Shown here: in pieces, positions 1 through 64,000 of the stretch | Layout: each line of letters starts with the position of its first letter | Numbering within the stretch: position 1 is the stretch's first letter | Source of the DNA: Taibaiella lutea | GTDB lineage: Bacteria; Bacteroidota; Bacteroidia; Chitinophagales; Chitinophagaceae | Direction: 5' to 3' | DNA: 64,000 nucleotides | NCBI RefSeq assembly: GCF_008629695.1 | Contig: NZ_VWSH01000003.1 | Location: forward strand, 371,688-435,687 | The notes under the pieces: generated by a model | What the model was told of the DNA's origin: nothing | Databases searched by the model: none | The model's input: the letters and a program-made list of their open reading frames with translations, nothing else | Program-made: the position numbers and the translations under genes

Positions 1-16
1 AATACCAAAACATTGG

Positions 17-307
17 ATGCGTATTATGCGACTGTTGCTTGATGAAAACTTACCGAAGCGGCTGAAAGAAGATTTCAAGTTACATGAAGTTTTTACGGTA
101 CGTGATATGGGTTGGAATGGTAAGAAGAATGGGGCATTGATGCAATTGTTAATTGAAAATAATTTTGATGCACTTTTGACTTTTGATAAGAATCTTCAGT
201 ATCAACAGAACTTTGTTAAATATTCTATTTCTGTTATTGTACTTTCTGCCCCCTTAAATAGCTATTCGGTTTTAACCAAACTGAGCAATAATATATTGTG
301 TTTTTAG
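17..307 (+). CDS. DUF5615 family PIN-like protein, possible toxin
   Basis: Small 96-residue protein that opens with the LLLDENLP motif typical of DUF5615/Mut7-C PIN-like proteins. A second acidic motif, FDALLTFDKNL, lies near residues 50-60, so acidic residues that could bind metal are present. Family members usually sit directly after a DUF433 antitoxin-like gene. That partner would lie before the window start, so only half of a possible toxin-antitoxin pair is seen. The true start may be the ATG at position 26 (MRLLLDEN) rather than 17. Family assignment is fairly firm; the ribonuclease/toxin role is inferred from the family. Confidence 0.75.
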   Translation: MRIMRLLLDENLPKRLKEDFKLHEVFTVRDMGWNGKKNGALMQLLIENNFDALLTFDKNLQYQQNFVKYSISVIVLSAPLNSYSVLTKLSNNILCF

Positions 308-367
308 ATAAATAAATATTGCCAATTGTTGCTACCATTTTTCAAATAGAACAATAAATTTCAGGTC

Positions 368-1189
368 TTGAATAAAAATTACATTTTATACTCCCTACTA
401 TTATTCTTTTTTTTTCAGGATATAAATGCGTTTGCACAAAACCTTCTCAAATCTATTCCTACAGAAGAAGCAAGGTTTATTACTACAGACGAATTAGGGA
501 ATGTATATCTGGTAAGGGAAGACAATGCCTTGATACGATATAATAACAATGGCGACAGTACCGGGAATTTCAGAAGCATCCAGAATGGAGAGTTAAAATC
601 TATAGATGCTTCCAATCCTTTACGCATATTGCTTTATTACAGCAATGCTTCCAAAATTTTGTTGCTCGACAGGATGCTTTCTGTAAAGAATGAACTGGAT
701 TTAAAAAAGCTGCAGATATTCAATGCCCCGGTAGTGGCTATGTCAACAGATGGCAAAATATGGGTGTATGATTATGTAAACGCCAGACTTAAAAAATTTG
801 ATGATCAGTTGAATATTACCAACACCGGAAATGACATGCGTCAGGAATCGCAAACGGTTCCCAATCCGGCTGTGCTGATTGAGAGAGATAGCAAAGTTTA
901 TATGGCAGATCCTCAGAATGGTATTTATACGTTCGATCGTTTTGCAGGTTATATCAATACACTTGAGATTAAGAATGTTTACGGACTGCAGATTTTCGGA
1001 ACACAATTGGTTTACCCCGAAGCAGATTCTCTGATTTCGTATGATCTTCAAACACTTGCCAGAAAAGCTATTCAATTGCCGGGCGACAAAAAATTCCTGC
1101 AAGCCAGAATGGAGCGAAACCGTCTTTATTTTCTTTTCGAAACCAGGTTAGAAATTTATGAGATTGGTAATGAAGAAGGAGAGAAATAA
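368..1189 (+). CDS. secreted protein, possible beta-propeller, unknown function
   Basis: 273 residues beginning at a TTG codon. This start gives a typical signal peptide: a lysine, a very hydrophobic stretch (YSLLLFFFF), and a FAQ cleavage site near residue 24. The mature part has repeated short strand-like segments (for example KIWVYDYVNARLKKFDDQLN and KVYMADPQNGIYTFDRF) that look like propeller blades of about 40 residues. No catalytic motif is visible. It is exported to the periplasm or outer surface. I do not recognise the family. It ends 11 bases before the next gene on the same strand. Confidence 0.65.
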   Translation: MNKNYILYSLLLFFFFQDINAFAQNLLKSIPTEEARFITTDELGNVYLVREDNALIRYNNNGDSTGNFRSIQNGELKSIDASNPLRILLYYSNASKILLLDRMLSVKNELDLKKLQIFNAPVVAMSTDGKIWVYDYVNARLKKFDDQLNITNTGNDMRQESQTVPNPAVLIERDSKVYMADPQNGIYTFDRFAGYINTLEIKNVYGLQIFGTQLVYPEADSLISYDLQTLARKAIQLPGDKKFLQARMERNRLYFLFETRLEIYEIGNEEGEK

Positions 1190-1200
1190 AACGGAATTTA

Positions 1201-1731
1201 ATGGATAGCAAATATTACGTAACAAAACGGTGTAAAAAATGCGAAAATCAAGATAGGTTTTATCTTACAAAGAAAGAAAAAGCTTTTGAGTTATTCGATC
1301 TTTCCAGAATTAGAGATACACCATGTACTAATTGTTATTCAAAAGAATATCTCTCGATCGGTGGCGATTTAATTGAATTAGATAAAGAGTTGTTTCTCGA
1401 ATGGGCTTTTGATCTTAATCTTCAGTTTATGGAGCAAGATGAAGATCTTTTGATAGCAGAGAAAAAGTACATTGATATAATTCTTGACTTAATCGATAAT
1501 TATGAAATTTTAAATGAAAAGAAGATAGTATTGATTGAGGCCTTATGTACAATAGTATATGACAATCTCAAAAATCAAGAAAATAAAGGCAGATTAGAAA
1601 GACAAATGCTTATTGATAACGTTGTTTATGAATTGAGAAAACGACGAGAACAAGTATTTGATGTAAGAGCTTCAATATTTGGCTATATAAAAGATGTTGT
1701 TTTCCCCCTAATCAAAGTGGATAAAGAGTAA
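1201..1731 (+). CDS. hypothetical protein with N-terminal four-cysteine knuckle
   Basis: 176 residues, not recognised. Cys11/Cys14 and Cys42/Cys45 form two CxxC pairs, consistent with a small zinc ribbon. The rest is helical and highly charged, with many Lys, Glu and Asp and no membrane segment. The coding sequence is visibly richer in A and T than its neighbours, and the gene stands between a signal-peptide protein and gldC, which suggests an accessory insertion. It is probably cytoplasmic. Zinc binding is inferred from cysteine spacing only. Confidence 0.6.
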   Translation: MDSKYYVTKRCKKCENQDRFYLTKKEKAFELFDLSRIRDTPCTNCYSKEYLSIGGDLIELDKELFLEWAFDLNLQFMEQDEDLLIAEKKYIDIILDLIDNYEILNEKKIVLIEALCTIVYDNLKNQENKGRLERQMLIDNVVYELRKRREQVFDVRASIFGYIKDVVFPLIKVDKE

Positions 1732-1814
1732 ATCTGCTTCTATTATCTGATATCTAAATTCTATTTTTCTCATTCCCGAATATTTCCTGACCTTTGCGGC
1801 TTCAATAAAATGCT

Positions 1815-2165
1815 ATGAATAAACATTCGATAAATATCAATGTGCATCTGGATAATGAAAAAATGCCGGAACACATGGACTGGAGCGCAACAGGAAGCAA
1901 TGCAGAAGATCCTAAAGCGGCCAAGGGCATGTTACTGTCTTTATGGGACGGAACAGAAAAAACTGCCTTGCGTATTGACCTTTGGACCAAGAAGATGATG
2001 GTGGATGAAATGAACGATTTCTTTTTCCAAACCTTAATGACTATGGCGGACACTTATACAAGAGCCACCCGCAATGAAGATCTTTCAAATGAAATGAGAA
2101 CTTTTGCACGCGATTTTAAAACAAAAGCGGATCAAAAGCTGATGGATGAAGAAGCTGCAAAGTAA
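1815..2165 (+). CDS. gldC: gliding motility protein GldC
   Basis: 116 residues matching the GldC family over its whole length. The signature is a central ALRIDLWTKKMMVDEMNDFF stretch followed by QTLMTMADTYTRAT, nearly invariant in Bacteroidota. GldC is a small soluble protein named for its requirement in Flavobacterium gliding; homologues also occur in non-gliding relatives and its biochemical role is not settled. No other gld gene is adjacent. A promoter-like GACCTTTG (one mismatch to TAnnTTTG) lies at 1789-1796. A strong hairpin follows the stop codon. Ordinary length for the family. Confidence 0.9.
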   Translation: MNKHSININVHLDNEKMPEHMDWSATGSNAEDPKAAKGMLLSLWDGTEKTALRIDLWTKKMMVDEMNDFFFQTLMTMADTYTRATRNEDLSNEMRTFARDFKTKADQKLMDEEAAK

Positions 2166-2187
2166 AATTCAAAAATCCATTTTAAAA

Positions 2188-2221
2188 TAGAATGGCGGTT
2201 GCATTTGCAACCGCCATTCTA
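2188..2221. terminator. bidirectional terminator between gldC and the oxoamine synthase gene
   Basis: Perfect 15-bp inverted repeat, left arm 2188-2202 and right arm 2207-2221, with a 4-base loop (ATTT) and A/T-rich flanks on both sides. It lies between two convergent genes and can end transcription from either. Confidence 0.9.
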
Positions 2222-2237
2222 TTAAAACCTTTAAAAA

Positions 2238-3491
2238 TTAAGCTAAAGCATTACTAACCTGTGGAATCTCTTTAGGATACAGTTGCTTCTCAACTTTCTC
2301 GCGCACAGCAGTAAATGCCTCTAAAGTCAATTCAATATCTTCATCTGTGTGAACAGCCGTAGGAATCAATCTTAGAATCAATTGTCCTTTGGGAATAACG
2401 GGATACATTACCATAGAACAGAAAATATTATAATTCTCACGAAGGTCAACAACCAATTGTGTGGCATCCGTTACACCACTTTCCATATAAACAGGCGTTA
2501 CAGGAGAATTCGGATTGCCGATATTAAAACCTCTTGCTCTCAAGCCTGATTGTAATTTGTTTACATTATCCCAAAGCTTTGCTTTCAGTTCCGGCATGGT
2601 ACGAATCATTTCCATACGTTTCAAACCGCCGATAACCATTGCCATTGGCAATGATTTTGCAAAAATCTGAGAGCGCATATTATAGCGCAAATAATAAATC
2701 ATATCTTTTGTACCGCCAATAAAGCCACCGACACCTGCTAAGGATTTAGCGAAAGTGGAAAAGTATAAATCAATGCCGTCTGTACAATTTTGTGCTTCCC
2801 CAACACCGGCACCTTTTTCGCCGATAGTTCCGAATCCGTGTGCATCATCTACAAATAAACGGAATTCATATTGGTCTTTAAGTGCAACAATTTCAGCAAC
2901 TTTCCCCTGGTTTCCGTTCATGCCGAAAACACCTTCGGTAATAACCAAAATACCGCCGGGCGTACCTTCTACTAATTTAGTGGCACGTTCCAACTGCTTT
3001 CTGCAATCTTCCACATCATTATGGTTGAATTTAAAACGTTTGCCCATGTGCATACGTAACCCATCAATGATACAAGCATGGCTTTCCGCATCGTAAACCA
3101 CCACATCATGACGCGATAATAAGGAATCAATTGCCGAAAGCATACCCTGATAACCGAAGTTCAGCAGCATAGCGTCTTCTTTGCCGATAAAATCTGCAAA
3201 TTCTCTTTCCAGCTGGTCATGGTAATTAGAATTTCCGCTCATCATACGGGCGCCCATAGGATAAGCCAGACCCCATTTGGCAGCGGCATCCGCATCTGTT
3301 TTCCTGATTTCAGGATGATTGGCAAGGCCTAAATAATTGTTTAAGCTCCAGACTATTTTTTCTTTGCCACGAAACATCATTCTGTTACTGATTTCACCTT
3401 CCAGCTTAGGGAAAGCAAAATACTCATGTGCTTGTTCTTTATATTGGCCGATAGGGCCACCGTCTTTTTGAAATTTGGCAAAAATGTCCAT
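2238..3491 (-). CDS. alpha-oxoamine synthase, serine palmitoyltransferase-like
   Basis: 417 residues, a PLP enzyme of the alpha-oxoamine synthase family (glycine C-acetyltransferase / 8-amino-7-oxononanoate synthase / serine palmitoyltransferase). The Schiff-base lysine is K249 in STFAKSLAG; the cofactor-binding DDAHGFG is at 215-221. The N-terminus (SNRMMF, then WSLNNYLGLANHP) is the Bacteroidota form that condenses an amino acid with an acyl thioester to start sphingolipid or sulfonolipid synthesis. Whether it uses serine or cysteate cannot be told from the sequence. A fatty acid hydroxylase that could act in the same lipid pathway is at 29189-29800. Cytoplasmic, soluble. The family is certain; the substrate is inference. 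Confidence 0.85.
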   Translation of the reverse strand: MDIFAKFQKDGGPIGQYKEQAHEYFAFPKLEGEISNRMMFRGKEKIVWSLNNYLGLANHPEIRKTDADAAAKWGLAYPMGARMMSGNSNYHDQLEREFADFIGKEDAMLLNFGYQGMLSAIDSLLSRHDVVVYDAESHACIIDGLRMHMGKRFKFNHNDVEDCRKQLERATKLVEGTPGGILVITEGVFGMNGNQGKVAEIVALKDQYEFRLFVDDAHGFGTIGEKGAGVGEAQNCTDGIDLYFSTFAKSLAGVGGFIGGTKDMIYYLRYNMRSQIFAKSLPMAMVIGGLKRMEMIRTMPELKAKLWDNVNKLQSGLRARGFNIGNPNSPVTPVYMESGVTDATQLVVDLRENYNIFCSMVMYPVIPKGQLILRLIPTAVHTDEDIELTLEAFTAVREKVEKQLYPKEIPQVSNALA

Positions 3492-3825
3492 TATTATGTG
3501 ATTTGAACTATGATTTGAGCATGTTAAAAAAACTCAACGGCTCATAGGGTTATATAGTTTTATATTGTTAATGCAAATTCATTTTACAGTATGGAATTCT
3601 TTAGCGCTCAACAAATATTTAGTATCAATGTTTTAAAAATAATAAAAAACAGGTAACATTTTTTTTGAACATAAATAAATTTCGTATTTTTCTTATGGAT
3701 TTAAGCGATAATTTATTAAGCATAAAAAATCAACACAAACTCTGTTTCTTTCACAACGGTGCAAATTTAATAAAATATAGATCAATATTCCTTTTTAGAT
3801 TATAATGCTGTTTAAAGTCCGGGAG
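3492..3825. other. A/T-rich intergenic spacer
   Basis: No convincing reading frame on either strand. It should hold the promoter of the oxoamine synthase gene. The best candidate on the minus strand is TGAATTTG at 3581-3574, one mismatch from TAnnTTTG. I see no hairpin or repeat of note. Confidence 0.5.
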
Positions 3826-4257
3826 TTATTGCAACACTTCCAAAAGCGCGGTTGGTGTATTACATATTTTTTTAAGTTCATAATCATAACTGACCATTCC
3901 AGTCTTCGCTTCTGCAATTTCAATAGAAATCTCATTTCTTGTTGTGCTGATTTTATATAAGAAGTCAAAGGAGCGGGTTGTAATGTTATCAGAGTAAATT
4001 TCTATCTTCAATACATCGCCATATAATCCTTCGTTCTTATAAGCTATCATAACATCAGCCATTATCATACCTTTGCCATTAATATTCAGCTCTGTAAAGC
4101 CGAGTGAATGCAAAAATTGCATCCTTGCATCATGAATTATAGACAACATTGCATCATTTCCAAGATGGTTTCCATAATTCATGTCCGTAATCCTCAAAGG
4201 AATATGGGTAGTAAATGTGGGAATTTTGAAAGGAAAATTTAATTTTACACGAGCCAT
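3826..4257 (-). CDS. acyl-CoA thioesterase, hotdog fold (YbgC/4HBT-like)
   Basis: 143 residues. The N-terminal signature ITDMNYGNHLGNDAML (from residue 23) matches the 4-hydroxybenzoyl-CoA thioesterase motif, in which an Asp followed by a GHxxN-like turn binds the thioester. A single hotdog domain of normal length with no signal peptide, so cytoplasmic. It hydrolyses acyl-CoA or acyl-ACP thioesters; the substrate is unknown. It is transcribed divergently from the fumarylacetoacetase-family gene with only 25 bases between the start codons, so the two promoters must overlap or lie inside the opposite coding regions. Confidence 0.82.
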   Translation of the reverse strand: MARVKLNFPFKIPTFTTHIPLRITDMNYGNHLGNDAMLSIIHDARMQFLHSLGFTELNINGKGMIMADVMIAYKNEGLYGDVLKIEIYSDNITTRSFDFLYKISTTRNEISIEIAEAKTGMVSYDYELKKICNTPTALLEVLQ

Positions 4258-4282
4258 AGAAAACTGGATTTAAAAAACCGAG

Positions 4283-4891
4283 ATGAAAATAATTTGTATC
4301 GGGCGAAATTACGCCGATCATGCAAAAGAACTGAATAACCCTTTACCGAAAGAACCCGTCATTTTTATGAAGCCAAAGTCTGCTTTGGCAAGACCCGGCA
4401 TTCCTGTTCATTACCCCCAATTTACAGATAATTTACAATATGAATGCGAAGTGGTATTACGTGTATGTAAGAACGGGCGACAAATACCACAGAAATTTGC
4501 AAAACAATATTTTGACCATTGGACGGTTGGCATTGACTTTACGGCAAGAGATTTACAGAATAAGCTAAAAGAAGAAGGTTTGCCATGGGAACGGGCCAAG
4601 GCATTTGATGACTCTGCGGTTGTAGGCAATTTTGTACCTGTAGCAGAAGCTGATTTATATACTACTCAATTTTCTTTAAGTCAGAATGGAGTAATGGTTC
4701 AGAAAGGGCATACCTCCGATTTGATTTTTTCTTTTGAACATCTGATAAGTTACATCTCTCAATATTTTACACTTCAAATCGGCGATTTGATATTTACAGG
4801 AACTCCGAAAGGGGTGGGTCCCGTTTTGCCTTATGACAAGCTGGTTGGTTATCTGAATAATGAAAAAATGTTTGATATAGAAATTAAATAG
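4283..4891 (+). CDS. fumarylacetoacetate hydrolase family protein
   Basis: 202 residues, the short FAH fold shared by FAHD1 and YcgM-type acylpyruvases and oxaloacetate decarboxylases. The metal ligands are visible as E54 and E56 (YECEVVLR) and D85 (VGIDFTARD). The N-terminal KIICIGRNYADHAKEL and C-terminal GDLIFTGTPKGVGP are hallmarks of the family. It likely cleaves or decarboxylates a beta-dicarbonyl acid with Mg2+. Exact substrate is unknown; 2-oxo acid clearance or aromatic catabolism are both possible. Followed by a terminator hairpin. Confidence 0.87.
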   Translation: MKIICIGRNYADHAKELNNPLPKEPVIFMKPKSALARPGIPVHYPQFTDNLQYECEVVLRVCKNGRQIPQKFAKQYFDHWTVGIDFTARDLQNKLKEEGLPWERAKAFDDSAVVGNFVPVAEADLYTTQFSLSQNGVMVQKGHTSDLIFSFEHLISYISQYFTLQIGDLIFTGTPKGVGPVLPYDKLVGYLNNEKMFDIEIK

Positions 4892-4902
4892 CCACACAAC
4901 GA

Positions 4903-4936
4903 AGTTGCCAGCTTTCAAAAAGTTGGCAGCTTTTTC
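4903..4936 (+). terminator. terminator after the FAH-family gene
   Basis: 11-bp stem with two G-U pairs: arms 4903-4913 (AGTTGCCAGCT) and 4921-4931 (AGTTGGCAGCT), followed by TTTTC. The core word GTTGCCA recurs in the hairpins at 46200 and 47351. Confidence 0.82.
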
Positions 4937-5030
4937 TTCAATAAGTAAGACACATCATTATACCGCTTTATGGGTGAATGCAGGCTCAGAAATTTTGTTG
5001 TACTTTGTATAGGTTGAAAACGATATTCAG

Positions 5031-7982
5031 ATGAATGTGAAAGTAAATATACAATGCAGCAGAATTATCAGAATGCTTTGCTATAGCTACTTTTTTTTGC
5101 TTTTAATCTTTGGCGCAACCGCTTACGCGCAGAAATACAATTTCATCAATTTTAATGTAGAAAACGGATTGTCCCAATCGCAGGTAACCGCCTTTGCGCA
5201 GGATAAAAACAATGAGCTGCTTATAGGTACTTTCGGCGGCCTTTCCATTTTCGATGGAACTAATTTTGTTAATTATAACAAAGCAAACGGACTATCTCAA
5301 AACAGGGTACAAACAATAGCCTGCGATAAAAAGCAAAATATCTGGATCGGTACGAATAACGGCATCTCGAGATTTGATGGCAAAAGCTTTAAGACTTTCA
5401 ATCCCATTAATAAATCGGGCGACAATACGGTGCAAACCATCATTACGGATGTTGACCAAAATGTCTGGGCATTGGTTAATAGTAGTCTATATCGCTTTGA
5501 CGGAAAGAGCTTTGTACAGGAGCGCATGCAGGATACTATAAGGTGCATTACGCTCGACAATACGGGAAAACTATGGATGTTCGCTTTTCATAAAGGCATT
5601 TATGTTTATAAGTCAGGTCGATGGCATCTTGAAATCGATGTAAAGAAAGATCCCGACCTTGACATTTTCAAGATGAATTTTGGTGCTTACAGTGGCACTC
5701 TTTTTACGTTTGGCAACCGTTATATACAGATTGCGGATAATGGTGAGCTGAAATCTCCCGATTGGCTAAAGTCCATGCCTGTACAGAATTTCGTATTAGA
5801 CCTTATCGAAGATAGTAAAGGAAATATCTGGTTGGCATCTATTGATGGCGGTGCATGGCTTTTTACGCAAAAGGACTGGATTCATTACACCTACCAGAAT
5901 GGCCTGACGGATGATAACGTAAATGACTTTTATGAAGATAATGAGGGTAATATCTGGATAGGCACCAATGGTTCCGGCATTTTCAGATATACGGGCAGCA
6001 TCTTTACTTATTATGATCGCTCATCGGGCCTGGCTTCGCCAAGTGTGATGAGTATTACCCAAACAAAAAAGGGCAATATTTTTTTAGCCAGCAGCAGTTC
6101 CGGTTTGTATCAGCTGTCGGATGGTCATCCGCAAAGAATGGATTTGCCTGTATATTCCAGGCGAATCAGTACGGTGGTTATTGATTCTATGAATACGCTA
6201 TGGATTGGAACAGAACAGACGGGTATCTGGAAATATAATAGCAGCGGTATTCATTTTTTCAGGCCTTCTTTAACGCAAAATGCTTTTAGCATTACAAACC
6301 TTTACAGAAACGGCAATATTATCTGGGTGGCCTCAAGCGGAGGCTTGTTCAGGTTGCAGAACGATAATCTGGTAAAAGCAAATACCGGAAAAAGTTTAGT
6401 GTACGCTACCATGTCAATCGGTACTGATTCTCTATTAGTCGGCACATTAAAGGGCGCTTATATTTACAGAACGGATATTGAAAAATTAATACCGCAACCT
6501 TTTATAGAAAATTCCGCTACTTTATGCTTTGCTACGGATGCTACTAATGTTTATGTAGGCACGGATGATAAAGGCGTAATGATCTGGAACAAAAAAACAA
6601 AGACATTTACCAATATCAATCATCAATCGGGGCTTACATGTGATTATGTTTACAGCCTTTTGCGTGACCGGAATGGTAATCTTTGGGTCGGGACAGGCTG
6701 CGGTATTGATAAAATCACATTTGCAGATAATAGTTATCATATCCGCAGCTTCGGAAAATCAGATGGTTTGTTAGGCGTTGAAAATAATGCCAATGCTTCT
6801 TTTGAAGACCGGGAAGGTTATCTGTGGTTTGGAACGACAAAAGGTGTTTTCAGATATAATCCTTATGTCTCAACGGCAAAGCAGCAAGCACCTAAAGTAT
6901 TATTGCAAAATGTAAAATTGTTTTCAAAAGATATTCCCGCCGGAAAATATACGGACAGTACGACACCGTTCAACAATCTTGAATGGAATCCCATATTACC
7001 GCCGGGGCAAAATCATCTGACGTTTACTTTCAAAGGCATTTACTTATCTAATCCGGAAAAGATAAGATACCGCTATCAATTGGCAGGTATTGACAGAGCC
7101 TTTACAGAGACAGATCAGAATACCGTTGTTTACCCCAATCTTCCGCCCGGAAAATATCTGTTTAAAGTTTGGGCTTCTGATGCGGATGGTAATTGGTATG
7201 ATAATGGAGTCAGCTACCCCTTTACTATTAACGCGCCTTATTATACTACCTGGTATTTCAGGTTGGGCGGAACTTTACTGCTAATAGGACTGTTTCTTGG
7301 AGGTGTATATTACCGTAACCGTCAAAAAGAATACCGTCGTCGCTGGCAGGAAAAATTAAGAGAAGAGCAACAAGCTATTGTAAGGCAGAAAACAGCAGAA
7401 GATTTTCATGATGAAATAGGCAACAAGCTGACGCGTATCAATTTATTGACGACGATTGCAGAAAGTAAGTTACAGAAGCCGCCGGAAGAGTTGCAAAAGA
7501 TCCTGCATCAGATTCAACAAAATGTCAACTCTCTTTATCGTGGGTCTAAAGATATTATCTGGTCGTTGCAACCCGACAGTGATTATCTGAATGAAATCAT
7601 TTTCCGCATTCGCCAGAATACGGAAGAGTTGCTGGAAGGCACCAATATTACATTCCGCTATAAAGAAAGCGAGGATTTAGACAGGCAGGTAAAAATGCCG
7701 GTTGACTATAGCAGGAATATGATTATGATTTTTAAGGAAGCGGTCAACAATGCAGTAAAACATGCAGATTGTACTATTATCACATTCTCTGTTGAAGTAA
7801 ACGAACAGCATATTTTACTCAGACTTAAGGACAATGGCATTGGCTTTAATGCGCCCTTAATTAGTAACGGCAATGGATTAGGAAATATGAAGAATCGTGC
7901 AAAAAGAATCGGTGCACAATTGAATTGGAAAAGTGAAGCAGACAGAGGTACTGAGTTATCCCTTTTAGTACTGGTAAAGTAA
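5031..7982 (+). CDS. two-component sensor histidine kinase with Reg_prop beta-propeller
   Basis: 983 residues. A signal peptide (cleavage near AYAQ, residue 34) is followed by two seven-bladed-propeller-sized blocks of Reg_prop repeats (NIWIGTNNGISRFDG and similar, about 40-640), a Y_Y_Y immunoglobulin-like domain (about 655-735), one membrane helix (about 743-763), a HisKA_3-type dimerisation helix with phospho-acceptor H793 in DFHDEIGNKLTRI, and a HATPase domain with N-box EAVNNAVKHA near 903 and DNGIGF near 933. The periplasmic propeller senses a ligand, often a glycan product in this class. No response regulator is adjacent; the nearest is the orphan NarL-type gene at 39473. Confidence 0.9.
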   Translation: MNVKVNIQCSRIIRMLCYSYFFLLLIFGATAYAQKYNFINFNVENGLSQSQVTAFAQDKNNELLIGTFGGLSIFDGTNFVNYNKANGLSQNRVQTIACDKKQNIWIGTNNGISRFDGKSFKTFNPINKSGDNTVQTIITDVDQNVWALVNSSLYRFDGKSFVQERMQDTIRCITLDNTGKLWMFAFHKGIYVYKSGRWHLEIDVKKDPDLDIFKMNFGAYSGTLFTFGNRYIQIADNGELKSPDWLKSMPVQNFVLDLIEDSKGNIWLASIDGGAWLFTQKDWIHYTYQNGLTDDNVNDFYEDNEGNIWIGTNGSGIFRYTGSIFTYYDRSSGLASPSVMSITQTKKGNIFLASSSSGLYQLSDGHPQRMDLPVYSRRISTVVIDSMNTLWIGTEQTGIWKYNSSGIHFFRPSLTQNAFSITNLYRNGNIIWVASSGGLFRLQNDNLVKANTGKSLVYATMSIGTDSLLVGTLKGAYIYRTDIEKLIPQPFIENSATLCFATDATNVYVGTDDKGVMIWNKKTKTFTNINHQSGLTCDYVYSLLRDRNGNLWVGTGCGIDKITFADNSYHIRSFGKSDGLLGVENNANASFEDREGYLWFGTTKGVFRYNPYVSTAKQQAPKVLLQNVKLFSKDIPAGKYTDSTTPFNNLEWNPILPPGQNHLTFTFKGIYLSNPEKIRYRYQLAGIDRAFTETDQNTVVYPNLPPGKYLFKVWASDADGNWYDNGVSYPFTINAPYYTTWYFRLGGTLLLIGLFLGGVYYRNRQKEYRRRWQEKLREEQQAIVRQKTAEDFHDEIGNKLTRINLLTTIAESKLQKPPEELQKILHQIQQNVNSLYRGSKDIIWSLQPDSDYLNEIIFRIRQNTEELLEGTNITFRYKESEDLDRQVKMPVDYSRNMIMIFKEAVNNAVKHADCTIITFSVEVNEQHILLRLKDNGIGFNAPLISNGNGLGNMKNRAKRIGAQLNWKSEADRGTELSLLVLVK

Positions 7983-7986
7983 ACGG

Positions 7987-8334
7987 TTATTCTTTTTGCT
8001 TGCTTTCATTTAATAGCTTTCTGCTCAGTGTATCTTTTTCTTCAAGACAAGCGTTGTATTTTTCTAACAGGTTATAATACTTTGTTTTCCAATAAGTTTT
8101 GGTGTATTCTTCATCTTCATCTTCGTTTACAATAGAAATTCTGTTGTAACTCTTGTATTCTTCCACATCTATACCAAATACTTCATTTAATTTATCAAGA
8201 AATGAGTCGGTAATTGGCTGCCTCCCGCTCTCAAAATTTGACAAAGATGCACGGCTATAACCCACCATAGCCCCCAAGCCATCCTGTGTTAATCTTTTTT
8301 CCTTTCTAAATCTCTTTAAATCAAATTGATACAT
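7987..8334 (-). CDS. XRE-family transcriptional regulator
   Basis: 115 residues. The N-terminal helix-turn-helix (about 3-62) reads LKRFRKEKRLTQDGLGAMVG followed by YSRASLSNFESGRQPI, a textbook Cro/C1 domain. The C-terminal part (about 75-115) is acidic then coiled-coil-like (WKTKYYNLLEKYNACLEEKD) and probably mediates dimerisation. It converges on the sensor kinase gene with four bases between the stop codons and no terminator hairpin. Its targets are not evident. Confidence 0.83.
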   Translation of the reverse strand: MYQFDLKRFRKEKRLTQDGLGAMVGYSRASLSNFESGRQPITDSFLDKLNEVFGIDVEEYKSYNRISIVNEDEDEEYTKTYWKTKYYNLLEKYNACLEEKDTLSRKLLNESKQKE

Positions 8335-8466
8335 AGTTTAGAATAAAATATTTCATGTAATTACTTGGAATGTGTTGAAATGTGCTATAAATTAGTGCAT
8401 ATTTTACGTAGTCTCTCTGAGGCGGACGCATAATATGGCCTAAAAATAGAAAAAAATTCCACAATA

Positions 8467-8712
8467 ATGGAAAAATCACGTAATTCTTCAGATCTGAGAT
8501 ACAATATAAAATTGCGTATGAAACCAATGAAAAGAGCTGCCAAGGCAGCTATAAAGAACAGCGTTCTGAAAGATTCCGGTATGTGTAAGAGTTCTTATTA
8601 CAAAGCCTGGACACTAAAGCATAACGATCCGAAAGACATTCCGGCTAAAATGCTTCTTGCATTCTCAAAAGCGCTTAAAGTCGAAATGGAGGAATTGTTC
8701 AACAAAAAATGA
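8467..8712 (+). CDS. small helix-turn-helix-like protein
   Basis: 81 residues, Lys-rich. The C-terminal half (KDSGMCKSSYYKAWTLKHN, then AKMLLAFSKALKVEMEELF) has the pattern of a degenerate Cro/C1-type helix-turn-helix, with recognition-helix residues SSYYK and a dimer helix ending in a VEMEEL motif. Not recognised as a named family. It is divergent from the XRE regulator across a 132-base gap and lies just ahead of another small gene, so the three may be one regulatory module. Confidence 0.6.
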   Translation: MEKSRNSSDLRYNIKLRMKPMKRAAKAAIKNSVLKDSGMCKSSYYKAWTLKHNDPKDIPAKMLLAFSKALKVEMEELFNKK

Positions 8713-8761
8713 AGGAAATCCATTTAAAACGAGCTTTCTTATTTTTTCAACACCTAAAAAG

Positions 8762-9046
8762 ATGAAGTACGAAACAACAGAATTTTTGAAAATGAAAGTA
8801 AATGACCTGATACATGAAATAAGGGAAACAGATACCAGGTACCAACATTGGTATCATAAAGGTTGTTACCAACTGGCTTCATTATATAAGAAAAAGCTGG
8901 AAAGACTCTTTACCGAATTGTCGGATGCTAATACCTCTTTCCTCAAAGAAAAAACCACGGATCAATTAAACAGGATTTCAACTTGTGTATTACTTTCTGA
9001 TATGGGAATTTCATACAATGAAGCTGATGGGCTTATATACATTTAA
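8762..9046 (+). CDS. small hypothetical protein
   Basis: 94 residues from the ATG at 8762. An upstream in-frame start at 8657 would overlap the previous gene by 56 bases and add a peptide that is simply the frame-shifted end of that gene, so the shorter form is preferred. Helical and charged (KMKVNDLIHEIRETDTRYQH), soluble, no motif recognised. It probably shares a transcript with the preceding small gene and is followed by a hairpin. Confidence 0.55.
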   Translation: MKYETTEFLKMKVNDLIHEIRETDTRYQHWYHKGCYQLASLYKKKLERLFTELSDANTSFLKEKTTDQLNRISTCVLLSDMGISYNEADGLIYI

Positions 9047-9050
9047 GCCA

Positions 9051-9102
9051 TCCGGGATAAAGAGATTTTTATAAGTTTTTAAAAAGATCTTTTTATCCCG
9101 GA
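9051..9102. terminator. bidirectional terminator
   Basis: Inverted repeat with an 11-bp perfect outer stem (TCCGGGATAAA at 9051-9061 against its complement ending at 9102) and further pairing of A/T-rich inner segments. It lies between the small gene ending at 9046 and the convergent isochorismatase-like gene. Confidence 0.8.
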
Positions 9103-9128
9103 AATAATTGAGAGCAGTTTTAAATTTA

Positions 9129-9686
9129 TCAAATCCATTCATCAACAGTTAGTACATCGGCCTGCGATGGAAAAACTTTAGTGGTCAATATGCGATGTAC
9201 TTCTTCATCTCTGTCAGCACAGCAATCAGACAATACCGTCATTTTGTAATCTTTATCTGCTGCTTCACGCAAAGTGGACAATACCACTCCGCTGGTTGCA
9301 ATGCCGGTTAATACCATATGCTGAATATCGAATGATCGTAGAATCATTTCAAGGTCGCTGCCTGCAAATGCACTGACACGACGTTTTATGACAGTCAGTT
9401 CGCCTTCTGCCGGAAATAAATCAGGATGAACCTTCATAAATTCGTCCATATCAACAGTTGAGAAATGTGCTTTGGCAGCAGAAAAGCCTTTATTCCTTTT
9501 GCTCACTTCAGGCGCTCCGTTCCTGAATCCTACAACCACATAAATAACAGGGATGTTATTATTGCGTGCTGCCTTTATTGCTTTGCTCACATTCTCTATA
9601 ATTGCTGATGAATCAGGAAGCATAGCCACAATGCCGGCTTGCATGTCCATCACCAAAAGTGCTGTATTCGAGGTGTTTTGTTCCAT
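9129..9686 (-). CDS. isochorismatase-like hydrolase lacking the catalytic cysteine
   Basis: 185 residues with the isochorismatase-like fold: D14 (LLVMDMQAG) and K101 (VIKRRVSAF) stand in the places of the catalytic Asp and Lys. The third triad residue is a nucleophilic Cys in nicotinamidase-type members (G-x-A-T-x-x-C-V). Here the segment is TGIATSGVVLST, so Val134 stands where the Cys would be. True isochorismatases also lack this Cys, so the protein may act on an enol ether or another substrate rather than an amide, or may not be catalytic. Cytoplasmic. It lies 30 bases downstream of the MFS transporter gene on the same strand. Confidence 0.8.
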   Translation of the reverse strand: MEQNTSNTALLVMDMQAGIVAMLPDSSAIIENVSKAIKAARNNNIPVIYVVVGFRNGAPEVSKRNKGFSAAKAHFSTVDMDEFMKVHPDLFPAEGELTVIKRRVSAFAGSDLEMILRSFDIQHMVLTGIATSGVVLSTLREAADKDYKMTVLSDCCADRDEEVHRILTTKVFPSQADVLTVDEWI

Positions 9687-9716
9687 TTTTTTTATTGTTG
9701 TTTTAATTGAAATCGT

Positions 9717-10991
9717 TTATTTATGCTCAGTTATCAATGCTTCTTTTTCCAATACTACGTTCCCCGCTTCCTGCTGTTTCTTCTTTTGCAATAACTTATA
9801 GAAAATTCCGGCAACAATAAGTGCAAACATTCCCTGACAAAGCATGGTCAAAGGCGCCCCTATTTTCTGAGAAACGATGCCGACCATCAGGCTGCCAAGA
9901 GGAAGCATTCCAAAATAGGCCAAAGCCACAAAGCTCATCACACGCCCTCTCATATGCGGAGCTGCTTCCATCTGTATAATAGTAATGCTGGTGGACATGG
10001 GCGTTATAGATCCCAGTCCAAGTATAACTGCAAAAGGTAAGGCTAATCCTAAGTAGTTCATACGGGAGAATAAAATCAATCCTGTGCCTAATACTGCTAT
10101 ACTCAATAGCAAAATATTTCTGTAGCTCGTTCCTTTTTTGGCCGAGGCCAGCAAGAAGCTCCCCGTCAGTGCACCCAATCCTATAAAACCGCTTATATAA
10201 CCATAGGTCGTGGCATTGCCTTTAAAAACAACTTTAGCAAAAACAGGTTCCAAAGTATCGTACGGTAAGATGAACAGGCTCAAACACATTAGCAGAAGTA
10301 TAAGTATACTGATAGCCGGCGTTTCCTTCAGGTAGCGAAGCCCTTCAGCCAATTCGGCAATAACTTTTTTCTTAATAGCCGGTGGTTTAAATTCTGGAAA
10401 TTTCATCAGCAGTAAAGAAGTAATGACCGCTATGAAGCTCAATGCATTTAAACTAAAACAAACGCCTGCACCAAATTGCTGCAATACCATACCGGATAAT
10501 GCAGGTCCTATTAATCTGGCCATATTCACCATAGCCGAATTAAGCGATATTGCATTGGCCAGATCTTCTTTATTATTTACCATATCATGAATCATGGGCT
10601 GTCTTGCAGGAACATCAAAAGCATTGATGATGCCCAATAATACGCTCAGGGTAAGTATTTGCCAGATGACATAATGATGGGTCAATATTAATATGGCCAG
10701 CAAAATAGCCTGTACCATTGATGCTGTTTGGGTTGCAAGCAGAATTTTGTATTTGCTGTATCTGTCAGCAACGACACCGCCAAACAAAGAAAGCAGGAAT
10801 GAGGGAAATTGCTGGGCAAACACTGCGAATCCGATCATGGAAGCAGAATGGGTAAGGGAATAAATGACCCAGATCACGGCAGTACGCTGCATCCATGTTC
10901 CGATTTGTGAAATGGATTGCCCTGCAAAAAAAAAGGAATAGTTTCGGTTACTGAACGCACGGAAAGTACTGTTGGTTAAGTTTATTTTCAT
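9717..10991 (-). CDS. MFS efflux transporter (MFS_3 / EntS-like)
   Basis: 424 residues from the ATG at 10991, with about 10-12 membrane helices. The N-terminal GQSISQIGTWMQRTAVIW and GGVVADRYSKYKILLATQT (loop 2-3 motif) are typical of the MFS_3 family of drug and siderophore exporters. An upstream in-frame start at 11048 exists, but it would place a repeated operator-like sequence inside the gene. The ATG at 10991 has AAGGA nearby and gives a normal N-terminus (MKINLTNSTFRAF). It follows the TetR gene on the same strand, so it is probably the TetR-controlled pump. Substrate unknown. Confidence 0.87.
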   Translation of the reverse strand: MKINLTNSTFRAFSNRNYSFFFAGQSISQIGTWMQRTAVIWVIYSLTHSASMIGFAVFAQQFPSFLLSLFGGVVADRYSKYKILLATQTASMVQAILLAILILTHHYVIWQILTLSVLLGIINAFDVPARQPMIHDMVNNKEDLANAISLNSAMVNMARLIGPALSGMVLQQFGAGVCFSLNALSFIAVITSLLLMKFPEFKPPAIKKKVIAELAEGLRYLKETPAISILILLLMCLSLFILPYDTLEPVFAKVVFKGNATTYGYISGFIGLGALTGSFLLASAKKGTSYRNILLLSIAVLGTGLILFSRMNYLGLALPFAVILGLGSITPMSTSITIIQMEAAPHMRGRVMSFVALAYFGMLPLGSLMVGIVSQKIGAPLTMLCQGMFALIVAGIFYKLLQKKKQQEAGNVVLEKEALITEHK

Positions 10992-11011
10992 TAATTTTAT
11001 TCCTTGGCCGT

Positions 11012-11038
11012 TTCGACATTTTTTGTCTTTTTGTCGAA
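11012..11038 (-). promoter_or_regulatory. candidate second TetR operator before the MFS gene
   Basis: TTCGACA at 11012-11018 and TGTCGAA at 11032-11038, with another TTTTTGTC between them. These are the same half-sites as in the palindrome upstream of tetR (11720-11738), though spacing is less regular. It sits 21 bases before the preferred MFS start codon. Confidence 0.5.
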
Positions 11039-11054
11039 TGGGAGACAAAAATTT

Positions 11055-11672
11055 TTATTTTATTAATCCACGCATCAATAGCCGCGTCAATTGAGCCACA
11101 ACAGGTTCGATATTTCTTACATTATTCTCAAGTCTCATTTCGGATTTCAGGCCATGCAAACTACTTAGCAATACAAAAATCAGGGATTCCATATCCTTTT
11201 CATCAATAGTTCTTAATTCGCCTTTTGCAATTCCGTCTTTTAATATCTGCATCATTAGAGCGCCTTCAAATTTCAGCGTCTGTTCGTGATGGACAATTTT
11301 AGCTTTACTAAAATAGGATATCGTATCTGCGTCCATACCGGACTCTAAAGTGCGGAAGAACGGACCTTTCTCACGTACGACTTTCAGTTTTGTAGTATAA
11401 AATGCACTGATTTTTTGTTCAACTGTTACTGCTTTCTCAATAGCTTTCTTCATGGCCGCCCTGACTTCGGAGAGTTCAAGGTTTATCACGCCATCCAATA
11501 TTTCATCCTTGCTTTTATAATAATAGTACAATGAACTTCGGCCTTTGCCAACGGCTTTAGCTACATCATCCATCGTTACTTTGGCAACGCCATATATTGC
11601 AAACAGCCTTTTGGCTGCCTGTAGTATTTGTTCCTGAATGATATCTTCTTTTATTGGAGTATTTAAAGACAT
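11055..11672 (-). CDS. TetR/AcrR family transcriptional repressor
   Basis: 205 residues. The N-terminal DNA-binding domain (about 14-60) is clear: ILQAAKRLFAIYGVAKVTMD, then DVAKAVGKGRSSLYYYYKSK, ending in DEILDGV. The C-terminal ligand-binding part is helical and divergent, as usual. It precedes the MFS pump gene on the same strand, the standard layout of a self-repressing efflux operon. A near-perfect 19-bp palindrome at 11720-11738 overlaps the upstream element of its own promoter, consistent with autorepression released by a pump substrate. The ligand is unknown. Confidence 0.9.
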   Translation of the reverse strand: MSLNTPIKEDIIQEQILQAAKRLFAIYGVAKVTMDDVAKAVGKGRSSLYYYYKSKDEILDGVINLELSEVRAAMKKAIEKAVTVEQKISAFYTTKLKVVREKGPFFRTLESGMDADTISYFSKAKIVHHEQTLKFEGALMMQILKDGIAKGELRTIDEKDMESLIFVLLSSLHGLKSEMRLENNVRNIEPVVAQLTRLLMRGLIK

Positions 11673-11696
11673 GAATGAAGTGTAAACTTATATCGG

Positions 11697-11728
11697 CAAA
11701 TGTAAATAGTTTTAGACATTTTGACAAA
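11697..11728 (-). promoter_or_regulatory. tetR promoter, Bacteroidota type
   Basis: On the minus strand TTTG (11728-11725), exactly 20 bases, then TACATTTG (11704-11697). This matches the TTTG-N20-TAnnTTTG form seen at gyrB, rimP and yqeY. Start codon at 11672. Confidence 0.75.
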
Positions 11729-11738
11729 TTTTGTCGAA
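11720..11738 (-). promoter_or_regulatory. TetR operator palindrome
   Basis: 19-bp inverted repeat with half-sites TTTGACAAA and TTTGTCGAA around a central T; the halves differ at one position. It covers the TTTG element of the tetR promoter, so a bound repressor would block sigma contact. Confidence 0.7.
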
Positions 11739-11771
11739 TTGATTTAAAGCAACACCTGAAATTTCAGGCAT

Positions 11772-11804
11772 AAAAAAGCCCCGCAAATTTTGCGGGGCTT
11801 TTTT
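11772..11804. terminator. terminator downstream of tRNA-Ala
   Basis: Strong 16-bp inverted repeat (AAAAAAGCCCCGCAAA at 11772-11787, complement at 11789-11804) with a very short loop. On the minus strand it immediately follows the tRNA 3' end and finishes with a T run. Confidence 0.9.
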
Positions 11805-11808
11805 ACTG

Positions 11809-11881
11809 TGGAGGATACCGGAATCGAACCGGTCACCTTTTGCATGCCATGCAAACGCTCTACCAAATGAGCTAATCCCCC
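11809..11881 (-). tRNA. tRNA-Ala, anticodon GGC
   Basis: 73-nt cloverleaf on the minus strand. Acceptor GGGGGAT pairs with ATCCTCC, the D arm has GCTC/GAGC, the anticodon arm is TTTGC-ATGGCAT-GCAAA with anticodon GGC (plus-strand 11846-11848), and the T arm is ACCGG-TTCGATT-CCGGT. The discriminator base is A. The 3' CCA is not encoded and must be added after transcription. Confidence 0.95.
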
Positions 11882-11958
11882 ATGGCCGGGTTGCAAATGT
11901 AATCCAAATCAAGCCGTATTTCCAAATCTTTCAATAAATTATTTTTATCGAAACCGGC

Positions 11959-12960
11959 TTAATATCCGTACAAAACAGCGTTCAGTTTTGCTGTCATTTC
12001 GCGTAATAACGAACCGTCGCCACTGCTGTTGCCAATGCCTACCATCTTACGACTGTATTCTTCCAGCAAAGCTATGCTTCTGTGAATATGTGTCAGTGAA
12101 AAACGTTGCGAAGCCTTTCTGTGATGCGACCAGATTCCTAATTTCCTATCCGACTGAAAGTCTGCGGGCGAATAGTGACATAAATAAAGCTTGTTGAGAT
12201 AACCATAAAAAGTTCCGATAACCAATGCCATAGGGGCAGATTTTGGATTGGCCGAAAAGTAGCTCACCATTCTCGCAAGTTTACTATTGTCTCCTCTGAA
12301 TATTACATCAGGCAAATCAAAGACATTGTATTCCCTGCTGATGCCTACATATTTTTCAATATGCTGTACGGTTAATTTTTTAAATCCTGTTTCATTGATA
12401 ACAATCTTTTCCAGTTCATTGGAAATTTTTTGCAAATCATTACCAAGATAAACGGCCAGCATTTCTGCTTCCTGCGGGCCAATCTCAAATCCCTGCTGTT
12501 TCCCGAAAGCCATTACCCATTGAGGCACTTCATCGTCTTTCAGTTTTTCGGAAGTAAAATAAATGCCCTTCTTAGGAATCAGTTTTGCAAGCTTGTTACG
12601 GCCGTCCAGTTTTTTAAATCTATGTTCAATTACAAGAATGGTGGTAGGCGAAGGATTTTCAATATAACCGCTTAATTCTCCCAAATCCTTCATTTGCCAG
12701 GCTTCTTTCAATATTACAACCATTCGTTCTGCAAACATGGGAAAACGGCGTGCCGCATTTACCACATCTTTCCATTCAGACTCCTTGCCATAAAGTGTAA
12801 TAAGGTTAAAATCACGTTCTTCCGGGCTCAGTATTTTTTCTTCGAAATGGTGCAATAATTTATCAACATAATAAGGTTCTTCTCCATCCAATAAATAAAC
12901 GGAGGCATAATTGCCTTTTTGTAAATCCTGAAATATCTGCGTGTATTCTTTCATGAACAA
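11959..12960 (-). CDS. holA: DNA polymerase III subunit delta
   Basis: 333 residues of the HolA family: the clamp-loader subunit that opens the beta clamp at the replication fork. The N-terminus YASVYLLDGEEPYYVDKLLH is the characteristic start of the AAA+-like domain, followed by RRFPMFAERMVVILKEA and the NDLQKISNELEKI helix of domain II. The C-terminal collar domain ends in LLREMTAKLNAVLYGY. Walker motifs are degenerate, as is normal for delta. It follows the exonuclease gene by three bases and is probably translated from the same transcript. Confidence 0.92.
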   Translation of the reverse strand: MFMKEYTQIFQDLQKGNYASVYLLDGEEPYYVDKLLHHFEEKILSPEERDFNLITLYGKESEWKDVVNAARRFPMFAERMVVILKEAWQMKDLGELSGYIENPSPTTILVIEHRFKKLDGRNKLAKLIPKKGIYFTSEKLKDDEVPQWVMAFGKQQGFEIGPQEAEMLAVYLGNDLQKISNELEKIVINETGFKKLTVQHIEKYVGISREYNVFDLPDVIFRGDNSKLARMVSYFSANPKSAPMALVIGTFYGYLNKLYLCHYSPADFQSDRKLGIWSHHRKASQRFSLTHIHRSIALLEEYSRKMVGIGNSSGDGSLLREMTAKLNAVLYGY

Positions 12961-12963
12961 TCT

Positions 12964-13743
12964 TTAAACATAATGCGCCTCGGGCAATGTGTCCGGCCAG
13001 CCTTTTAATTTCAGCATTACCAATGTAGTGGTATAAACATCTTTTAAACAATAAGAAGCGATTCGCCCTAAATCTCCTTCATGCCAATAGATATGCGCTA
13101 CTTCACTTCCGTCAATATCATTCTTTGAAGTGGGCACCTGCAAAACCTGTGCCAGCAAATCAAGAGAAACATAACTTTTATAATCTCCGAAGCGCCATAG
13201 TTCCAGAGTATCCAGATGATTTACCTGCCATGGCTTCAGGCCTGAAATATTGAGACATGAGGGCAGTGGCAGTCCATTGATGATAAGCCGCCGGCAAATG
13301 TAAGGAATATCAAATTCCTTGATGTTATGTCCGCAGAAGAGAAAATCTTTTTGCTGTGCTTCATATTGTCGCAATAAATCACAAAACTCTTCCAATAACT
13401 GCTTTTCATTGTCATTTTGTATAGATTTCAATCTAACCACGTTCTGCCCGTCCTGTTTTGAAATATAGCCCAGACCGATACAAACTATTTTTCCGAATTC
13501 GGCATAAATACCGGCCTTGCTTTCAAAAACAGTGTTGGGTTGCTGTAAATCTATTTCATTAAGATACAGAAATTGTGTTTTATGAATCCAGTGATGTTGC
13601 AGGGGCTCAGGCAACATATTCCAATGTTTGGTAAGCGGTACTGTTTCAATATCAATAATTAATGTTTTGTGAAAAATTGTCTTTTCACTTTTCATTTGCG
13701 TCATCATAGAACTATATTTGTTAATCGAATTTAACCAATACAT
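12964..13743 (-). CDS. DEDDy-type 3'-5' exonuclease (DNA_pol_B_exo2-like)
   Basis: 259 residues, RNase H-like fold. Active-site acids are visible: D31 and E33 (LIIDIETVP), D145 (NIKEFDIPY) and the YxxxD motif Y231-D235 (YCLKDVYTT), giving the DEDDy arrangement of the predicted PolB-associated exonuclease family. The start may be the Met at residue 14 or 17, since the first residues are not conserved-looking. It hydrolyses 3' ends of DNA or RNA with two metal ions; its cellular role is not defined. The tight link with holA suggests a place in replication or repair. Confidence 0.85.
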   Translation of the reverse strand: MYWLNSINKYSSMMTQMKSEKTIFHKTLIIDIETVPLTKHWNMLPEPLQHHWIHKTQFLYLNEIDLQQPNTVFESKAGIYAEFGKIVCIGLGYISKQDGQNVVRLKSIQNDNEKQLLEEFCDLLRQYEAQQKDFLFCGHNIKEFDIPYICRRLIINGLPLPSCLNISGLKPWQVNHLDTLELWRFGDYKSYVSLDLLAQVLQVPTSKNDIDGSEVAHIYWHEGDLGRIASYCLKDVYTTTLVMLKLKGWPDTLPEAHYV

Positions 13744-13794
13744 TCTTAAATATCACCTGAATCATTTTTAAAAAACAAAAAAACAGGAAAAGAA

Positions 13795-14718
13795 ATGGAA
13801 GGAACAAACCAAAATCAAGAATTAACCAACAACTCAAAACCAAGACGTAGCAATACCTGGATTTATTTAGTAATTATTGCATTGCTGTTAGGAACCAACG
13901 TTTATCTCTATTTACAAAAAAATAAAAGTACAGAGCAGTTAGGAGTTTCTCAGGTAATGCTTCAACAGGCAGATACTTCATTAAACCAACTGCAGACTGA
14001 ATATAATGCATCATTAGCACGTCTGGACGAGCTTACCGGTAAAAATGCGATGCTTGATCAGCAATTAAAAGATAAGGATTCCGAGCTTGGAAAAACAAAA
14101 GCAAGAATTAAAGAGCTTTTGACAAAATCTAATGCTACGAAGGCCGATTTGGCAGAGGCCCGTACGTTGATCAATTCATTGAATACTACCATTACAGGTT
14201 ATGAAGAGCAGATTGCAACCTTGAAAAAAGAAAATACGGACCTTACCGGACAACGCGATTCTGTAGTAAAAACGAATAATGATTTATCTCAAAAAGTAGA
14301 TCTTGCCAAAGTACTACATGCGTCTAATATCAGACTAAAAGGTATTAATCTTACACATAGCGGCAAGAAAGAAAAAGAGACAGAAAAGGCACGCAGAGTG
14401 GATTTGCTTAGAATAACCTTTGATATTGATGAAAACAGAATAGCAGAAAGCGGACCGAAGGAATTACAGATTTGCATTACCAATCCTGCAAATGAATTGT
14501 TGAGCAATGCAGCTTTCGGTTCAGGTAGCTTTACTACTGCAGACGGCGCTTCAAAATATTACTCCATCTCAAAAACAGTTAATCTGACAACCGGTCAATC
14601 TGTTACAGATATTAGCGCTGATTGGCAACAAAGCGCAGAATACGCAAAAGGAAATTATTCTGTGGAAATATACCATAAAGGATATCTCATTGGAAAAGGT
14701 ACTGTTAGCTTAAGATAA
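13795..14718 (+). CDS. membrane-anchored coiled-coil protein, unknown function
   Basis: 307 residues. A polar N-terminus, one membrane helix (about 22-40, WIYLVIIALLLGTNVYLYL), a long coiled coil (about 45-170, with heptads such as LNQLQTEYNASLARLDEL), then a beta-rich C-terminal domain of about 130 residues beginning near KVLHASNIRLKGINLTHSG. It is probably inserted once with the C-terminal domain in the periplasm. I recognise this layout in other Bacteroidota but know of no assigned function. Divergent from the exonuclease gene across a 51-base gap. Confidence 0.65.
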   Translation: MEGTNQNQELTNNSKPRRSNTWIYLVIIALLLGTNVYLYLQKNKSTEQLGVSQVMLQQADTSLNQLQTEYNASLARLDELTGKNAMLDQQLKDKDSELGKTKARIKELLTKSNATKADLAEARTLINSLNTTITGYEEQIATLKKENTDLTGQRDSVVKTNNDLSQKVDLAKVLHASNIRLKGINLTHSGKKEKETEKARRVDLLRITFDIDENRIAESGPKELQICITNPANELLSNAAFGSGSFTTADGASKYYSISKTVNLTTGQSVTDISADWQQSAEYAKGNYSVEIYHKGYLIGKGTVSLR

Positions 14719-14740
14719 GTTACCGAATGCTGAACAAAGT

Positions 14741-14787
14741 TTTATGGACTGACATTTGATTTATTAATCGGAATGTCGGTCCATAAA
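14741..14787. terminator. hairpin overlapping the end of the O-antigen ligase gene
   Basis: Arms TTTATGGACTGACATT (14741-14756) and AATGTCGGTCCATAAA (14772-14787) match at 15 of 16 positions with a 15-base loop. The hairpin includes the last codons of the minus-strand ligase gene and lies 23 bases after the plus-strand gene, so it could serve both. Confidence 0.5.
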
Positions 14788-16013
14788 TATATAAAGAAGA
14801 GAAAAACGAAAATCCCGAATTGTACTTCGAGCATCGGTTCTATCATTAACCCGAATAAAAGAATGACCCAGGTTGTTATGAAATAAATACTTCTGCTATT
14901 ATTCTTTTCCAGCCAAGGAAAGAATACCATAGGAATTAAAGTCAATAAGGACAATACTATACCAATTGCCATTGCACCGCACAAAAATTCATTATGAGGT
15001 ATTATCCGTGCATCTACATTTAATTTCGGAAAATCGCGCACATACAGCTTATCCATTTCCTGTTTCACATCGCCTGCCCCCACTCCGGCAACCGGATGCT
15101 GCTTTATTATTTTTGATGCTACTTTATATGAATTTAAACGAAGAATAACGGAACCGGTCTGATTTGCAACTGCTGTATCATTAGGGATTTCTATTACTTT
15201 TTTTTCGTCTGTAAAGCGGTTTATTTGAGTTGAAACGGAAGGCGTTTTACTGAAAGCATATTCTCCGGCGGCAAACAGCCCCAGATATATAATCATCGCC
15301 CCGAACTTCTTTTGACGGATGCCATAATCAAGAATAAAAGCAACGCTCAAAATACTAAAAGCCACGATTCCGGATTTGGCTGCCTGTATATGTATATAAG
15401 CGACTGCAATTAATGCCCAAACGATCAATAAGCCTGCTACTGCCTTAGGCAGCTTTAACTGATTGCTGTTATTAATGAAAAAGACAAAAAACATCAACGC
15501 CAATACAATAACAATGGTGAAACGAATATAATCGCCTTCCATAGGCGAGGGCATATGACCAATTGCAGAAATGGAATCAGGCTGAAAAATGGCAAAATAG
15601 AAACTATAACACATGCCTCCCAACAGAAAGATGAACAATCCAAAACCCACTATTTTAAGCCATTTGTTGTTCTTTAACGGCAGGCTGAACATTGCAAAAG
15701 GGAAAAAAAGAAAAGGTAGCTTTGTTTGTATAACCGAAAGCCAGCTGCTTTTGTCTTCACTCCAGAAGCCTGAAATCAGATAAGCTATGAAAAAAGATAA
15801 TGAGGCCCATGCAAATCTTGAAGCTTTGAATTTCTGCCAGCATTCTTTTATCTGATTGGGATGTAGCGCATTTAAGAATAATAAAATCATGCCTACCGAC
15901 AGCAACAGCCGGGAAAAGACCATACCGCCAAGCATAAGAAGACAGCTTAAACAAGACACCCAATCCTGCCATTTTAATGAATGTTCATTACGATGGTAAA
16001 ATTCTTTTGGCAT
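14742..16013 (-). CDS. O-antigen ligase family protein, copy 1
   Basis: 423 residues with about 10-12 membrane helices and the O-antigen ligase/Wzy_C signature: IKQHPVAGVGAGD (about 303-315) in a large periplasmic loop, followed by IIPHNEFLCG with H340 in the position of the conserved ligase histidine. R164 (DYIRFT) fits the other essential periplasmic basic residue. WaaL-type enzymes transfer a lipid-linked polysaccharide to a lipid or protein acceptor at the periplasmic face. It sits 14 bases after a paralogue of nearly the same length, clearly a tandem duplication. Substrate not predictable. Confidence 0.82.
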   Translation of the reverse strand: MPKEFYHRNEHSLKWQDWVSCLSCLLMLGGMVFSRLLLSVGMILLFLNALHPNQIKECWQKFKASRFAWASLSFFIAYLISGFWSEDKSSWLSVIQTKLPFLFFPFAMFSLPLKNNKWLKIVGFGLFIFLLGGMCYSFYFAIFQPDSISAIGHMPSPMEGDYIRFTIVIVLALMFFVFFINNSNQLKLPKAVAGLLIVWALIAVAYIHIQAAKSGIVAFSILSVAFILDYGIRQKKFGAMIIYLGLFAAGEYAFSKTPSVSTQINRFTDEKKVIEIPNDTAVANQTGSVILRLNSYKVASKIIKQHPVAGVGAGDVKQEMDKLYVRDFPKLNVDARIIPHNEFLCGAMAIGIVLSLLTLIPMVFFPWLEKNNSRSIYFITTWVILLFGLMIEPMLEVQFGIFVFLFFIYLWTDIPINKSNVSP

Positions 16014-16027
16014 AAATGGTTTTGGTT

Positions 16028-17287
16028 TTATTGAACGGTTGGTTTTTTTAGAATACTAATCCACGTAAGAATGAAAAACAAATAGGTAAAGACGCCGAAC
16101 TGCAATTCCAAAGGGGCTTCCACCATTAAACTTATAAACAATGCCAGCGCTGTAATAATCAGGTAGATTCTGTCATTTACCTTTAAGAAAAAAGGAGCAA
16201 TACACATTGCCAATAATATAAGGCAAAGCGGAATACCTACCGAAAGTGCTGTAAATAAAAATTGATTAATAGGCCCGAATTGTTGTTCTTCACTTACTTC
16301 CGGATAGTATTTTCTATAACCTTCCCTCATTTCATCCATAAGATCTCCTGCACCCATGCCTGAAACCGGATGTTCTTTTATGGCTTTTATTCCGATATCA
16401 TAAGTAATCATCCTGCCTGCATCACTCAGGGTGTAATCGTAATGTTTATCCTCTTTTGTTTTTTGTTGTTCATACCGGACATAATCAATCTTGGTTTTGA
16501 AAGTAGGAACAAAAATATAACCGAGAAACGGCAGGCTTGCAATTATCAATGTCAGCAATAAGGCAAGCAGTTTATTCTTCCTGCCTATTTTGAAAATTAC
16601 AAAAACAAGCATTCCCAGATACAGGCAAAGTATTCCGGATTTGGCTGCCAGGATATGGATGTAAACAAAGAAAATACAAAGTATGATTGTCAATATCCAT
16701 TTCGCAGATTTATTGATTAAGTCTTTTTTCTTTTCTAATAATAAGTAAAGCAAAAGGAAAAACGATAGCACCAAAGAAAGGCTGAACCTTATGTGGTCAT
16801 TATATTTTGTGGTAGGAATCGGCCTTGAAAAGTGATAGCCTTTCATGTAATAATTCCAGTGTAAAGCCAATTCGGCAAGACTGTACCCGATCAGCAATAA
16901 TTGCATAGCAGCTAAACTAATGATGATCAGCCGTTGTACTTTTTCTTTATGAAGCGGAACGGATAGGAAAGAAAACGGCAATATTACAAACGGCAATTTG
17001 TTGATGGTGGCTTTCAGCCAATAGTTGTGGTCTGCGCTCCAAAGCCCTGAAATAAAATAAGAAAAGAAGAAAGCCACACAAAGCATAAAGAAGGCATTTC
17101 TGCGCCATTCTTTCCAATATTGTCTTAAAAACCGGGGATGTAAGGCATTTACAAACATCACAAACATAGACAAGGATAGTAATGCCCGTGAGAAAAATAA
17201 TCCGGCAATCATCAGCAAACAACATATTATGCCAATTTTTTCATGGATATCATTCCATTTATTCAGCAATTTAGTTGTCGGCTTCAT
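16028..17287 (-). CDS. O-antigen ligase-like protein, copy 2 (conserved His missing)
   Basis: 419 residues, paralogue of the following gene with shared segments such as FFSRALLSLSMFVMFVNALH, HIRFS, HILAAKSGIL and IKEHPVSGMGAGD. Residue 340 is Ile in GPINQFLF, whereas copy 1 has His in IIPHNEFL; the counterpart of R164 is kept as R167. It may have lost ligase activity, act as a partner of copy 1, or use another residue. The gene is intact with no frameshift, so it is probably under selection. Polytopic inner membrane protein. Confidence 0.78.
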   Translation of the reverse strand: MKPTTKLLNKWNDIHEKIGIICCLLMIAGLFFSRALLSLSMFVMFVNALHPRFLRQYWKEWRRNAFFMLCVAFFFSYFISGLWSADHNYWLKATINKLPFVILPFSFLSVPLHKEKVQRLIIISLAAMQLLLIGYSLAELALHWNYYMKGYHFSRPIPTTKYNDHIRFSLSLVLSFFLLLYLLLEKKKDLINKSAKWILTIILCIFFVYIHILAAKSGILCLYLGMLVFVIFKIGRKNKLLALLLTLIIASLPFLGYIFVPTFKTKIDYVRYEQQKTKEDKHYDYTLSDAGRMITYDIGIKAIKEHPVSGMGAGDLMDEMREGYRKYYPEVSEEQQFGPINQFLFTALSVGIPLCLILLAMCIAPFFLKVNDRIYLIITALALFISLMVEAPLELQFGVFTYLFFILTWISILKKPTVQ

Positions 17288-17472
17288 TCAGTATTGTGAA
17301 ATTATTTTAAACGGCAAAGTACGCTAAAATACATTTTGTGTACAAAAAAACGAATGCGGTAATATAAAGCTGCATTTTGCGTTATTGCAACGATTCATTT
17401 ATTTAGCCTGTTCATTATTGGAATAAGCTTATTTTTGATGCCAATATTTTTCATAACTCCATCTGACATACT

Positions 17473-19062
17473 GTGAAGGTTTTAAAAAATTACCTTTTAC
17501 CGCTACTTGTTTTTGTAATCTTTAATATGTGTAGCTGTGCCAATATGGTACCGCCATCGGGTGGTGTTACAGATACTATACCTCCGGTTTTACTTGCCAT
17601 TGCCCCTGCAGATTCCGCATTGAATGCCAGGCCAACCAGAATAGAGCTGAGGTTCAATAAATTTATGGTGGTTAAGGAATTAGATAAAAATCTGGAGCTT
17701 TCACCAATTTTATCTGTTGCGCCGACTGTAACAGCCAATGGCAGAAGGATCACCATTAAATTCGCCGATTCTGTCCTGGAAGAAAATACAACTTACAGAA
17801 TTGGCCTTGGCAACGCACTCACAGATAACAGGGAAAATACTCCTTACAAAAACTTTGTTTATGTTTTCAGTACGGGGCCTTATTTCGATTCACTGGAATT
17901 ACATGGAAAGGTTTTTGATGCCCAGACAGGTAAAAACGATACGGCTGTACTTATAGCTCTTTATGCTACGACAGAGAATGATACTGCTGTAATGCGTAAA
18001 AAACCAAGATATATCACAAGAGTGGACGGTTCAGGTAATTTCAGTTTTAAATCTTTGCCAAAAAGAGACTTCAGAATGTATGCCATTCAGGATGCAAATA
18101 ATAACTACATCTATGATTATGGTGAAGAGAAAATAGGATTTTTGAATTACAACGTAACGCCATCTTTAGAGAAAGACAGCAATTATGTTTTCTATACATT
18201 TAAAGAAGTAAAAGATACTGCCGTTGTCGTAAATACGCTGGATTCTGCAACTGTAGATAGTTTGGCAAAAAAGGCCGCTGCGCTTGCTGAAGGAAGAGAA
18301 GCCAAGAGGAAAAACTTTTTCGGTGTAAAGATGGGTAAACTATCTAAGACCAATATGGGTTATCGGGTTCTGGCTGATACAAGCGATCTCAATAAAAGAA
18401 GTTTTGATATAAGAACCGATTTAGTCATTCAAATGACGACAGAGATTGTTACGCTTGATTCTTCAAAAGTTTATCTGAGTTATGATAACAATGGCATTGA
18501 AGTGGAAGCTATTCAAAAGCTAAGCGTGGATTCCGAAAAAATAAAGATAAACACACAATGGCTTTACGACAAAGTTTATACGCTCAGGTTGGTAAAGGGC
18601 TGGGCTAAAGATTCTGCGGGAACAGAGCTGGCACCCGGTAAATATAAATTCAGGACCAAAGGCGAGCCTGATTATGGAAGCCTGATTCTTCATCTGGATA
18701 AGGCTTATGTAAGCGATTCGTTAGTGCTGAATGTTTATAAAGGAAAAGATTCTCTTATCTACGCAAAAAAAATAACCGACTCTATCGTTTCGCTGAAGCT
18801 GCTGGATCCGGGCGATTATAATGCGAGAATTATAATTGACGATAATAAAGATGGCAAATGGAATACCGGGATTCTGTTCAAACATTTACAGCCCGAAAAA
18901 GTGATAAATTACCCAGGTTCTATTTTGCTGAAAGCGGGTTGGGACAACGAAATTGACTTCAATCAAAAGAACGCTTCCGTTCCCGGAAGCAAAGACACAA
19001 AACCTGTTGCGGAACCTACTCCGAAAGATGCCCCCAAACAGAATGAAGCACCTGAAAAGTAA
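17473..19062 (+). CDS. Ig-like (Big_5) domain lipoprotein
   Basis: 529 residues starting at GTG. A lipoprotein signal ends at C20 or C22 (FNMCSCANM); the following ANMVPPSGGVTDTIPP is a hallmark of a large Bacteroidota lipoprotein family. A bacterial Ig-like domain (about 38-133) reads APADSALNARPTRIELRFNK through YVFSTGP. A carboxypeptidase-regulatory-like beta domain follows near 145-215. The C-terminal tail is Pro/Lys-rich. It is likely surface- or periplasm-facing; function unknown. Followed by a bidirectional terminator. Confidence 0.82.
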   Translation: MKVLKNYLLPLLVFVIFNMCSCANMVPPSGGVTDTIPPVLLAIAPADSALNARPTRIELRFNKFMVVKELDKNLELSPILSVAPTVTANGRRITIKFADSVLEENTTYRIGLGNALTDNRENTPYKNFVYVFSTGPYFDSLELHGKVFDAQTGKNDTAVLIALYATTENDTAVMRKKPRYITRVDGSGNFSFKSLPKRDFRMYAIQDANNNYIYDYGEEKIGFLNYNVTPSLEKDSNYVFYTFKEVKDTAVVVNTLDSATVDSLAKKAAALAEGREAKRKNFFGVKMGKLSKTNMGYRVLADTSDLNKRSFDIRTDLVIQMTTEIVTLDSSKVYLSYDNNGIEVEAIQKLSVDSEKIKINTQWLYDKVYTLRLVKGWAKDSAGTELAPGKYKFRTKGEPDYGSLILHLDKAYVSDSLVLNVYKGKDSLIYAKKITDSIVSLKLLDPGDYNARIIIDDNKDGKWNTGILFKHLQPEKVINYPGSILLKAGWDNEIDFNQKNASVPGSKDTKPVAEPTPKDAPKQNEAPEK

Positions 19063-19081
19063 ATAATCCTTATGGATACAA

Positions 19082-19110
19082 AAAAGAACCGAATGACATT
19101 CGGTTCTTTT
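19082..19110. terminator. bidirectional terminator closing the four-gene unit
   Basis: Perfect 14-bp stem (AAAAGAACCGAATG at 19082-19095; complement 19097-19110) with a one-base nominal loop. It lies between the Ig-like lipoprotein gene and the last gene of the minus-strand unit. Confidence 0.9.
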
Positions 19111-19127
19111 GATTTTATGCAATTAAA

Positions 19128-20360
19128 TTATTGAACAGGCGCCGGTACCGTATCTGAAGGATCAGTAGCATCCCCATTCCCTAAAATGTCATCAATGATA
19201 TTTGCAGGTGCTTCATATACAAATGAAGCAATATTCCCATCGCTATTTTTTTGAGACTTATAATTTGTAACGGCATTTGTCAGGCAATCATATAATACAA
19301 TACGCCCATCCTGGTTAATGAAACGATAAGCGCCTGTCATAGGTTTCGATTCGCCATCAGCATCAATCATCATTATTTTTTGCGGTGCTACATATTCGTT
19401 GTTTTGAATGTCTCCGACAAAACTGTAATAATATCCATCCGACAAACCTGCTATAATATTATACTTTACATTGGTTTTAATAGACTGCTTAACAATGCCA
19501 TAAGTAGCATTAACAGCCGATCTCGGAAGATTATTGGTATGTAGTGAAATGTATTTTTCGCCTGTCGATGCATCAATGCTCATAGAACCTATAATAATCT
19601 TACGATAAATTGCTTTTAAATCTGCATTTTCGTCTTTGTTATTCTTCACTTCTTTAAAAGCTGTTTGATACAGGTCAAATTCCTTTACATTATCCACCAC
19701 GTAATTTGTGTTTACATAACCTGTTTCTTTATTTTGTCCAAAGAGATAAGTAATGAAATTATCTTCTTTCAGCAGCACTTTACGGAAAGGAAACAATTGT
19801 CCGCTATTGTCAATGCTTTTATAATAAATCTCATCATCCTGCGCCTTTAATTTTTGAAACGATGGCGTAGAACCTTGCACCGGAAATAGATCCATCCTTG
19901 CTACAATCCTGTTATCGTCATTCCTGATGGAAACATTATCTGTAATAGTGTACAGGTATTTTGTGTTTTTAAAAGCAATGTATTTATATCCCAGAAAACA
20001 TAAGAGTATCAATAAAACAGCCGTTCCGTAACGGACAAGCATTTTATTGCTTTTTTTCTTTTTAAATACCGGTTGGTTTTGTTGCATAGTATCTGATGGA
20101 GGTGCAACAATAACCGCCGGTCTTTTGACGGGAGCCGGTTTGGGTGTAAACAAATAATCCTTCAGGAAACTATTAATTTCCATTCGCTTGTCTTCATCTG
20201 TCAGTCCCCATGATTGAAAAAGTCCGCTTAATTGCGTTGCAATTTCATCATTGCTCAAAGCAGACCAGCCATCCAGCAATGCTTGTGGCGGCTCAGTGCC
20301 TTTTCTTTTCCTGAATAAGTACCTGATAAAATCAGCAATATTATTTTTATTGATTGACAT
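19128..20360 (-). CDS. single-pass membrane protein of unknown family, fourth gene of the SEDS-PBP unit
   Basis: 410 residues. The N-terminal 70 residues look like a small helical cytoplasmic domain (IADFIRYLFRKRKG, then WSALSNDEIATQLSGLFQSW). A Pro-rich linker (about 72-100) and a basic patch (KKKKSNK) precede one membrane helix (about 108-127). The remaining 280 residues are periplasmic and beta-rich. The layout recalls a FecR-like or divisome bitopic adaptor, but I recognise no family. It is 60 bases downstream of the SEDS-PBP fusion gene in the same direction, so it is probably a subunit or regulator of that system. Confidence 0.68.
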   Translation of the reverse strand: MSINKNNIADFIRYLFRKRKGTEPPQALLDGWSALSNDEIATQLSGLFQSWGLTDEDKRMEINSFLKDYLFTPKPAPVKRPAVIVAPPSDTMQQNQPVFKKKKSNKMLVRYGTAVLLILLCFLGYKYIAFKNTKYLYTITDNVSIRNDDNRIVARMDLFPVQGSTPSFQKLKAQDDEIYYKSIDNSGQLFPFRKVLLKEDNFITYLFGQNKETGYVNTNYVVDNVKEFDLYQTAFKEVKNNKDENADLKAIYRKIIIGSMSIDASTGEKYISLHTNNLPRSAVNATYGIVKQSIKTNVKYNIIAGLSDGYYYSFVGDIQNNEYVAPQKIMMIDADGESKPMTGAYRFINQDGRIVLYDCLTNAVTNYKSQKNSDGNIASFVYEAPANIIDDILGNGDATDPSDTVPAPVQ

Positions 20361-20420
20361 TTTTTCTGACTATGCTTTTCCTGTTTTATAAAAGTAATTA
20401 AGGGAATTAATTTTGACCTA

Positions 20421-23400
20421 TTAATTCCTGAAATAATTGGCAAATGAGTTAGATGCCATGGTTTCATTTAATATCTGGTTTAATAAGCTCCAATCGAAAT
20501 CTTTATTGTTATCAATAGCGAAATACAAAGCATAAAGTTTAGTGTCTTTACTGCCGATGTTTTCTGGCTGTTGCATGTTTTTATTTGTTATTACAACAAC
20601 AAGCCTTCTTGAATTGCGCACACCTGAACCCTGTTCATTTATCGTACCTGTTTTTGCATACACAAAATAACCCGGATGTGCTGCCGCTAAACCACCGATA
20701 CCATGCGCTGTACCCCATGCACCATAAATCACATCGTTCATGCCTTTGAAAATATTCGCAGCAAGAAAACGGTTAAAGTTTGCATTGCCATTCCATGTTG
20801 TATCTACCTTCCATGCTACATTCCGCTGCGGGTTTTCTACTATGCTCAACCCGAAATTTCTGTTTTGAGTAAACAGAGAAAGATACATTTCCAGCATCTT
20901 ATAAGCAGAAACCTGATAAGGATATCCGCCTAATGTAGTGGTCTTCAATCCGATATTAAAATTCTGATAAGGCTCTTTAAAGCTACGTTGAGATTGCAAT
21001 AGCGAAGATTGCTCCGGCATACTCCATAAGTAGTAAATAGATTTATTGGGAGATAAAAAGCTATAGTTCATACTGTCAAGCATACTTTCTTTTCTGTAAG
21101 ATGAAAGGAGCGTATCTTTCTGCATTACCGTTTTTGTTTGCAATCCTGCATTGGTTTGTAATCCGTTTGCCAATAACGAGTTTTCATTTCCGAAGAAATC
21201 TTTATGCTTTGCTTCTTCATCAGACGCCGGCCACGCTCCCCTTCTGTTATTATAATTAGGTAAGTGATAAGCAAGGCCATTTACTTCAAACAAAGGATAA
21301 GTATTGTTATTGCCGGCTTGTGTGCTCAATACGTTCCTGATGCTGGCCTTATTGTTTTTTATAAATGCATTGCGTGGATAAGAACCCAGAAATATCATGG
21401 CAGATTGATAGAAATTACTGGAAACTTCCAGGAAGCGACTAACGTCCATATATCCTGCACGATAATGGTCATCATTTTCCCAGGGCTTCAATAATTTGAA
21501 TCCTGCATAGCTTTCATATTGCAATTCGCCCGGAGCCTGCATGTGCAACGATTCCCAGCCTGCATTTATCTGTGATGCGATAGCTGCTGTTGTTAATGGT
21601 TTTACAGAAGATCCGGGCCCTAAATGCAAAGCGATAAGATTGCTGTTGCCCCATTGGTCTCTTTCGTTCCTGATATTACTGAAGAAGAAATGCTTCTGTT
21701 GCAGTTTTTGAATGGCGTAATCATCGTTAGGATCTAATGGCTTTCTATTGGTTACAAAGTCATTCATCAGGCGTATATTGCCATTGCCGTCAGCGGCAAT
21801 AACACTAAACCTGAAACCGCTGTTGTTTTGGGTTACATCGCCGTAAGTATTTTCAATTAAGTTTTGTGTGCTCTTCAGCAAGTTATAATCCAGGCTGATA
21901 GCCACATTCTTCTTCAGCAAAGTATCTGCTTCATAATTGCTGCGGATGGCATTCGCAAAATGATACAACCAAAAGCTTTTTTCCTTCAAAGGATATAAGA
22001 TCTCATACCGGCCATTGATCCATTTGTTGATAGCAAAATGATTGCTGCTGTCATAGAGCTCAACAATAGAACCATTCCATACTGATTTATTTTCTACCGG
22101 TTGTAAATGCAGGTATAAATGGTCATTGTACAAAGCGCTGTATTGAAAACCATTATAAGTGATATACAGCGGATTGTCTATGCGCATGGCACTTGAAGGC
22201 TTTTCTACCAGTTGTTTCAAAATACTTCTGGTATAATTATCCGTAACAGAATCATTTAATAAGGCTTTGAAATTTTTGTCTTCAGCCATGATTTTCATGA
22301 GCCCCGAATAACTGTAACGCAATCGTTTTGCATCAAGGCTGTCCTGTATTTCGCCCATTACGGCATTCAAATCATTGTTGATCCTGTTCTTTGTTTTCTC
22401 TACAATAATCGAAAAATTATTACTGCTCAATTCATTGCTTTTAATAGTTGTTAATGCAAAAGCTGCTATCAAAACAGTAAAGAATGCATAACGCGTAAAG
22501 TTAGATTGAAGGTTCAATTGATAGGAACGATAAGTATTCGGCTGTTGTGTCAATGTAATGCCAAATAATATCAAAGGCAATACTACACTCAGTTTACTTG
22601 TAAGGCTGAGGAATGGAAAATCCTGTCCAAAAAATACAAAACGGTTTGTTGCAGTCAACCAGACAAATAAACTCGTTGTAAAGAATAACAATAAAGGTAA
22701 GATGCCTGCATAGCTTTTGTAGTTCAACTTGAAGTAAGCATCATCCGTAAGCCTATATGAAATTAAGTACAGAATCAGCGGCAGCAATGTAAGTATCAAT
22801 GTCAGATACATAGTGAAGTTGCCTAACTCGCCAATTACAAAACGTGCAATCACCACATCACGCGTCTGCGTATTATAATTCACGCCTACTCTGGAATATG
22901 GCCTGAGATTTATAGTAGCATTGTTATTGTATTCCTTGCTTATATAGGAATTGATGAACCATTGGTTCTCTGCCGTCTCAATAATTTTTTGTGTCTGAAA
23001 AGATGAATACGGATTCTGTGAAAGCAGTTGGCTTAACGGCTGGTGAATGATGGAAGCACGATATTGCACATGTTTGATTGCCGCAGTGGCCCTGGCTTCC
23101 ATCATATTTCTTGTCGGAGGTATTAACAATAGCAGAAGGTATAACGCTAAAACACCACCCAATATCTTTGTAATCTTTCCCTGTTTTTTATAGAAAAAAA
23201 ACAGTATGATAAAAGGTATCAGCAATGCCAATCCTATTACAATCAGTTTGTAAGTCAGGAGATAATAGAAAAGCGATTTGAACGAAAGAATAGTCAGGTA
23301 TGCAATCAAAGAAAGGATGCCGTAAATCCAGTAGTTGTTCGGATTGAAAACCATTCGCTTCAGGTTTGTTCTGGAAGAATCGAACGGCTTTTTAAGGAAG

Positions 23401-25598
23401 TTGAAAAAGATGTTTTTCAACAAAATAAATAAAGTAAACAGAATAGCAAATCCCCTGTCTGTGACGGCAAAAAAGGCAATGGTCAATATCGTTATTACGA
23501 ATGTCGGGTTATTCAGGAAGTAGTGAAAATAAGCTTTCAGCTTTACATAGCCTTTCGATTCGCCTGCGTTTACCCACTCATGTTCAAAACTGAAATGTTT
23601 GTTGGCAAGCATTGCAAAATAGCAGTAACCAGCTACAGGAATAATAATCGAAATTATCCTTGTCAATATTTCGATATGCACTAAAGAACTATTGACAAAG
23701 AAAATCAGGAGGCATGCTCCGATAAAGTAAGCGTAGTATTTATTGATGCGCTTTGAATTGGTAAGTTTCCATTTTTGTTCAGGCGAAAACTTAAATGGCT
23801 TTCCAATGCTGATGCGATAACGGAAGAAAGCTAAAATTGCTAAAAATAAAAACACCCAGATTAAGGTAAGGGGTACCGGAAGCTTAATGCCCCATCTGTA
23901 ATCGAAATTGAGAATAGTATTTTCCAGTTCGTACTTCGAAATATTTTCCAGTGGCGGAAACGTTGCCAGACGCCAATATAAAATGAGCCTTAGTATCAAC
24001 AGCAGATATACAACAGTAAAAATGATGGGTTCTATTCTTACCAGATTTTTCCCGGGAAAGAATATTAATAAAGCCAGCATGCCCAGATATATCAAGGTAG
24101 CAAACAATAGTAACCTATGAAAGTGAAACCCATTTTGTGAAAAATCACGGATGTTAAAGAGATACTTTTCACCTGCATTAGTCGAATTCAAATAGAACTG
24201 ATGACCAGCTATTTCCTTATGAATATTATTGCCGTTATGATCTGACACGCCAACTTTTAACGGAACATTCGGGCCTTGCGACAAATAGTCTATGTTGCCG
24301 CTGATACGGCCTCCCGTTTGTAATCCGTTATTGTTGAAATAGAAACCTTCACGTAAATCGGTTGCAATTATATCATCATTATTATTGGATACAAAACGCA
24401 GGTTTTTATTACCTGTTTGTTGTGAGTTTGCAGGGCTTGATAAAAGGTAGGACGACGGATAATCGTACATAAAAGCAATACTGTTATCACTTGCATTAAT
24501 GCCGTAATCTGCGCTATTAATAGAAGTAATATAGTTTTTTGCCTGGGTATTATGGAACCCGATATAAAATTCTTTGCCAAATGACAGGTCAGCATTTACC
24601 TGCAATTCAGGCTTGACATCTGTCCCGTCTGCTTTTAGATGATATCCGTTTAACATAAAATCTCTGGAAGGAAAAATGGAATAACCTTTTCTGTCTTCAG
24701 ATGTATAGTTCATTAGCAGATAACTATCTCCCAATTGACGTAACATAAATTCCAGCACAGCATAGCTTTCATTCTTGCCGGAGTTAAAGCTTTTGCTATT
24801 CAACAAAAGATTGTAAAGCGATTTTCCTTCCGTTAATTCCTGTTCTTCAATATGTAAATGGTCATTGTATGGCAACTGGATATTTTGCTCATCAGCTAAT
24901 CTTCTGTCTTTCGAGCTTATTTGAATATCATAAACAATATTTGCCTTTCTGTCAGGATGTAGAAAACTGAAAAACCCTTTGGATTTGGCTTGTAATGTTA
25001 CAGTGATGGTATTGATTCCATTGGAAATGCTAAACTCTTTTTGAAAGAGTTGCGGAAAAATATTGTTTACCGGAGTAAAAATTTTAGGTGTTTCCGTCGC
25101 AGCAAATACAGGTTCGTAGAAGTTGCTGAAATGCAACGCCGCACTATTGACACCATTTTTAGTAATCTTGATACTGCCTTCTGATTGTAAACTATCCTCA
25201 AACTTTTCCGTAAATGTCAAATCCTTGCTGAAGGCTATGCCCGTATTGCTGATGGCGTGATAATCATTATTGAAAAACCAGGGATGCGCGCCGGATGGGT
25301 TTGTTGTTCTGTAAATGCAAACCACACTACTTATAAATACAATGGTTAGTAAACCGGATGAAAGCAACACTTTATATTTCTTAATAACCTTCGCTGCATG
25401 GGCTTTCACTGCATCTGAAACATTTTCAACATTTGTTTTTTTGAAGATTAATTGCTCAATCCCGATTTGTGCAAAGAAATATAACAGACATGCAATAATA
25501 CCGATGCTCAACATCCAGCTGATAGCGCTGCCGTACATTATGTTCAGCAGAACAATGATGATGCTTGGTATTGCAATATAAAGGCTTCTTAAATTCAT
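20421..25598 (-). CDS. giant SEDS-like / penicillin-binding transpeptidase fusion protein
   Basis: 1725 residues. In order: two membrane helices (about 7-50 and 77-97), a large extracytoplasmic beta-rich domain (about 100-490), many membrane helices (about 497-870), a SEDS-like block (about 860-1030), and a penicillin-binding transpeptidase domain (about 1060-1725). Active-site motifs are complete: S1330-x-x-K1333 (GPGSSVKPL), S1393-S-N1395 and K1649-T-G1651 (YAKTGTINEQG). In the SEDS-like block D914 in TRDVVIARFVIGELG aligns with the essential Asp of RodA/FtsW (HTDFIFAVIGEELG), and FFGQDFPFLSLTSK resembles the LPFISYGGSS segment. It is inferred to polymerise and cross-link peptidoglycan or a related polymer. 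SEDS and PBP are normally separate proteins. Confidence 0.8.
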   Translation of the reverse strand: MNLRSLYIAIPSIIIVLLNIMYGSAISWMLSIGIIACLLYFFAQIGIEQLIFKKTNVENVSDAVKAHAAKVIKKYKVLLSSGLLTIVFISSVVCIYRTTNPSGAHPWFFNNDYHAISNTGIAFSKDLTFTEKFEDSLQSEGSIKITKNGVNSAALHFSNFYEPVFAATETPKIFTPVNNIFPQLFQKEFSISNGINTITVTLQAKSKGFFSFLHPDRKANIVYDIQISSKDRRLADEQNIQLPYNDHLHIEEQELTEGKSLYNLLLNSKSFNSGKNESYAVLEFMLRQLGDSYLLMNYTSEDRKGYSIFPSRDFMLNGYHLKADGTDVKPELQVNADLSFGKEFYIGFHNTQAKNYITSINSADYGINASDNSIAFMYDYPSSYLLSSPANSQQTGNKNLRFVSNNNDDIIATDLREGFYFNNNGLQTGGRISGNIDYLSQGPNVPLKVGVSDHNGNNIHKEIAGHQFYLNSTNAGEKYLFNIRDFSQNGFHFHRLLLFATLIYLGMLALLIFFPGKNLVRIEPIIFTVVYLLLILRLILYWRLATFPPLENISKYELENTILNFDYRWGIKLPVPLTLIWVFLFLAILAFFRYRISIGKPFKFSPEQKWKLTNSKRINKYYAYFIGACLLIFFVNSSLVHIEILTRIISIIIPVAGYCYFAMLANKHFSFEHEWVNAGESKGYVKLKAYFHYFLNNPTFVITILTIAFFAVTDRGFAILFTLFILLKNIFFNFLKKPFDSSRTNLKRMVFNPNNYWIYGILSLIAYLTILSFKSLFYYLLTYKLIVIGLALLIPFIILFFFYKKQGKITKILGGVLALYLLLLLIPPTRNMMEARATAAIKHVQYRASIIHQPLSQLLSQNPYSSFQTQKIIETAENQWFINSYISKEYNNNATINLRPYSRVGVNYNTQTRDVVIARFVIGELGNFTMYLTLILTLLPLILYLISYRLTDDAYFKLNYKSYAGILPLLLFFTTSLFVWLTATNRFVFFGQDFPFLSLTSKLSVVLPLILFGITLTQQPNTYRSYQLNLQSNFTRYAFFTVLIAAFALTTIKSNELSSNNFSIIVEKTKNRINNDLNAVMGEIQDSLDAKRLRYSYSGLMKIMAEDKNFKALLNDSVTDNYTRSILKQLVEKPSSAMRIDNPLYITYNGFQYSALYNDHLYLHLQPVENKSVWNGSIVELYDSSNHFAINKWINGRYEILYPLKEKSFWLYHFANAIRSNYEADTLLKKNVAISLDYNLLKSTQNLIENTYGDVTQNNSGFRFSVIAADGNGNIRLMNDFVTNRKPLDPNDDYAIQKLQQKHFFFSNIRNERDQWGNSNLIALHLGPGSSVKPLTTAAIASQINAGWESLHMQAPGELQYESYAGFKLLKPWENDDHYRAGYMDVSRFLEVSSNFYQSAMIFLGSYPRNAFIKNNKASIRNVLSTQAGNNNTYPLFEVNGLAYHLPNYNNRRGAWPASDEEAKHKDFFGNENSLLANGLQTNAGLQTKTVMQKDTLLSSYRKESMLDSMNYSFLSPNKSIYYLWSMPEQSSLLQSQRSFKEPYQNFNIGLKTTTLGGYPYQVSAYKMLEMYLSLFTQNRNFGLSIVENPQRNVAWKVDTTWNGNANFNRFLAANIFKGMNDVIYGAWGTAHGIGGLAAAHPGYFVYAKTGTINEQGSGVRNSRRLVVVITNKNMQQPENIGSKDTKLYALYFAIDNNKDFDWSLLNQILNETMASNSFANYFRN

Positions 25599-25631
25599 AG
25601 TGTTCTCTTGAAGAGCTACCCGCTTTTCTGT

Positions 25632-26450
25632 TTAAAGGTTTTTTATCTTATAACCCGAAATAATAGATTCGTCCAGACCGGTGGATGATTGCTCGGAAAG
25701 AAGGTCAACAAGGACTTTTATGTTTTTGGGTATCTTATCAACCGGCGTATTACTGTCGATTTCGACCGCTGCATCATTCTTCATCCTTTGGTTCATCAGA
25801 TATTGCATATTAGGTTCATCGTAAGCTTGCTTTTTTGCAATCTTATACCGTGTAAGGCTGCTGAAGTGGCTCATGATTTTCAAAAGCGTTTCAATGATTT
25901 CCTTTCTGGAACCTTTTTCCATAGCATCATTCATAGGCGAAATAAGCTTTCTGAATGCCTCGTTATAATACTTCTGGTCAAAATCAGTATAAACATCCAG
26001 GTTCTTTTTATAAGCTGTTGTTTCATTCTTCGCTTCTTCCAGCTTCAACTTCAGGTCTTTGATTTCCGCCTTTAGTTTCTTCACATCTGCTGCACTTATT
26101 TCTTTGTTGCCTGATTTTACTTCCACGCTTTCATCTATGAACAATTTTGAGTCAGGTATACGCTGTTCTTCCTGCGTTTTTTTCTTTCTGGAATTAAAAT
26201 AAGATGTGATGCCAAGCATCAATACCGCTCCGATGGTTCCTCCTATTAATCCCGTCCATAAACCGCTTATTGCATCTTTATTGTTATTGGCTATTTCATT
26301 GGCATCAATGCCACCGGCTTCGCCGTGGTCGTTAACAATATCCTGCTGCACCGTATCTCCGGAGTTTGTGTCAGGCTGATGGGTTGTGTCTTGCGAAAAG
26401 CCTATCCATGGCGTCAGTCCAAGTATCAATATGAAAATTATTCGCTTCAT
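25632..26450 (-). CDS. membrane-anchored coiled-coil protein, second gene of the SEDS-PBP unit
   Basis: 272 residues. A signal peptide (MKRIIFILILGLTPWIGFSQ), a short acidic and Asn-rich periplasmic segment, one membrane helix (about 62-84, GLWTGLIGGTIGAVLMLGIT), then a basic cytoplasmic tail with a coiled coil (about 118-150, VKKLKAEIKDLKLKLEEAKN) and a helical C-terminal domain. Not recognised. Its topology suits a link between the cytoplasmic ATPase encoded just upstream (21-base gap) and the membrane synthase encoded 33 bases downstream, much as MreC, MreD or RodZ connect MreB to RodA-PBP2. That comparison is by topology only. Confidence 0.7.
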   Translation of the reverse strand: MKRIIFILILGLTPWIGFSQDTTHQPDTNSGDTVQQDIVNDHGEAGGIDANEIANNNKDAISGLWTGLIGGTIGAVLMLGITSYFNSRKKKTQEEQRIPDSKLFIDESVEVKSGNKEISAADVKKLKAEIKDLKLKLEEAKNETTAYKKNLDVYTDFDQKYYNEAFRKLISPMNDAMEKGSRKEIIETLLKIMSHFSSLTRYKIAKKQAYDEPNMQYLMNQRMKNDAAVEIDSNTPVDKIPKNIKVLVDLLSEQSSTGLDESIISGYKIKNL

Positions 26451-26471
26451 TTCTTATAAATTTTGACAGAC

Positions 26472-29081
26472 TTAAAAATATAATGGATTCTGAGATTGAT
26501 TTGGCGTTGCGTCGCTTACATTGTTATTGTCCGGCGGCGCTACAGTAGTTATTTTTATATCGTCGCGCAACAAGCTGTTTAAGTATTTTTCGTCAATATA
26601 ATTCGGGAAAAGACTTGGAACCACAAGGCTCATATCGCTGCTATCCGTATCATCAATCGCCCGCATCGGCGCAATGCTATCTATAACGCCATCATGCATT
26701 CTTCTTACGAAATAACCTTTATGCGTGAACTCAACATTGGCCTCATATTTGGTACCCGGCGTTTTTTGAAATATTTCATTGCCGCTGATCCTGTATGTTT
26801 TGGAGCCGATCAGGAATTGGCTGTTCTGTAATTTGTCAAATTTTAAATTCGTGTCAAATGCCAATACCTTTTCCGCCTGCTCAAAATTATTCAGGTCATT
26901 GAAAATCCTTGCAAACAAAGACTTCCGGTTAATCAATGGTTTCTTAGGCTCTTTCGTTTCTTCCTGTGTCGCTTCATCCGCAAAAATCAATTGAATAGGA
27001 TAGCCCGTCATCTCTGCATTCAAACGGATAGAATTATTAAACACACCTTTGATACAGATATCTTTTAGTTCGTTGCTGTTCAATAAATTTATTTTAGAAC
27101 CGTCAACGCCCAAATCTTTTGTCAGCTTGTCTTTCAGCTTATCCACCAATGGTTTAAACATAAAGCTGCGGCCCGTAAGTATTACCCCTGCACAATTAAA
27201 GTCTTTTTTATTTTCCTTTATAAGCTTTAAATAACTGACGGTACTTTCTGCTATAAAGTTGCAGGCATCATCCACATAATGATAGAAATCGGCAGCATTC
27301 TCAATGCCCGAAAGCAGGCTGATTAAGGTATTGATGCCATCGCCATATTCAATCAGATCTTTAAAAGTAATATCTCCGCTTTTTGCATAATCCCATGTGC
27401 TTCGCACCTGGTCATTCATGTTGATGCCTTTATAATTAAACTTCAGGCGTTCCAGTTCTGTATAGAAATTATTCTTGCGTTCTAAATCATCGCTCGTTAA
27501 TATGCCTACAATCCTGTCTTTTATAAACTTGATGCTGCTTTGTTTTGTTTCCGCAGTTTCACGTATATAATGCAGCAATGTTTCGAACAAAGCATAAGTA
27601 ATCATATTGCCCGCACCAGAAAAACCATTGCGGTATATAGGTTTCAGGTCAAAAATGCTGTCCTTCCCTGTTCTGATAATAGAAAAATCCGTTGTGCCTT
27701 TTCCCGAATCTATAATAATATAATCCCTGTCTTTTTCAACATGAATATTGCTCTTGTTAATGTACCCGATAAAGCTTGCATCACTTTCAGAAATAGTCAG
27801 TACTTCCCAGGCCAGGATCTTTCCCTGATATTCCGACTCGCTTAATTCCCTGAATATATTACCTAACTGATGCTGTATATAATTAATGTCGTTAGTGTCA
27901 TAAATGTTCGGAACCAATAACATTAACCGGATAAAGCGGGTGGCATTATTGTACCGGATAAACTCTTTTTTCAGGAAAGAAGTTATCATGACTTTCAGGA
28001 TCGTATTGTAAACCTTTTGTTTGATTTCACTCATCTTGATAGGAATGCCATAGCCATCCTTTTCAATTTCAAAGCTGATGCCATTCAATAAGTCTTCATG
28101 CTTGTGAATGATTTTCAGGTTAGGCAGCTGATGAAATTTCTGTTCCGTCAAAGTATTGAACCCGTCTTTGGTATTAACCAGCATCTTTAAGTTGTCGGCA
28201 ATATTTTTAATGAAGACCTCTTTGTCTATATCTTCATATTCGCCGCTCAGCTGCTCTTTCAGGAAGAACAGGGATTTATAGAAATTCGTATTCTTTTCTT
28301 CCTGATAGAAATCCACTATTTCATTTTGTGAAACCCAGCCATTGCTTTTATGAAAGGATACGATATTGCGAAACAGATTTTCAATTTCAGGTTTCTTTTC
28401 CAGCAAATTAAAATCATTGGAATAACGCTTAACCGCCATCTGGCTCGATTCCGAACCGAAGTCCAGCGCAATACCCAGAAACTGTGACGGATGTGCCAGA
28501 TAAATATCCAGTGTATTGGAATAATTTTCTCCGTTAACCTCCAGTACTACTTTCAGGCTCACTTTATTACGGTCAAAAAGTTGCTGGTCAATTGCTTTTA
28601 TCTGGCGGCTTTTAATATAAACGCCCATTGCCTTCGATTCAAACGAAAGATTCAGATGGCTGTTGGCATTTCCTAAAATCTCCTGTTGCTCATGTAGGGT
28701 AAACTTATTTTCAGGCGTTGCAGGTGCTAATTCCGGTAAAAAATCTTCAAGATCTTCATAGCTTAATTTCTCTTTTTGTTTTTCCGGTTCTGCTGCCTTC
28801 TGTTCTTTGGGCTTTTCCGGCTGACGTTCATACAGGCGAAGCGTCACTACATTGTTCTGGTAGCTGCAAGCGGCATCCATTTGTGCCATGTTCAGGTCAC
28901 GACTGCCTTCTACAAACGTTTTTATGACGCTCGATCTCAGTATGGAAAGCAGGTTAAAGCTCGTAAGGCTCGGCACTTCCACAATATAGCTGCTGTTCCC
29001 CGTTGTAACACTCGATTCTGTCAGTTCAAGCAGGATTTCTCTTCTGTCGTTTATGATTACCGGTATGGAGTAGAATTTCAT
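26472..29081 (-). CDS. actin/Hsp70-fold ATPase, first gene of the SEDS-PBP unit
   Basis: 869 residues. The nucleotide-binding motifs of the actin/Hsp70 superfamily are readable in order: phosphate-1 IALDFGSESSQMAVKRY (D207), a VPNIYDTNDINYIQ segment near 390, phosphate-2 YIIIDSGKGTTDFSIIR (D458, D465) and an adenosine motif AGVILTGRSFMFKPL (about 631-645). An N-terminal region of about 190 residues and a Glu/Lys-rich linker (about 88-115) precede the fold, and a C-terminal extension follows it. No membrane helix, so cytoplasmic. It is not ordinary DnaK, FtsA or MreB; SrfB-like proteins are a possible relative. Its first position in the operon suggests it powers or organises the membrane components. 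Confidence 0.8.
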   Translation of the reverse strand: MKFYSIPVIINDRREILLELTESSVTTGNSSYIVEVPSLTSFNLLSILRSSVIKTFVEGSRDLNMAQMDAACSYQNNVVTLRLYERQPEKPKEQKAAEPEKQKEKLSYEDLEDFLPELAPATPENKFTLHEQQEILGNANSHLNLSFESKAMGVYIKSRQIKAIDQQLFDRNKVSLKVVLEVNGENYSNTLDIYLAHPSQFLGIALDFGSESSQMAVKRYSNDFNLLEKKPEIENLFRNIVSFHKSNGWVSQNEIVDFYQEEKNTNFYKSLFFLKEQLSGEYEDIDKEVFIKNIADNLKMLVNTKDGFNTLTEQKFHQLPNLKIIHKHEDLLNGISFEIEKDGYGIPIKMSEIKQKVYNTILKVMITSFLKKEFIRYNNATRFIRLMLLVPNIYDTNDINYIQHQLGNIFRELSESEYQGKILAWEVLTISESDASFIGYINKSNIHVEKDRDYIIIDSGKGTTDFSIIRTGKDSIFDLKPIYRNGFSGAGNMITYALFETLLHYIRETAETKQSSIKFIKDRIVGILTSDDLERKNNFYTELERLKFNYKGINMNDQVRSTWDYAKSGDITFKDLIEYGDGINTLISLLSGIENAADFYHYVDDACNFIAESTVSYLKLIKENKKDFNCAGVILTGRSFMFKPLVDKLKDKLTKDLGVDGSKINLLNSNELKDICIKGVFNNSIRLNAEMTGYPIQLIFADEATQEETKEPKKPLINRKSLFARIFNDLNNFEQAEKVLAFDTNLKFDKLQNSQFLIGSKTYRISGNEIFQKTPGTKYEANVEFTHKGYFVRRMHDGVIDSIAPMRAIDDTDSSDMSLVVPSLFPNYIDEKYLNSLLRDDIKITTVAPPDNNNVSDATPNQSQNPLYF

Positions 29082-29113
29082 TTTCGCTTATTTTTCATTC
29101 TAAAAAATGTAAA

Positions 29114-29121
29114 CAAATGTA
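29114..29121 (-). promoter_or_regulatory. promoter -7 element of the four-gene unit
   Basis: TACATTTG on the minus strand, an exact TAnnTTTG match 32 bases before the ATPase start codon. No clear TTTG lies 20 bases upstream, where the palindrome at 29127-29163 begins. Confidence 0.6.
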
Positions 29122-29126
29122 ATTAA

Positions 29127-29163
29127 AATAGTAGAGACGTTGCATTGCAACGCCTCTACTATT
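29127..29163. terminator. terminator / dispersed palindrome after the hydroxylase gene
   Basis: Near-perfect palindrome with arms AATAGTAGAG-A-CGTTGCA and the complement of AATAGTAGAG-G-CGTTGCA, one mismatch. It lies just after the fatty acid hydroxylase stop codon and before the four-gene unit promoter, so it can insulate the two. The core GTAGAGACGTTGCA resembles a palindromic repeat common in Bacteroidota and cyanobacterial genomes (from memory). Confidence 0.8.
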
Positions 29164-29188
29164 CTGTATTTTAAATAATCCGGTCCGT

Positions 29189-29800
29189 TTATTTCTTTGG
29201 AGGAATGGTTCCAAAAACATGGTCCCACATAACAGAGCTGACACCAAAACCTTTTTCCGGATATTTGTAATGATGCAAGTGATGGTTACGCCACAAGGCT
29301 TTAAGAAAGGTTGGCGGAGTAAAAGCATGGATAGCGTAATGCATGCTGCCATAAAGCAGATAGCCGAAAAGGAACCCGGAAAAGAACCCTAACACATTCC
29401 AGCCGAAAATTAAATATTGTAAGGAAAAAAAGAAAGTAGCCACAATAAGGCTTGGCACCGGCGGCATAAACAAACGTTCCCTGTCTCTGGGATATTCATG
29501 ATGAATGCCATGCAGCTTATAAATAGCACGCTGTACCTTAGGGCTATCAGATACGATATGAAAGATAAAACGGTGTATGATATATTCTATCAGCGTCCAC
29601 GCAAACAAACCTGCAATAAAGAAAGCAGCCATGCCTGCTACAGACAGTTCTTTATAAACTACACCGTAATATAAAAGGAAGACAATAGTTGGAACATACA
29701 TGCTGTAGATTACAATAGGATGCGTTTTAGTCATCATTTCCAGATATTCGCTCTGGAAAACCTTGCCTTGTCCCTTGTTTTTTATCTTTTCAATATGCAT
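29189..29800 (-). CDS. fatty acid hydroxylase / sterol desaturase family protein
   Basis: 203 residues, integral membrane di-iron enzyme. The histidine clusters are complete: H76-x4-H81 (HRFIFH), H97-x2-H100-H101 (HGIHHEYP), H154-x3-H158 (HYAIH) and H173-H174-x-H176-H177 (HHLHH). Four or more hydrophobic segments surround them. The closest known role is fatty acid 2-hydroxylase, which hydroxylates the acyl chain of sphingolipids. With the oxoamine synthase at 2238-3491 this suggests hydroxylated sphingolipid or sulfonolipid synthesis. The gene lies upstream of the four-gene unit but is separated from it by a terminator. Confidence 0.87.
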   Translation of the reverse strand: MHIEKIKNKGQGKVFQSEYLEMMTKTHPIVIYSMYVPTIVFLLYYGVVYKELSVAGMAAFFIAGLFAWTLIEYIIHRFIFHIVSDSPKVQRAIYKLHGIHHEYPRDRERLFMPPVPSLIVATFFFSLQYLIFGWNVLGFFSGFLFGYLLYGSMHYAIHAFTPPTFLKALWRNHHLHHYKYPEKGFGVSSVMWDHVFGTIPPKK

Positions 29801-29864
29801 CTGGTTGGGCGGTTATTGTGATACGAAAATAACAAAACGAATGCTAAAAAGTTTGTAAAAACAG

Positions 29865-29891
29865 AAAGGCAATTCCGGAGAATTGCCTTTT
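29865..29891 (-). terminator. terminator after paaA
   Basis: Stem AAAGGCAATTC (29865-29875) with GAATTGCCTTT (29880-29890), 4-base loop. On the minus strand it follows the paaA stop codon. Confidence 0.82.
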
Positions 29892-29917
29892 AATAATTTG
29901 ATAATGATGTAGTTTTG

Positions 29918-30859
29918 TTATGCCGCTTCCTTTTTTGCCTTGCGTTTTTCGGCATGGGCCTGCGCCGCTTCTCTTACCCATTCGCCTTCTTCCCATGCCT
30001 TTTTGCGTGTTTCCAGTCTTTCTTTGTTACAAGGGCCGTTTCCTTTTACCACATTCCAGAACTCATCCCAATTGATTTCACCGAAATCGTAATGGCCTCT
30101 TTCTTCATTCCACTTCAAATCTTTATCAGGAATGGTAAGGCCCAATATTTTAGCCTGTTCCACCGTTACATCCACAAATTTCTGGCGTAGTTCATCATTG
30201 CTGAAACGTTTAATTTTCCATTTCATGCTCTGAATAGAGTTAGGACTGGCATCATCCGTCGGCCCGAACATCATAATAGAAGGCCACCACCAGCGGTTCA
30301 GCGCATCCTGTGCCATTTTCTTCTGAACAGAAGAACCTTTGCTTAAAGTCAGCATAATTTCATAACCCTGGCGTTGATGAAAGCTTTCCTCTTTGCAAAC
30401 CCTTACCATGGCACGGCTGTATGGACCGTAAGATGCACGACAAAGCGGCACCTGGTTCATAATAGCAGCCCCGTCTACCAACCAGCCAATGGCGCCCATG
30501 TCGGCCCATGTGATAGTCGGATAATTAAAGATAGAAGAATATTTTGCTTCGCCGCTATGCAGCTGGCTGTACATTTTATCGCGCGAGATACCTAAAGTTT
30601 CGGCAGCGCTGTACAGGTACAGGCCATGTCCGGCTTCATCCTGAACCTTTGCCAGCAATACCGCTTTACGGCGTAAAGACGGTGCGCGCGTAATCCAGTT
30701 TCCTTCAGGCAGCATACCGATGATTTCGCTGTGCGCATGTTGGGAAATCTGACGGATTAAAGTCTGGCGATATTTTTCAGGCATCCAGTCTTTCGGCTCG
30801 ATGCGCAATTCGTTATCTATTTTTTCCTGAAACTTTTGTTCCAAATTAATTTCAGCCAT
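29918..30859 (-). CDS. paaA: 1,2-phenylacetyl-CoA epoxidase subunit A
   Basis: 313 residues from ATG 30859 ([14 protein letters not shown]). Matches PaaA, the catalytic di-iron subunit of the phenylacetyl-CoA epoxidase. The ligand-bearing segments [13 protein letters not shown] and [12 protein letters not shown] (ExxH) are visible, as is the conserved WPEKYR-like start ([20 protein letters not shown]). It introduces oxygen into the aromatic ring at the start of aerobic phenylacetate breakdown. A longer start at 30880 would lie inside the promoter TAACTTTG (30885-30878), so the shorter start is chosen. None of paaB, C, D, E is next to it, which is unusual because the complex needs them. Confidence 0.92.
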
Positions 30860-30877
30860 AAAACAAAGTTGAAGAGG

Positions 30878-30885
30878 CAAAGTTA
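30878..30885 (-). promoter_or_regulatory. paaA promoter -7 element
   Basis: TAACTTTG on the minus strand, exact TAnnTTTG, ending 18 bases before the paaA ATG. Confidence 0.6.
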
Positions 30886-31140
30886 AGGTAATTCTGCCAT
30901 TTACTTTAATGATGTGCTATAGCCTTCCTGTAAGGCCGGGTTCTTCTTGTCGAAGTGCTAAAAGGGACTGACGTTTGACGGATGCTTTAATTCTTTGCTT
31001 ACTGTAGCAAAAATGTTTGCCACTTCTTTTTTGAACAATCTCACCTGCCTGAAAAAATACACAGGCAATACGATTGGGATGAGAAATAAAATAATTCACT
31101 ATCAATAATTGTTTCAATGTTTTTGCGGATAGCTTCCGCC

Positions 31141-31166
31141 TCCCACCTTGTCATACCGAGGCGGGA
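31141..31166. repeat. REP-like hairpin with TTGTCATACCGAGG loop
   Basis: Arms TCCCACCT and AGGCGGGA pair at 7 of 8 positions around TGTCATACCG, followed by TCTTTT. The CACCTTGTCATnCCGA wording resembles a dispersed repeat of Bacteroidota intergenic DNA (from memory, not searched). Confidence 0.5.
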
Positions 31167-31210
31167 TCTTTTAACGCAATTGTCATTAACCCCATTCACC
31201 AAAATAGAAA

Positions 31211-31254
31211 ACCCTGAAAGGGTGAAAGACAATAGCGATGGGTGCAACCCATCG
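31211..31254. repeat. dispersed two-hairpin element
   Basis: ACCCT-GAA-AGGGT (31211-31223) then, after 12 bases, CGATGGGT-GCA-ACCCATCG (31236-31254), both perfect small hairpins. The combination of a CCCTGAAAGGG hairpin with a GGGTGCAACCC hairpin is a pattern I recall from other Bacteroidota intergenic regions. Confidence 0.6.
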
Positions 31255-31268
31255 TAAAAATGTAATTG

Positions 31269-31415
31269 CATTTGCCACAAATGGAAACTCATTTGTTGCA
31301 GACGCATTACTATTTGCTTTAAATCGAACTTCATTTGACACACATGGAAACTCGTTTGCCACAGATGCATAATAATTTGCCATTAATCGTTATTCATTTG
31401 TTACCGGTGTATTAA
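31269..31415 (-). repeat. seven-unit 21-bp degenerate tandem array A
   Basis: Seven consecutive units of exactly 21 bases, starting at 31269, 31290, 31311, 31332, 31353, 31374 and 31395. Most begin CATTTG and several contain CCACAnATG. Read on the minus strand the frame is open and gives heptads such as VANEFPC, VSNEVRF and ATNEFPF. The array at 59267-59413 has the same period, copy number and reading-frame logic. No start, leader or conserved continuation suggests a real protein. Confidence 0.8.
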
Positions 31416-31505
31416 TATTCGTCCGGCATGCACTTGATTAAGGTCAATTTCCATTTTCCGCAGGCATTTCTTAATCTGGTTTATGGCTAAACGATAGATA
31501 AATTC

Positions 31506-31513
31506 TAATTTTG
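31506..31513 (+). promoter_or_regulatory. mqo promoter -7 element
   Basis: TAATTTTG, exact TAnnTTTG, ending 18 bases before the mqo ATG at 31532. It also shows that an in-frame TTG at 31511 is not the start. Confidence 0.65.
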
Positions 31514-31531
31514 CGCCCTTATTTAACCGAA

Positions 31532-33037
31532 ATGACAAAGAAATCAGAAGACCAAGTGGTAGATGTGGTGCTTATCGGCGCAGGCATCATGAGCGCAACA
31601 TTAGGCGTTTTCCTGAAACAATTACAGCCTGATTGGAATATAGAGATACTGGAAAGATTGGATGAAGTAGCTGCCGAAAGTTCTGCGGCATGGAACAATG
31701 CAGGTACCGGCCATGCCGCTTTATGCGAGCTGAACTATACCCCGCAAAAAGAAGACGGTTCCGTTGATTGCAGCAAAGCCTTTAAGATTAATGAACAATT
31801 TGAAGTTTCAAAACAGTTTTGGGCCTATCTCGTAGAGCATGACCTTATAAAACCCGATTTTATAAAACCCGTGCCGCATATGAGCTTCGTGCGCGGTGCC
31901 GAAGATATTGCTTACCTGAAGAAACGCCATGAAGCCCTTACGCAACATGAATTGTTTAAAGGCATGCAATACTCGGAAGACCATGCCGTATTGAAGCAAT
32001 GGTTTCCCCTCATGATGGAAGACCGTGATCCCACCGAAGAAGTAGCGGCAACAAAAATGGACCTCGGTACCGACGTTAATTTTGGTGCATTGGCCTGGTC
32101 TATGATTCAGTATCTGTTCAGCCGCGACAGATCCATTCTGAAGCTGGCGCAGGACGTAAAAGATATTGACCGCAGCAAAGACGATAAATACTGGGAAGTA
32201 AAAGTAAAGAACCTCACTACCGATGTTACCCGTATCATAAAAGCAAAATTTGTTTTCATCGGCGCAGGCGGCGGCGCCTTGCATCTACTGGAAAAATCCG
32301 ATATCCCCGAAGCAAAAGGTTATGGCGGATTTCCTGTAAGTGGCCAGTGGCTGCGTTGCACCAATCCTGAAGTTATAGAAAGGCATCATGCAAAGGTTTA
32401 TGGTAAAGCAGCTGTAGGTGCGCCACCAATGTCCGTTCCGCATCTGGACAGCCGCATGATCAACGGCGAAAAGGAATTGCTGTTCGGGCCTTATGCAGGA
32501 TTCTCCACCAAGTTTTTGAAGAACGGCTCCTACATGGACCTGCCTACTTCCATTAAGTTCGGCAATATCGTTCCCATGTTACAGGCAGGCATACACAATC
32601 TTTCGCTTACCAAATACCTGATTCAGCAAGTACGCCTGTCTCCGGAAGAAAAACTGGAAGTGCTGAAAGAATTTTATCCCGATGCAAAAATGGAAGACTG
32701 GGAGCTTGCCATCGCAGGACAACGGGTACAGGTAATCAAGAAAAATGCAGAAGGCGATGGCGTGCTTGAATTTGGCACCGAACTGGTAAGCGCTGCCGAT
32801 GGCTCTATTGCAGCCTTGCTCGGCGCATCTCCCGGTGCATCTACAGCAGTTTCGGTAATGTTGGAATTGTTGAAAAAATGCTTCCCTGAACAAATGAGTT
32901 CGGCTTCATGGCAAAGCAAAATCAGGGAAATGATTCCTTCCTTTGGCCGGGAATTAGGAAACAACCCTGACTTACTGCACGAAATGAGGAAATGGTATTC
33001 CGGAGTTTTAAAGTTGGATACTGCTGAAACTGTGTAG
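31532..33037 (+). CDS. mqo: malate:quinone oxidoreductase
   Basis: 501 residues from ATG 31532. FAD-binding Rossmann motif [19 protein letters not shown] at the N-terminus and the Mqo-specific [20 protein letters not shown] shortly after. The C-terminal block [11 protein letters not shown]-like ([20 protein letters not shown]) and [20 protein letters not shown] complete the family match. It is a peripheral membrane enzyme that oxidises malate to oxaloacetate and reduces quinone, feeding both the TCA cycle and respiration. A single-gene transcript is likely. Normal length for the family. Confidence 0.95.
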
Positions 33038-33122
33038 AATGGTCACTCCAAAAAACAGGACGCATTTTGGAAAAGAAGGGCGCTGTTTTTTGAAAATGAT
33101 AAACATAAATTCAAAAATATTT

Positions 33123-33154
33123 TTTGAATAAAAAAGAAAAATATTATACATTTG
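33123..33154 (+). promoter_or_regulatory. rimP-nusA promoter
   Basis: TTTG at 33123-33126, exactly 20 bases, then TACATTTG at 33147-33154: a full Bacteroidota promoter. Predicted leader to the rimP ATG is about 85 bases. Confidence 0.8.
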
Positions 33155-33173
33155 CATAGAATTTCGAAAGAGA

Positions 33174-33192
33174 GGGGGCTACTAAAGCCCCC
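33174..33192 (+). promoter_or_regulatory. G/C-rich hairpin in the rimP-nusA leader
   Basis: GGGGGCT (33174-33180), loop ACTAA, AGCCCCC (33186-33192): a very stable 7-bp stem about 15 bases after the predicted transcription start. No T run follows directly, so it is more likely a leader structure than a terminator. Confidence 0.5.
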
Positions 33193-33244
33193 ATTCTTCG
33201 TTTTAAACCGGAATCGGAATATTAAACCTCGTCTTTTAAGGCAA

Positions 33245-33700
33245 ATGGAAAACAGTATAGTAAAGCAATTAACGGAAAAAACAGAAGCGCTCATTGCTGA
33301 TTCAGCTTTGTTTTTAGTAGAACTGACCGTATCTCCTGCAAACAATATCAAGATATTTATTGATGGTGATGCAGGCGTAACGATTGAAGCCGTTTCAAAA
33401 ATAAACAGAGCCTTGTATCGTCAATTGGAAGAAGAGGAATTTTTGAACGGAGATTTTTCGCTGGAAGTAAGCAGTCCCGGTGTAGATGAGCCCCTGAAAT
33501 TTTTACGCCAATATAATAAAAACATCGGCCGTAAAGTGGAAGTAACCCTAAATGAAGGCGAACCGGTTGAAGGTAAATTGATGGCAGCAACGGAAACCGA
33601 GATCACTATTGAAGAAACCATCGGCAAAAAGAAAGAAATAAAGGAAACGGTTATTCCTTTTAGTAATATCAAAAAAACAGTAGTTCAAATCAGTTTTTAA
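33245..33700 (+). CDS. rimP: ribosome maturation factor RimP
   Basis: 151 residues from ATG 33245 (MENSIVKQLTEKTEALI). Two RimP domains: the N-terminal alpha-beta domain with IKIFIDGDAGVTIEAVSKIN and LEVSSPGVDEPLKFLRQY (the highly conserved SPGxDxPL motif), then a C-terminal SH3-like barrel. It is required for maturation of the 30S subunit. The in-frame start at 33152 would begin inside the promoter and read through the leader hairpin, so it is rejected. Conserved order rimP-nusA-infB supports the call. Confidence 0.93.
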   Translation: MENSIVKQLTEKTEALIADSALFLVELTVSPANNIKIFIDGDAGVTIEAVSKINRALYRQLEEEEFLNGDFSLEVSSPGVDEPLKFLRQYNKNIGRKVEVTLNEGEPVEGKLMAATETEITIEETIGKKKEIKETVIPFSNIKKTVVQISF

Positions 33701-33725
33701 CATTGAATAGAAATCAGCAATTCAG

Positions 33726-33749
33726 CTATTCACTATTCACTATTCACTA
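33726..33749. repeat. short tandem CTATTCA repeat before nusA
   Basis: Three and a third copies of the 7-mer CTATTCA in the 56-base rimP-nusA spacer, ending seven bases before the nusA start codon. Similar ATTCACTA words occur near dcd (57460-57475 and 58110-58135). Confidence 0.7.
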
Positions 33750-33756
33750 AAGTAAA

Positions 33757-35013
33757 ATGGCAAGTATCAACCTTATCGAATCTTTTCAGGATTTTAAAGA
33801 GGCGGAAAATATTGACCGTCCCACGTTAATGAAGGTATTGGAAGACGTTTTCAAAACCTTGTTGCGCAAAAAATACGGCTCAGATGATAATTTTGACGTA
33901 ATCGTAAATGACCAGACAGGTGATTTGGAAATCTTCCGTCGCCGTATCATTGTTGAAGACGGTTTTTCTGAAGATGACTTGGCCGAAGTGGAACTGGCAG
34001 AGGCTTTAAAACTTGACCCGGATTATACCGTTGGTGAAGAACTTTATGAAGAAGTAAATGTATTTGACTTTGGCCGTCGCGCCATCCTTGCTGCAAAACA
34101 AACATTGGCAGCACGTATCAGCGACCTGAAGAAAAACAGTTTATTGCAAAAATATGCTGACCGCGTAGGTGAAATCATTACCGGCGAAGTGTACCAGATC
34201 TGGCGTAAAGAATTGATGTTGCTCGATGACGATAACAACGAGTTGTTATTGCCTAAAGGAGAACAGATTCCGGGAGATTTCTTCAAAAAAGGAGAACCTA
34301 TCCGTGCCGTAGTAAAGAAAGTGGAAATGCGTAACAATACACCGGTTATCATTTTGAGCCGTACGCACCCTTCTTTCCTTGAAAAACTACTGGAAATTGA
34401 AGTACCTGAAATATTGGATGGTTTGATTACCATCAAGAAAATTGTTCGCGAACCGGGCGAGCGCGCTAAAGTAGCCGTTGAAAGCTATGATGACCGTATT
34501 GATCCGGTTGGCGCCTGTGTAGGTATGAAAGGTAGCCGTATTCATGGCATCGTTCGTGAGCTGCATAATGAGAACATTGACATTATCAATTATTCTCAGA
34601 ACATCCAGTTGTTGATTCAACGTGCATTGACACCTGCAAAAGTGAACCGTATTGACGTGAATGCTGAAAACCACCATGTAGATGTTTATATGGATACGGA
34701 TCAGGTTTCCCTGGCTATCGGTAAAAAAGGCGTGAACATCAAATTGGCACAACAGCTTACAGGATACGGCATTGACGTATTCCGCGATGTGAAGGAATCT
34801 GCAGACTTCGATATTGACCTGGAAGAATTCAGCGATGAAATTGAAGAATGGGTAATTCAGGAATTCAAGAAAGTAGGTTGCGATACTGCATTAAGCGTAT
34901 TGGAGCTTTCTGTTGAAGAACTGATTCGCCGTACCGACCTGGAAGAAGAAACCGTTCGCGATGTGCGCCGCATATTGGAAGCAGAATTTGAAGATGATGG
35001 CACAGAAGCATAG
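33757..35013 (+). CDS. nusA: transcription termination/antitermination protein NusA
   Basis: 418 residues. N-terminal RNA-polymerase-binding domain (MASINLIESFQDFKEAENID, with VFKTLLRKKYG), an S1 domain (about 133-200, GEIITGEVYQIWRKELMLL), and tandem KH domains (VDPxGACVGxKGxRI-like VGACVGMKGSRIHGIVREL near 250, and VSLAIGKKGVNIKLAQQLTG near 315). The C-terminal part is acidic and helical. It binds RNA polymerase and nascent RNA to control pausing and termination. Co-transcribed with rimP; infB follows after 287 bases and has an additional promoter. Confidence 0.95.
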   Translation: MASINLIESFQDFKEAENIDRPTLMKVLEDVFKTLLRKKYGSDDNFDVIVNDQTGDLEIFRRRIIVEDGFSEDDLAEVELAEALKLDPDYTVGEELYEEVNVFDFGRRAILAAKQTLAARISDLKKNSLLQKYADRVGEIITGEVYQIWRKELMLLDDDNNELLLPKGEQIPGDFFKKGEPIRAVVKKVEMRNNTPVIILSRTHPSFLEKLLEIEVPEILDGLITIKKIVREPGERAKVAVESYDDRIDPVGACVGMKGSRIHGIVRELHNENIDIINYSQNIQLLIQRALTPAKVNRIDVNAENHHVDVYMDTDQVSLAIGKKGVNIKLAQQLTGYGIDVFRDVKESADFDIDLEEFSDEIEEWVIQEFKKVGCDTALSVLELSVEELIRRTDLEEETVRDVRRILEAEFEDDGTEA

Positions 35014-35168
35014 TTCTCTTTTTGTGAACAATATAATTGCTCATAAAGACACAGGTCTTACTTTACTTTTTGGAATGTCCCTGTGTCTTTGTATGAAACA
35101 TCAATGTTATGAATAAGTCATTGATGTTATTATTACAATTTAAAAGCTGCATCAGTAGGGAAATTAAC

Positions 35169-35176
35169 TACATTTG
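35169..35176 (+). promoter_or_regulatory. infB promoter -7 element
   Basis: TACATTTG, exact TAnnTTTG, in the nusA-infB spacer, 124 bases before the infB ATG. No TTTG is found 20 bases upstream. It suggests infB can be made independently of rimP-nusA. Confidence 0.5.
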
Positions 35177-35300
35177 CAGGTTTATACAATAAGTACCGCT
35201 CTCTTTGGTTTTCAACCGGATCTAAAGATGGGCTATTGTCAATAAAAATTGCTAAAGGGAATGTGCCCGATAGCCCATAAAGGTTGAAGCTAATTAAAGA

Positions 35301-38300
35301 ATGTCCATAGGAACAAACACACCACGTTTATTGGCAGCTGCCAAGGAATTTAACATCGGAAAGGAAACACTCGTTGATTTTCTGAAAGGGAAAGGCTTTG
35401 AAATTGATGCAAGCAAGCCAACAGCAAAATTGACGGAAGAAATGTATTCAGCTCTTCAAAATCAATTTGCACAGGCTAAAGATGCTAAGAAGAAAAGCGA
35501 ATCCATCGCACTTCCTAAAGGTTCGCTGATTGACAGCCTGCATAAAACACAAGAACAACTTGACATTACTGCCAAAGATAAAAAGGAAGAGAAACCTGTT
35601 GAAGCCAAAAAGGTAGAAAAGGCGGAACCTCCGAAAGCAGTAGAAAAGCCGGTTGAAAAACCTGCGCCTCAACCGGAACCAAAGGTGGAAGAGAAACCAG
35701 CACCTGTTGCAGAAAAACCAGCGGAACCGGTTAAGCCCGAGCCTAAGCCGGAACCAATACCGGAGCCTGTTGTGCAAAAAGCAGAACCTGCTCCGAAACC
35801 TGTTGAAGAGAAAAAGGCGGAACCACAGCCTGAGCCTGCTCCTGCAAAGGAAGAAGCTGCAGAGCCTGAGCATATTGAAATGCAATCTCCGAAACTGGAA
35901 GGCCCCAAGGTGCAAGGGAAAATTAATTTAGACGATCTGAATCTGAGCACGCGCCCTAAAAAAGGTGCGCCTGCCAAAAAGAAAGAAGAGCCTAAAAAAG
36001 TTGCAGAACTGAAGAAGGAAGCGCCAAGAAAAGAAGCGCCTCCTAAAAAAGCAGAAACACCGCAAGCTCCGGAAGTAAAGGTAGAAGCTCCGAAACCCGC
36101 TCCTGTGGCTGAAACGCCTAAGGAAGTACCGGCTCCTGCTCCGGAAGCAATAGAAGATAATACGCCGGAACATATTGAAATGAAGGCTCCGAAACTGGAA
36201 GGCCCGAAAATCATCGGTAAAATTGACTTGCCTGTAAACACCGTTGGTGGCAAGCAGGAACGTAAAGATAAACGCAAACGCAAACGCATTCCATTAGAAG
36301 GCAAAAAGCCTGAAGGTGGCGGTAATACTCATCAGGGTCAGGGTGGCGGACATCAGGGTCAGGGACAAAATCGACCTCCTCGTCCTGCAGGTCAGGGTGG
36401 AGATAACAGGAATCGTCCTGCAGGCCAGGGCCAACAAGGTTCGGGTCAGGGCGGTCAGAATCGTGGTCCCCGTCCGGGTGGCGGTTATCAGGGTCAGGGC
36501 GGTCAAAACCGTCCGGGTCAGGGTGGCGACAGAAACAGGCCGAACCGTAATGCTCCCGTTGCAGATCAGGAAATTGACGCAAAAGCAATTCAGGACAAAA
36601 TCAGGGAAACACAAGCCAAACTTTCAGGCGGCGGTGCCCGTAATAAAAATCTTAAAGCAAAATACCGTCGTAACAAACGTGAGGAAATGGCCGAAAAACG
36701 TGCCGCAGCCGAACAGGAGAACGATGGTAGCGTAATACAGGTAACCGAGTTCATCTCTGTAAGTGAATTAGCAAATTTACTGGATGTAAGTTTTGCCGAT
36801 GTCATCAGCAAATGTATGAGCCTTGGTATCATGGTGTCCATCAATCAACGTCTGGATGCAGAAGTTATTGAATTGGTGGCAAGTGAATTTGATCGTGAAG
36901 TAGAATTCATCAATCTTGAAGAAAGCTCTGATGATGAAGTAGAAGATATAGATGCACCTGAAGACTTGAAGCCGCGTGCGCCAATCGTTACCATCATGGG
37001 TCACGTTGACCACGGTAAAACATCCTTGCTGGATTATATCCGTAACGCAAGCGTTGTGGCAGGTGAAGCAGGTGGTATCACACAACACATCGGTGCTTAT
37101 AAAGTAACAACAGAATCCGGTAAAGAAATTGCCTTCCTGGATACGCCGGGTCACGAAGCGTTTACCGCCATGCGTGCGCGTGGTGCGAAAGCTGCGGATA
37201 TTGCAGTTATCGTTATCGCTGCGGACGATGCTATCATGCCTCAGACGCGTGAAGCCATCTCCCATGCTCAGGCTGCAAACCTTCCGATGATTTTTGCTAT
37301 CAATAAGATAGATAGAGAAGGTTCTAATCCTGAAAAAATCAGGGAACAGCTTTCTGCTATGAATATCCTTGTGGAAGAATGGGGCGGTAAATTCCAGAGT
37401 CAGGAAATTTCTGCCAAGAAAGGAACGAACATAGATTTATTATTAGAGAAAATATTATTGGAAGCCGAATTGCTGGAACTGACTGCTAACCCTAATAAAG
37501 AAGGTGTCGGTTCTACCATTGAAGCATCCCTCGATAAAGGACGTGGTTACGTTTCAACCGTATTGGTTCAGTCAGGTACTTTGAACTCAGGCGATATGAT
37601 TGTTTCCGGTCAGTATTTCGGTAAGATAAAAGCCATGTTCAACGAACGTGGACAGAAAATCTTAACCGCAGGACCTTCAACACCGGTACAGGTATTAGGT
37701 TTGAACGGAGCGCCACAGGCTGGTGAGAAATTCAAAGTTTATAAAGATGAATCGGAAGCGAAAAACGTAGCCAATCACAGAGCGCAGATTATGCGTGAGC
37801 AAGGACTACGTAGCCGTAAACATATTACCCTTGATGAAATCGGTCGTCGTCTGGCATTGGGTAACTTCAAGGAATTGAATGTTATCATTAAGGCTGACTT
37901 TGACGGTTCTGCAGAGGCATTGAGCGATTCATTACAAAAACTATCTACCGAAGAAGTTGTAGTAAATGTAGTATTGAAAGGTGTTGGTCAGATTACGGAA
38001 TCAGATGTAATGCTGGCTTCCGCATCCGATGCAATCATGTTGGGCTTCCAGGTTCGTCCTTCTCCTCAGGCTGCGCGTCTGGCTGATCAGGAAAACATTG
38101 AAATTCGTTACTACTCCATCATTTACGATGCGATTGCAGAAATCAAATCGGCAATGGAAGGTTTATTGGAACCATCAGTTGAGAAGAAAGTGGTTGGTAA
38201 TATCGAAGTGCGCGAAGTTTATAAAATCAGCGGCGTAGGTACGATTGCAGGTTGTTATGTTACGGATGGTAAAATCAGCCGTCAGACCAAAATCAATATC

Positions 38301-38483
38301 ATTCGCGATGGTATCGTAGTACATACAGGAGAACTGGCATCATTGAAACGTTTCAAAGACGATGTGAAGGAAGTGAACTTCGGTTATGAATGTGGTTTGA
38401 GTATTAAGAACTACAACGATATTCAGGTAGGTGATGTCTTGGAAGGTTACGAAGAAGTAGAAGTAAAACGTAAATTGGCTTAA
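35301..38483 (+). CDS. infB: translation initiation factor IF-2
   Basis: 1060 residues. IF2_N-like segment at the N-terminus (RLLAAAKEFNIGKETLVDFL), then a long low-complexity region: Pro/Glu/Lys-rich (about 90-300) and Gly/Gln/Arg-rich (about 335-420). The GTPase domain starts with the P-loop G567-HVDHGKT and continues with DTPGHEA and NKID. Domains II-IV follow to the C-terminus. It brings initiator tRNA to the ribosome. A block EHIEMxxPKLEGPKxxGKI appears twice in the linker (about 193-215 and 290-312), an internal duplication. Length is typical for the phylum. Confidence 0.96.
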   Translation: MSIGTNTPRLLAAAKEFNIGKETLVDFLKGKGFEIDASKPTAKLTEEMYSALQNQFAQAKDAKKKSESIALPKGSLIDSLHKTQEQLDITAKDKKEEKPVEAKKVEKAEPPKAVEKPVEKPAPQPEPKVEEKPAPVAEKPAEPVKPEPKPEPIPEPVVQKAEPAPKPVEEKKAEPQPEPAPAKEEAAEPEHIEMQSPKLEGPKVQGKINLDDLNLSTRPKKGAPAKKKEEPKKVAELKKEAPRKEAPPKKAETPQAPEVKVEAPKPAPVAETPKEVPAPAPEAIEDNTPEHIEMKAPKLEGPKIIGKIDLPVNTVGGKQERKDKRKRKRIPLEGKKPEGGGNTHQGQGGGHQGQGQNRPPRPAGQGGDNRNRPAGQGQQGSGQGGQNRGPRPGGGYQGQGGQNRPGQGGDRNRPNRNAPVADQEIDAKAIQDKIRETQAKLSGGGARNKNLKAKYRRNKREEMAEKRAAAEQENDGSVIQVTEFISVSELANLLDVSFADVISKCMSLGIMVSINQRLDAEVIELVASEFDREVEFINLEESSDDEVEDIDAPEDLKPRAPIVTIMGHVDHGKTSLLDYIRNASVVAGEAGGITQHIGAYKVTTESGKEIAFLDTPGHEAFTAMRARGAKAADIAVIVIAADDAIMPQTREAISHAQAANLPMIFAINKIDREGSNPEKIREQLSAMNILVEEWGGKFQSQEISAKKGTNIDLLLEKILLEAELLELTANPNKEGVGSTIEASLDKGRGYVSTVLVQSGTLNSGDMIVSGQYFGKIKAMFNERGQKILTAGPSTPVQVLGLNGAPQAGEKFKVYKDESEAKNVANHRAQIMREQGLRSRKHITLDEIGRRLALGNFKELNVIIKADFDGSAEALSDSLQKLSTEEVVVNVVLKGVGQITESDVMLASASDAIMLGFQVRPSPQAARLADQENIEIRYYSIIYDAIAEIKSAMEGLLEPSVEKKVVGNIEVREVYKISGVGTIAGCYVTDGKISRQTKINIIRDGIVVHTGELASLKRFKDDVKEVNFGYECGLSIKNYNDIQVGDVLEGYEEVEVKRKLA

Positions 38484-38498
38484 TGAAGTAAATATCTG

Positions 38499-38528
38499 AA
38501 ACGCCGGTTCTTACGAACCGGCGTTTTT
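38499..38528 (+). terminator. infB terminator
   Basis: 12-bp perfect stem AAACGCCGGTTC / GAACCGGCGTTT with a TTAC loop, followed by TT. It ends the rimP-nusA-infB block. Confidence 0.92.
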
Positions 38529-38563
38529 GTATTCATAGATTCCCATTCTCAATACTAATTTTC

Positions 38564-38571
38564 TATCTTTG
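38564..38571 (+). promoter_or_regulatory. ridA-like gene promoter, probably leaderless
   Basis: TATCTTTG, exact TAnnTTTG, ends only four bases before the ATG at 38576. Transcription should start at or next to the start codon. Confidence 0.6.
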
Positions 38572-38575
38572 CCCC

Positions 38576-38989
38576 ATGTCAGAAAAAATATCTACCGATA
38601 AAGCGCCAAAACCCGTAGGCCTTTATCCGCATGCCCGCAAAGTCGGCAATTTATTGTTCTTGTCAGGTATTGGTCCGCGCACGGTTACGGATGAAATACC
38701 CGGTTTGAAACTGGATAAAAACGGCAATTTCCTTGAATTCGATTTCGAAGCCCAATGCCGTAATGTATTTGATAATGTAAGGATTGTATTGGAAGAAAGC
38801 GGCAGCAGCTGGGATAAATTAGTAGATGTAACCGTCTTTTTGGTGAATATGAAACGTGACTTTGCTGTTTATAACAAAGTATATGCAGAATATTTTAAAG
38901 ACAATCAACCTTGCCGCACAACAGTGGAAATCAATTCATTACCTACGTCGATAGCTATTGAGTTGAAATGTATTGCAACCATAGACTAA
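38576..38989 (+). CDS. RidA family protein
   Basis: 137 residues, single YjgF/YER057c/UK114 (RidA) domain. The conserved arginine that contacts imine or enamine intermediates is R114 in PCRTTVEI, with E118 nearby. An N-terminal APKPVGLYPHARKVGNLLFL matches the family start. The longer loop (TVTDEIPGLKLDKNG) resembles 2-aminomuconate deaminases of tryptophan catabolism more than canonical RidA, but no kynurenine genes are adjacent, so the substrate is open. Cytoplasmic trimer expected. It may be translated from a leaderless mRNA. Confidence 0.87.
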   Translation: MSEKISTDKAPKPVGLYPHARKVGNLLFLSGIGPRTVTDEIPGLKLDKNGNFLEFDFEAQCRNVFDNVRIVLEESGSSWDKLVDVTVFLVNMKRDFAVYNKVYAEYFKDNQPCRTTVEINSLPTSIAIELKCIATID

Positions 38990-39101
38990 CGGATTAACAC
39001 AAGCTTATAAAGCCTTTCACAAACACTAAATCTCTTTTATTGTTTTCTTATTGTCTTATGCGCAACAGACGATTTGATTTTTAACCCAATAAAAGATTTT
39101 T

Positions 39102-39287
39102 ATGAATACGCAATCAATTAAAGGAAACTGGAACGAGTTGAAAGGAAAGCTGAAGCAAAAATATGCGGATCTGACTGATGATGATTTGCTTTATACAGAA
39201 GGAAAAGAAGACGAATTATACGGAAAACTTCAGCAGAAGCTTGGTAAAACAAAAGATGAAGTAAAAAAGGAAATTGATTCTTTGTAA
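39102..39287 (+). CDS. CsbD family stress protein
   Basis: 61 residues covering the whole CsbD domain: [20 protein letters not shown] followed by [20 protein letters not shown]. This is a small, charged, helical protein family induced by general stress in several bacteria; molecular function unknown. A palindrome and a terminator follow. Confidence 0.9.
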
Positions 39288-39290
39288 ATG

Positions 39291-39310
39291 CTGCAATGAT
39301 ATCATTGCAG
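39291..39310. repeat. perfect 20-bp palindrome after csbD-like gene
   Basis: CTGCAATGAT immediately followed by its reverse complement, starting four bases after the stop codon. It has no loop and no T run, so it could be a protein-binding site or an RNA 3' structure. Confidence 0.6.
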
Positions 39311-39376
39311 GGAATTATTCAGCAAGATGGGGAAAATCGAAGCCCTCATTAAGTTGAATAACGAGTGCAAAGTTCA

Positions 39377-39411
39377 AAAAGTGTGGAGGATTCATCCTTC
39401 ACGCTTTTTTA
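39377..39411 (+). terminator. terminator after the CsbD gene
   Basis: Stem AAAAGTGTGGAGGAT with ATCCTTCACGCTTTT (G-U pairs allowed), two-base nominal loop, followed by a T run. Confidence 0.8.
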
Positions 39412-39436
39412 TTATTAGGAATGGTGAAATTATGTT

Positions 39437-39444
39437 TAGTTTTG
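39437..39444 (+). promoter_or_regulatory. response regulator promoter -7 element
   Basis: TAGTTTTG, exact TAnnTTTG, ends 28 bases before the ATG at 39473. Confidence 0.55.
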
Positions 39445-39472
39445 AATATTCATAATTATCAACCTTCCGGCT

Positions 39473-40108
39473 ATGAGCACAGCAAGCTCCGATATCAGAA
39501 TTGTCATTATCGAGGACGATGAAACCATCAGGGAATCTTATGCTTATCTTATCAATGAAACAGATGGCTATAGCGTTGTCAATACTTATTCTTCAGCGGA
39601 AAACGCCCTGAAAAGCATTAAGGTGGATGATCCGCACATTATTTTGCTGGATGTGGAATTGCCGGGAATCAGTGGCCTGGAAGCCATTCCCAAAATAAAA
39701 GCACAGGTTGAAGATATTTACATTATCATGCTAACGGTGTACGACCATCAGCAAACGGTATTTGATGCATTGGGAAAAGGCGCTGCCGGCTATCTTACAA
39801 AAAGCACGCCGCCGGCAAAAATTATAGAAGCACTTGGTGAAGTCATGGAAGGCGGTGGCCCTATGAGTGCAAATATTGCAAGAATGGTAGTTCATTCATT
39901 TCAACGCAGCCAGGAATCTCCGTTGACCCGCCGAGAAACAGAAATACTGGAGCAGGTCGCCGACGGCAAAACCCGCAGCCGTATTGCTTCTGAAATGTTT
40001 ATCGATCTGGAAACAGTAAAATCCCATCTTAAAAATATTTACTCCAAACTGGATGTCCATTCACGCGCAGACGCTATTAAAACCGCAAGACAGAATAAAT
40101 ACATTTAA
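39473..40108 (+). CDS. NarL/FixJ-type response regulator (orphan)
   Basis: 211 residues. Receiver domain with acidic pocket E14-D15-D16 (VIIEDDETI), phospho-acceptor D60 (HIILLDVELPG) and the conserved Lys in GAAGYLTKSTPP. The C-terminal LuxR-type helix-turn-helix is complete (LTRRETEILEQVADGKTRSR then IASEMFIDLETVKSHLKNIY). HisKA_3-type kinases are the usual partners, which fits the kinase at 5031-7982, but nothing in the sequence ties the two. No kinase gene is adjacent. Confidence 0.92.
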   Translation: MSTASSDIRIVIIEDDETIRESYAYLINETDGYSVVNTYSSAENALKSIKVDDPHIILLDVELPGISGLEAIPKIKAQVEDIYIIMLTVYDHQQTVFDALGKGAAGYLTKSTPPAKIIEALGEVMEGGGPMSANIARMVVHSFQRSQESPLTRRETEILEQVADGKTRSRIASEMFIDLETVKSHLKNIYSKLDVHSRADAIKTARQNKYI

Positions 40109-40322
40109 TCTCACGAAAATTTTGTTCGAAAAAGGTACTTAACCTCTTAAAATCAAAGGCATAATACGGATTATCCCAACAAATCGGGATGGCAGCCCGT
40201 CTTTATAAACATTGGGTTTAATTTATTAATTTTATACCCGTTCCATTTTCAATTCACTTTGCTTTATAAAAGATATAGGTGTATTGTCAATGGGAATCTT
40301 TATTAGTATAAAATCAGGCTGG

Positions 40323-43300
40323 ATGAAAAAACTTTTTATTTTCCTTACTTATATCTTTTGCCTTTCCATCACTGTTTTAGCACAGCAAAATAGCGGGCCC
40401 CTGCCATTGCTTTTTGTAGAGAATCAGGGTCAATGGCAACAACCTTTTCTGTATAAAGGCATATCGGCCAATGCAGATATTTATTTGGAAAATGGAGGCA
40501 TAACCTATGTGGTAGGAGATGCCGGCAATCCTGAAAAAATACATGCTGTTAAAGAAGATGGCTTACAGGATGCTACATTAAAATACCACGCCTATAAAAT
40601 GAAATGGATAGGCGCCAACCTGAAACCAACAACGGAAGGCAGTAAAAAACAAAGCTTTTATCATAATTACTATTTAGGAAAGGATGCTGCGCACTGGAAA
40701 AGCAAAGTGCCCGTTTTCGGAAATATAGATTACAAAAACATTTACCCTAAAATAGATTTACATATCAGTTCTGATAAAGGACATGCCAAATATGATTTCA
40801 TTGTAAATGCAGGAGCTGATGCCGCTCAAATCCGTGTTGCCTTTGAAGGTTTGAATGGAATGAAAATTAACCAGGGAAGTTTGCTGCTTCAAACTTCAGT
40901 GGGAACCATTACAGAGATGGCTCCTTATGCTTATCAATACATAAATGGCAGCCTGAAAGAAGTACGTTGCGAATATAAATTATCAGGTAATGAATTGACT
41001 TATACTTTTCCTGACGGATATGATAAGGCGCAAAACTTAATCATCGACCCTACAGTTGTCTTTGCAACATTAACAGGTTCAACGGCAGATAACTGGGGCT
41101 TTACCGCTACCTACGATAAAAACGGCAATTTCTACGCAGGTGGTATTGTAGGTGGTTTAGGCTATCCCACAACTACCGGGGCATTTCAGGTTGTATTTCA
41201 TGGCGGTACAACTCCAAGCACAGAGTTGCCCTGCGATATTTCAATTACAAAATTTAATCCCGGCGGAACAGTGCCCATTTATTCAACCTATATCGGCGGC
41301 GCACAGGACGATTTGCCGCATAGCCTTGTAGTGGATCAGAATGATAACCTTGCTTTGGTAGGCAAAACACTATCTATTGACTATCCGGTATCTTCAACTG
41401 CTTTTGACGGTGTTGCCAATGGTGGTTATGATATTATCGTTACCAAGTTCAACGCAACAGGAACCGCTTTAATCGGTTCTACTTATGTGGGAGGTTCGAA
41501 TGATGACGGAACCAATGTGACATCCGGGTTTTATGGAAATCATGGCACGCTGAGATATAACTATGGCGATGCTTCACGTAGTGAAATTCTTTGTGATAAG
41601 CAGGGCAATGTATATGTTGCCGCCAGTACGCAATCCGGTAATTTTCCTCTTACGCCTACGGCAGCAAAAAGTAACTTGGGTGGTACTCAGGACGGAGTGT
41701 TTTTCAAGTTGAATACCACACTTTCCACAATGACTTACAGTACCTTCATAGGAGGCAGTAATAATGATGCTGCGTATGTTCTGGCATTCGATACTGCACA
41801 GGCAAATGTATATGTAGCAGGCGGAACACAAAGTTCAGATTTCCATACGTCAATCATGACCGGAGCATATCACAATGTTTATCAGGGTGGTTTGGCTGAC
41901 GGATATATCCTTAAATTTTTAAACAGCGGTAACTATGCCTTGCAAAAAGGAACATTTATCGGCACCTCTGCTTACGACCAATGTTATGGATTGCAGAATG
42001 ATCTGGAGAATAACGTTTATGTAATGGGGCAAACCCTTGGCGCTTTCCCTGTCTCAGCAGGCGTTTATTCAAATGCCGGATCACGTCAGTTCCTACAAAA
42101 ACTGAACAGCAATCTGACTACATCCATATATTCTACCGTGTTTGGTACAGGAGCGACAAGTACCCCTAATATTTCACCTGTTGCATTTCTTGTAGATACC
42201 TGCCAGAATGTTTACATCTCCGGTTGGGGCTCCAATATTCCATTGGATGACGGTTCATCTTCAGGACTGACTACCACCGGTCTTCCTATTACAGGCAATG
42301 CCTTGCAAAGCACCACAGATGGTAATGATTTTTATTTTATCGTACTTAGTAAAAATGCATTGAGTTTGCTTTACGGCACTTATTTTGGAGCAGCAGGCAA
42401 GGGTGAACATGTGGATGGCGGTACAAGCCGTTTTAATCCGGATGGTGTGGTTTACCAGGCTATTTGTGCAAGTTGTGGCGGTGGAACGGGTTTCCCTGCG
42501 ACACCAGGCGCTTATTCCACCGTTAACGGAAGTAACAATTGTAATTTAGGGGCTTTGAAAATCGCATTCAATCTCGGTAGCGTTCGTGCCCAGGCCGATG
42601 CCAATCCTAATGCTACAGGCTGCGCACCATTGACCGTAAATTTTGGTAATAACTCCAGCAACGCGACTTCTTATTTCTGGGATTTTGATGACGGAGGTGC
42701 TACATCCACTGCATTTGCACCGACACATACTTTCAATACGCCTAACACTTATGAAGTGATGATGGTCGCTATCAATCCGAATGCCTGCAAGACTCACGAT
42801 ACCGTTTATCTTACAGTAGTTGTGCTAACCGATACCATCCATGCCGATTTTAATTTTCAATTACTGGATACCTGTACAAACCCGCATATCAATATCACTA
42901 ACACTTCACTGCCCTTGCAAGGCCAGACACAGGCCAATTCCACTTATCAATGGTTTTTTGGTGACGGAGGTACTTCAAATGCCGTGAGTCCCGGTTCGCA
43001 TAATTATTCGGGTCCCGGAACGTATAATGTGATGATGATTATGACAAATCCGGATGCGTGTAATTCTCCTGATACCGTTGTGAAAACATTGTCCTTTGAG
43101 CAACTATTTGTTGATGCAGCTTTTAATATGCCAGATTCTATATGTTTGGGCGATTCCGCAACATTTGTAAATAATTCCGTAAACGGAGTTACATACAATT
43201 GGGCATTCACTGATGGTCAGGACATTGCTAATACACAAAGCACAGGTTACAGGTTCAATACTGTCGGAACCTTTACTGTCAAATTAATTGTTACAAATCC

Positions 43301-43868
43301 AGGATCCTGTAATGGAGTTGATTCGGCAATGCATACTTTGACGGTGTTCCCTAAACCGACAGCAGCTTTCAGCTACAATCCGGTTATTCCGCAAACAAAT
43401 GTGCCAACGACCTTTGTAAATGCAAGCCAGAATGCCACGCGGTATAATTGGAGCTTCGGCGACGGGCAAACCAGTTCCGAAGTAAATCCTGTGCATGATT
43501 ATGCCAGAACAGGAACCTATAATGTGTGTCTGACCGCTTATAACGAAATCGGATGTCCTGATGAAATGTGCAGGAAAGTAAGCGCCGACATTACACCTTT
43601 GGCAGATATTCCGACCGGATTCAGCCCTAATGGCGATGGTTCCAATGATGTTTTGTACGTAAGAGGTTACAGTATAGCCACTATGAATTTAAAGATCTAT
43701 AACCGTTGGGGTGAATTAGTATTTGAATCAAACAGCCAGGATCATGGCTGGGATGGCACCTATAAAGGCAAGCCACAGGAAATGGAAGCCTATGCCTTTG
43801 TGCTTCAGGTTACATTCCTTGACGGAACAAATTATCATAAACAAGGAAATGTTACTTTATTGAGGTAA
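40323..43868 (+). CDS. secreted SBBP/PKD-repeat protein with CHU_C type IX sorting domain
   Basis: 1181 residues from ATG 40323, which gives a clean signal peptide (MKKLFIFLTYIFCLSITVLA). N-terminal DUF7948-type domain (VENQGQWQQPFLYKGISANA), a run of SBBP propeller repeats (for example YSTYIGGAQDDLPHSLVVDQ and YSTFIGGSNNDAAYVLAFDT), four PKD domains (YFWDFDDGG, YQWFFGDGG, YNWAFTDGQ, YNWSFGDGQ) and a C-terminal CHU_C domain (IPTGFSPNGDGSNDVLYVRG ... YNRWGELVFES). The last is a type-B signal for the type IX secretion system. Surface or secreted adhesin or scaffold expected; ligand unknown. The in-frame start at 40284 adds 13 residues and spoils the signal peptide. Confidence 0.9.
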   Translation: MKKLFIFLTYIFCLSITVLAQQNSGPLPLLFVENQGQWQQPFLYKGISANADIYLENGGITYVVGDAGNPEKIHAVKEDGLQDATLKYHAYKMKWIGANLKPTTEGSKKQSFYHNYYLGKDAAHWKSKVPVFGNIDYKNIYPKIDLHISSDKGHAKYDFIVNAGADAAQIRVAFEGLNGMKINQGSLLLQTSVGTITEMAPYAYQYINGSLKEVRCEYKLSGNELTYTFPDGYDKAQNLIIDPTVVFATLTGSTADNWGFTATYDKNGNFYAGGIVGGLGYPTTTGAFQVVFHGGTTPSTELPCDISITKFNPGGTVPIYSTYIGGAQDDLPHSLVVDQNDNLALVGKTLSIDYPVSSTAFDGVANGGYDIIVTKFNATGTALIGSTYVGGSNDDGTNVTSGFYGNHGTLRYNYGDASRSEILCDKQGNVYVAASTQSGNFPLTPTAAKSNLGGTQDGVFFKLNTTLSTMTYSTFIGGSNNDAAYVLAFDTAQANVYVAGGTQSSDFHTSIMTGAYHNVYQGGLADGYILKFLNSGNYALQKGTFIGTSAYDQCYGLQNDLENNVYVMGQTLGAFPVSAGVYSNAGSRQFLQKLNSNLTTSIYSTVFGTGATSTPNISPVAFLVDTCQNVYISGWGSNIPLDDGSSSGLTTTGLPITGNALQSTTDGNDFYFIVLSKNALSLLYGTYFGAAGKGEHVDGGTSRFNPDGVVYQAICASCGGGTGFPATPGAYSTVNGSNNCNLGALKIAFNLGSVRAQADANPNATGCAPLTVNFGNNSSNATSYFWDFDDGGATSTAFAPTHTFNTPNTYEVMMVAINPNACKTHDTVYLTVVVLTDTIHADFNFQLLDTCTNPHINITNTSLPLQGQTQANSTYQWFFGDGGTSNAVSPGSHNYSGPGTYNVMMIMTNPDACNSPDTVVKTLSFEQLFVDAAFNMPDSICLGDSATFVNNSVNGVTYNWAFTDGQDIANTQSTGYRFNTVGTFTVKLIVTNPGSCNGVDSAMHTLTVFPKPTAAFSYNPVIPQTNVPTTFVNASQNATRYNWSFGDGQTSSEVNPVHDYARTGTYNVCLTAYNEIGCPDEMCRKVSADITPLADIPTGFSPNGDGSNDVLYVRGYSIATMNLKIYNRWGELVFESNSQDHGWDGTYKGKPQEMEAYAFVLQVTFLDGTNYHKQGNVTLLR

Positions 43869-43889
43869 TTTCATTCTTTTAAATAAATA

Positions 43890-43966
43890 AAGCACTGATT
43901 TTTAATGGATTTCAGAATAAAATGACCATTTCATTTTTTCTGATATGTTCCTGAAAATCAGTGCTT
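43890..43966 (+). terminator. probable terminator with a large loop
   Basis: AAGCACTGATTTT (43890-43902) pairs with AAAATCAGTGCTT (43954-43966), 13 bp perfect, with 51 bases between that can fold further; followed by CTTTTT. Confidence 0.6.
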
Positions 43967-44051
43967 CTTTTTATCAGGATATTAATGCATTTTCAAGGAA
44001 AAGCCTTCCACATTTTATCCTCAATCAAGCCATTATTACATGGCAAAAACA

Positions 44052-44083
44052 TTTGATAAAGCCCTTATTTTTTAGTACTTTTG
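44052..44083 (+). promoter_or_regulatory. gyrB promoter
   Basis: TTTG (44052-44055), 20 bases, TACTTTTG (44076-44083): complete Bacteroidota promoter. Leader to the gyrB ATG is about 115 bases. Confidence 0.82.
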
Positions 44084-44102
44084 CGTAGTAAATTTCAGAT
44101 TC

Positions 44103-44124
44103 ACAAAACAATTAATTGTTTTGT
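44103..44124. repeat. perfect palindrome in the gyrB leader
   Basis: 22-bp perfect inverted repeat with centre at AATT (half-site ACAAAACAATT), beginning about 12-14 bases after the predicted gyrB transcription start. Could be an operator or a leader hairpin. Confidence 0.6.
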
Positions 44125-44196
44125 TGCGGTTCAAATTATTATGGCCGCAAATATGGTACTGAATTTCATTTCTCAAACAAAAATTTCGTTGTTTAA

Positions 44197-46185
<1,989 letters not shown>

Positions 46186-46199
46186 CTTGATTATGAATT

Positions 46200-46245
46200 T
46201 ATACACAAAGTTGCCAATTTTCGAAAATTGGCAACTTTGTGTATA
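46200..46245 (+). terminator. gyrB terminator, 46-bp perfect palindrome
   Basis: Perfect inverted repeat centred at TTTTCGAAAA and extending through AAAGTTGCCAA to TATACAC. It begins 14 bases after the gyrB stop and shares its GTTGCCAA core with the hairpins at 4903 and 47351. Confidence 0.85.
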
Positions 46246-46262
46246 TAAAACCTATACCTATT

Positions 46263-47270
46263 ATGAAAAAAAAGAAATTTCCCTTACTTGTAATTATTAG
46301 CGTTTTTTCATTTTTTAGCTGCAAACATGAAGATAAGCCAACTCCAACCCCGTCGACTACCACGGATATCTACATTGCAGGAAATAAAAACTATAGTTCA
46401 GGAAATCCGATTCCGGTATATTGGAAAAATGGGGAAGCCCACAACCTTTCCTTAGGAAGCTATTCATCCGGAATTGCAAAATCAATTAGCGTTTCAGGAA
46501 ATGATGTCTATGTTTGCGGATCAGTAACCGAAGGCATATATAAAGCTGCGGCTTATTGGAAGAATGATACATTGCACACATTAACGGATGAAGTCCATGA
46601 TGCCATTGCAACGGGAATTACAGTTGAAAACAATGACGTTTATATTTTGGGTCAGGAGTATAATGCTTCAACTATCCGGGTGCCTAAATATTGGAAAAAC
46701 GGATTAGAAACGGTTCTCACTAATGGAACGAATGATGCTTTGGGAGAAAAGATGATAGTTAAAAACGGAGAGGTTTATATAGCCGGATATGAATATGTTG
46801 GCACTACAATGATACCTAAATATTGGAAAAACGGTGTAGGGATAGAGCTTCCTTCAGTCGATTCCAAGACCCGGGCATCAGCATTAACCTTTGTCGGTAA
46901 TGATTTGTATATAGCCGGGAGTAATTTTCAAAATGGAGATATGGGAGTTATTTATTGGAAGAATGGAAATCTGCAAGTCCTTTCACAAGGATTGTCTTAT
47001 GTGCATGTCAATTCTGTTGCTGTTTCGGGGAATGATGTGTATATCGGCTATACCGATGAATTGCAAGCCGGAAAATATTGGAAAAACAATACACTTATTC
47101 CACTAATGGATGGAAGTTCGGTTGCGTCATTGACAGATTTATATTCTTATGAATCAGATATTTACATGCTTGGAAATGTTGGAGAAAATACCATTTTATG
47201 GAAGAATAATTCCAAAATTGCAACTGATACCAATGCCAGCTTTGAAGATATACAGATAGTACAACATTAA
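46263..47270 (+). CDS. lipoprotein with seven YWKNG repeats, probable beta-propeller
   Basis: 335 residues from ATG 46263 (MKKKKFPLLVIISVFSFFSC), giving a lipoprotein signal with C20 as the lipidated residue. A Thr/Pro linker follows. The rest is seven repeats of about 40-46 residues, each with a YWKNG-like motif: VYWKNGEAHNL, AYWKNDTLHTL, KYWKNGLETVL, KYWKNGVGIEL, IYWKNGNLQVL, KYWKNNTLIPL and LWKNNSKIA. Seven units with alternating NDVYIxG strands suggest one seven-bladed propeller. Function unknown. The in-frame start at 46239 lies partly in the gyrB terminator and is rejected. Confidence 0.75.
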   Translation: MKKKKFPLLVIISVFSFFSCKHEDKPTPTPSTTTDIYIAGNKNYSSGNPIPVYWKNGEAHNLSLGSYSSGIAKSISVSGNDVYVCGSVTEGIYKAAAYWKNDTLHTLTDEVHDAIATGITVENNDVYILGQEYNASTIRVPKYWKNGLETVLTNGTNDALGEKMIVKNGEVYIAGYEYVGTTMIPKYWKNGVGIELPSVDSKTRASALTFVGNDLYIAGSNFQNGDMGVIYWKNGNLQVLSQGLSYVHVNSVAVSGNDVYIGYTDELQAGKYWKNNTLIPLMDGSSVASLTDLYSYESDIYMLGNVGENTILWKNNSKIATDTNASFEDIQIVQH

Positions 47271-47350
47271 TGCAATCGATACGACCTATAAAAATTCTGA
47301 TTTAAGATAACTCCAGAAAAACTTTTGCTCTTTCAGATGTCTTAATACTT

Positions 47351-47380
47351 GTTTGCCAACTTCTTAAAAAGTTGGCAAAC
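47351..47380 (+). terminator. terminator after the YWKNG lipoprotein
   Basis: 12-bp perfect stem GTTTGCCAACTT (47351-47362) with AAGTTGGCAAAC (47369-47380). Same GTTGGCAA core as the hairpins at 4903 and 46200. Confidence 0.8.
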
Positions 47381-47447
47381 TCATTCTCTAAAGGTTCTGG
47401 TTTCGCCATTTAACGCGGTTTTAACCCTGCCTCAGATATGGTATTTT

Positions 47448-47455
47448 TATTTTTG
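47448..47455 (+). promoter_or_regulatory. batD promoter -7 element
   Basis: TATTTTTG, exact TAnnTTTG, 38 bases before the batD ATG. No TTTG is found at the -33 position. Confidence 0.5.
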
Positions 47456-47493
47456 TACGTTATAAAAACCAATTATAGTATTTTGCTACAGAT

Positions 47494-49506
47494 ATGATTA
47501 GGAAAGGTTTCATTTGGATATTTATATTGGCATGCTTTCATCTGAATGCTTTAGCGCAGGAAATGGTTTTTTCTGCTCAGGCGAGTTCACAACAGGTTGG
47601 CACTAAAGATCAGTTTCAGGTTACTTTTATTCTTACCAATGCCGAAGGCGCAAGTAACTTCAGGCCGCCTTCTTTCTCCGGATTTTCAATTGTGGGCGGC
47701 CCATATCAATCAAACAACAGTAGCATCACTATCATAAATGGGCAGACGAAGCAAACCAATTCTTTAAACATTACTTATGTTTTAGTGCCAAATAAAGCAG
47801 GACTTCTTACGGTTGGGCCTGCAAAAGTCAGCTACAATGGTCATGACGTAGCTTCCAACGCAATTAATATCCAGGCTGTAAACGGAAGCCTTGCACAGCA
47901 GCAGCCACGCAGGCGGCAAAGCATGGATCCTTTTGGGGACGAAGACGACCCTTTTGCACAAATGCAAAGAATGCGTCAGCAAATGATGCAGCAAATGTCG
48001 CAGGCACAGCAAAGCCGCAGGCAACAGGCACAGCAACAAAACGACCAGTTGCAGAGCATGAGCGAAGAAAATATCAATAAGAACATTTTTATAAAAGTTC
48101 AGGTTGATAAGACGAATCCATACGTTGGCGAGCAGATAACAGTGAGCTATAAGTTATATACAAGATTGGCTATGAACGTAAGTCTTTCCCAGCTGCCATC
48201 ATTGAATGGTTTCTGGAGCCAGGATTTCCAAATTCCCAATCCGCCCAAACCTGTTGAAGAAGTTATAAACGGACAACGATATCAGGTTTTTCTGCTTAAA
48301 AAAACAGCCTTGTTTCCACAGCAAGACGGTACCCTTGTTTTAGACCCTGCAAAGGCTGATGGCGTTGTGCGTGTAGTACAGCAAGTAAAAGGCCGTAATC
48401 CATTTGCCGACGATCCTGCTTTCGGTTCTTTTTTTATGGACGATCCGTTTTTCAATCAGGATATGTTTTCAGGATATAATTATAAGGATGTTCCTGTAAA
48501 ACTTTCGAGTACACCCGTCAAGATAAATGTAAGACCATTACCGCTCGAAAAACAACCGGCTTCCTTTACAGGCGCTGTTGGTAATTTCACGGTAAGTACG
48601 GAAATGGATAAACATTCCTTAAGTACGGATGACGCGGCGAAATTCACTTTTACTATTAAAGGTAGCGGTAACCTGAAATTGATAGTTAATCCAAAAATTC
48701 AGTTTCCGGCAGAGCTGGGTGTATATGAACCTCAGGTAACAGACACCATCACCAGCAGGAATCCGGCTATTACAGGAAGTAAGATATTTTCCTATAACAT
48801 GAATCCGCAAACCCCGGGCGATTATGTAATTCCTGCTGTTAAATTTTCCTATTACGATGTAGCAACCGGCAGCTATAAAGAGTCTGTAACTGAGCCTATC
48901 AAAATACATGTAACGAAAGGGAAACATTATAATCCCAATGCGGCAAAAAGCCTGGCATTGAGCGATATCCACGATATTAATAAAGCTGCTTTTGTAACCA
49001 ATAGTGGCAATACGAATCCGATAGTAACAAGGCCGTGGTATTGGATGCTGTACGGCATAAGTTTAATCGGTTTGATTGTACTACTGATGCGTAAAAAGCA
49101 ACAGGAAGTTTATGAAGGAAATCAGGCCTTATTTAAAAATAAAAAGGCTAACAAGATTGCATGGAAGCGTTTGGCTACGGCACGCAAGCTATTGCCGCAA
49201 CAGCAACATAAAGCTTTCTATGAAGAGGTGTCAAAAGCAATATGGCTGTATCTCAGCGATAAATTAAGTATTCCGTTATCGCATCTCTCCAAAGAAACGA
49301 TGGAAGATGAGCTGACGCTTAAAAATGTACCGGCTGCGCAAGTAAACAGAGTAAAAAGTCTGGTATTGGAATGCGAGATGGCCCTTTACAGCCCTTCCGG
49401 CGGTCAGCAACAGCGTCAACACACCTTGGAAGAAGCGGTAGGAACCATAGGTGAATTGGAAATCGTATTGAAAAATAAGAAAAATGCTACGCAGTATGCG
49501 GGTTAA
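47494..49506 (+). CDS. batD: BatD family protein (aerotolerance operon)
   Basis: 670 residues. Signal peptide (FIWIFILACFHLNALAQ), then BatD domains: FRPPSFSGFSIVGGPYQSNN and NITYVLVPNKAGLLTVGPAK are typical. A Gln/Met-rich low-complexity stretch (about 130-190, QQMMQQMSQAQQS) is inserted between beta domains. One membrane helix near residue 510-530 (WYWMLYGISLIGLIVLLMRK) and a cytoplasmic helical tail end the protein. Bat proteins form a membrane complex linked to oxygen tolerance in Bacteroides; biochemical role unknown. batE follows after ten bases, but batA, batB and batC are not visible here. Confidence 0.88.
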   Translation: MIRKGFIWIFILACFHLNALAQEMVFSAQASSQQVGTKDQFQVTFILTNAEGASNFRPPSFSGFSIVGGPYQSNNSSITIINGQTKQTNSLNITYVLVPNKAGLLTVGPAKVSYNGHDVASNAINIQAVNGSLAQQQPRRRQSMDPFGDEDDPFAQMQRMRQQMMQQMSQAQQSRRQQAQQQNDQLQSMSEENINKNIFIKVQVDKTNPYVGEQITVSYKLYTRLAMNVSLSQLPSLNGFWSQDFQIPNPPKPVEEVINGQRYQVFLLKKTALFPQQDGTLVLDPAKADGVVRVVQQVKGRNPFADDPAFGSFFMDDPFFNQDMFSGYNYKDVPVKLSSTPVKINVRPLPLEKQPASFTGAVGNFTVSTEMDKHSLSTDDAAKFTFTIKGSGNLKLIVNPKIQFPAELGVYEPQVTDTITSRNPAITGSKIFSYNMNPQTPGDYVIPAVKFSYYDVATGSYKESVTEPIKIHVTKGKHYNPNAAKSLALSDIHDINKAAFVTNSGNTNPIVTRPWYWMLYGISLIGLIVLLMRKKQQEVYEGNQALFKNKKANKIAWKRLATARKLLPQQQHKAFYEEVSKAIWLYLSDKLSIPLSHLSKETMEDELTLKNVPAAQVNRVKSLVLECEMALYSPSGGQQQRQHTLEEAVGTIGELEIVLKNKKNATQYAG

Positions 49507-49516
49507 AGGATTGTAT

Positions 49517-50281
49517 ATGAAATCGAATTTCAGGAATTATTTTTTGATGTTTGTATTGTTGCTTATCAGCGCTCCTGTTTTTGCTGCTGATAACGATGCT
49601 GCATTATGGAAAAATGCCAACCAGCTTTATGTACAAAAGAGTTATGATAGCGCTGCCAGGATTTATGAGACTTTATTAAAGACAAACGAAGGCAATGCGC
49701 AGCTGCACTATAATACAGGCAATGCTTATTTCAGATCGAATAAAATAGGGCTTGCCGTTTTGCATTATGAAAAAGCAGCACGCCTTGACCCATCCAACAA
49801 AGAAATAAGTGATAATCTTTTATTGGCCAGATCAAAAGTGCAGGACAATATGCAGGAAACAAACCCTATCTTTTTTGTAGCCTGGTGGAATGCATTGAAT
49901 CATGCTATCAATGTTGATATGTGGGCTATTGTGACATTGATTATCTTCTTAGCAGTTCTTTCATTGTTATACTTTGCCCGTATGAAGAAGGGAAGTTTTT
50001 CCAATGCCGGCAGATGGATTTCATTGTGCGTAGCTATATTCCTGCTTTGCGGTACTATGACATGGATTTCTTACAATGAATTTGCGCATCCGGGCAAAGC
50101 AGTTGTTATAACTACTAATGCGGTCTTCCTGCAAACGCCACAAAGTAATGGTAAAGTAATAGGCAGCCTACCTGAAGGCTTGGTAATAGAGATTTTGAAG
50201 AAACAGGACGGGTTTTATAATGTAGCATTGCAAAACGGAAAATCCGGCTGGATTGCAGCAACGGAAATTGGAGAAGTGTAA
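49517..50281 (+). CDS. batE: BatE-like TPR and SH3 domain protein
   Basis: 254 residues from ATG 49517 (MKSNFRNYFLMFVLLLISAP). After the signal peptide come TPR repeats (about 25-105, NQLYVQKSYDSAARIYETLL, NTGNAYFRSNKIGLAVLHYE), two membrane helices (about 130-185) and a C-terminal bacterial SH3 domain (about 200-254, GKVIGSLPEGLVIEILKKQD). This is the BatE layout and it follows batD. The longer start at 49484 overlaps batD and is not needed. Probably in a complex with the other Bat proteins. Confidence 0.85.
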   Translation: MKSNFRNYFLMFVLLLISAPVFAADNDAALWKNANQLYVQKSYDSAARIYETLLKTNEGNAQLHYNTGNAYFRSNKIGLAVLHYEKAARLDPSNKEISDNLLLARSKVQDNMQETNPIFFVAWWNALNHAINVDMWAIVTLIIFLAVLSLLYFARMKKGSFSNAGRWISLCVAIFLLCGTMTWISYNEFAHPGKAVVITTNAVFLQTPQSNGKVIGSLPEGLVIEILKKQDGFYNVALQNGKSGWIAATEIGEV

Positions 50282-50302
50282 AACAAAAATCAGTTTAAGA
50301 TA

Positions 50303-50337
50303 AAAAAAGTTGATGGTTTGTTGCCATCAACTTTTTT
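50303..50337 (+). terminator. terminator after batE
   Basis: Stem AAAAAAGTTGATGG with CCATCAACTTTTTT, 7-base loop. It lies between batE and the convergent peptidase gene and can serve both. Confidence 0.9.
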
Positions 50338-50356
50338 GTTTTGCTTTATATATTTC

Positions 50357-52387
50357 CTACAAAGTTTCTTTCAGCCATTTAAAGAATTCACGTTGCCAAA
50401 CCAGGCCATTGTGAGCGTGTAATACCCAGTGATTCTCATTTGGGATATACAGTAATTTGCTCTTAATACCTTTTAATTGCGCTGCCTGAAAAGCTTCCAA
50501 TCCTTGCTCTATCGGAACACGGAAATCAATACCACCCTGAATAATCATAATAGGTGTATTCCATTTCGCAATGTAATTAGACGGATTGTATTCACCGTAA
50601 CTTTTAGGAGTTGGGCTGTCCCAATAATTACCACCTAAATCAAAATTGGCAAACCACAATTCTTCCGTAGTACCGTACCAGCTTTTCATGTCAAACAAAC
50701 CATCATGTGCAATGAATGTTTTAAAACGATTATCATGAATGCCTGCCAACATGTAAACGCTGTAGCCACCATAACTTGCACCAACACACCCTAACCTGTT
50801 TTTATCGACATAGCTCTCTTTAGATACATCATCAATAGCGGCAAGATAATCGCGCATCGGCTGGCCACCCCAATCTTTAGCAATGTCTTCGTTCCACTTT
50901 ACACCCCAACCCGGCATACCGCGACGATTTGGTGCAACAACGATATAACCATTTGCAGCCATCAGCTGAAAATTCCAACGCACACTATAGAATTGAGTAA
51001 GCGCTGATTCAGGTCCACCCTGGCAATATAATAATGTCGGATATTTTTTTGATGGATCAAAATTAGGAGGATAAATAACCCATACACCCATTTCCTTACC
51101 ATCAGAAGTTTTTACCATTCTTAATTTAGTATCACTCATTGCAATGTTGCTGTAAACAGCATCATTCACATGCGTCAAAGCTTTCATTTCACCGCCTTTC
51201 AAATCAACACTGAATAATTCAGTGGCATGATTCATATCCGTACGCGAAACAACAAGCTGATTACCGTTTTGCGCAGCTATACCTGTAACATCATAATCGC
51301 CTTTTGTTATCTGAGCTACTATCTGCTTCGATTTTATAGTGGTAAACGGAGGAACATTTGTACCGAATAATTGAATAGTGCCTTTTATTGCAGCATTGAA
51401 ATAAATCCTGTCGTCTTTGGCAGCCCAGAAAAATCCGCCATCAACAGTCTCATCCCAATCGGCAGTTAAATTTGCTTTAGCTTTTGATGCCCAATCCATA
51501 ACCACAATATCATTTTTATCTGCTTCATAACCATCACGTTTCATACTAAGCCAGCCCAGTTTTTTGCCATCGTTACTGAAAGCAGGCGCTACATCATAGC
51601 CCACCATCCCTTTTGTCAAATTGGTTGTTTTCGCATCGCCAATATCATAAGCATAGATATCTGTATTGGTGCTTTGTGCGTAAGCCTTGCCCACAGCCTT
51701 TTTGCAGACATAAACAATTGTTTTGCTGTCCGGACTGAAAATGAAATCTTCAGCACCGCCAAAAGGCTTTTGCGGACAGTCATAAGGTTCGTTTTCCAGA
51801 ATATCACGTACCGGCGTACGTGGATTATGGATGCTTAATACAAATACATGCGATACTTTGCCATCATTCCATTTGTCCCAATGACGGATATTCAAATCGG
51901 TATAGATCTGCGCTGTGCTATTCTTTACATCATCATAAATTTCTTTGCCTAAAACTTTAGTCGCGGAAACTTCTTTTGAAAAAGCTACCCATTCACCATC
52001 CGGAGAAATGCGTACATTCTCTGCGTCTTGTAACCGGTCGCAAAAAGGAGCCCAGGTTTTACCCATATCCTTGCTTACAAACACCTGATTGTCCTTTTGT
52101 GCATATAAACCATTTTTATCCCATTGAACAAAAGATTTATCTCCCATCACATCTGTTTTGGTCGATTGGCCATTATCAAGATTGATAAAGAAATAATCAT
52201 GTGCAGTCTTCTCGGTGGCAAGATCTACTTTCCCCACACTGTACAAAAGGGTTTTACCATCGGGGCTTGAACCCAAAGATGCAACTTTGCCCAATGACCA
52301 TAATAGCTCCGGCGTCATAAGATTTTTACCTTGACCGAACATAACAGCCGGCATCATTAATAAAAGGAATAGAGATATTTTTTTCAT
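50357..52387 (-). CDS. S9 family prolyl oligopeptidase / dipeptidyl aminopeptidase
   Basis: 676 residues. Signal peptide (MKKISLFLLLMMPAVMFG), an N-terminal WD-like beta-propeller (about 25-400, with PDGEWVAFSKEV and SPDSKTIVYVCKK blades), and a C-terminal alpha/beta hydrolase domain. The nucleophile is S538 in CVGASYGGYSVYM; the Asp is in IMIIQGGIDFRVP and the His in PNENHWVLH. It cleaves short peptides in the periplasm; acylaminoacyl-peptidase or DPP-type specificity cannot be told apart. It is monocistronic with convergent neighbour batE. Confidence 0.9.
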   Translation of the reverse strand: MKKISLFLLLMMPAVMFGQGKNLMTPELLWSLGKVASLGSSPDGKTLLYSVGKVDLATEKTAHDYFFINLDNGQSTKTDVMGDKSFVQWDKNGLYAQKDNQVFVSKDMGKTWAPFCDRLQDAENVRISPDGEWVAFSKEVSATKVLGKEIYDDVKNSTAQIYTDLNIRHWDKWNDGKVSHVFVLSIHNPRTPVRDILENEPYDCPQKPFGGAEDFIFSPDSKTIVYVCKKAVGKAYAQSTNTDIYAYDIGDAKTTNLTKGMVGYDVAPAFSNDGKKLGWLSMKRDGYEADKNDIVVMDWASKAKANLTADWDETVDGGFFWAAKDDRIYFNAAIKGTIQLFGTNVPPFTTIKSKQIVAQITKGDYDVTGIAAQNGNQLVVSRTDMNHATELFSVDLKGGEMKALTHVNDAVYSNIAMSDTKLRMVKTSDGKEMGVWVIYPPNFDPSKKYPTLLYCQGGPESALTQFYSVRWNFQLMAANGYIVVAPNRRGMPGWGVKWNEDIAKDWGGQPMRDYLAAIDDVSKESYVDKNRLGCVGASYGGYSVYMLAGIHDNRFKTFIAHDGLFDMKSWYGTTEELWFANFDLGGNYWDSPTPKSYGEYNPSNYIAKWNTPIMIIQGGIDFRVPIEQGLEAFQAAQLKGIKSKLLYIPNENHWVLHAHNGLVWQREFFKWLKETL

Positions 52388-52441
52388 CCTGCAAATTTGA
52401 ATTATTTTATTTAGATATGATTCCCCCCTTTGGGTGATATT

Positions 52442-52792
52442 TTATAAAAACACTTTTTGATATTCAGCTTCATTAAAGCGGATGGCAACAATGGCATCAT
52501 CTTTCATAATAATGGGTCTTTTAATAGCGCTTGTATACTCCATCATTACATTTATTGCCGCAGCTTGCGTTGTTACATCGTTTTTAATTGCTTCGTCCAG
52601 CTCCTTCCATGTTGTACTGTTTTTATTTATTAAATTTTCCCAACCAAGTTGTTTGCTCCATTGTGTAAGTTTAGCCTTGGAAATGCCTTCTTTTTTATAG
52701 TCGTGAAATGTATAAGGAATGCTGTTTGCTTCCAGAAAAGTTCTTGCCTTTTTAACCGAATCGCAATTGGGAATACCGTAAAGAGTGTACAT
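52442..52792 (-). CDS. ArsC/Spx-like protein (YffB type)
   Basis: 116 residues, thioredoxin-like fold. C10 in GIPNCDSVKKARTFLEANSI is the single N-terminal cysteine of the YffB branch, with RPIIMKDD in place of the RP-cis loop. This is not classic arsenate reductase, which needs an active-site Arg set, and not Spx, which has CxxC. YffB-type proteins may use glutathione; their role is not established. Cytoplasmic. The gene follows no obvious operon. Confidence 0.85.
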   Translation of the reverse strand: MYTLYGIPNCDSVKKARTFLEANSIPYTFHDYKKEGISKAKLTQWSKQLGWENLINKNSTTWKELDEAIKNDVTTQAAAINVMMEYTSAIKRPIIMKDDAIVAIRFNEAEYQKVFL

Positions 52793-52922
52793 TATTAAAT
52801 TTGAAATTAGAATAAATGGAATTTAATTCAATTCTTGGCTTACAAAAGTAAAGAATAAGCGGAAGGAATTATTGGCTAAATTCGCAATGGACATAGAAAG
52901 TATATTTAAAAATAGAGAACAA

Positions 52923-54521
52923 ATGCTTCAGACAGATTTTTTGATTATTGGCTCCGGTATTGCAGGATTAACTTTTGCAGTAAAGACAGCACAACGATTT
53001 CCGGATAAAAAAATAACGATACTTACCAAAGTTAATGCAGACGAAACCAATACCAAATATGCGCAAGGTGGCATTGCCGTGGTAAATGATGACGAACATG
53101 ATAGTTTTGAAAAACATATTCAGGATACATTGATTGCGGGTGATGGCCTATGTAATGAAGAGGTGGTGAGAATGGTAATAACAGAAGGCAGGCAGCGCGT
53201 TGATGAAATGATTAAGTGGGGGACCAAGTTTGATAAAGATGAAAGTGGCGAATACCTGCGCGGTAAAGAAGGAGGGCACAGCGAATTCAGGATATTACAT
53301 CATAAGGATATAACAGGCTTTGAAATTGAACGTGCTTTGCTTGAGGAGGCAAGCCGCTACGAAAATATCCATGTCAATAACCATTGGTATGTTGCTGATA
53401 TCATTACGCAGCATCATTTGGGATATCTGGTTTCTAAAAGCACTTTCGACATTGAATGTTATGGTGTGTATGTGATGGACATTAAAACAGGGCAAATTGA
53501 AAAACTGCTTTCCAAAATTACATTGATGGCTTCCGGTGGTTGCGGACAGGCATACCGCACTACAACCAATCCACGTGTCGCAACGGGAGATGGTATAGCA
53601 ATGGCTTACAGAGCCAAAGGCAGAATTGAAAATATGGAATTCATTCAGTTTCATCCCACCGCATTATATGAGGCTGGAGTCAGTCCTTCATTTTTAATAA
53701 CAGAGGCTGTACGTGGCGATGGCGGCATTTTACGAAATAAAGACGGGGAAGCTTTTATGGAACGTTATGATGAACGTAAAGATCTTGCGCCGCGTGACAT
53801 AGTGGCCCGTGCTATTGACAGTGAAATGAAACGTACAGGTACGGAGCATGTATATCTTGATTGCAGGCATATGGATAAAGAGAAATTTTTGCATCATTTC
53901 CCTAATATTTATGAACGTTGCCTGAAGAGTGGTGTTGATTGCCTGACGCAGATGATACCGGTTGCTCCTGCCGCACATTATTGCTGCGGTGGTATTAAAG
54001 TAGATGAAGATGGCAAGACTTCCATTATCAATTTATATGCCTGCGGCGAATGCAGCAGCACCGGCCTTCATGGCGCCAACCGCCTGGCGAGCAATTCGCT
54101 GCTGGAAGCATTGGTGTTTGCACATCGTTGCGCAGAAAGCGCAGCAGAAAGAATTGACAGCATTGCTTTTCAAGAAGAAGTACCTGATTGGAATGCCGCC
54201 GGAACCAACCATCCGAAAGAAATGATTTTGATAACACAGAGCCTGAAAGAACTGCAATCTGTAATGAGCGATTATGTCGGTATTGTGCGAAACAATGTTC
54301 GTCTGGAAAGAGCAATGCGCCGTCTGGATTTATTGCATGAGGAAACGGAAAGACTTTATGCCACCACAACACTTTCGCCGCAATTATGCGAACTGAGAAA
54401 CCTGATTACTATCGGATATCTTATTGTGAAAGGTGCCCAATTCAGGAAGGAAAGCAGGGGATTGCATTATAATACCGACTATCCGAAGCACAGCCAGAGA
54501 GTAGAAAATATGGTTCTGTAA
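52923..54521 (+). CDS. nadB: L-aspartate oxidase
   Basis: 532 residues from ATG 52923 (MLQTDFLIIGSGIAGLTFAV), the usual NadB start. FAD-binding GSGIAGL, then KYAQGGIAVV and HSEFRILHHKDITG, and MEFIQFHPTALYEAG typical of the SdhA/NadB flavoprotein family. It oxidises aspartate to iminoaspartate, the first step of de novo NAD synthesis. In-frame starts at 52872 and 52887 exist but add a non-conserved stretch; a promoter-like TAAATTCG at 52876-52883 also argues against them. nadE is at 59503; nadA and nadC are not in the window. Confidence 0.93.
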   Translation: MLQTDFLIIGSGIAGLTFAVKTAQRFPDKKITILTKVNADETNTKYAQGGIAVVNDDEHDSFEKHIQDTLIAGDGLCNEEVVRMVITEGRQRVDEMIKWGTKFDKDESGEYLRGKEGGHSEFRILHHKDITGFEIERALLEEASRYENIHVNNHWYVADIITQHHLGYLVSKSTFDIECYGVYVMDIKTGQIEKLLSKITLMASGGCGQAYRTTTNPRVATGDGIAMAYRAKGRIENMEFIQFHPTALYEAGVSPSFLITEAVRGDGGILRNKDGEAFMERYDERKDLAPRDIVARAIDSEMKRTGTEHVYLDCRHMDKEKFLHHFPNIYERCLKSGVDCLTQMIPVAPAAHYCCGGIKVDEDGKTSIINLYACGECSSTGLHGANRLASNSLLEALVFAHRCAESAAERIDSIAFQEEVPDWNAAGTNHPKEMILITQSLKELQSVMSDYVGIVRNNVRLERAMRRLDLLHEETERLYATTTLSPQLCELRNLITIGYLIVKGAQFRKESRGLHYNTDYPKHSQRVENMVL

Positions 54522-54527
54522 AGAAGG

Positions 54528-56111
54528 TTATATAAGCCTTATGCGTTCTTCTTCCAGATCAATCTGAAAGGCTTGCCAGCGTATAATGTCATCATGTATT
54601 TCAGGATCGTTGCTGCCAAGTTCAAGCAGGAACAATCTTTGTTTTTCTAACAACTCAAGATAAGCCTCTTTGGTAGAATGATCCATTTTCAGGTTTTCGG
54701 GTTGGCTTATTTTGTGTTCCCATTGTTCCACTATGCGTTGCAGATAAAAGTTGTTTTTGTACGCATCCTGTTGTTGCATTTCTTTCAACAGCCGTACTGT
54801 TTCAACTACTAACAGGCCCTTCACTTTCAGCTTTGCTTCTTCTTCCTGGAGTTCGCGGGAATAGCTTGTTATATTAATGCGCCTGATGAAGTATGGCAGC
54901 GTAAGCCCCTGAATCAGCAAGGTCAGTAATATCACCATAAAAGTGATGAACAGAATAAGATTGCGATGAGGGAAGGGCGCACCATTTAATGTAACAGGAA
55001 TAGACAAAGCAGCCGCCAGTGAAACGACACCACGCATTCCGGTCCAACCCATTAATAATGGCATCTTCCACATTCTTCGTCTGTTGCCTCCGCCCGGAGC
55101 TACGTTTGGCCTGAACAGAATAGTCGCCAACATCGCGATATAAGAACTTATCATTCTGACTAATATTAAAACAGCTGTTACTACTACGCCATACAAAATG
55201 GCTTCGCGTAAAGGAATGCCGTTACTTCTCAGCCCGGCAACGATTTCAGGAAGCTCTAACCCGATAAGCATAAACACAATGCCATTCAGGATAAAAATCA
55301 TCGCCTCCCAAAAACTATAACCCATTATGCGGCTGGCGCTGGTTAAGAAAGAAAGTCTTCTGTTAGATAAAAGCAAACCGCCCGCCACTACAGCCAGTAC
55401 ACCGGAGCTGTGCAGATGTTCGGCAATCCAGTATAGAAAATAAGGCTCAATTAAAGTAAATACAATATCGGAAGGAGCGTCGGTTGGCAACAGCTTATGA
55501 GCTTTCATAAATAGCCATCCGAACAGAAGGCCTATACCTATCCCACCGATAATCATCCACGAGAATTCCAGCATTGCTGTCTGAAAAACAAATTGACCGG
55601 TACCTACGGCAACTAATGCAAAGCGGAAAATAATCAGTGAGGAAGCATCGTTTAAAAGACTTTCTCCTTCAAGGATAGCAGAAGTGGATTTGGGTATTTT
55701 TACAAATTGCGTAATAGCGCCGGTACTCACAGCATCGGGCGGAGAAACAATGCCGCCTAATAAAAAACCTAAAGCCAGCGTAAAACCAGGAATATAATAA
55801 TTAGCAACCACAGCAACGGCAAGTGCAGAAAACAGTACTACCAGAAATGCAAAACTGCCGATAATACGCCACCACTTTTTCATTTCCTTAAATGAAATAC
55901 TCCAGGAAGCATCAAACAGCAAAGGAGGTAAGAAGATAAAGAAAATCATATTCGGATCTATCTGCACTTTGGGCAAACCCGGCACCAGGCTGATAAGTAA
56001 GCCGGCAACCACAAGTAACACCGGATAGGCTATCCGCAACTTTTTTGCCAGCATTTCTATCAATACAATAGCAGCAACAAGTGCCAGCATAAAGGGTAAT
56101 TGCTCATGCAT
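54528..56111 (-). CDS. Na+/H+ antiporter, CPA1 (NhaP) family
   Basis: 527 residues, about 12 membrane helices and a C-terminal cytoplasmic helical tail (about 425-527). The ion-binding motif is ESLLNDASSLI (the ND pair of the electroneutral CPA1 group), with DAVSTGAI-like PPDAVSTGAITQF earlier and FEAMIFILNGIVFMLIGLEL in the core. It exchanges Na+ (or K+) for H+ across the inner membrane for pH and salt balance. It converges with nadB with only six bases between the stop codons. Confidence 0.9.
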   Translation of the reverse strand: MHEQLPFMLALVAAIVLIEMLAKKLRIAYPVLLVVAGLLISLVPGLPKVQIDPNMIFFIFLPPLLFDASWSISFKEMKKWWRIIGSFAFLVVLFSALAVAVVANYYIPGFTLALGFLLGGIVSPPDAVSTGAITQFVKIPKSTSAILEGESLLNDASSLIIFRFALVAVGTGQFVFQTAMLEFSWMIIGGIGIGLLFGWLFMKAHKLLPTDAPSDIVFTLIEPYFLYWIAEHLHSSGVLAVVAGGLLLSNRRLSFLTSASRIMGYSFWEAMIFILNGIVFMLIGLELPEIVAGLRSNGIPLREAILYGVVVTAVLILVRMISSYIAMLATILFRPNVAPGGGNRRRMWKMPLLMGWTGMRGVVSLAAALSIPVTLNGAPFPHRNLILFITFMVILLTLLIQGLTLPYFIRRINITSYSRELQEEEAKLKVKGLLVVETVRLLKEMQQQDAYKNNFYLQRIVEQWEHKISQPENLKMDHSTKEAYLELLEKQRLFLLELGSNDPEIHDDIIRWQAFQIDLEEERIRLI

Positions 56112-56181
56112 ATTTTCGAATGTAGATGAAACCGAAAATACGGAATTAAACGGAGGAAAATGAAGAATCAGGATTCATACG

Positions 56182-56226
56182 AAAAAGAGGTGTCGCACAT
56201 TTTGAAAATGTGCGACACCTCTTTTT
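56182..56226 (-). terminator. terminator after the 3-hydroxyacyl-CoA dehydrogenase gene
   Basis: Long perfect stem AAAAAGAGGTGTCGCACATT with its complement 205-226 positions onward, tiny loop TTGAA and T run on the minus strand. Confidence 0.9.
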
Positions 56227-56240
56227 ATTTCAAACCTTTT

Positions 56241-57407
56241 TTAGAAAAATTTCTTTCCTTCCACACCCATTTTGCGCAATAAAACACTTGCCCTGTAACG
56301 ATCCTCATGATAAGCATCAAATAATGTATCCAAAGTGGCTAATACAGCATCGGCTCCTGTTTCATCGCACCAGTGTAATAATCCTTTCGGATAATTTACA
56401 CCCTTTGTCATGGCCAATTCTATATCTTCAGGAGAGGCGATATTCCAATGAACGGCATCAACAGCTTCATTGATTAACATTGCCAAAACACGCGCTACAA
56501 TTTTTTTACCTAATGCTTCATCTTCCGTAGCCTTTGGCATTACTGCATTTTCTGCATAATTGTAAAATCCCCTTCCTGTTTTTCTGCCAAGCCAGCCCGC
56601 CTCCAATAAGCGTTTCTGGGCAAAAGCAGGTTTGTACCGCGGGTCAAAATAGAAAGAAGCAAATACTGTTTCGGTTACTACGTAATTCACATCATGCCCG
56701 ATATAATCCATCAACGTAAAAGGTCCCATTTTGAAACCTGCAAGCGTTGTCAATGCCCAATCAATCGTCGGCATATCGGCAATGCCTTCTTCGTAAATCC
56801 GTAATGCTTCGCTATAAAAAGGGCGTGCTACACGGTTTACAATAAAACCTGGTGTATCTTTCGCAATAACGGGCGCTTTGCCCCATTGCAACATCAGTTC
56901 TTTAATTTGTTGAGGCAAGGTTTCATCTGTCTGGATAGCAGGAATAATTTCAACCAGAGCCATAAGGGGCGCAGGATTGAAGAAATGTATACCAATCACT
57001 CTTTCTGCTTTCCGGCAGGCAGATGCAATAGAAGCAATAGAAAGCGATGATGTATTAGAGGCTAAAATACAGTCATCTTTTACTGTTTCCTCTAATGAAG
57101 CAAACACACCTTTCTTTATCTCCAGATTTTCAATAATTGCTTCAATCACCAAACCGCAATCTGCAAAAGCATTCATATCAGCTACAAAAGAGAAGCGGCT
57201 TAATACTTGATTTGCATCTTTTACTTTTCCCTTCTCCTGCAGTTTGTTCAGGACAGCCGTGAGATTGGCTTTGCTTTTTTCCAAAGCAGTTGGATTGGTA
57301 TCAAAAATTGCTACCGGATGCCCTGCCATGGCTGCAACCTGTGCTATGCCGCTGCCCATGGCGCCGCTTCCTATAACGCCTACTTTTGTATTGTTGGTAA
57401 TGCTCAT
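56241..57407 (-). CDS. 3-hydroxyacyl-CoA dehydrogenase (PaaH-like)
   Basis: 388 residues from ATG 57407 (MSITNNTKVGVIGSGAMGSG). NAD-binding GSGAMGSGIAQVAA, catalytic-domain HFFNPAPLMALVE and TPGFIVNRVARPFYSEAL are typical. A second C-terminal 3HCDH domain (about 295-385) makes it longer than 3-hydroxybutyryl-CoA dehydrogenase (about 285 residues) and like the PaaH enzymes of phenylacetate degradation. It oxidises a 3-hydroxyacyl-CoA such as 3-hydroxyadipyl-CoA with NAD+. paaA is 26 kb away at 29918; no other paa gene is near. Confidence 0.86.
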   Translation of the reverse strand: MSITNNTKVGVIGSGAMGSGIAQVAAMAGHPVAIFDTNPTALEKSKANLTAVLNKLQEKGKVKDANQVLSRFSFVADMNAFADCGLVIEAIIENLEIKKGVFASLEETVKDDCILASNTSSLSIASIASACRKAERVIGIHFFNPAPLMALVEIIPAIQTDETLPQQIKELMLQWGKAPVIAKDTPGFIVNRVARPFYSEALRIYEEGIADMPTIDWALTTLAGFKMGPFTLMDYIGHDVNYVVTETVFASFYFDPRYKPAFAQKRLLEAGWLGRKTGRGFYNYAENAVMPKATEDEALGKKIVARVLAMLINEAVDAVHWNIASPEDIELAMTKGVNYPKGLLHWCDETGADAVLATLDTLFDAYHEDRYRASVLLRKMGVEGKKFF

Positions 57408-57478
57408 TACGATAAATTTAATGGCCAATTGTATATATTGGGTTCACAATTCACCATTGACGATTCACTAATTAATAA

Positions 57479-58015
57479 TTAAAACTTATTCTTCCACATC
57501 ATGCTCTCTACAGGACGAATAGTGCGTTCCGTGTATTTGGCATTTTGTTTGGTATTGTATTTATTTTCCACTTCGCCGTCAACAGGGAAATAGATTAATT
57601 GCCCTATGGGCATACCTGCATAAATCCTTACAGGATGCACGCAGGAAATCTCCAAAGTCCATGTATTACAAAAGCCTACATCGCCTTTGCCTGCAGTTGC
57701 ATGAATATCAATGCCCAAACGACCTGTAGACGACTTCCCTTCAAGAAAAGGAACATGCGCATGTGTTTCGGTGTATTCTTCCGTAACACCTAAATATAAA
57801 ACGCCTGGCTGAAGTACGTAACCTTCTTCGGGTATTTCAAAATGCGTAATGGTGTTGTGTTTCTTGGCATCCAATACTTTATCCTCATAAACGGCCAGAT
57901 GTTTTCCTAAATGGACGTCGTAGGAATTGCTTCCCAGATATTGCCTGTCATAAGGTTCGATTACGATGGTACCTTTTCCAATTTCTTCAAGAATGCGAAG
58001 GTCTGAGAGAATCAT
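57479..58015 (-). CDS. dcd: dCTP deaminase
   Basis: 178 residues. The dUTPase-like fold with EGKSSTGRLGIDIHATAGKG (substrate loop and catalytic region) and GFCNTWTLEIS (E in the usual catalytic position) matches Dcd. N-terminal MILSDLRILEEIGKGTIVIE and YLGSNSYDVHLGKH are also conserved. It deaminates dCTP to dUTP for thymidylate synthesis; a bifunctional Dcd-Dut form is not evident. Flanked by short tandem words at both ends (57450-57475 and 58019-58050). Confidence 0.92.
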   Translation of the reverse strand: MILSDLRILEEIGKGTIVIEPYDRQYLGSNSYDVHLGKHLAVYEDKVLDAKKHNTITHFEIPEEGYVLQPGVLYLGVTEEYTETHAHVPFLEGKSSTGRLGIDIHATAGKGDVGFCNTWTLEISCVHPVRIYAGMPIGQLIYFPVDGEVENKYNTKQNAKYTERTIRPVESMMWKNKF

Positions 58016-58018
58016 TAT

Positions 58019-58050
58019 TTAGATATGAGATGTTAGATATGAGATATTAG
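58019..58050. repeat. 14-bp tandem repeat upstream of dcd
   Basis: Two copies of TTAGATATGAGATG/AT followed by a partial third (TTAGA), directly upstream of the dcd start codon on the minus strand. Confidence 0.65.
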
Positions 58051-58133
58051 AATCTGGAAATTGAAATATACTGTTGAATTAAAAAAGAATTCAATCATGG
58101 AATAATGACCCATTCACTATTGCCAACTCACTA

Positions 58134-58652
58134 TTAATTATTGATAGGCAGTTGAATCTGATTTTTCATCCAGCTGAATTGCAAAGGCTGAAGCCAATGT
58201 TTCAAAAGTTCTTCTTTGGTAGCAACCAGATTATTGAAAAGCAATGTTTCGCCGGTAATATACCCTTTATCAACAGCATATTGAACCTGACCCATTGGTA
58301 AAACTTCGGGTTGTCCTTTTACAAGGAACGTAATAGACAAACGGTCAAAAAGGTTTGCTTCATATTGACGCTCAATGCTTTTAATGACCCTTACGGAGCT
58401 ATCTGTACTGCAGCCGCTCACTTCTACATTTGTTTCGTCTGCCATCATCACAATAAAGCGGCGGAACAATAATTTAGCCCATCCTTTTACAGGTGCGCCA
58501 TGTGCCTGCCATTGGGTATAAAACTGTAGTAATTGCTCGTTTATTTCCAATTCCTGTTGCTCACTGAACGGACGGCTGCTTTGATATACCCAAACGCGGG
58601 AATCAGCTGCAAAATCATTGGGAATCAAAGCGGTTAAATCGTAATTATTCAT
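58134..58652 (-). CDS. conserved Bacteroidota protein, often labelled ABC transporter ATPase
   Basis: 172 residues. SRVWVYQSSRPFSEQQELEI and the later WQAHGAPVKGWAKLLFRRFI, plus SGCSTDSSVRVIKSIER with a conserved CSxDSSV motif, define a family restricted to Bacteroidota. No Walker motif or signature is present, so the common ATPase label looks wrong. Soluble; function unknown. Its promoter TACCTTTG (58665-58658) ends five bases before the start codon, suggesting a leaderless mRNA. Confidence 0.72.
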   Translation of the reverse strand: MNNYDLTALIPNDFAADSRVWVYQSSRPFSEQQELEINEQLLQFYTQWQAHGAPVKGWAKLLFRRFIVMMADETNVEVSGCSTDSSVRVIKSIERQYEANLFDRLSITFLVKGQPEVLPMGQVQYAVDKGYITGETLLFNNLVATKEELLKHWLQPLQFSWMKNQIQLPINN

Positions 58653-58657
58653 ATTTG

Positions 58658-58665
58658 CAAAGGTA
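58658..58665 (-). promoter_or_regulatory. promoter -7 element, probably leaderless
   Basis: TACCTTTG on the minus strand, five bases before the ATG at 58652; the same geometry as the ridA-like gene at 38576. Confidence 0.55.
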
Positions 58666-58736
58666 ATGAAATTGCATAAAAATGGCCTATGCTACAAATG
58701 CAGATAGGCCATCTTAAAATAAAGTATATGGTCAAC

Positions 58737-59153
58737 TTAGAAACGTTCTGTCATGCTAAAGAAGAAATCGCCTTCTATTTTAGCATTCTCATCGCTATCA
58801 GAACCGTGTACAGCGTTTTCGCCGATTGATTTTGCAAATTGTTTGCGGATAGTTCCTTCTGCAGCTTCAGCAGGATTCGTTGCTCCGATTAAAGTACGGA
58901 AATCAGCTACTGCATTGTCTTTTTCTAAAATGGCAGCAACAATCGGGCCACTGCTCATGAAATCAACCAACTCGCCATAGAAAGGACGTGCGCTGTGAAC
59001 TTCATAGAATTTACCTGCTTGCTCTTTGCTCAATTGAGTATATTTCATTGCGATGATTTTGAAACCACCTGCATTGATTTTATCTAAGATACCGCCAATA
59101 TAGTTGGAACCAACGGCATCAGGTTTAATCATCGTGAATGTTCTGTTAGACAT
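58737..59153 (-). CDS. ndk: nucleoside diphosphate kinase
   Basis: 138 residues. The catalytic histidine is H116 in [14 protein letters not shown], with the N-terminal [11 protein letters not shown] and [15 protein letters not shown] blocks of the family. It transfers the gamma-phosphate between nucleoside triphosphates and diphosphates through phosphohistidine. Standard length and single gene. Promoter TACCTTTG at 59193-59186. Confidence 0.96.
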
Positions 59154-59185
59154 TTTAAATCTTTTTTATTTTAGATATTTCGCCG

Positions 59186-59193
59186 CAAAGGTA
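59186..59193 (-). promoter_or_regulatory. ndk promoter -7 element
   Basis: TACCTTTG on the minus strand, exact TAnnTTTG, 32 bases before the ndk ATG. Confidence 0.55.
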
Positions 59194-59266
59194 ATAATTA
59201 ATTTCCTTTTCTTTCGGTCAAACGTTTAATTATTTGTAAAGGCGATCATTCTCCTTTTCTACCATT

Positions 59267-59413
59267 GATGCAGGAGTCCATTCACTCGACGCAATGGTCC
59301 ATTCACCCGTTGCAGAAGTCTATTCACTCGATGCACAGGTCCATTCACCCGATGCAAAGGGTAATTCACTCGTGACTTAAGGCAACTCACTCGAGACTCA
59401 GGATCACTTACCC
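59267..59413 (-). repeat. seven-unit 21-bp degenerate tandem array B
   Basis: Seven units of exactly 21 bases, beginning at 59267, 59288, 59309, 59330, 59351, 59372 and 59393; typical unit start GATGCA and end ATTCACTC or ATTCACCC. It fills the ndk-nadE spacer (59154-59502), which otherwise holds only the ndk promoter. On the minus strand the frame gives heptads ASSEWTP, ATGEWTI, ASGEWTC, interrupted once by a TAG where the others have TGG. It parallels array A at 31269-31415. Confidence 0.85.
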
Positions 59414-59502
59414 GGAGCACAGAACAAACATACGAGATTCAATACCGACTATATAGAAAGGGCAATATTACAATCTGAGATTATGGATTGATAAATGTAA
59501 AT

Positions 59503-61185
59503 TTATCCCAGGTATTTGGCTACAATAGGAATTCTCCGCCCTACCCCAAATGCTTTGGGAGAAATACGGATGATGGGACAAAACTGGTTACGTTTGTATT
59601 CATTCATATTCACCATGCGTAAAATACGGCTTACCATTGCTTCTTCAAAACCCATTTTTACAATGGCCGGCGTACTTTGCCGGTGTTCAATATACTGATA
59701 CAATACTGCATCGAGATCTTCATAGGGAGGCAAACTGTCGCTGTCTTTCTGATCCGGCCTTAATTCGGCCGATGGCGCTTTATCAATGATATTTACCGGA
59801 ATAATTTCTTTGTCTTTATTGATATACCGGGCCAAAGCATAAACCTGCATTTTATACAAATCGCCCAATACACCCAAACCACCGGCCATATCGCCGTAAA
59901 GCGTGCCGTAACCTGTAGCCAATTCGCTTTTGTTGGAAGTATTAAGCAGAATATAGCCGAACTTATTGCTCAACGCCATAGCCAGCAAACCCCTTATCCT
60001 CGACTGTATATTCTCTTCTGCAATATTGAATGGCAAATCTTTGAAAATAGGTTTCAATGCCCCTTCAACCTGCCCGAAAATATCTTTGATAGGAACAATA
60101 TCATAAGGGTTATTCAGATTGCGCGAAAGGGCTTCGGCGTCAGATACAGAATGCCCCGTTGAATATTGGGACGGCAATAACAAAGCATGTACATTTTCAG
60201 CACCAAGTGCAGCACAAGCCAAAGCCAGTGTTACTGCGCTGTCAATACCGCCCGAAGAGGCTACAATGGCTCTTTTGAAACCCATCTTTTCAAAATATTC
60301 TCTGATTCCCATTACCAGGGCGTCGTATATTCTGCCGATATTCAGTTCAGGTTGAAATGTGGAAGGATTCAATGTTTCAGCAGGTAAAGCAGAAAAATCT
60401 CTTATAACAGATTCTTCAAAACCTCCGCTACCGTTTAGCGTAACATAAGAAAGTTCTTCTTTAAAAGAAGCCATTTCTTTCACGACATTGCCTTTACTAT
60501 CTGCAACAAGCGACCCTCCGTCAAAAACAATTTCTGTTTGCGAACCAACTGTATTGCAATAAATAATGGGTAATTTATATCGCTGAACATTCTTATTGAT
60601 AATAGCCAGCCTGTCTTCGGCATGTGTATAATCAAAAGGGGAAGCACTCAGGTTAATCATTATTTCAGGTTGCTGTTGCATCAGCATATCCATAGGCTGC
60701 AGGCGATACATTGCATTCTCTTCCACATCCCATATATCTTCACAAATGGTAACGGCCAGCTTTCTTCCTTTAAATTCAACTATATTCCAATCGAAGGCAG
60801 GTTCAAAATAACGGTATTCGTCAAAAACATCGTAGTTGGGCAGCAGCGTTTTATGAACAATTTGTTTTATTTCTTTTTCATAAAGAAAATAAGCGCTGTT
60901 AAATAAATCCTTTCCCTCCACCCGTTCATTTACCGAAGGTGCACCTACCAGAACTCCGATGGTGTCAGCCTCTGCAGCAATCAACCGGATGGATTGATTA
61001 CAGCGTTCGATAAAGTCTGTAAACTCCAGAAAATCCCTTGGCGGATAACCGCAAACAGCCAGTTCACTAAACACAATCAAATCGCCGCCTTTGGCTTTGG
61101 CTGCTTTAATTGCATCAATAATCTTTTGAGTGTTGGCTTCAAAATTGCCTATATGATAATTCTGTTGCGCTATATATATCTTCAC
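59503..61185 (-). CDS. nadE: glutamine-dependent NAD+ synthase
   Basis: 560 residues. The N-terminal nitrilase-type amidotransferase domain (about 1-270) has the Glu in FSELAVCGYPPRDFLE, the Lys in KTLLPNYDVFDEYRYF and the Cys in VTICEDIWDVEENA. The C-terminal synthetase domain carries the PP-loop SSGGIDSAVTLALA and NTSNKSELATGYGTLYGDMA. It makes NAD+ from deamido-NAD using glutamine as ammonia source. Likely a single-gene transcript. Together with nadB it covers two ends of NAD synthesis. Confidence 0.95.
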   Translation of the reverse strand: MKIYIAQQNYHIGNFEANTQKIIDAIKAAKAKGGDLIVFSELAVCGYPPRDFLEFTDFIERCNQSIRLIAAEADTIGVLVGAPSVNERVEGKDLFNSAYFLYEKEIKQIVHKTLLPNYDVFDEYRYFEPAFDWNIVEFKGRKLAVTICEDIWDVEENAMYRLQPMDMLMQQQPEIMINLSASPFDYTHAEDRLAIINKNVQRYKLPIIYCNTVGSQTEIVFDGGSLVADSKGNVVKEMASFKEELSYVTLNGSGGFEESVIRDFSALPAETLNPSTFQPELNIGRIYDALVMGIREYFEKMGFKRAIVASSGGIDSAVTLALACAALGAENVHALLLPSQYSTGHSVSDAEALSRNLNNPYDIVPIKDIFGQVEGALKPIFKDLPFNIAEENIQSRIRGLLAMALSNKFGYILLNTSNKSELATGYGTLYGDMAGGLGVLGDLYKMQVYALARYINKDKEIIPVNIIDKAPSAELRPDQKDSDSLPPYEDLDAVLYQYIEHRQSTPAIVKMGFEEAMVSRILRMVNMNEYKRNQFCPIIRISPKAFGVGRRIPIVAKYLG

Positions 61186-61278
61186 AGGATTGCTTTGAGT
61201 AAAAATGTAAAAGTAAAGAGTAAAAACAGGAAATTGTCAAGCCTGATGTTTTGAATTTGATATTTGCAATTTAAATTT

Positions 61279-61845
61279 TCATTTAAAGCTTTCATCCCAA
61301 TTACGAAGTAATTGCATACCATATTCTGTCAGGATAGATTCAGGATGAAATTGAATGCCCGTTGCGGGATAGACCTCATGCCTGAAAGCCATCAATTCAT
61401 TTTCGGGTGTAAACGCCAAAGGAATAACAGATGTGACTTCCCAATGTTTAAGGATTAAGGAATGATATCTCATGGCATTAAAACTTGCCGGGATTTCTTT
61501 AAACAAACCTTCCCCATTATGAATAATGGAAGAAGTATTACCATGTACGGGTTTTGATGCGAGTGCAAGTTCGGCACCAAAATATTCGCCTAAAGCCTGA
61601 TGTCCAAGGCAAATACCCAATATAGGAATTCTGGTTACGAAATGCCTGATAACTTCGTTTGTTATTCCTGCCTCCTTTGGCGTTTGCGGCCCGGGAGAAA
61701 TAATAATCCGTTCAGGGTTCAACTTAATTAACTCCTGCAAAGTAATAGCATCATTTCTGAATACTACAACATCAGTTTGCAATTGCAGCAAGTAATGGTG
61801 CAGGATATGGGTAAAAGAATCGTAGTTATCAATAAGGGCCCACAT
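61279..61845 (-). CDS. pabA: aminodeoxychorismate/anthranilate synthase component II
   Basis: 188 residues, class I glutamine amidotransferase. Nucleophile C79 in ILGICLGHQALGEYFG, with H167 and E169 in GIQFHPESILTEYG. The IDNYDSFTHIL start is typical of PabA/TrpG. It feeds ammonia to chorismate for folate or tryptophan synthesis. No component I gene (pabB, trpE) is adjacent, so the partner must be elsewhere and the folate or tryptophan role cannot be decided. Last gene of the yqeY-cvpA-pabA operon, four bases after cvpA. Confidence 0.9.
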   Translation of the reverse strand: MWALIDNYDSFTHILHHYLLQLQTDVVVFRNDAITLQELIKLNPERIIISPGPQTPKEAGITNEVIRHFVTRIPILGICLGHQALGEYFGAELALASKPVHGNTSSIIHNGEGLFKEIPASFNAMRYHSLILKHWEVTSVIPLAFTPENELMAFRHEVYPATGIQFHPESILTEYGMQLLRNWDESFK

Positions 61846-61849
61846 AGAA

Positions 61850-62377
61850 TCAACCCGGCAAATTTACGGAATCGATAATGGAACTGAAGTCTTTAAATAA
61901 ATTCTTTGCGAAAGGGAAAAGTATACCAATTAGGGAAAAAGCCTTCGGTGCGAAAACAATGAGAAAATTATAGCTATAAGAAGCATTTTTTGTTTCAGGT
62001 TTAATCATTCCCCAATGATTGAAAAACCATAAAAATGAACTGAAAACAAGCGTAATCAATAATCCATATAGCAAAGCACCACATATTCTGTTAAAGAACC
62101 CCAGAAAGGCAACTTTCATAAGCTTATCAATAGCCTTAGCTCCCAGTCTCACTAAAAATACAACTCCGATAAATACAATTACGTAAGAAAGAAAAGGTAC
62201 CCAGAAAGGAGTTGCGTCTTTGAAAATCAGGTTTGCAATAAACCCGGAAAATTTAATGGCGCAAAAAATGCCGATAATAACAGACAATACAGCAAAAAGG
62301 GCTATAACAATTCCTTTGCTATAGCCTCTTATTAAGAAAAATATTAAAAATATCAGATAGAGGACATCAATAATCAT
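61850..62377 (-). CDS. CvpA family membrane protein
   Basis: 175 residues with four to five membrane helices: a polar-free start (IIDVLYLIFLIFFLIRGYSK), then GIVIALFAVLSVIIGIFCAI and others. The N-terminal FLIRGYSKGIV motif is typical of CvpA. The family was named for colicin V production; it affects envelope homeostasis and purine metabolism indirectly. Lies eight bases after yqeY and four before pabA, so co-transcribed. Confidence 0.86.
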   Translation of the reverse strand: MIIDVLYLIFLIFFLIRGYSKGIVIALFAVLSVIIGIFCAIKFSGFIANLIFKDATPFWVPFLSYVIVFIGVVFLVRLGAKAIDKLMKVAFLGFFNRICGALLYGLLITLVFSSFLWFFNHWGMIKPETKNASYSYNFLIVFAPKAFSLIGILFPFAKNLFKDFSSIIDSVNLPG

Positions 62378-62385
62378 AAATACGA

Positions 62386-62838
62386 TTAAGCTGTCAGAAG
62401 ACGTTTAACAGCTTCTGCTATAAGTTTACCGTCAGCTTTTCCTGCCATTTGTTTAGTGGCCACGCCCATTACTTTCCCCATATCGCCCGGGCCTGATGCG
62501 CCAACAGAAGTAATAATTTCTTTTACATTGCTATCTATTTCCTCCTGCGATAATTGTTTTGGCAAAAATTCTTCTATCACTGCAATCTCCTCTTCTTCCT
62601 TAACGGCAAGATCTTCACGATTCTGAGCACGGAAAATATCAAGGGAGTCTTTACGTTGTTTAGCCAATTTCTGCAATAGTTTCATTTCATCTGCTTCCGT
62701 CAACTCCCCGCTTGCACCTGCTGCTGTTTTTTCTACCAAAATAGCAGCCTTGATAGCTCTTAATGTACGCAATGCAGCATCATTCTTATCACGCATAGCT
62801 TGCTTAAGCTTATCCATAATATTTGTTTCTAAAGACAT
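62386..62838 (-). CDS. GatB/YqeY domain protein
   Basis: 150 residues from ATG 62838 (MSLETNIMDKLKQAMRDKND). The YqeY signature is visible: ALRTLRAIKAAILVEKTA, AKQRKDSLDIFRAQNREDLA and the C-terminal KVMGVATKQMAGKADGKLIA (GKxMGxxxxxxxGxADG). It shares the tRNA-binding tail of the GatB amidotransferase subunit; role unclear, possibly tRNA-related. A longer start at 62886 lies upstream of the predicted transcription start (promoter 62899-62868), so the shorter form is right. First gene of the operon with cvpA and pabA. Confidence 0.9.
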   Translation of the reverse strand: MSLETNIMDKLKQAMRDKNDAALRTLRAIKAAILVEKTAAGASGELTEADEMKLLQKLAKQRKDSLDIFRAQNREDLAVKEEEEIAVIEEFLPKQLSQEEIDSNVKEIITSVGASGPGDMGKVMGVATKQMAGKADGKLIAEAVKRLLTA

Positions 62839-62867
62839 AATTACATTTTTAAAAAAGACAAAGAAAA

Positions 62868-62899
62868 CAAAAATAAAATTAGCCACCCAATTTTACAAA
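62868..62899 (-). promoter_or_regulatory. yqeY-cvpA-pabA promoter
   Basis: On the minus strand TTTG (62899-62896), exactly 20 bases, TATTTTTG (62875-62868). The TTTG element falls inside the susD terminator hairpin at 62879-62910. Confidence 0.75.
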
Positions 62900-62910
62900 T
62901 GGGTGGCTAA
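62879..62910 (-). terminator. susD terminator
   Basis: 11-bp perfect stem TTAGCCACCCA / TGGGTGGCTAA with a 10-base loop; on the minus strand a T-rich run follows. It ends the SusD transcript and overlaps the next promoter. Confidence 0.88.
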
Positions 62911-62932
62911 AGATTATTTCTTAAATTATTGA

Positions 62933-64000
62933 TTAAGGATTTTGATCCGAACCATTTAGGCTTGCATTATTATCCATTTCACTTTGAGGAATCTTGAACA
63001 AGAATTCATCAGAATTTGCAGGTAATTCAGCAACACCACATGTAGTAAGATCGAAGTTACCAGTTCCTAAAGGTCTTGACAATGGTTTTTTCAAACGAAC
63101 CATATCAGAGAATGCTTTACCTTCCAAGAAAAGTTCTATTCTACGTTGCAAATAGATTTCTTCCAGCAAATTAGTACCACCAGTGTAAGGAGTTGTTGCG
63201 AAAGAATAACCTGAATTACGTTTTTTAACCAATGTTTCCAAAGTAGTTGTCGCATCAGCAATATTGCTTTGTTGAGCCTGAGCTTCAGCTTTAATCAAAT
63301 ACATTTCAGCTAAACGCATGTAAAGATTGTCATAAATCCAGGTACCGTAATCTACCATGTAGAATTTACGTTGCTTTCTTGCATTATCAAATGTTGTTTT
63401 TCTTACATCACCGGTTTTAATCTTATCGAACAAATATTTTGGTATTTTACGGAATGTACCGCCGCCACCTGCATAAGAGCTCGGGTTAGATGCATCAACA
63501 AAAGACATAAAGCAAATGATACCATAATCATCAGTTTGACTTGCAGATAATTGAGAAGCCCACATCCATTCTGAGTTAGTTGCATCTCTGAATCCGCTGT
63601 TTCGGTAAGTAGCAGAATCCATTAATTTAGAAGCACCACCCACAGTTTGAATTGCAAGATCAGAATACTTTTCAGCGTCAGCCCATTTATTCATTACTAA
63701 AGAAACTTCTGCATGAATACCATAAGCAGTTGCCAAAGAGATGTAAGATTTATTAGTAACAGTAATACCAGAACCTTCAATCAATGCGATAGCAGAATCG
63801 ATATCTACTGTAATACGGTCATAAACATCACCTACTGTACCACGCGGATTACCTTTGGTTGTTGATGTTGTTGGTGTTGTATAAATCGGAACTCCCGGAC
63901 TATTTAAACCAAGGGAATAGGTTTTACAATAGTAAATAGCAAGTTTAGAATAACACCAGGCTCTCCATGCATAAGCTTCACCTCTGATTTCATTTAATTC
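62933..64000 (-). CDS. SusD/RagB family outer membrane nutrient-binding lipoprotein, N-terminus outside the window
   Basis: The reading frame is open from the stop at 62933 to the window end (at least 355 residues), so the 5' part is missing. SusD hallmarks: NEIRGEAYAWRAWCYSKLA near the cut end, TPYTGGTNLLEEIYLQRRIE then LFLEGKAFSDMVRLKKPL, and the C-terminal FLFKIPQSEMDNNASLNGSD with final QNP. SusD-like lipoproteins form a lid on a SusC TonB-dependent transporter that imports glycans or peptides. The SusC gene would be expected just upstream, beyond position 64000. Confidence 0.93.
   Translation of the reverse strand, partial: ELNEIRGEAYAWRAWCYSKLAIYYCKTYSLGLNSPGVPIYTTPTTSTTKGNPRGTVGDVYDRITVDIDSAIALIEGSGITVTNKSYISLATAYGIHAEVSLVMNKWADAEKYSDLAIQTVGGASKLMDSATYRNSGFRDATNSEWMWASQLSASQTDDYGIICFMSFVDASNPSSYAGGGGTFRKIPKYLFDKIKTGDVRKTTFDNARKQRKFYMVDYGTWIYDNLYMRLAEMYLIKAEAQAQQSNIADATTTLETLVKKRNSGYSFATTPYTGGTNLLEEIYLQRRIELFLEGKAFSDMVRLKKPLSRPLGTGNFDLTTCGVAELPANSDEFLFKIPQSEMDNNASLNGSDQNP

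Follow-up and report, generated by a model that had tools for sequence, protein, structure and literature searches.

A dispersed family of 21-bp intergenic minisatellites in Taibaiella lutea

The gap between the ndk and nadE genes of Taibaiella lutea holds a short tandem array of 21-bp units, array B (Table 1), and the locus raises the question of what kind of element this is and why a second array, array A, in the window (the whole stretch of 64,000 nucleotides that was analysed) has the same period. Alignment of the array B units to the consensus GATGCAAAGGTCCATTCACTC confirms the seven indel-free units reported in the initial annotation, with 33 substitutions in 147 bp (~78% identity) and no insertion or deletion, and ragged partial units on both sides stretch the array to approximately 59260-59425. 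The identity of array B at lag 21 (0.72) is the maximum of the window, for which the mean is 0.281 (sd 0.051), and array A is the second-best place at 0.58. The array starts 114 bp upstream of the ndk start, and the end of nadE lies 90 bp from it. By the sequence of nadE, the nearest named relatives are Taibaiella-like Chitinophagaceae at 73% identity. As the units are contiguous and head-to-tail with no unique spacers, a CRISPR array is excluded. The reading favoured here, at a probability of roughly 0.7, is that array B represents one of several scattered copies of a lineage-specific, non-coding minisatellite whose monomer is exactly 21 bp long, which would have grown by slippage and recombination, in some cases probably from heptamers, and which is probably neutral or selfish.

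Table 1. Positions of the arrays and genes discussed in the text
Feature	Position	Strand	Remarks
Array A	31264..31415	+	21-bp family of its own; unit palindromic (CATTTGnnnCAAATG); sibling array at C1:902945-903221
Heptamer array ATTCACT x4	33720..33749	+	Holds TTCACT, which is also conserved as the core of the B unit; may represent the ancestral type
ndk (nucleoside diphosphate kinase)	58737..59153	-	Pfam PF00334
Array B left end	59253..59266	+	TTTTCTACCATT, then GATGCAGGAG; common to the C1:1003277 array (TTTTACCATTGATGCAGGAG)
Array B	59267..59413	+	Seven 21-bp units; core TTCACYCG; one of six loci with the TTCACYCG core in the genome
Array B degenerate partial eighth unit	59414..59425	+	
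nadE (glutamine-dependent NAD synthetase)	59503..61185	-	Pfam PF02540 and PF00795
Orphan gene pair	L077:8407-9153, L089:9043-9744	both -	77% amino acid identity; no Pfam match

Array B has several relatives elsewhere in the genome. The core TTCACYCG recurs every 21 bp at five further loci (C1:1003277, C2:529475, C3:23848, C3:347012 and C4:255936), and a search of the genome with this pattern returns 68 matches against 0 with the reversed control. At two more arrays, C4:597k and L058 8043, a derived TGTGCAAC core replaces TTCACTC, which brings the B family to six loci with the TTCACYCG core and to eight when the derived core is included. The suggested membership of B in an interspersed family is thus borne out, and the genome scan that had been proposed as a check for other copies did find them. 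The arrays at C1:1003k and C4:597k mix units of both types, with the odd ones at the array ends, which indicates that one type drifted into the other at constant length. Furthermore, the left end of array B and that of the C1:1003k array have ACCATTGATGCAGGAG in common, which suggests that an array end was copied as a whole. Two B-family arrays adjoin two paralogous genes of unassigned function that are the sole copies in the genome (the orphan pair in Table 1), so that at least one array copy probably spread by segmental duplication. The arrays just upstream of these L077 and L089 genes differ partly in unit sequence.

The six to eight loci with same-core arrays, the common left end of B and C1:1003k and the transitional units that join two families would all be expected if one founder array had spread by a mobile or duplicative mechanism, in which case the common 21-bp period would be a matter of inheritance. 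The term "mobile minisatellite" used in the initial annotation holds as far as the dispersal of copies, two of them with a common left end, is concerned, but neither a mobility gene nor a target duplication or an empty site was demonstrated, and inspection by eye of eight array boundaries revealed no apparent terminal inverted repeats, target duplication or transposase. Founder spread is also at odds with the lack of any match to array B in the plasmid and phage collections, with the one array pair that accompanies a duplicated neighbouring gene instead, and with the similarity across families, which is barely above chance (mean z 0.7 over 28 pairs, a value raised by one related pair). As the origin of the common period it is considered rather unlikely. 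An origin in a phage or plasmid is rejected for want of a match in those collections, the two viral contigs that fit the pattern having short in-frame repeats of a different sequence.

The kinship of array A with array B is a separate matter. The two arrays had been suggested to be members of one family, and by sequence comparison their similarity is borderline and does not establish kinship: the best match between their profiles, over all registers and both strands, has an uncorrected p of 0.04 (5000 shuffles; z ~2), and the arrays have the same period with different sets of relatives, the sibling of A listed in Table 1 being a strong one. The heptad pattern common to A and B, which had been taken as a sign of kinship, arises because any 21-bp period is read as seven codons.

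The same arithmetic bears on the possibility that the arrays are decayed coding modules of heptad-repeat proteins. The minus-strand heptads of array B (ASSEWTP, ATGEWTI and ASGEWTC) are present as first described, including the unit that contains TAG (GTTGCAGAAGTCTATTCACTC, reverse strand GAA TAG), and former coding modules were one of the origins suggested for them. A unit of 21 bp does equal seven codons, several frames are free of stops in some arrays, and the C3:24k array shares its frame with the gene that follows; open frames, however, are expected anyway from a period divisible by three, codon-position bias is absent in every array tested (all p above 0.15), six arrays including A carry stops in all six frames, and no gene built of such heptads was met. 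Decayed coding sequence is consequently regarded as highly improbable. In the C3:24k array (L087:8872-9945, plus strand), one frame reads as a coiled-coil-like RVNRLEE repeat and continues stop-free into a gene with a signal-peptide-like start. Long spurious reading frames of this type arise because the period is a multiple of three, and the RVNRLEE frame is possibly the seed of a new gene, or the product of chance.

A function as an RNA element is rejected, since no Rfam family matches at the arrays and the B-family units fold no better than shuffled sequences; only the units of A, L051 and L065 lean towards structure. Palindromic units capable of forming hairpins are seen in some families, as in array A (31269-31415) and in L065:8719-8951 (CACGAGGTnnnACCTCGTG). 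Promoter and terminator signals at array B do not rise above the shuffled expectation. Loss of mismatch repair as a cause of the arrays is rejected, MutS being present.

The period of 21 bp extends well beyond the B family. In a sample of spaced 20-kb stretches and the window (1.14 Mb, ~27% of the genome), from which stretches picked for holding an array were excluded, the period is exactly 21 in 11 of 19 strong arrays (TRF score >=100, period up to 60), and the others are scattered, with one or two each at periods 7, 8, 15, 26, 41, 43 and 44. Strong self-match loci in intergenic-like DNA number 16, 15 and 13 at lags 21, 42 and 63 and 10, 8 and 9 at lags 84, 105 and 126, compared with an average of 0.67 for lags not divisible by 7. 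Scaled from 1.14 Mb to 4.27 Mb, the counts (11 strong, 19 in all) give an estimate of ~40 to 70 arrays genome-wide. The 19 arrays examined are all located in intergenic gaps, be these divergent, tandem or convergent, and profile comparison resolves about nine groups without detectable kinship, about eight of them besides that of B. The 21-bp minisatellite superfamily is real and non-coding and, from the genomes compared, is apparently private to T. lutea. As the arrays are mostly of 21 bp and many have unrelated sequences, the puzzle that they pose is the fixed length of the minisatellite.

One explanation for this length is helical phase, with two turns of 10.5 bp imposing 21 bp either because the arrays serve as platforms for DNA-binding or architectural proteins or because only arrays that keep phase are tolerated between genes. 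That about eight or nine families with no detectable relationship have exactly the same period, with multiples up to 126, is consistent with such an effect, as are the arrays at 41, 43 and 44 bp, close to four turns, and the few or no indels found in most arrays, though these have 7-25% substitutions. Against it, unit sequences and G+C (0.18 to 0.56) have no feature in common, which argues that no single binding protein serves all arrays, and arrays are present in convergent gaps too, where promoter phase is irrelevant. Helical phase as the determinant of the period is judged distinctly unlikely. A sequence-independent constraint that sets the unit length at 21 bp in the T. lutea lineage is a less likely possibility and is put forward tentatively; it could, for example, arise because 21 is the smallest length that comprises both whole heptamer slippage steps (3 x 7) and whole helical turns (2 x 10.5). 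Two side observations concern individual arrays. L085:16186-16371 and L241:12190-12441 are arrays of 41-bp units of apparently related sequence on opposite strands, and RadC-family genes (L084:9748-10437 and L058:8231-8932) lie beside the ends of two arrays, which may be coincidence.

According to the preferred minisatellite reading, replication slippage and unequal recombination would expand and shrink the arrays, and in-register homology would hold the 21-bp length while the sequence drifts and homogenises within each array. Some arrays probably started as heptamer repeats (3 x 7), a type common in Chitinophagaceae. In addition to the ATTCACT array in Table 1, another member of the family has TTCACTC within a heptamer array, the B-related C3:24k unit has 10 of 21 self-matches at shift 7 (p=0.027, one of four units tested), and L061 is a 42-bp higher-order heptamer array. 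The unit of array B itself shows 4 of 21 self-matches at shift 7 against 4.6 expected; lacking a 7-bp sub-repeat, B is not filed as a heptamer repeat and only as a possible derivative of one. Pooled over 11 unit consensus sequences, matches at shift 7 amount to 57 against 63 expected, so that a general heptamer substructure of the 21-bp units is rejected as a pooled claim, and the absence of 7-bp sub-periodicity in most 21-bp families leaves a heptamer origin unsupported for those. For the B superfamily, descent from heptamer repeats is possible on the strength of these sequence resemblances. At L061:19254-19628, a duplicated piece that lies beside GTTGGTG/CACCAAC palindromes resembles, as judged by eye, the end of a REP-associated Y1 transposase.

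Relatives of T. lutea carry repeats of a different unit length. Lags of 7, 14, 21 and 28 dominate in three congeners and in 25 stretches sampled from the family and order, where simple heptamer arrays (GTATCAA, CTCACGT and AATAGTG, for example) give rise to them, and a TTCACYCG 21-bp array is absent from the 393 other family genomes searched. Three other genomes of 394 matched a three-unit pattern weakly (<=2 mismatches), two through single imperfect matches and one through a heptamer array. Given this dominance of 7-bp arrays among the relatives, the 21-bp unit without a 7-bp sub-repeat appears peculiar to the T. lutea genome within the sample. In another family member (G029), a 42-bp unit, double the 21-bp length, occurs in seven copies at L292:13559-13850. 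The G+C content is 39% in the T. lutea genome and 50-53% in the sampled stretches of the three congeners, yet ndk is 93-99% identical.

The arrays, probably neutral or selfish in themselves, would supply dispersed homology able to mediate rearrangements, and an apparent inversion at array B may be one example. In three congeners ndk sits next to a class-III aminotransferase gene in divergent orientation, and the space upstream of ndk is free of arrays. In T. lutea 84 kb separate these two genes, which are both encoded on the minus strand, and the gaps upstream of ndk and of the aminotransferase gene each hold a B-family array, in opposite orientations. If the segment between the two arrays is inverted, the two genes become neighbours again, with one further local inversion of the adjoining block needed for the other flank of ndk. 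It is likely, though not proven, that recombination between the two inverted arrays brought about this 84-kb inversion. Several other synteny breakpoints in the same 98 kb are without an array and array A sits within a conserved gene pair, so the link between arrays and inversion rests on one array pair.

Bacterial minisatellites and VNTR loci consist of tandem direct repeats with homogenised variant units, and their unit length normally varies between loci. The T. lutea arrays are alike in their tandem homogenised units and differ in that one unit length dominates the genome; they are thus known in kind, and their uniform unit length is unusual. No description of genome-wide 21-bp arrays was found among open-licence papers, which is weak evidence of novelty. 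Heptamers are the commonest type of intergenic tandem repeat in prokaryotes and offer no clear functional clue (Mori et al. 2018, PMC6344855), and Mrazek and others, as cited in MacGregor (2015, PMC4679880), proposed that 7 nt may be the DNA polymerase contact length that favours slippage. As far as they are described in these sources (Mrazek et al. 2007 cited in PMC4679880; PMC6344855), heptanucleotide repeats resemble the T. lutea arrays in being non-coding, intergenic and lineage-restricted with periods that are multiples of 7, whereas the T. lutea unit measures 21 bp, in most cases lacks a 7-bp sub-repeat, and occurs as several unrelated-looking families of the same period. The TAACTGA direct repeats of Beggiatoaceae, Cyanobacteria and some Bacteroidetes (PMC4679880) also form intergenic arrays of patchy distribution, and a role in gene rearrangement has been proposed for them in Bacteroidetes (MacGregor 2015, PMC4679880). 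Those repeats, however, are one fixed heptamer, often located by start codons, whereas the T. lutea arrays comprise many sequences of 21 bp in all kinds of gap.

The apparent inversion between inverted copies suggests that arrays of the kind represented by B shape gene order. A genome in which many arrays of no detectable relationship have units of exactly 21 bp, beside congeners with 7-bp arrays, provides a natural system for asking whether slippage step, recombination length or helical phase sets the unit length. If the length constraint is true, the arrays would lay open the mechanism that gives bacterial intergenic repeats their unexplained 7-bp periodicity.
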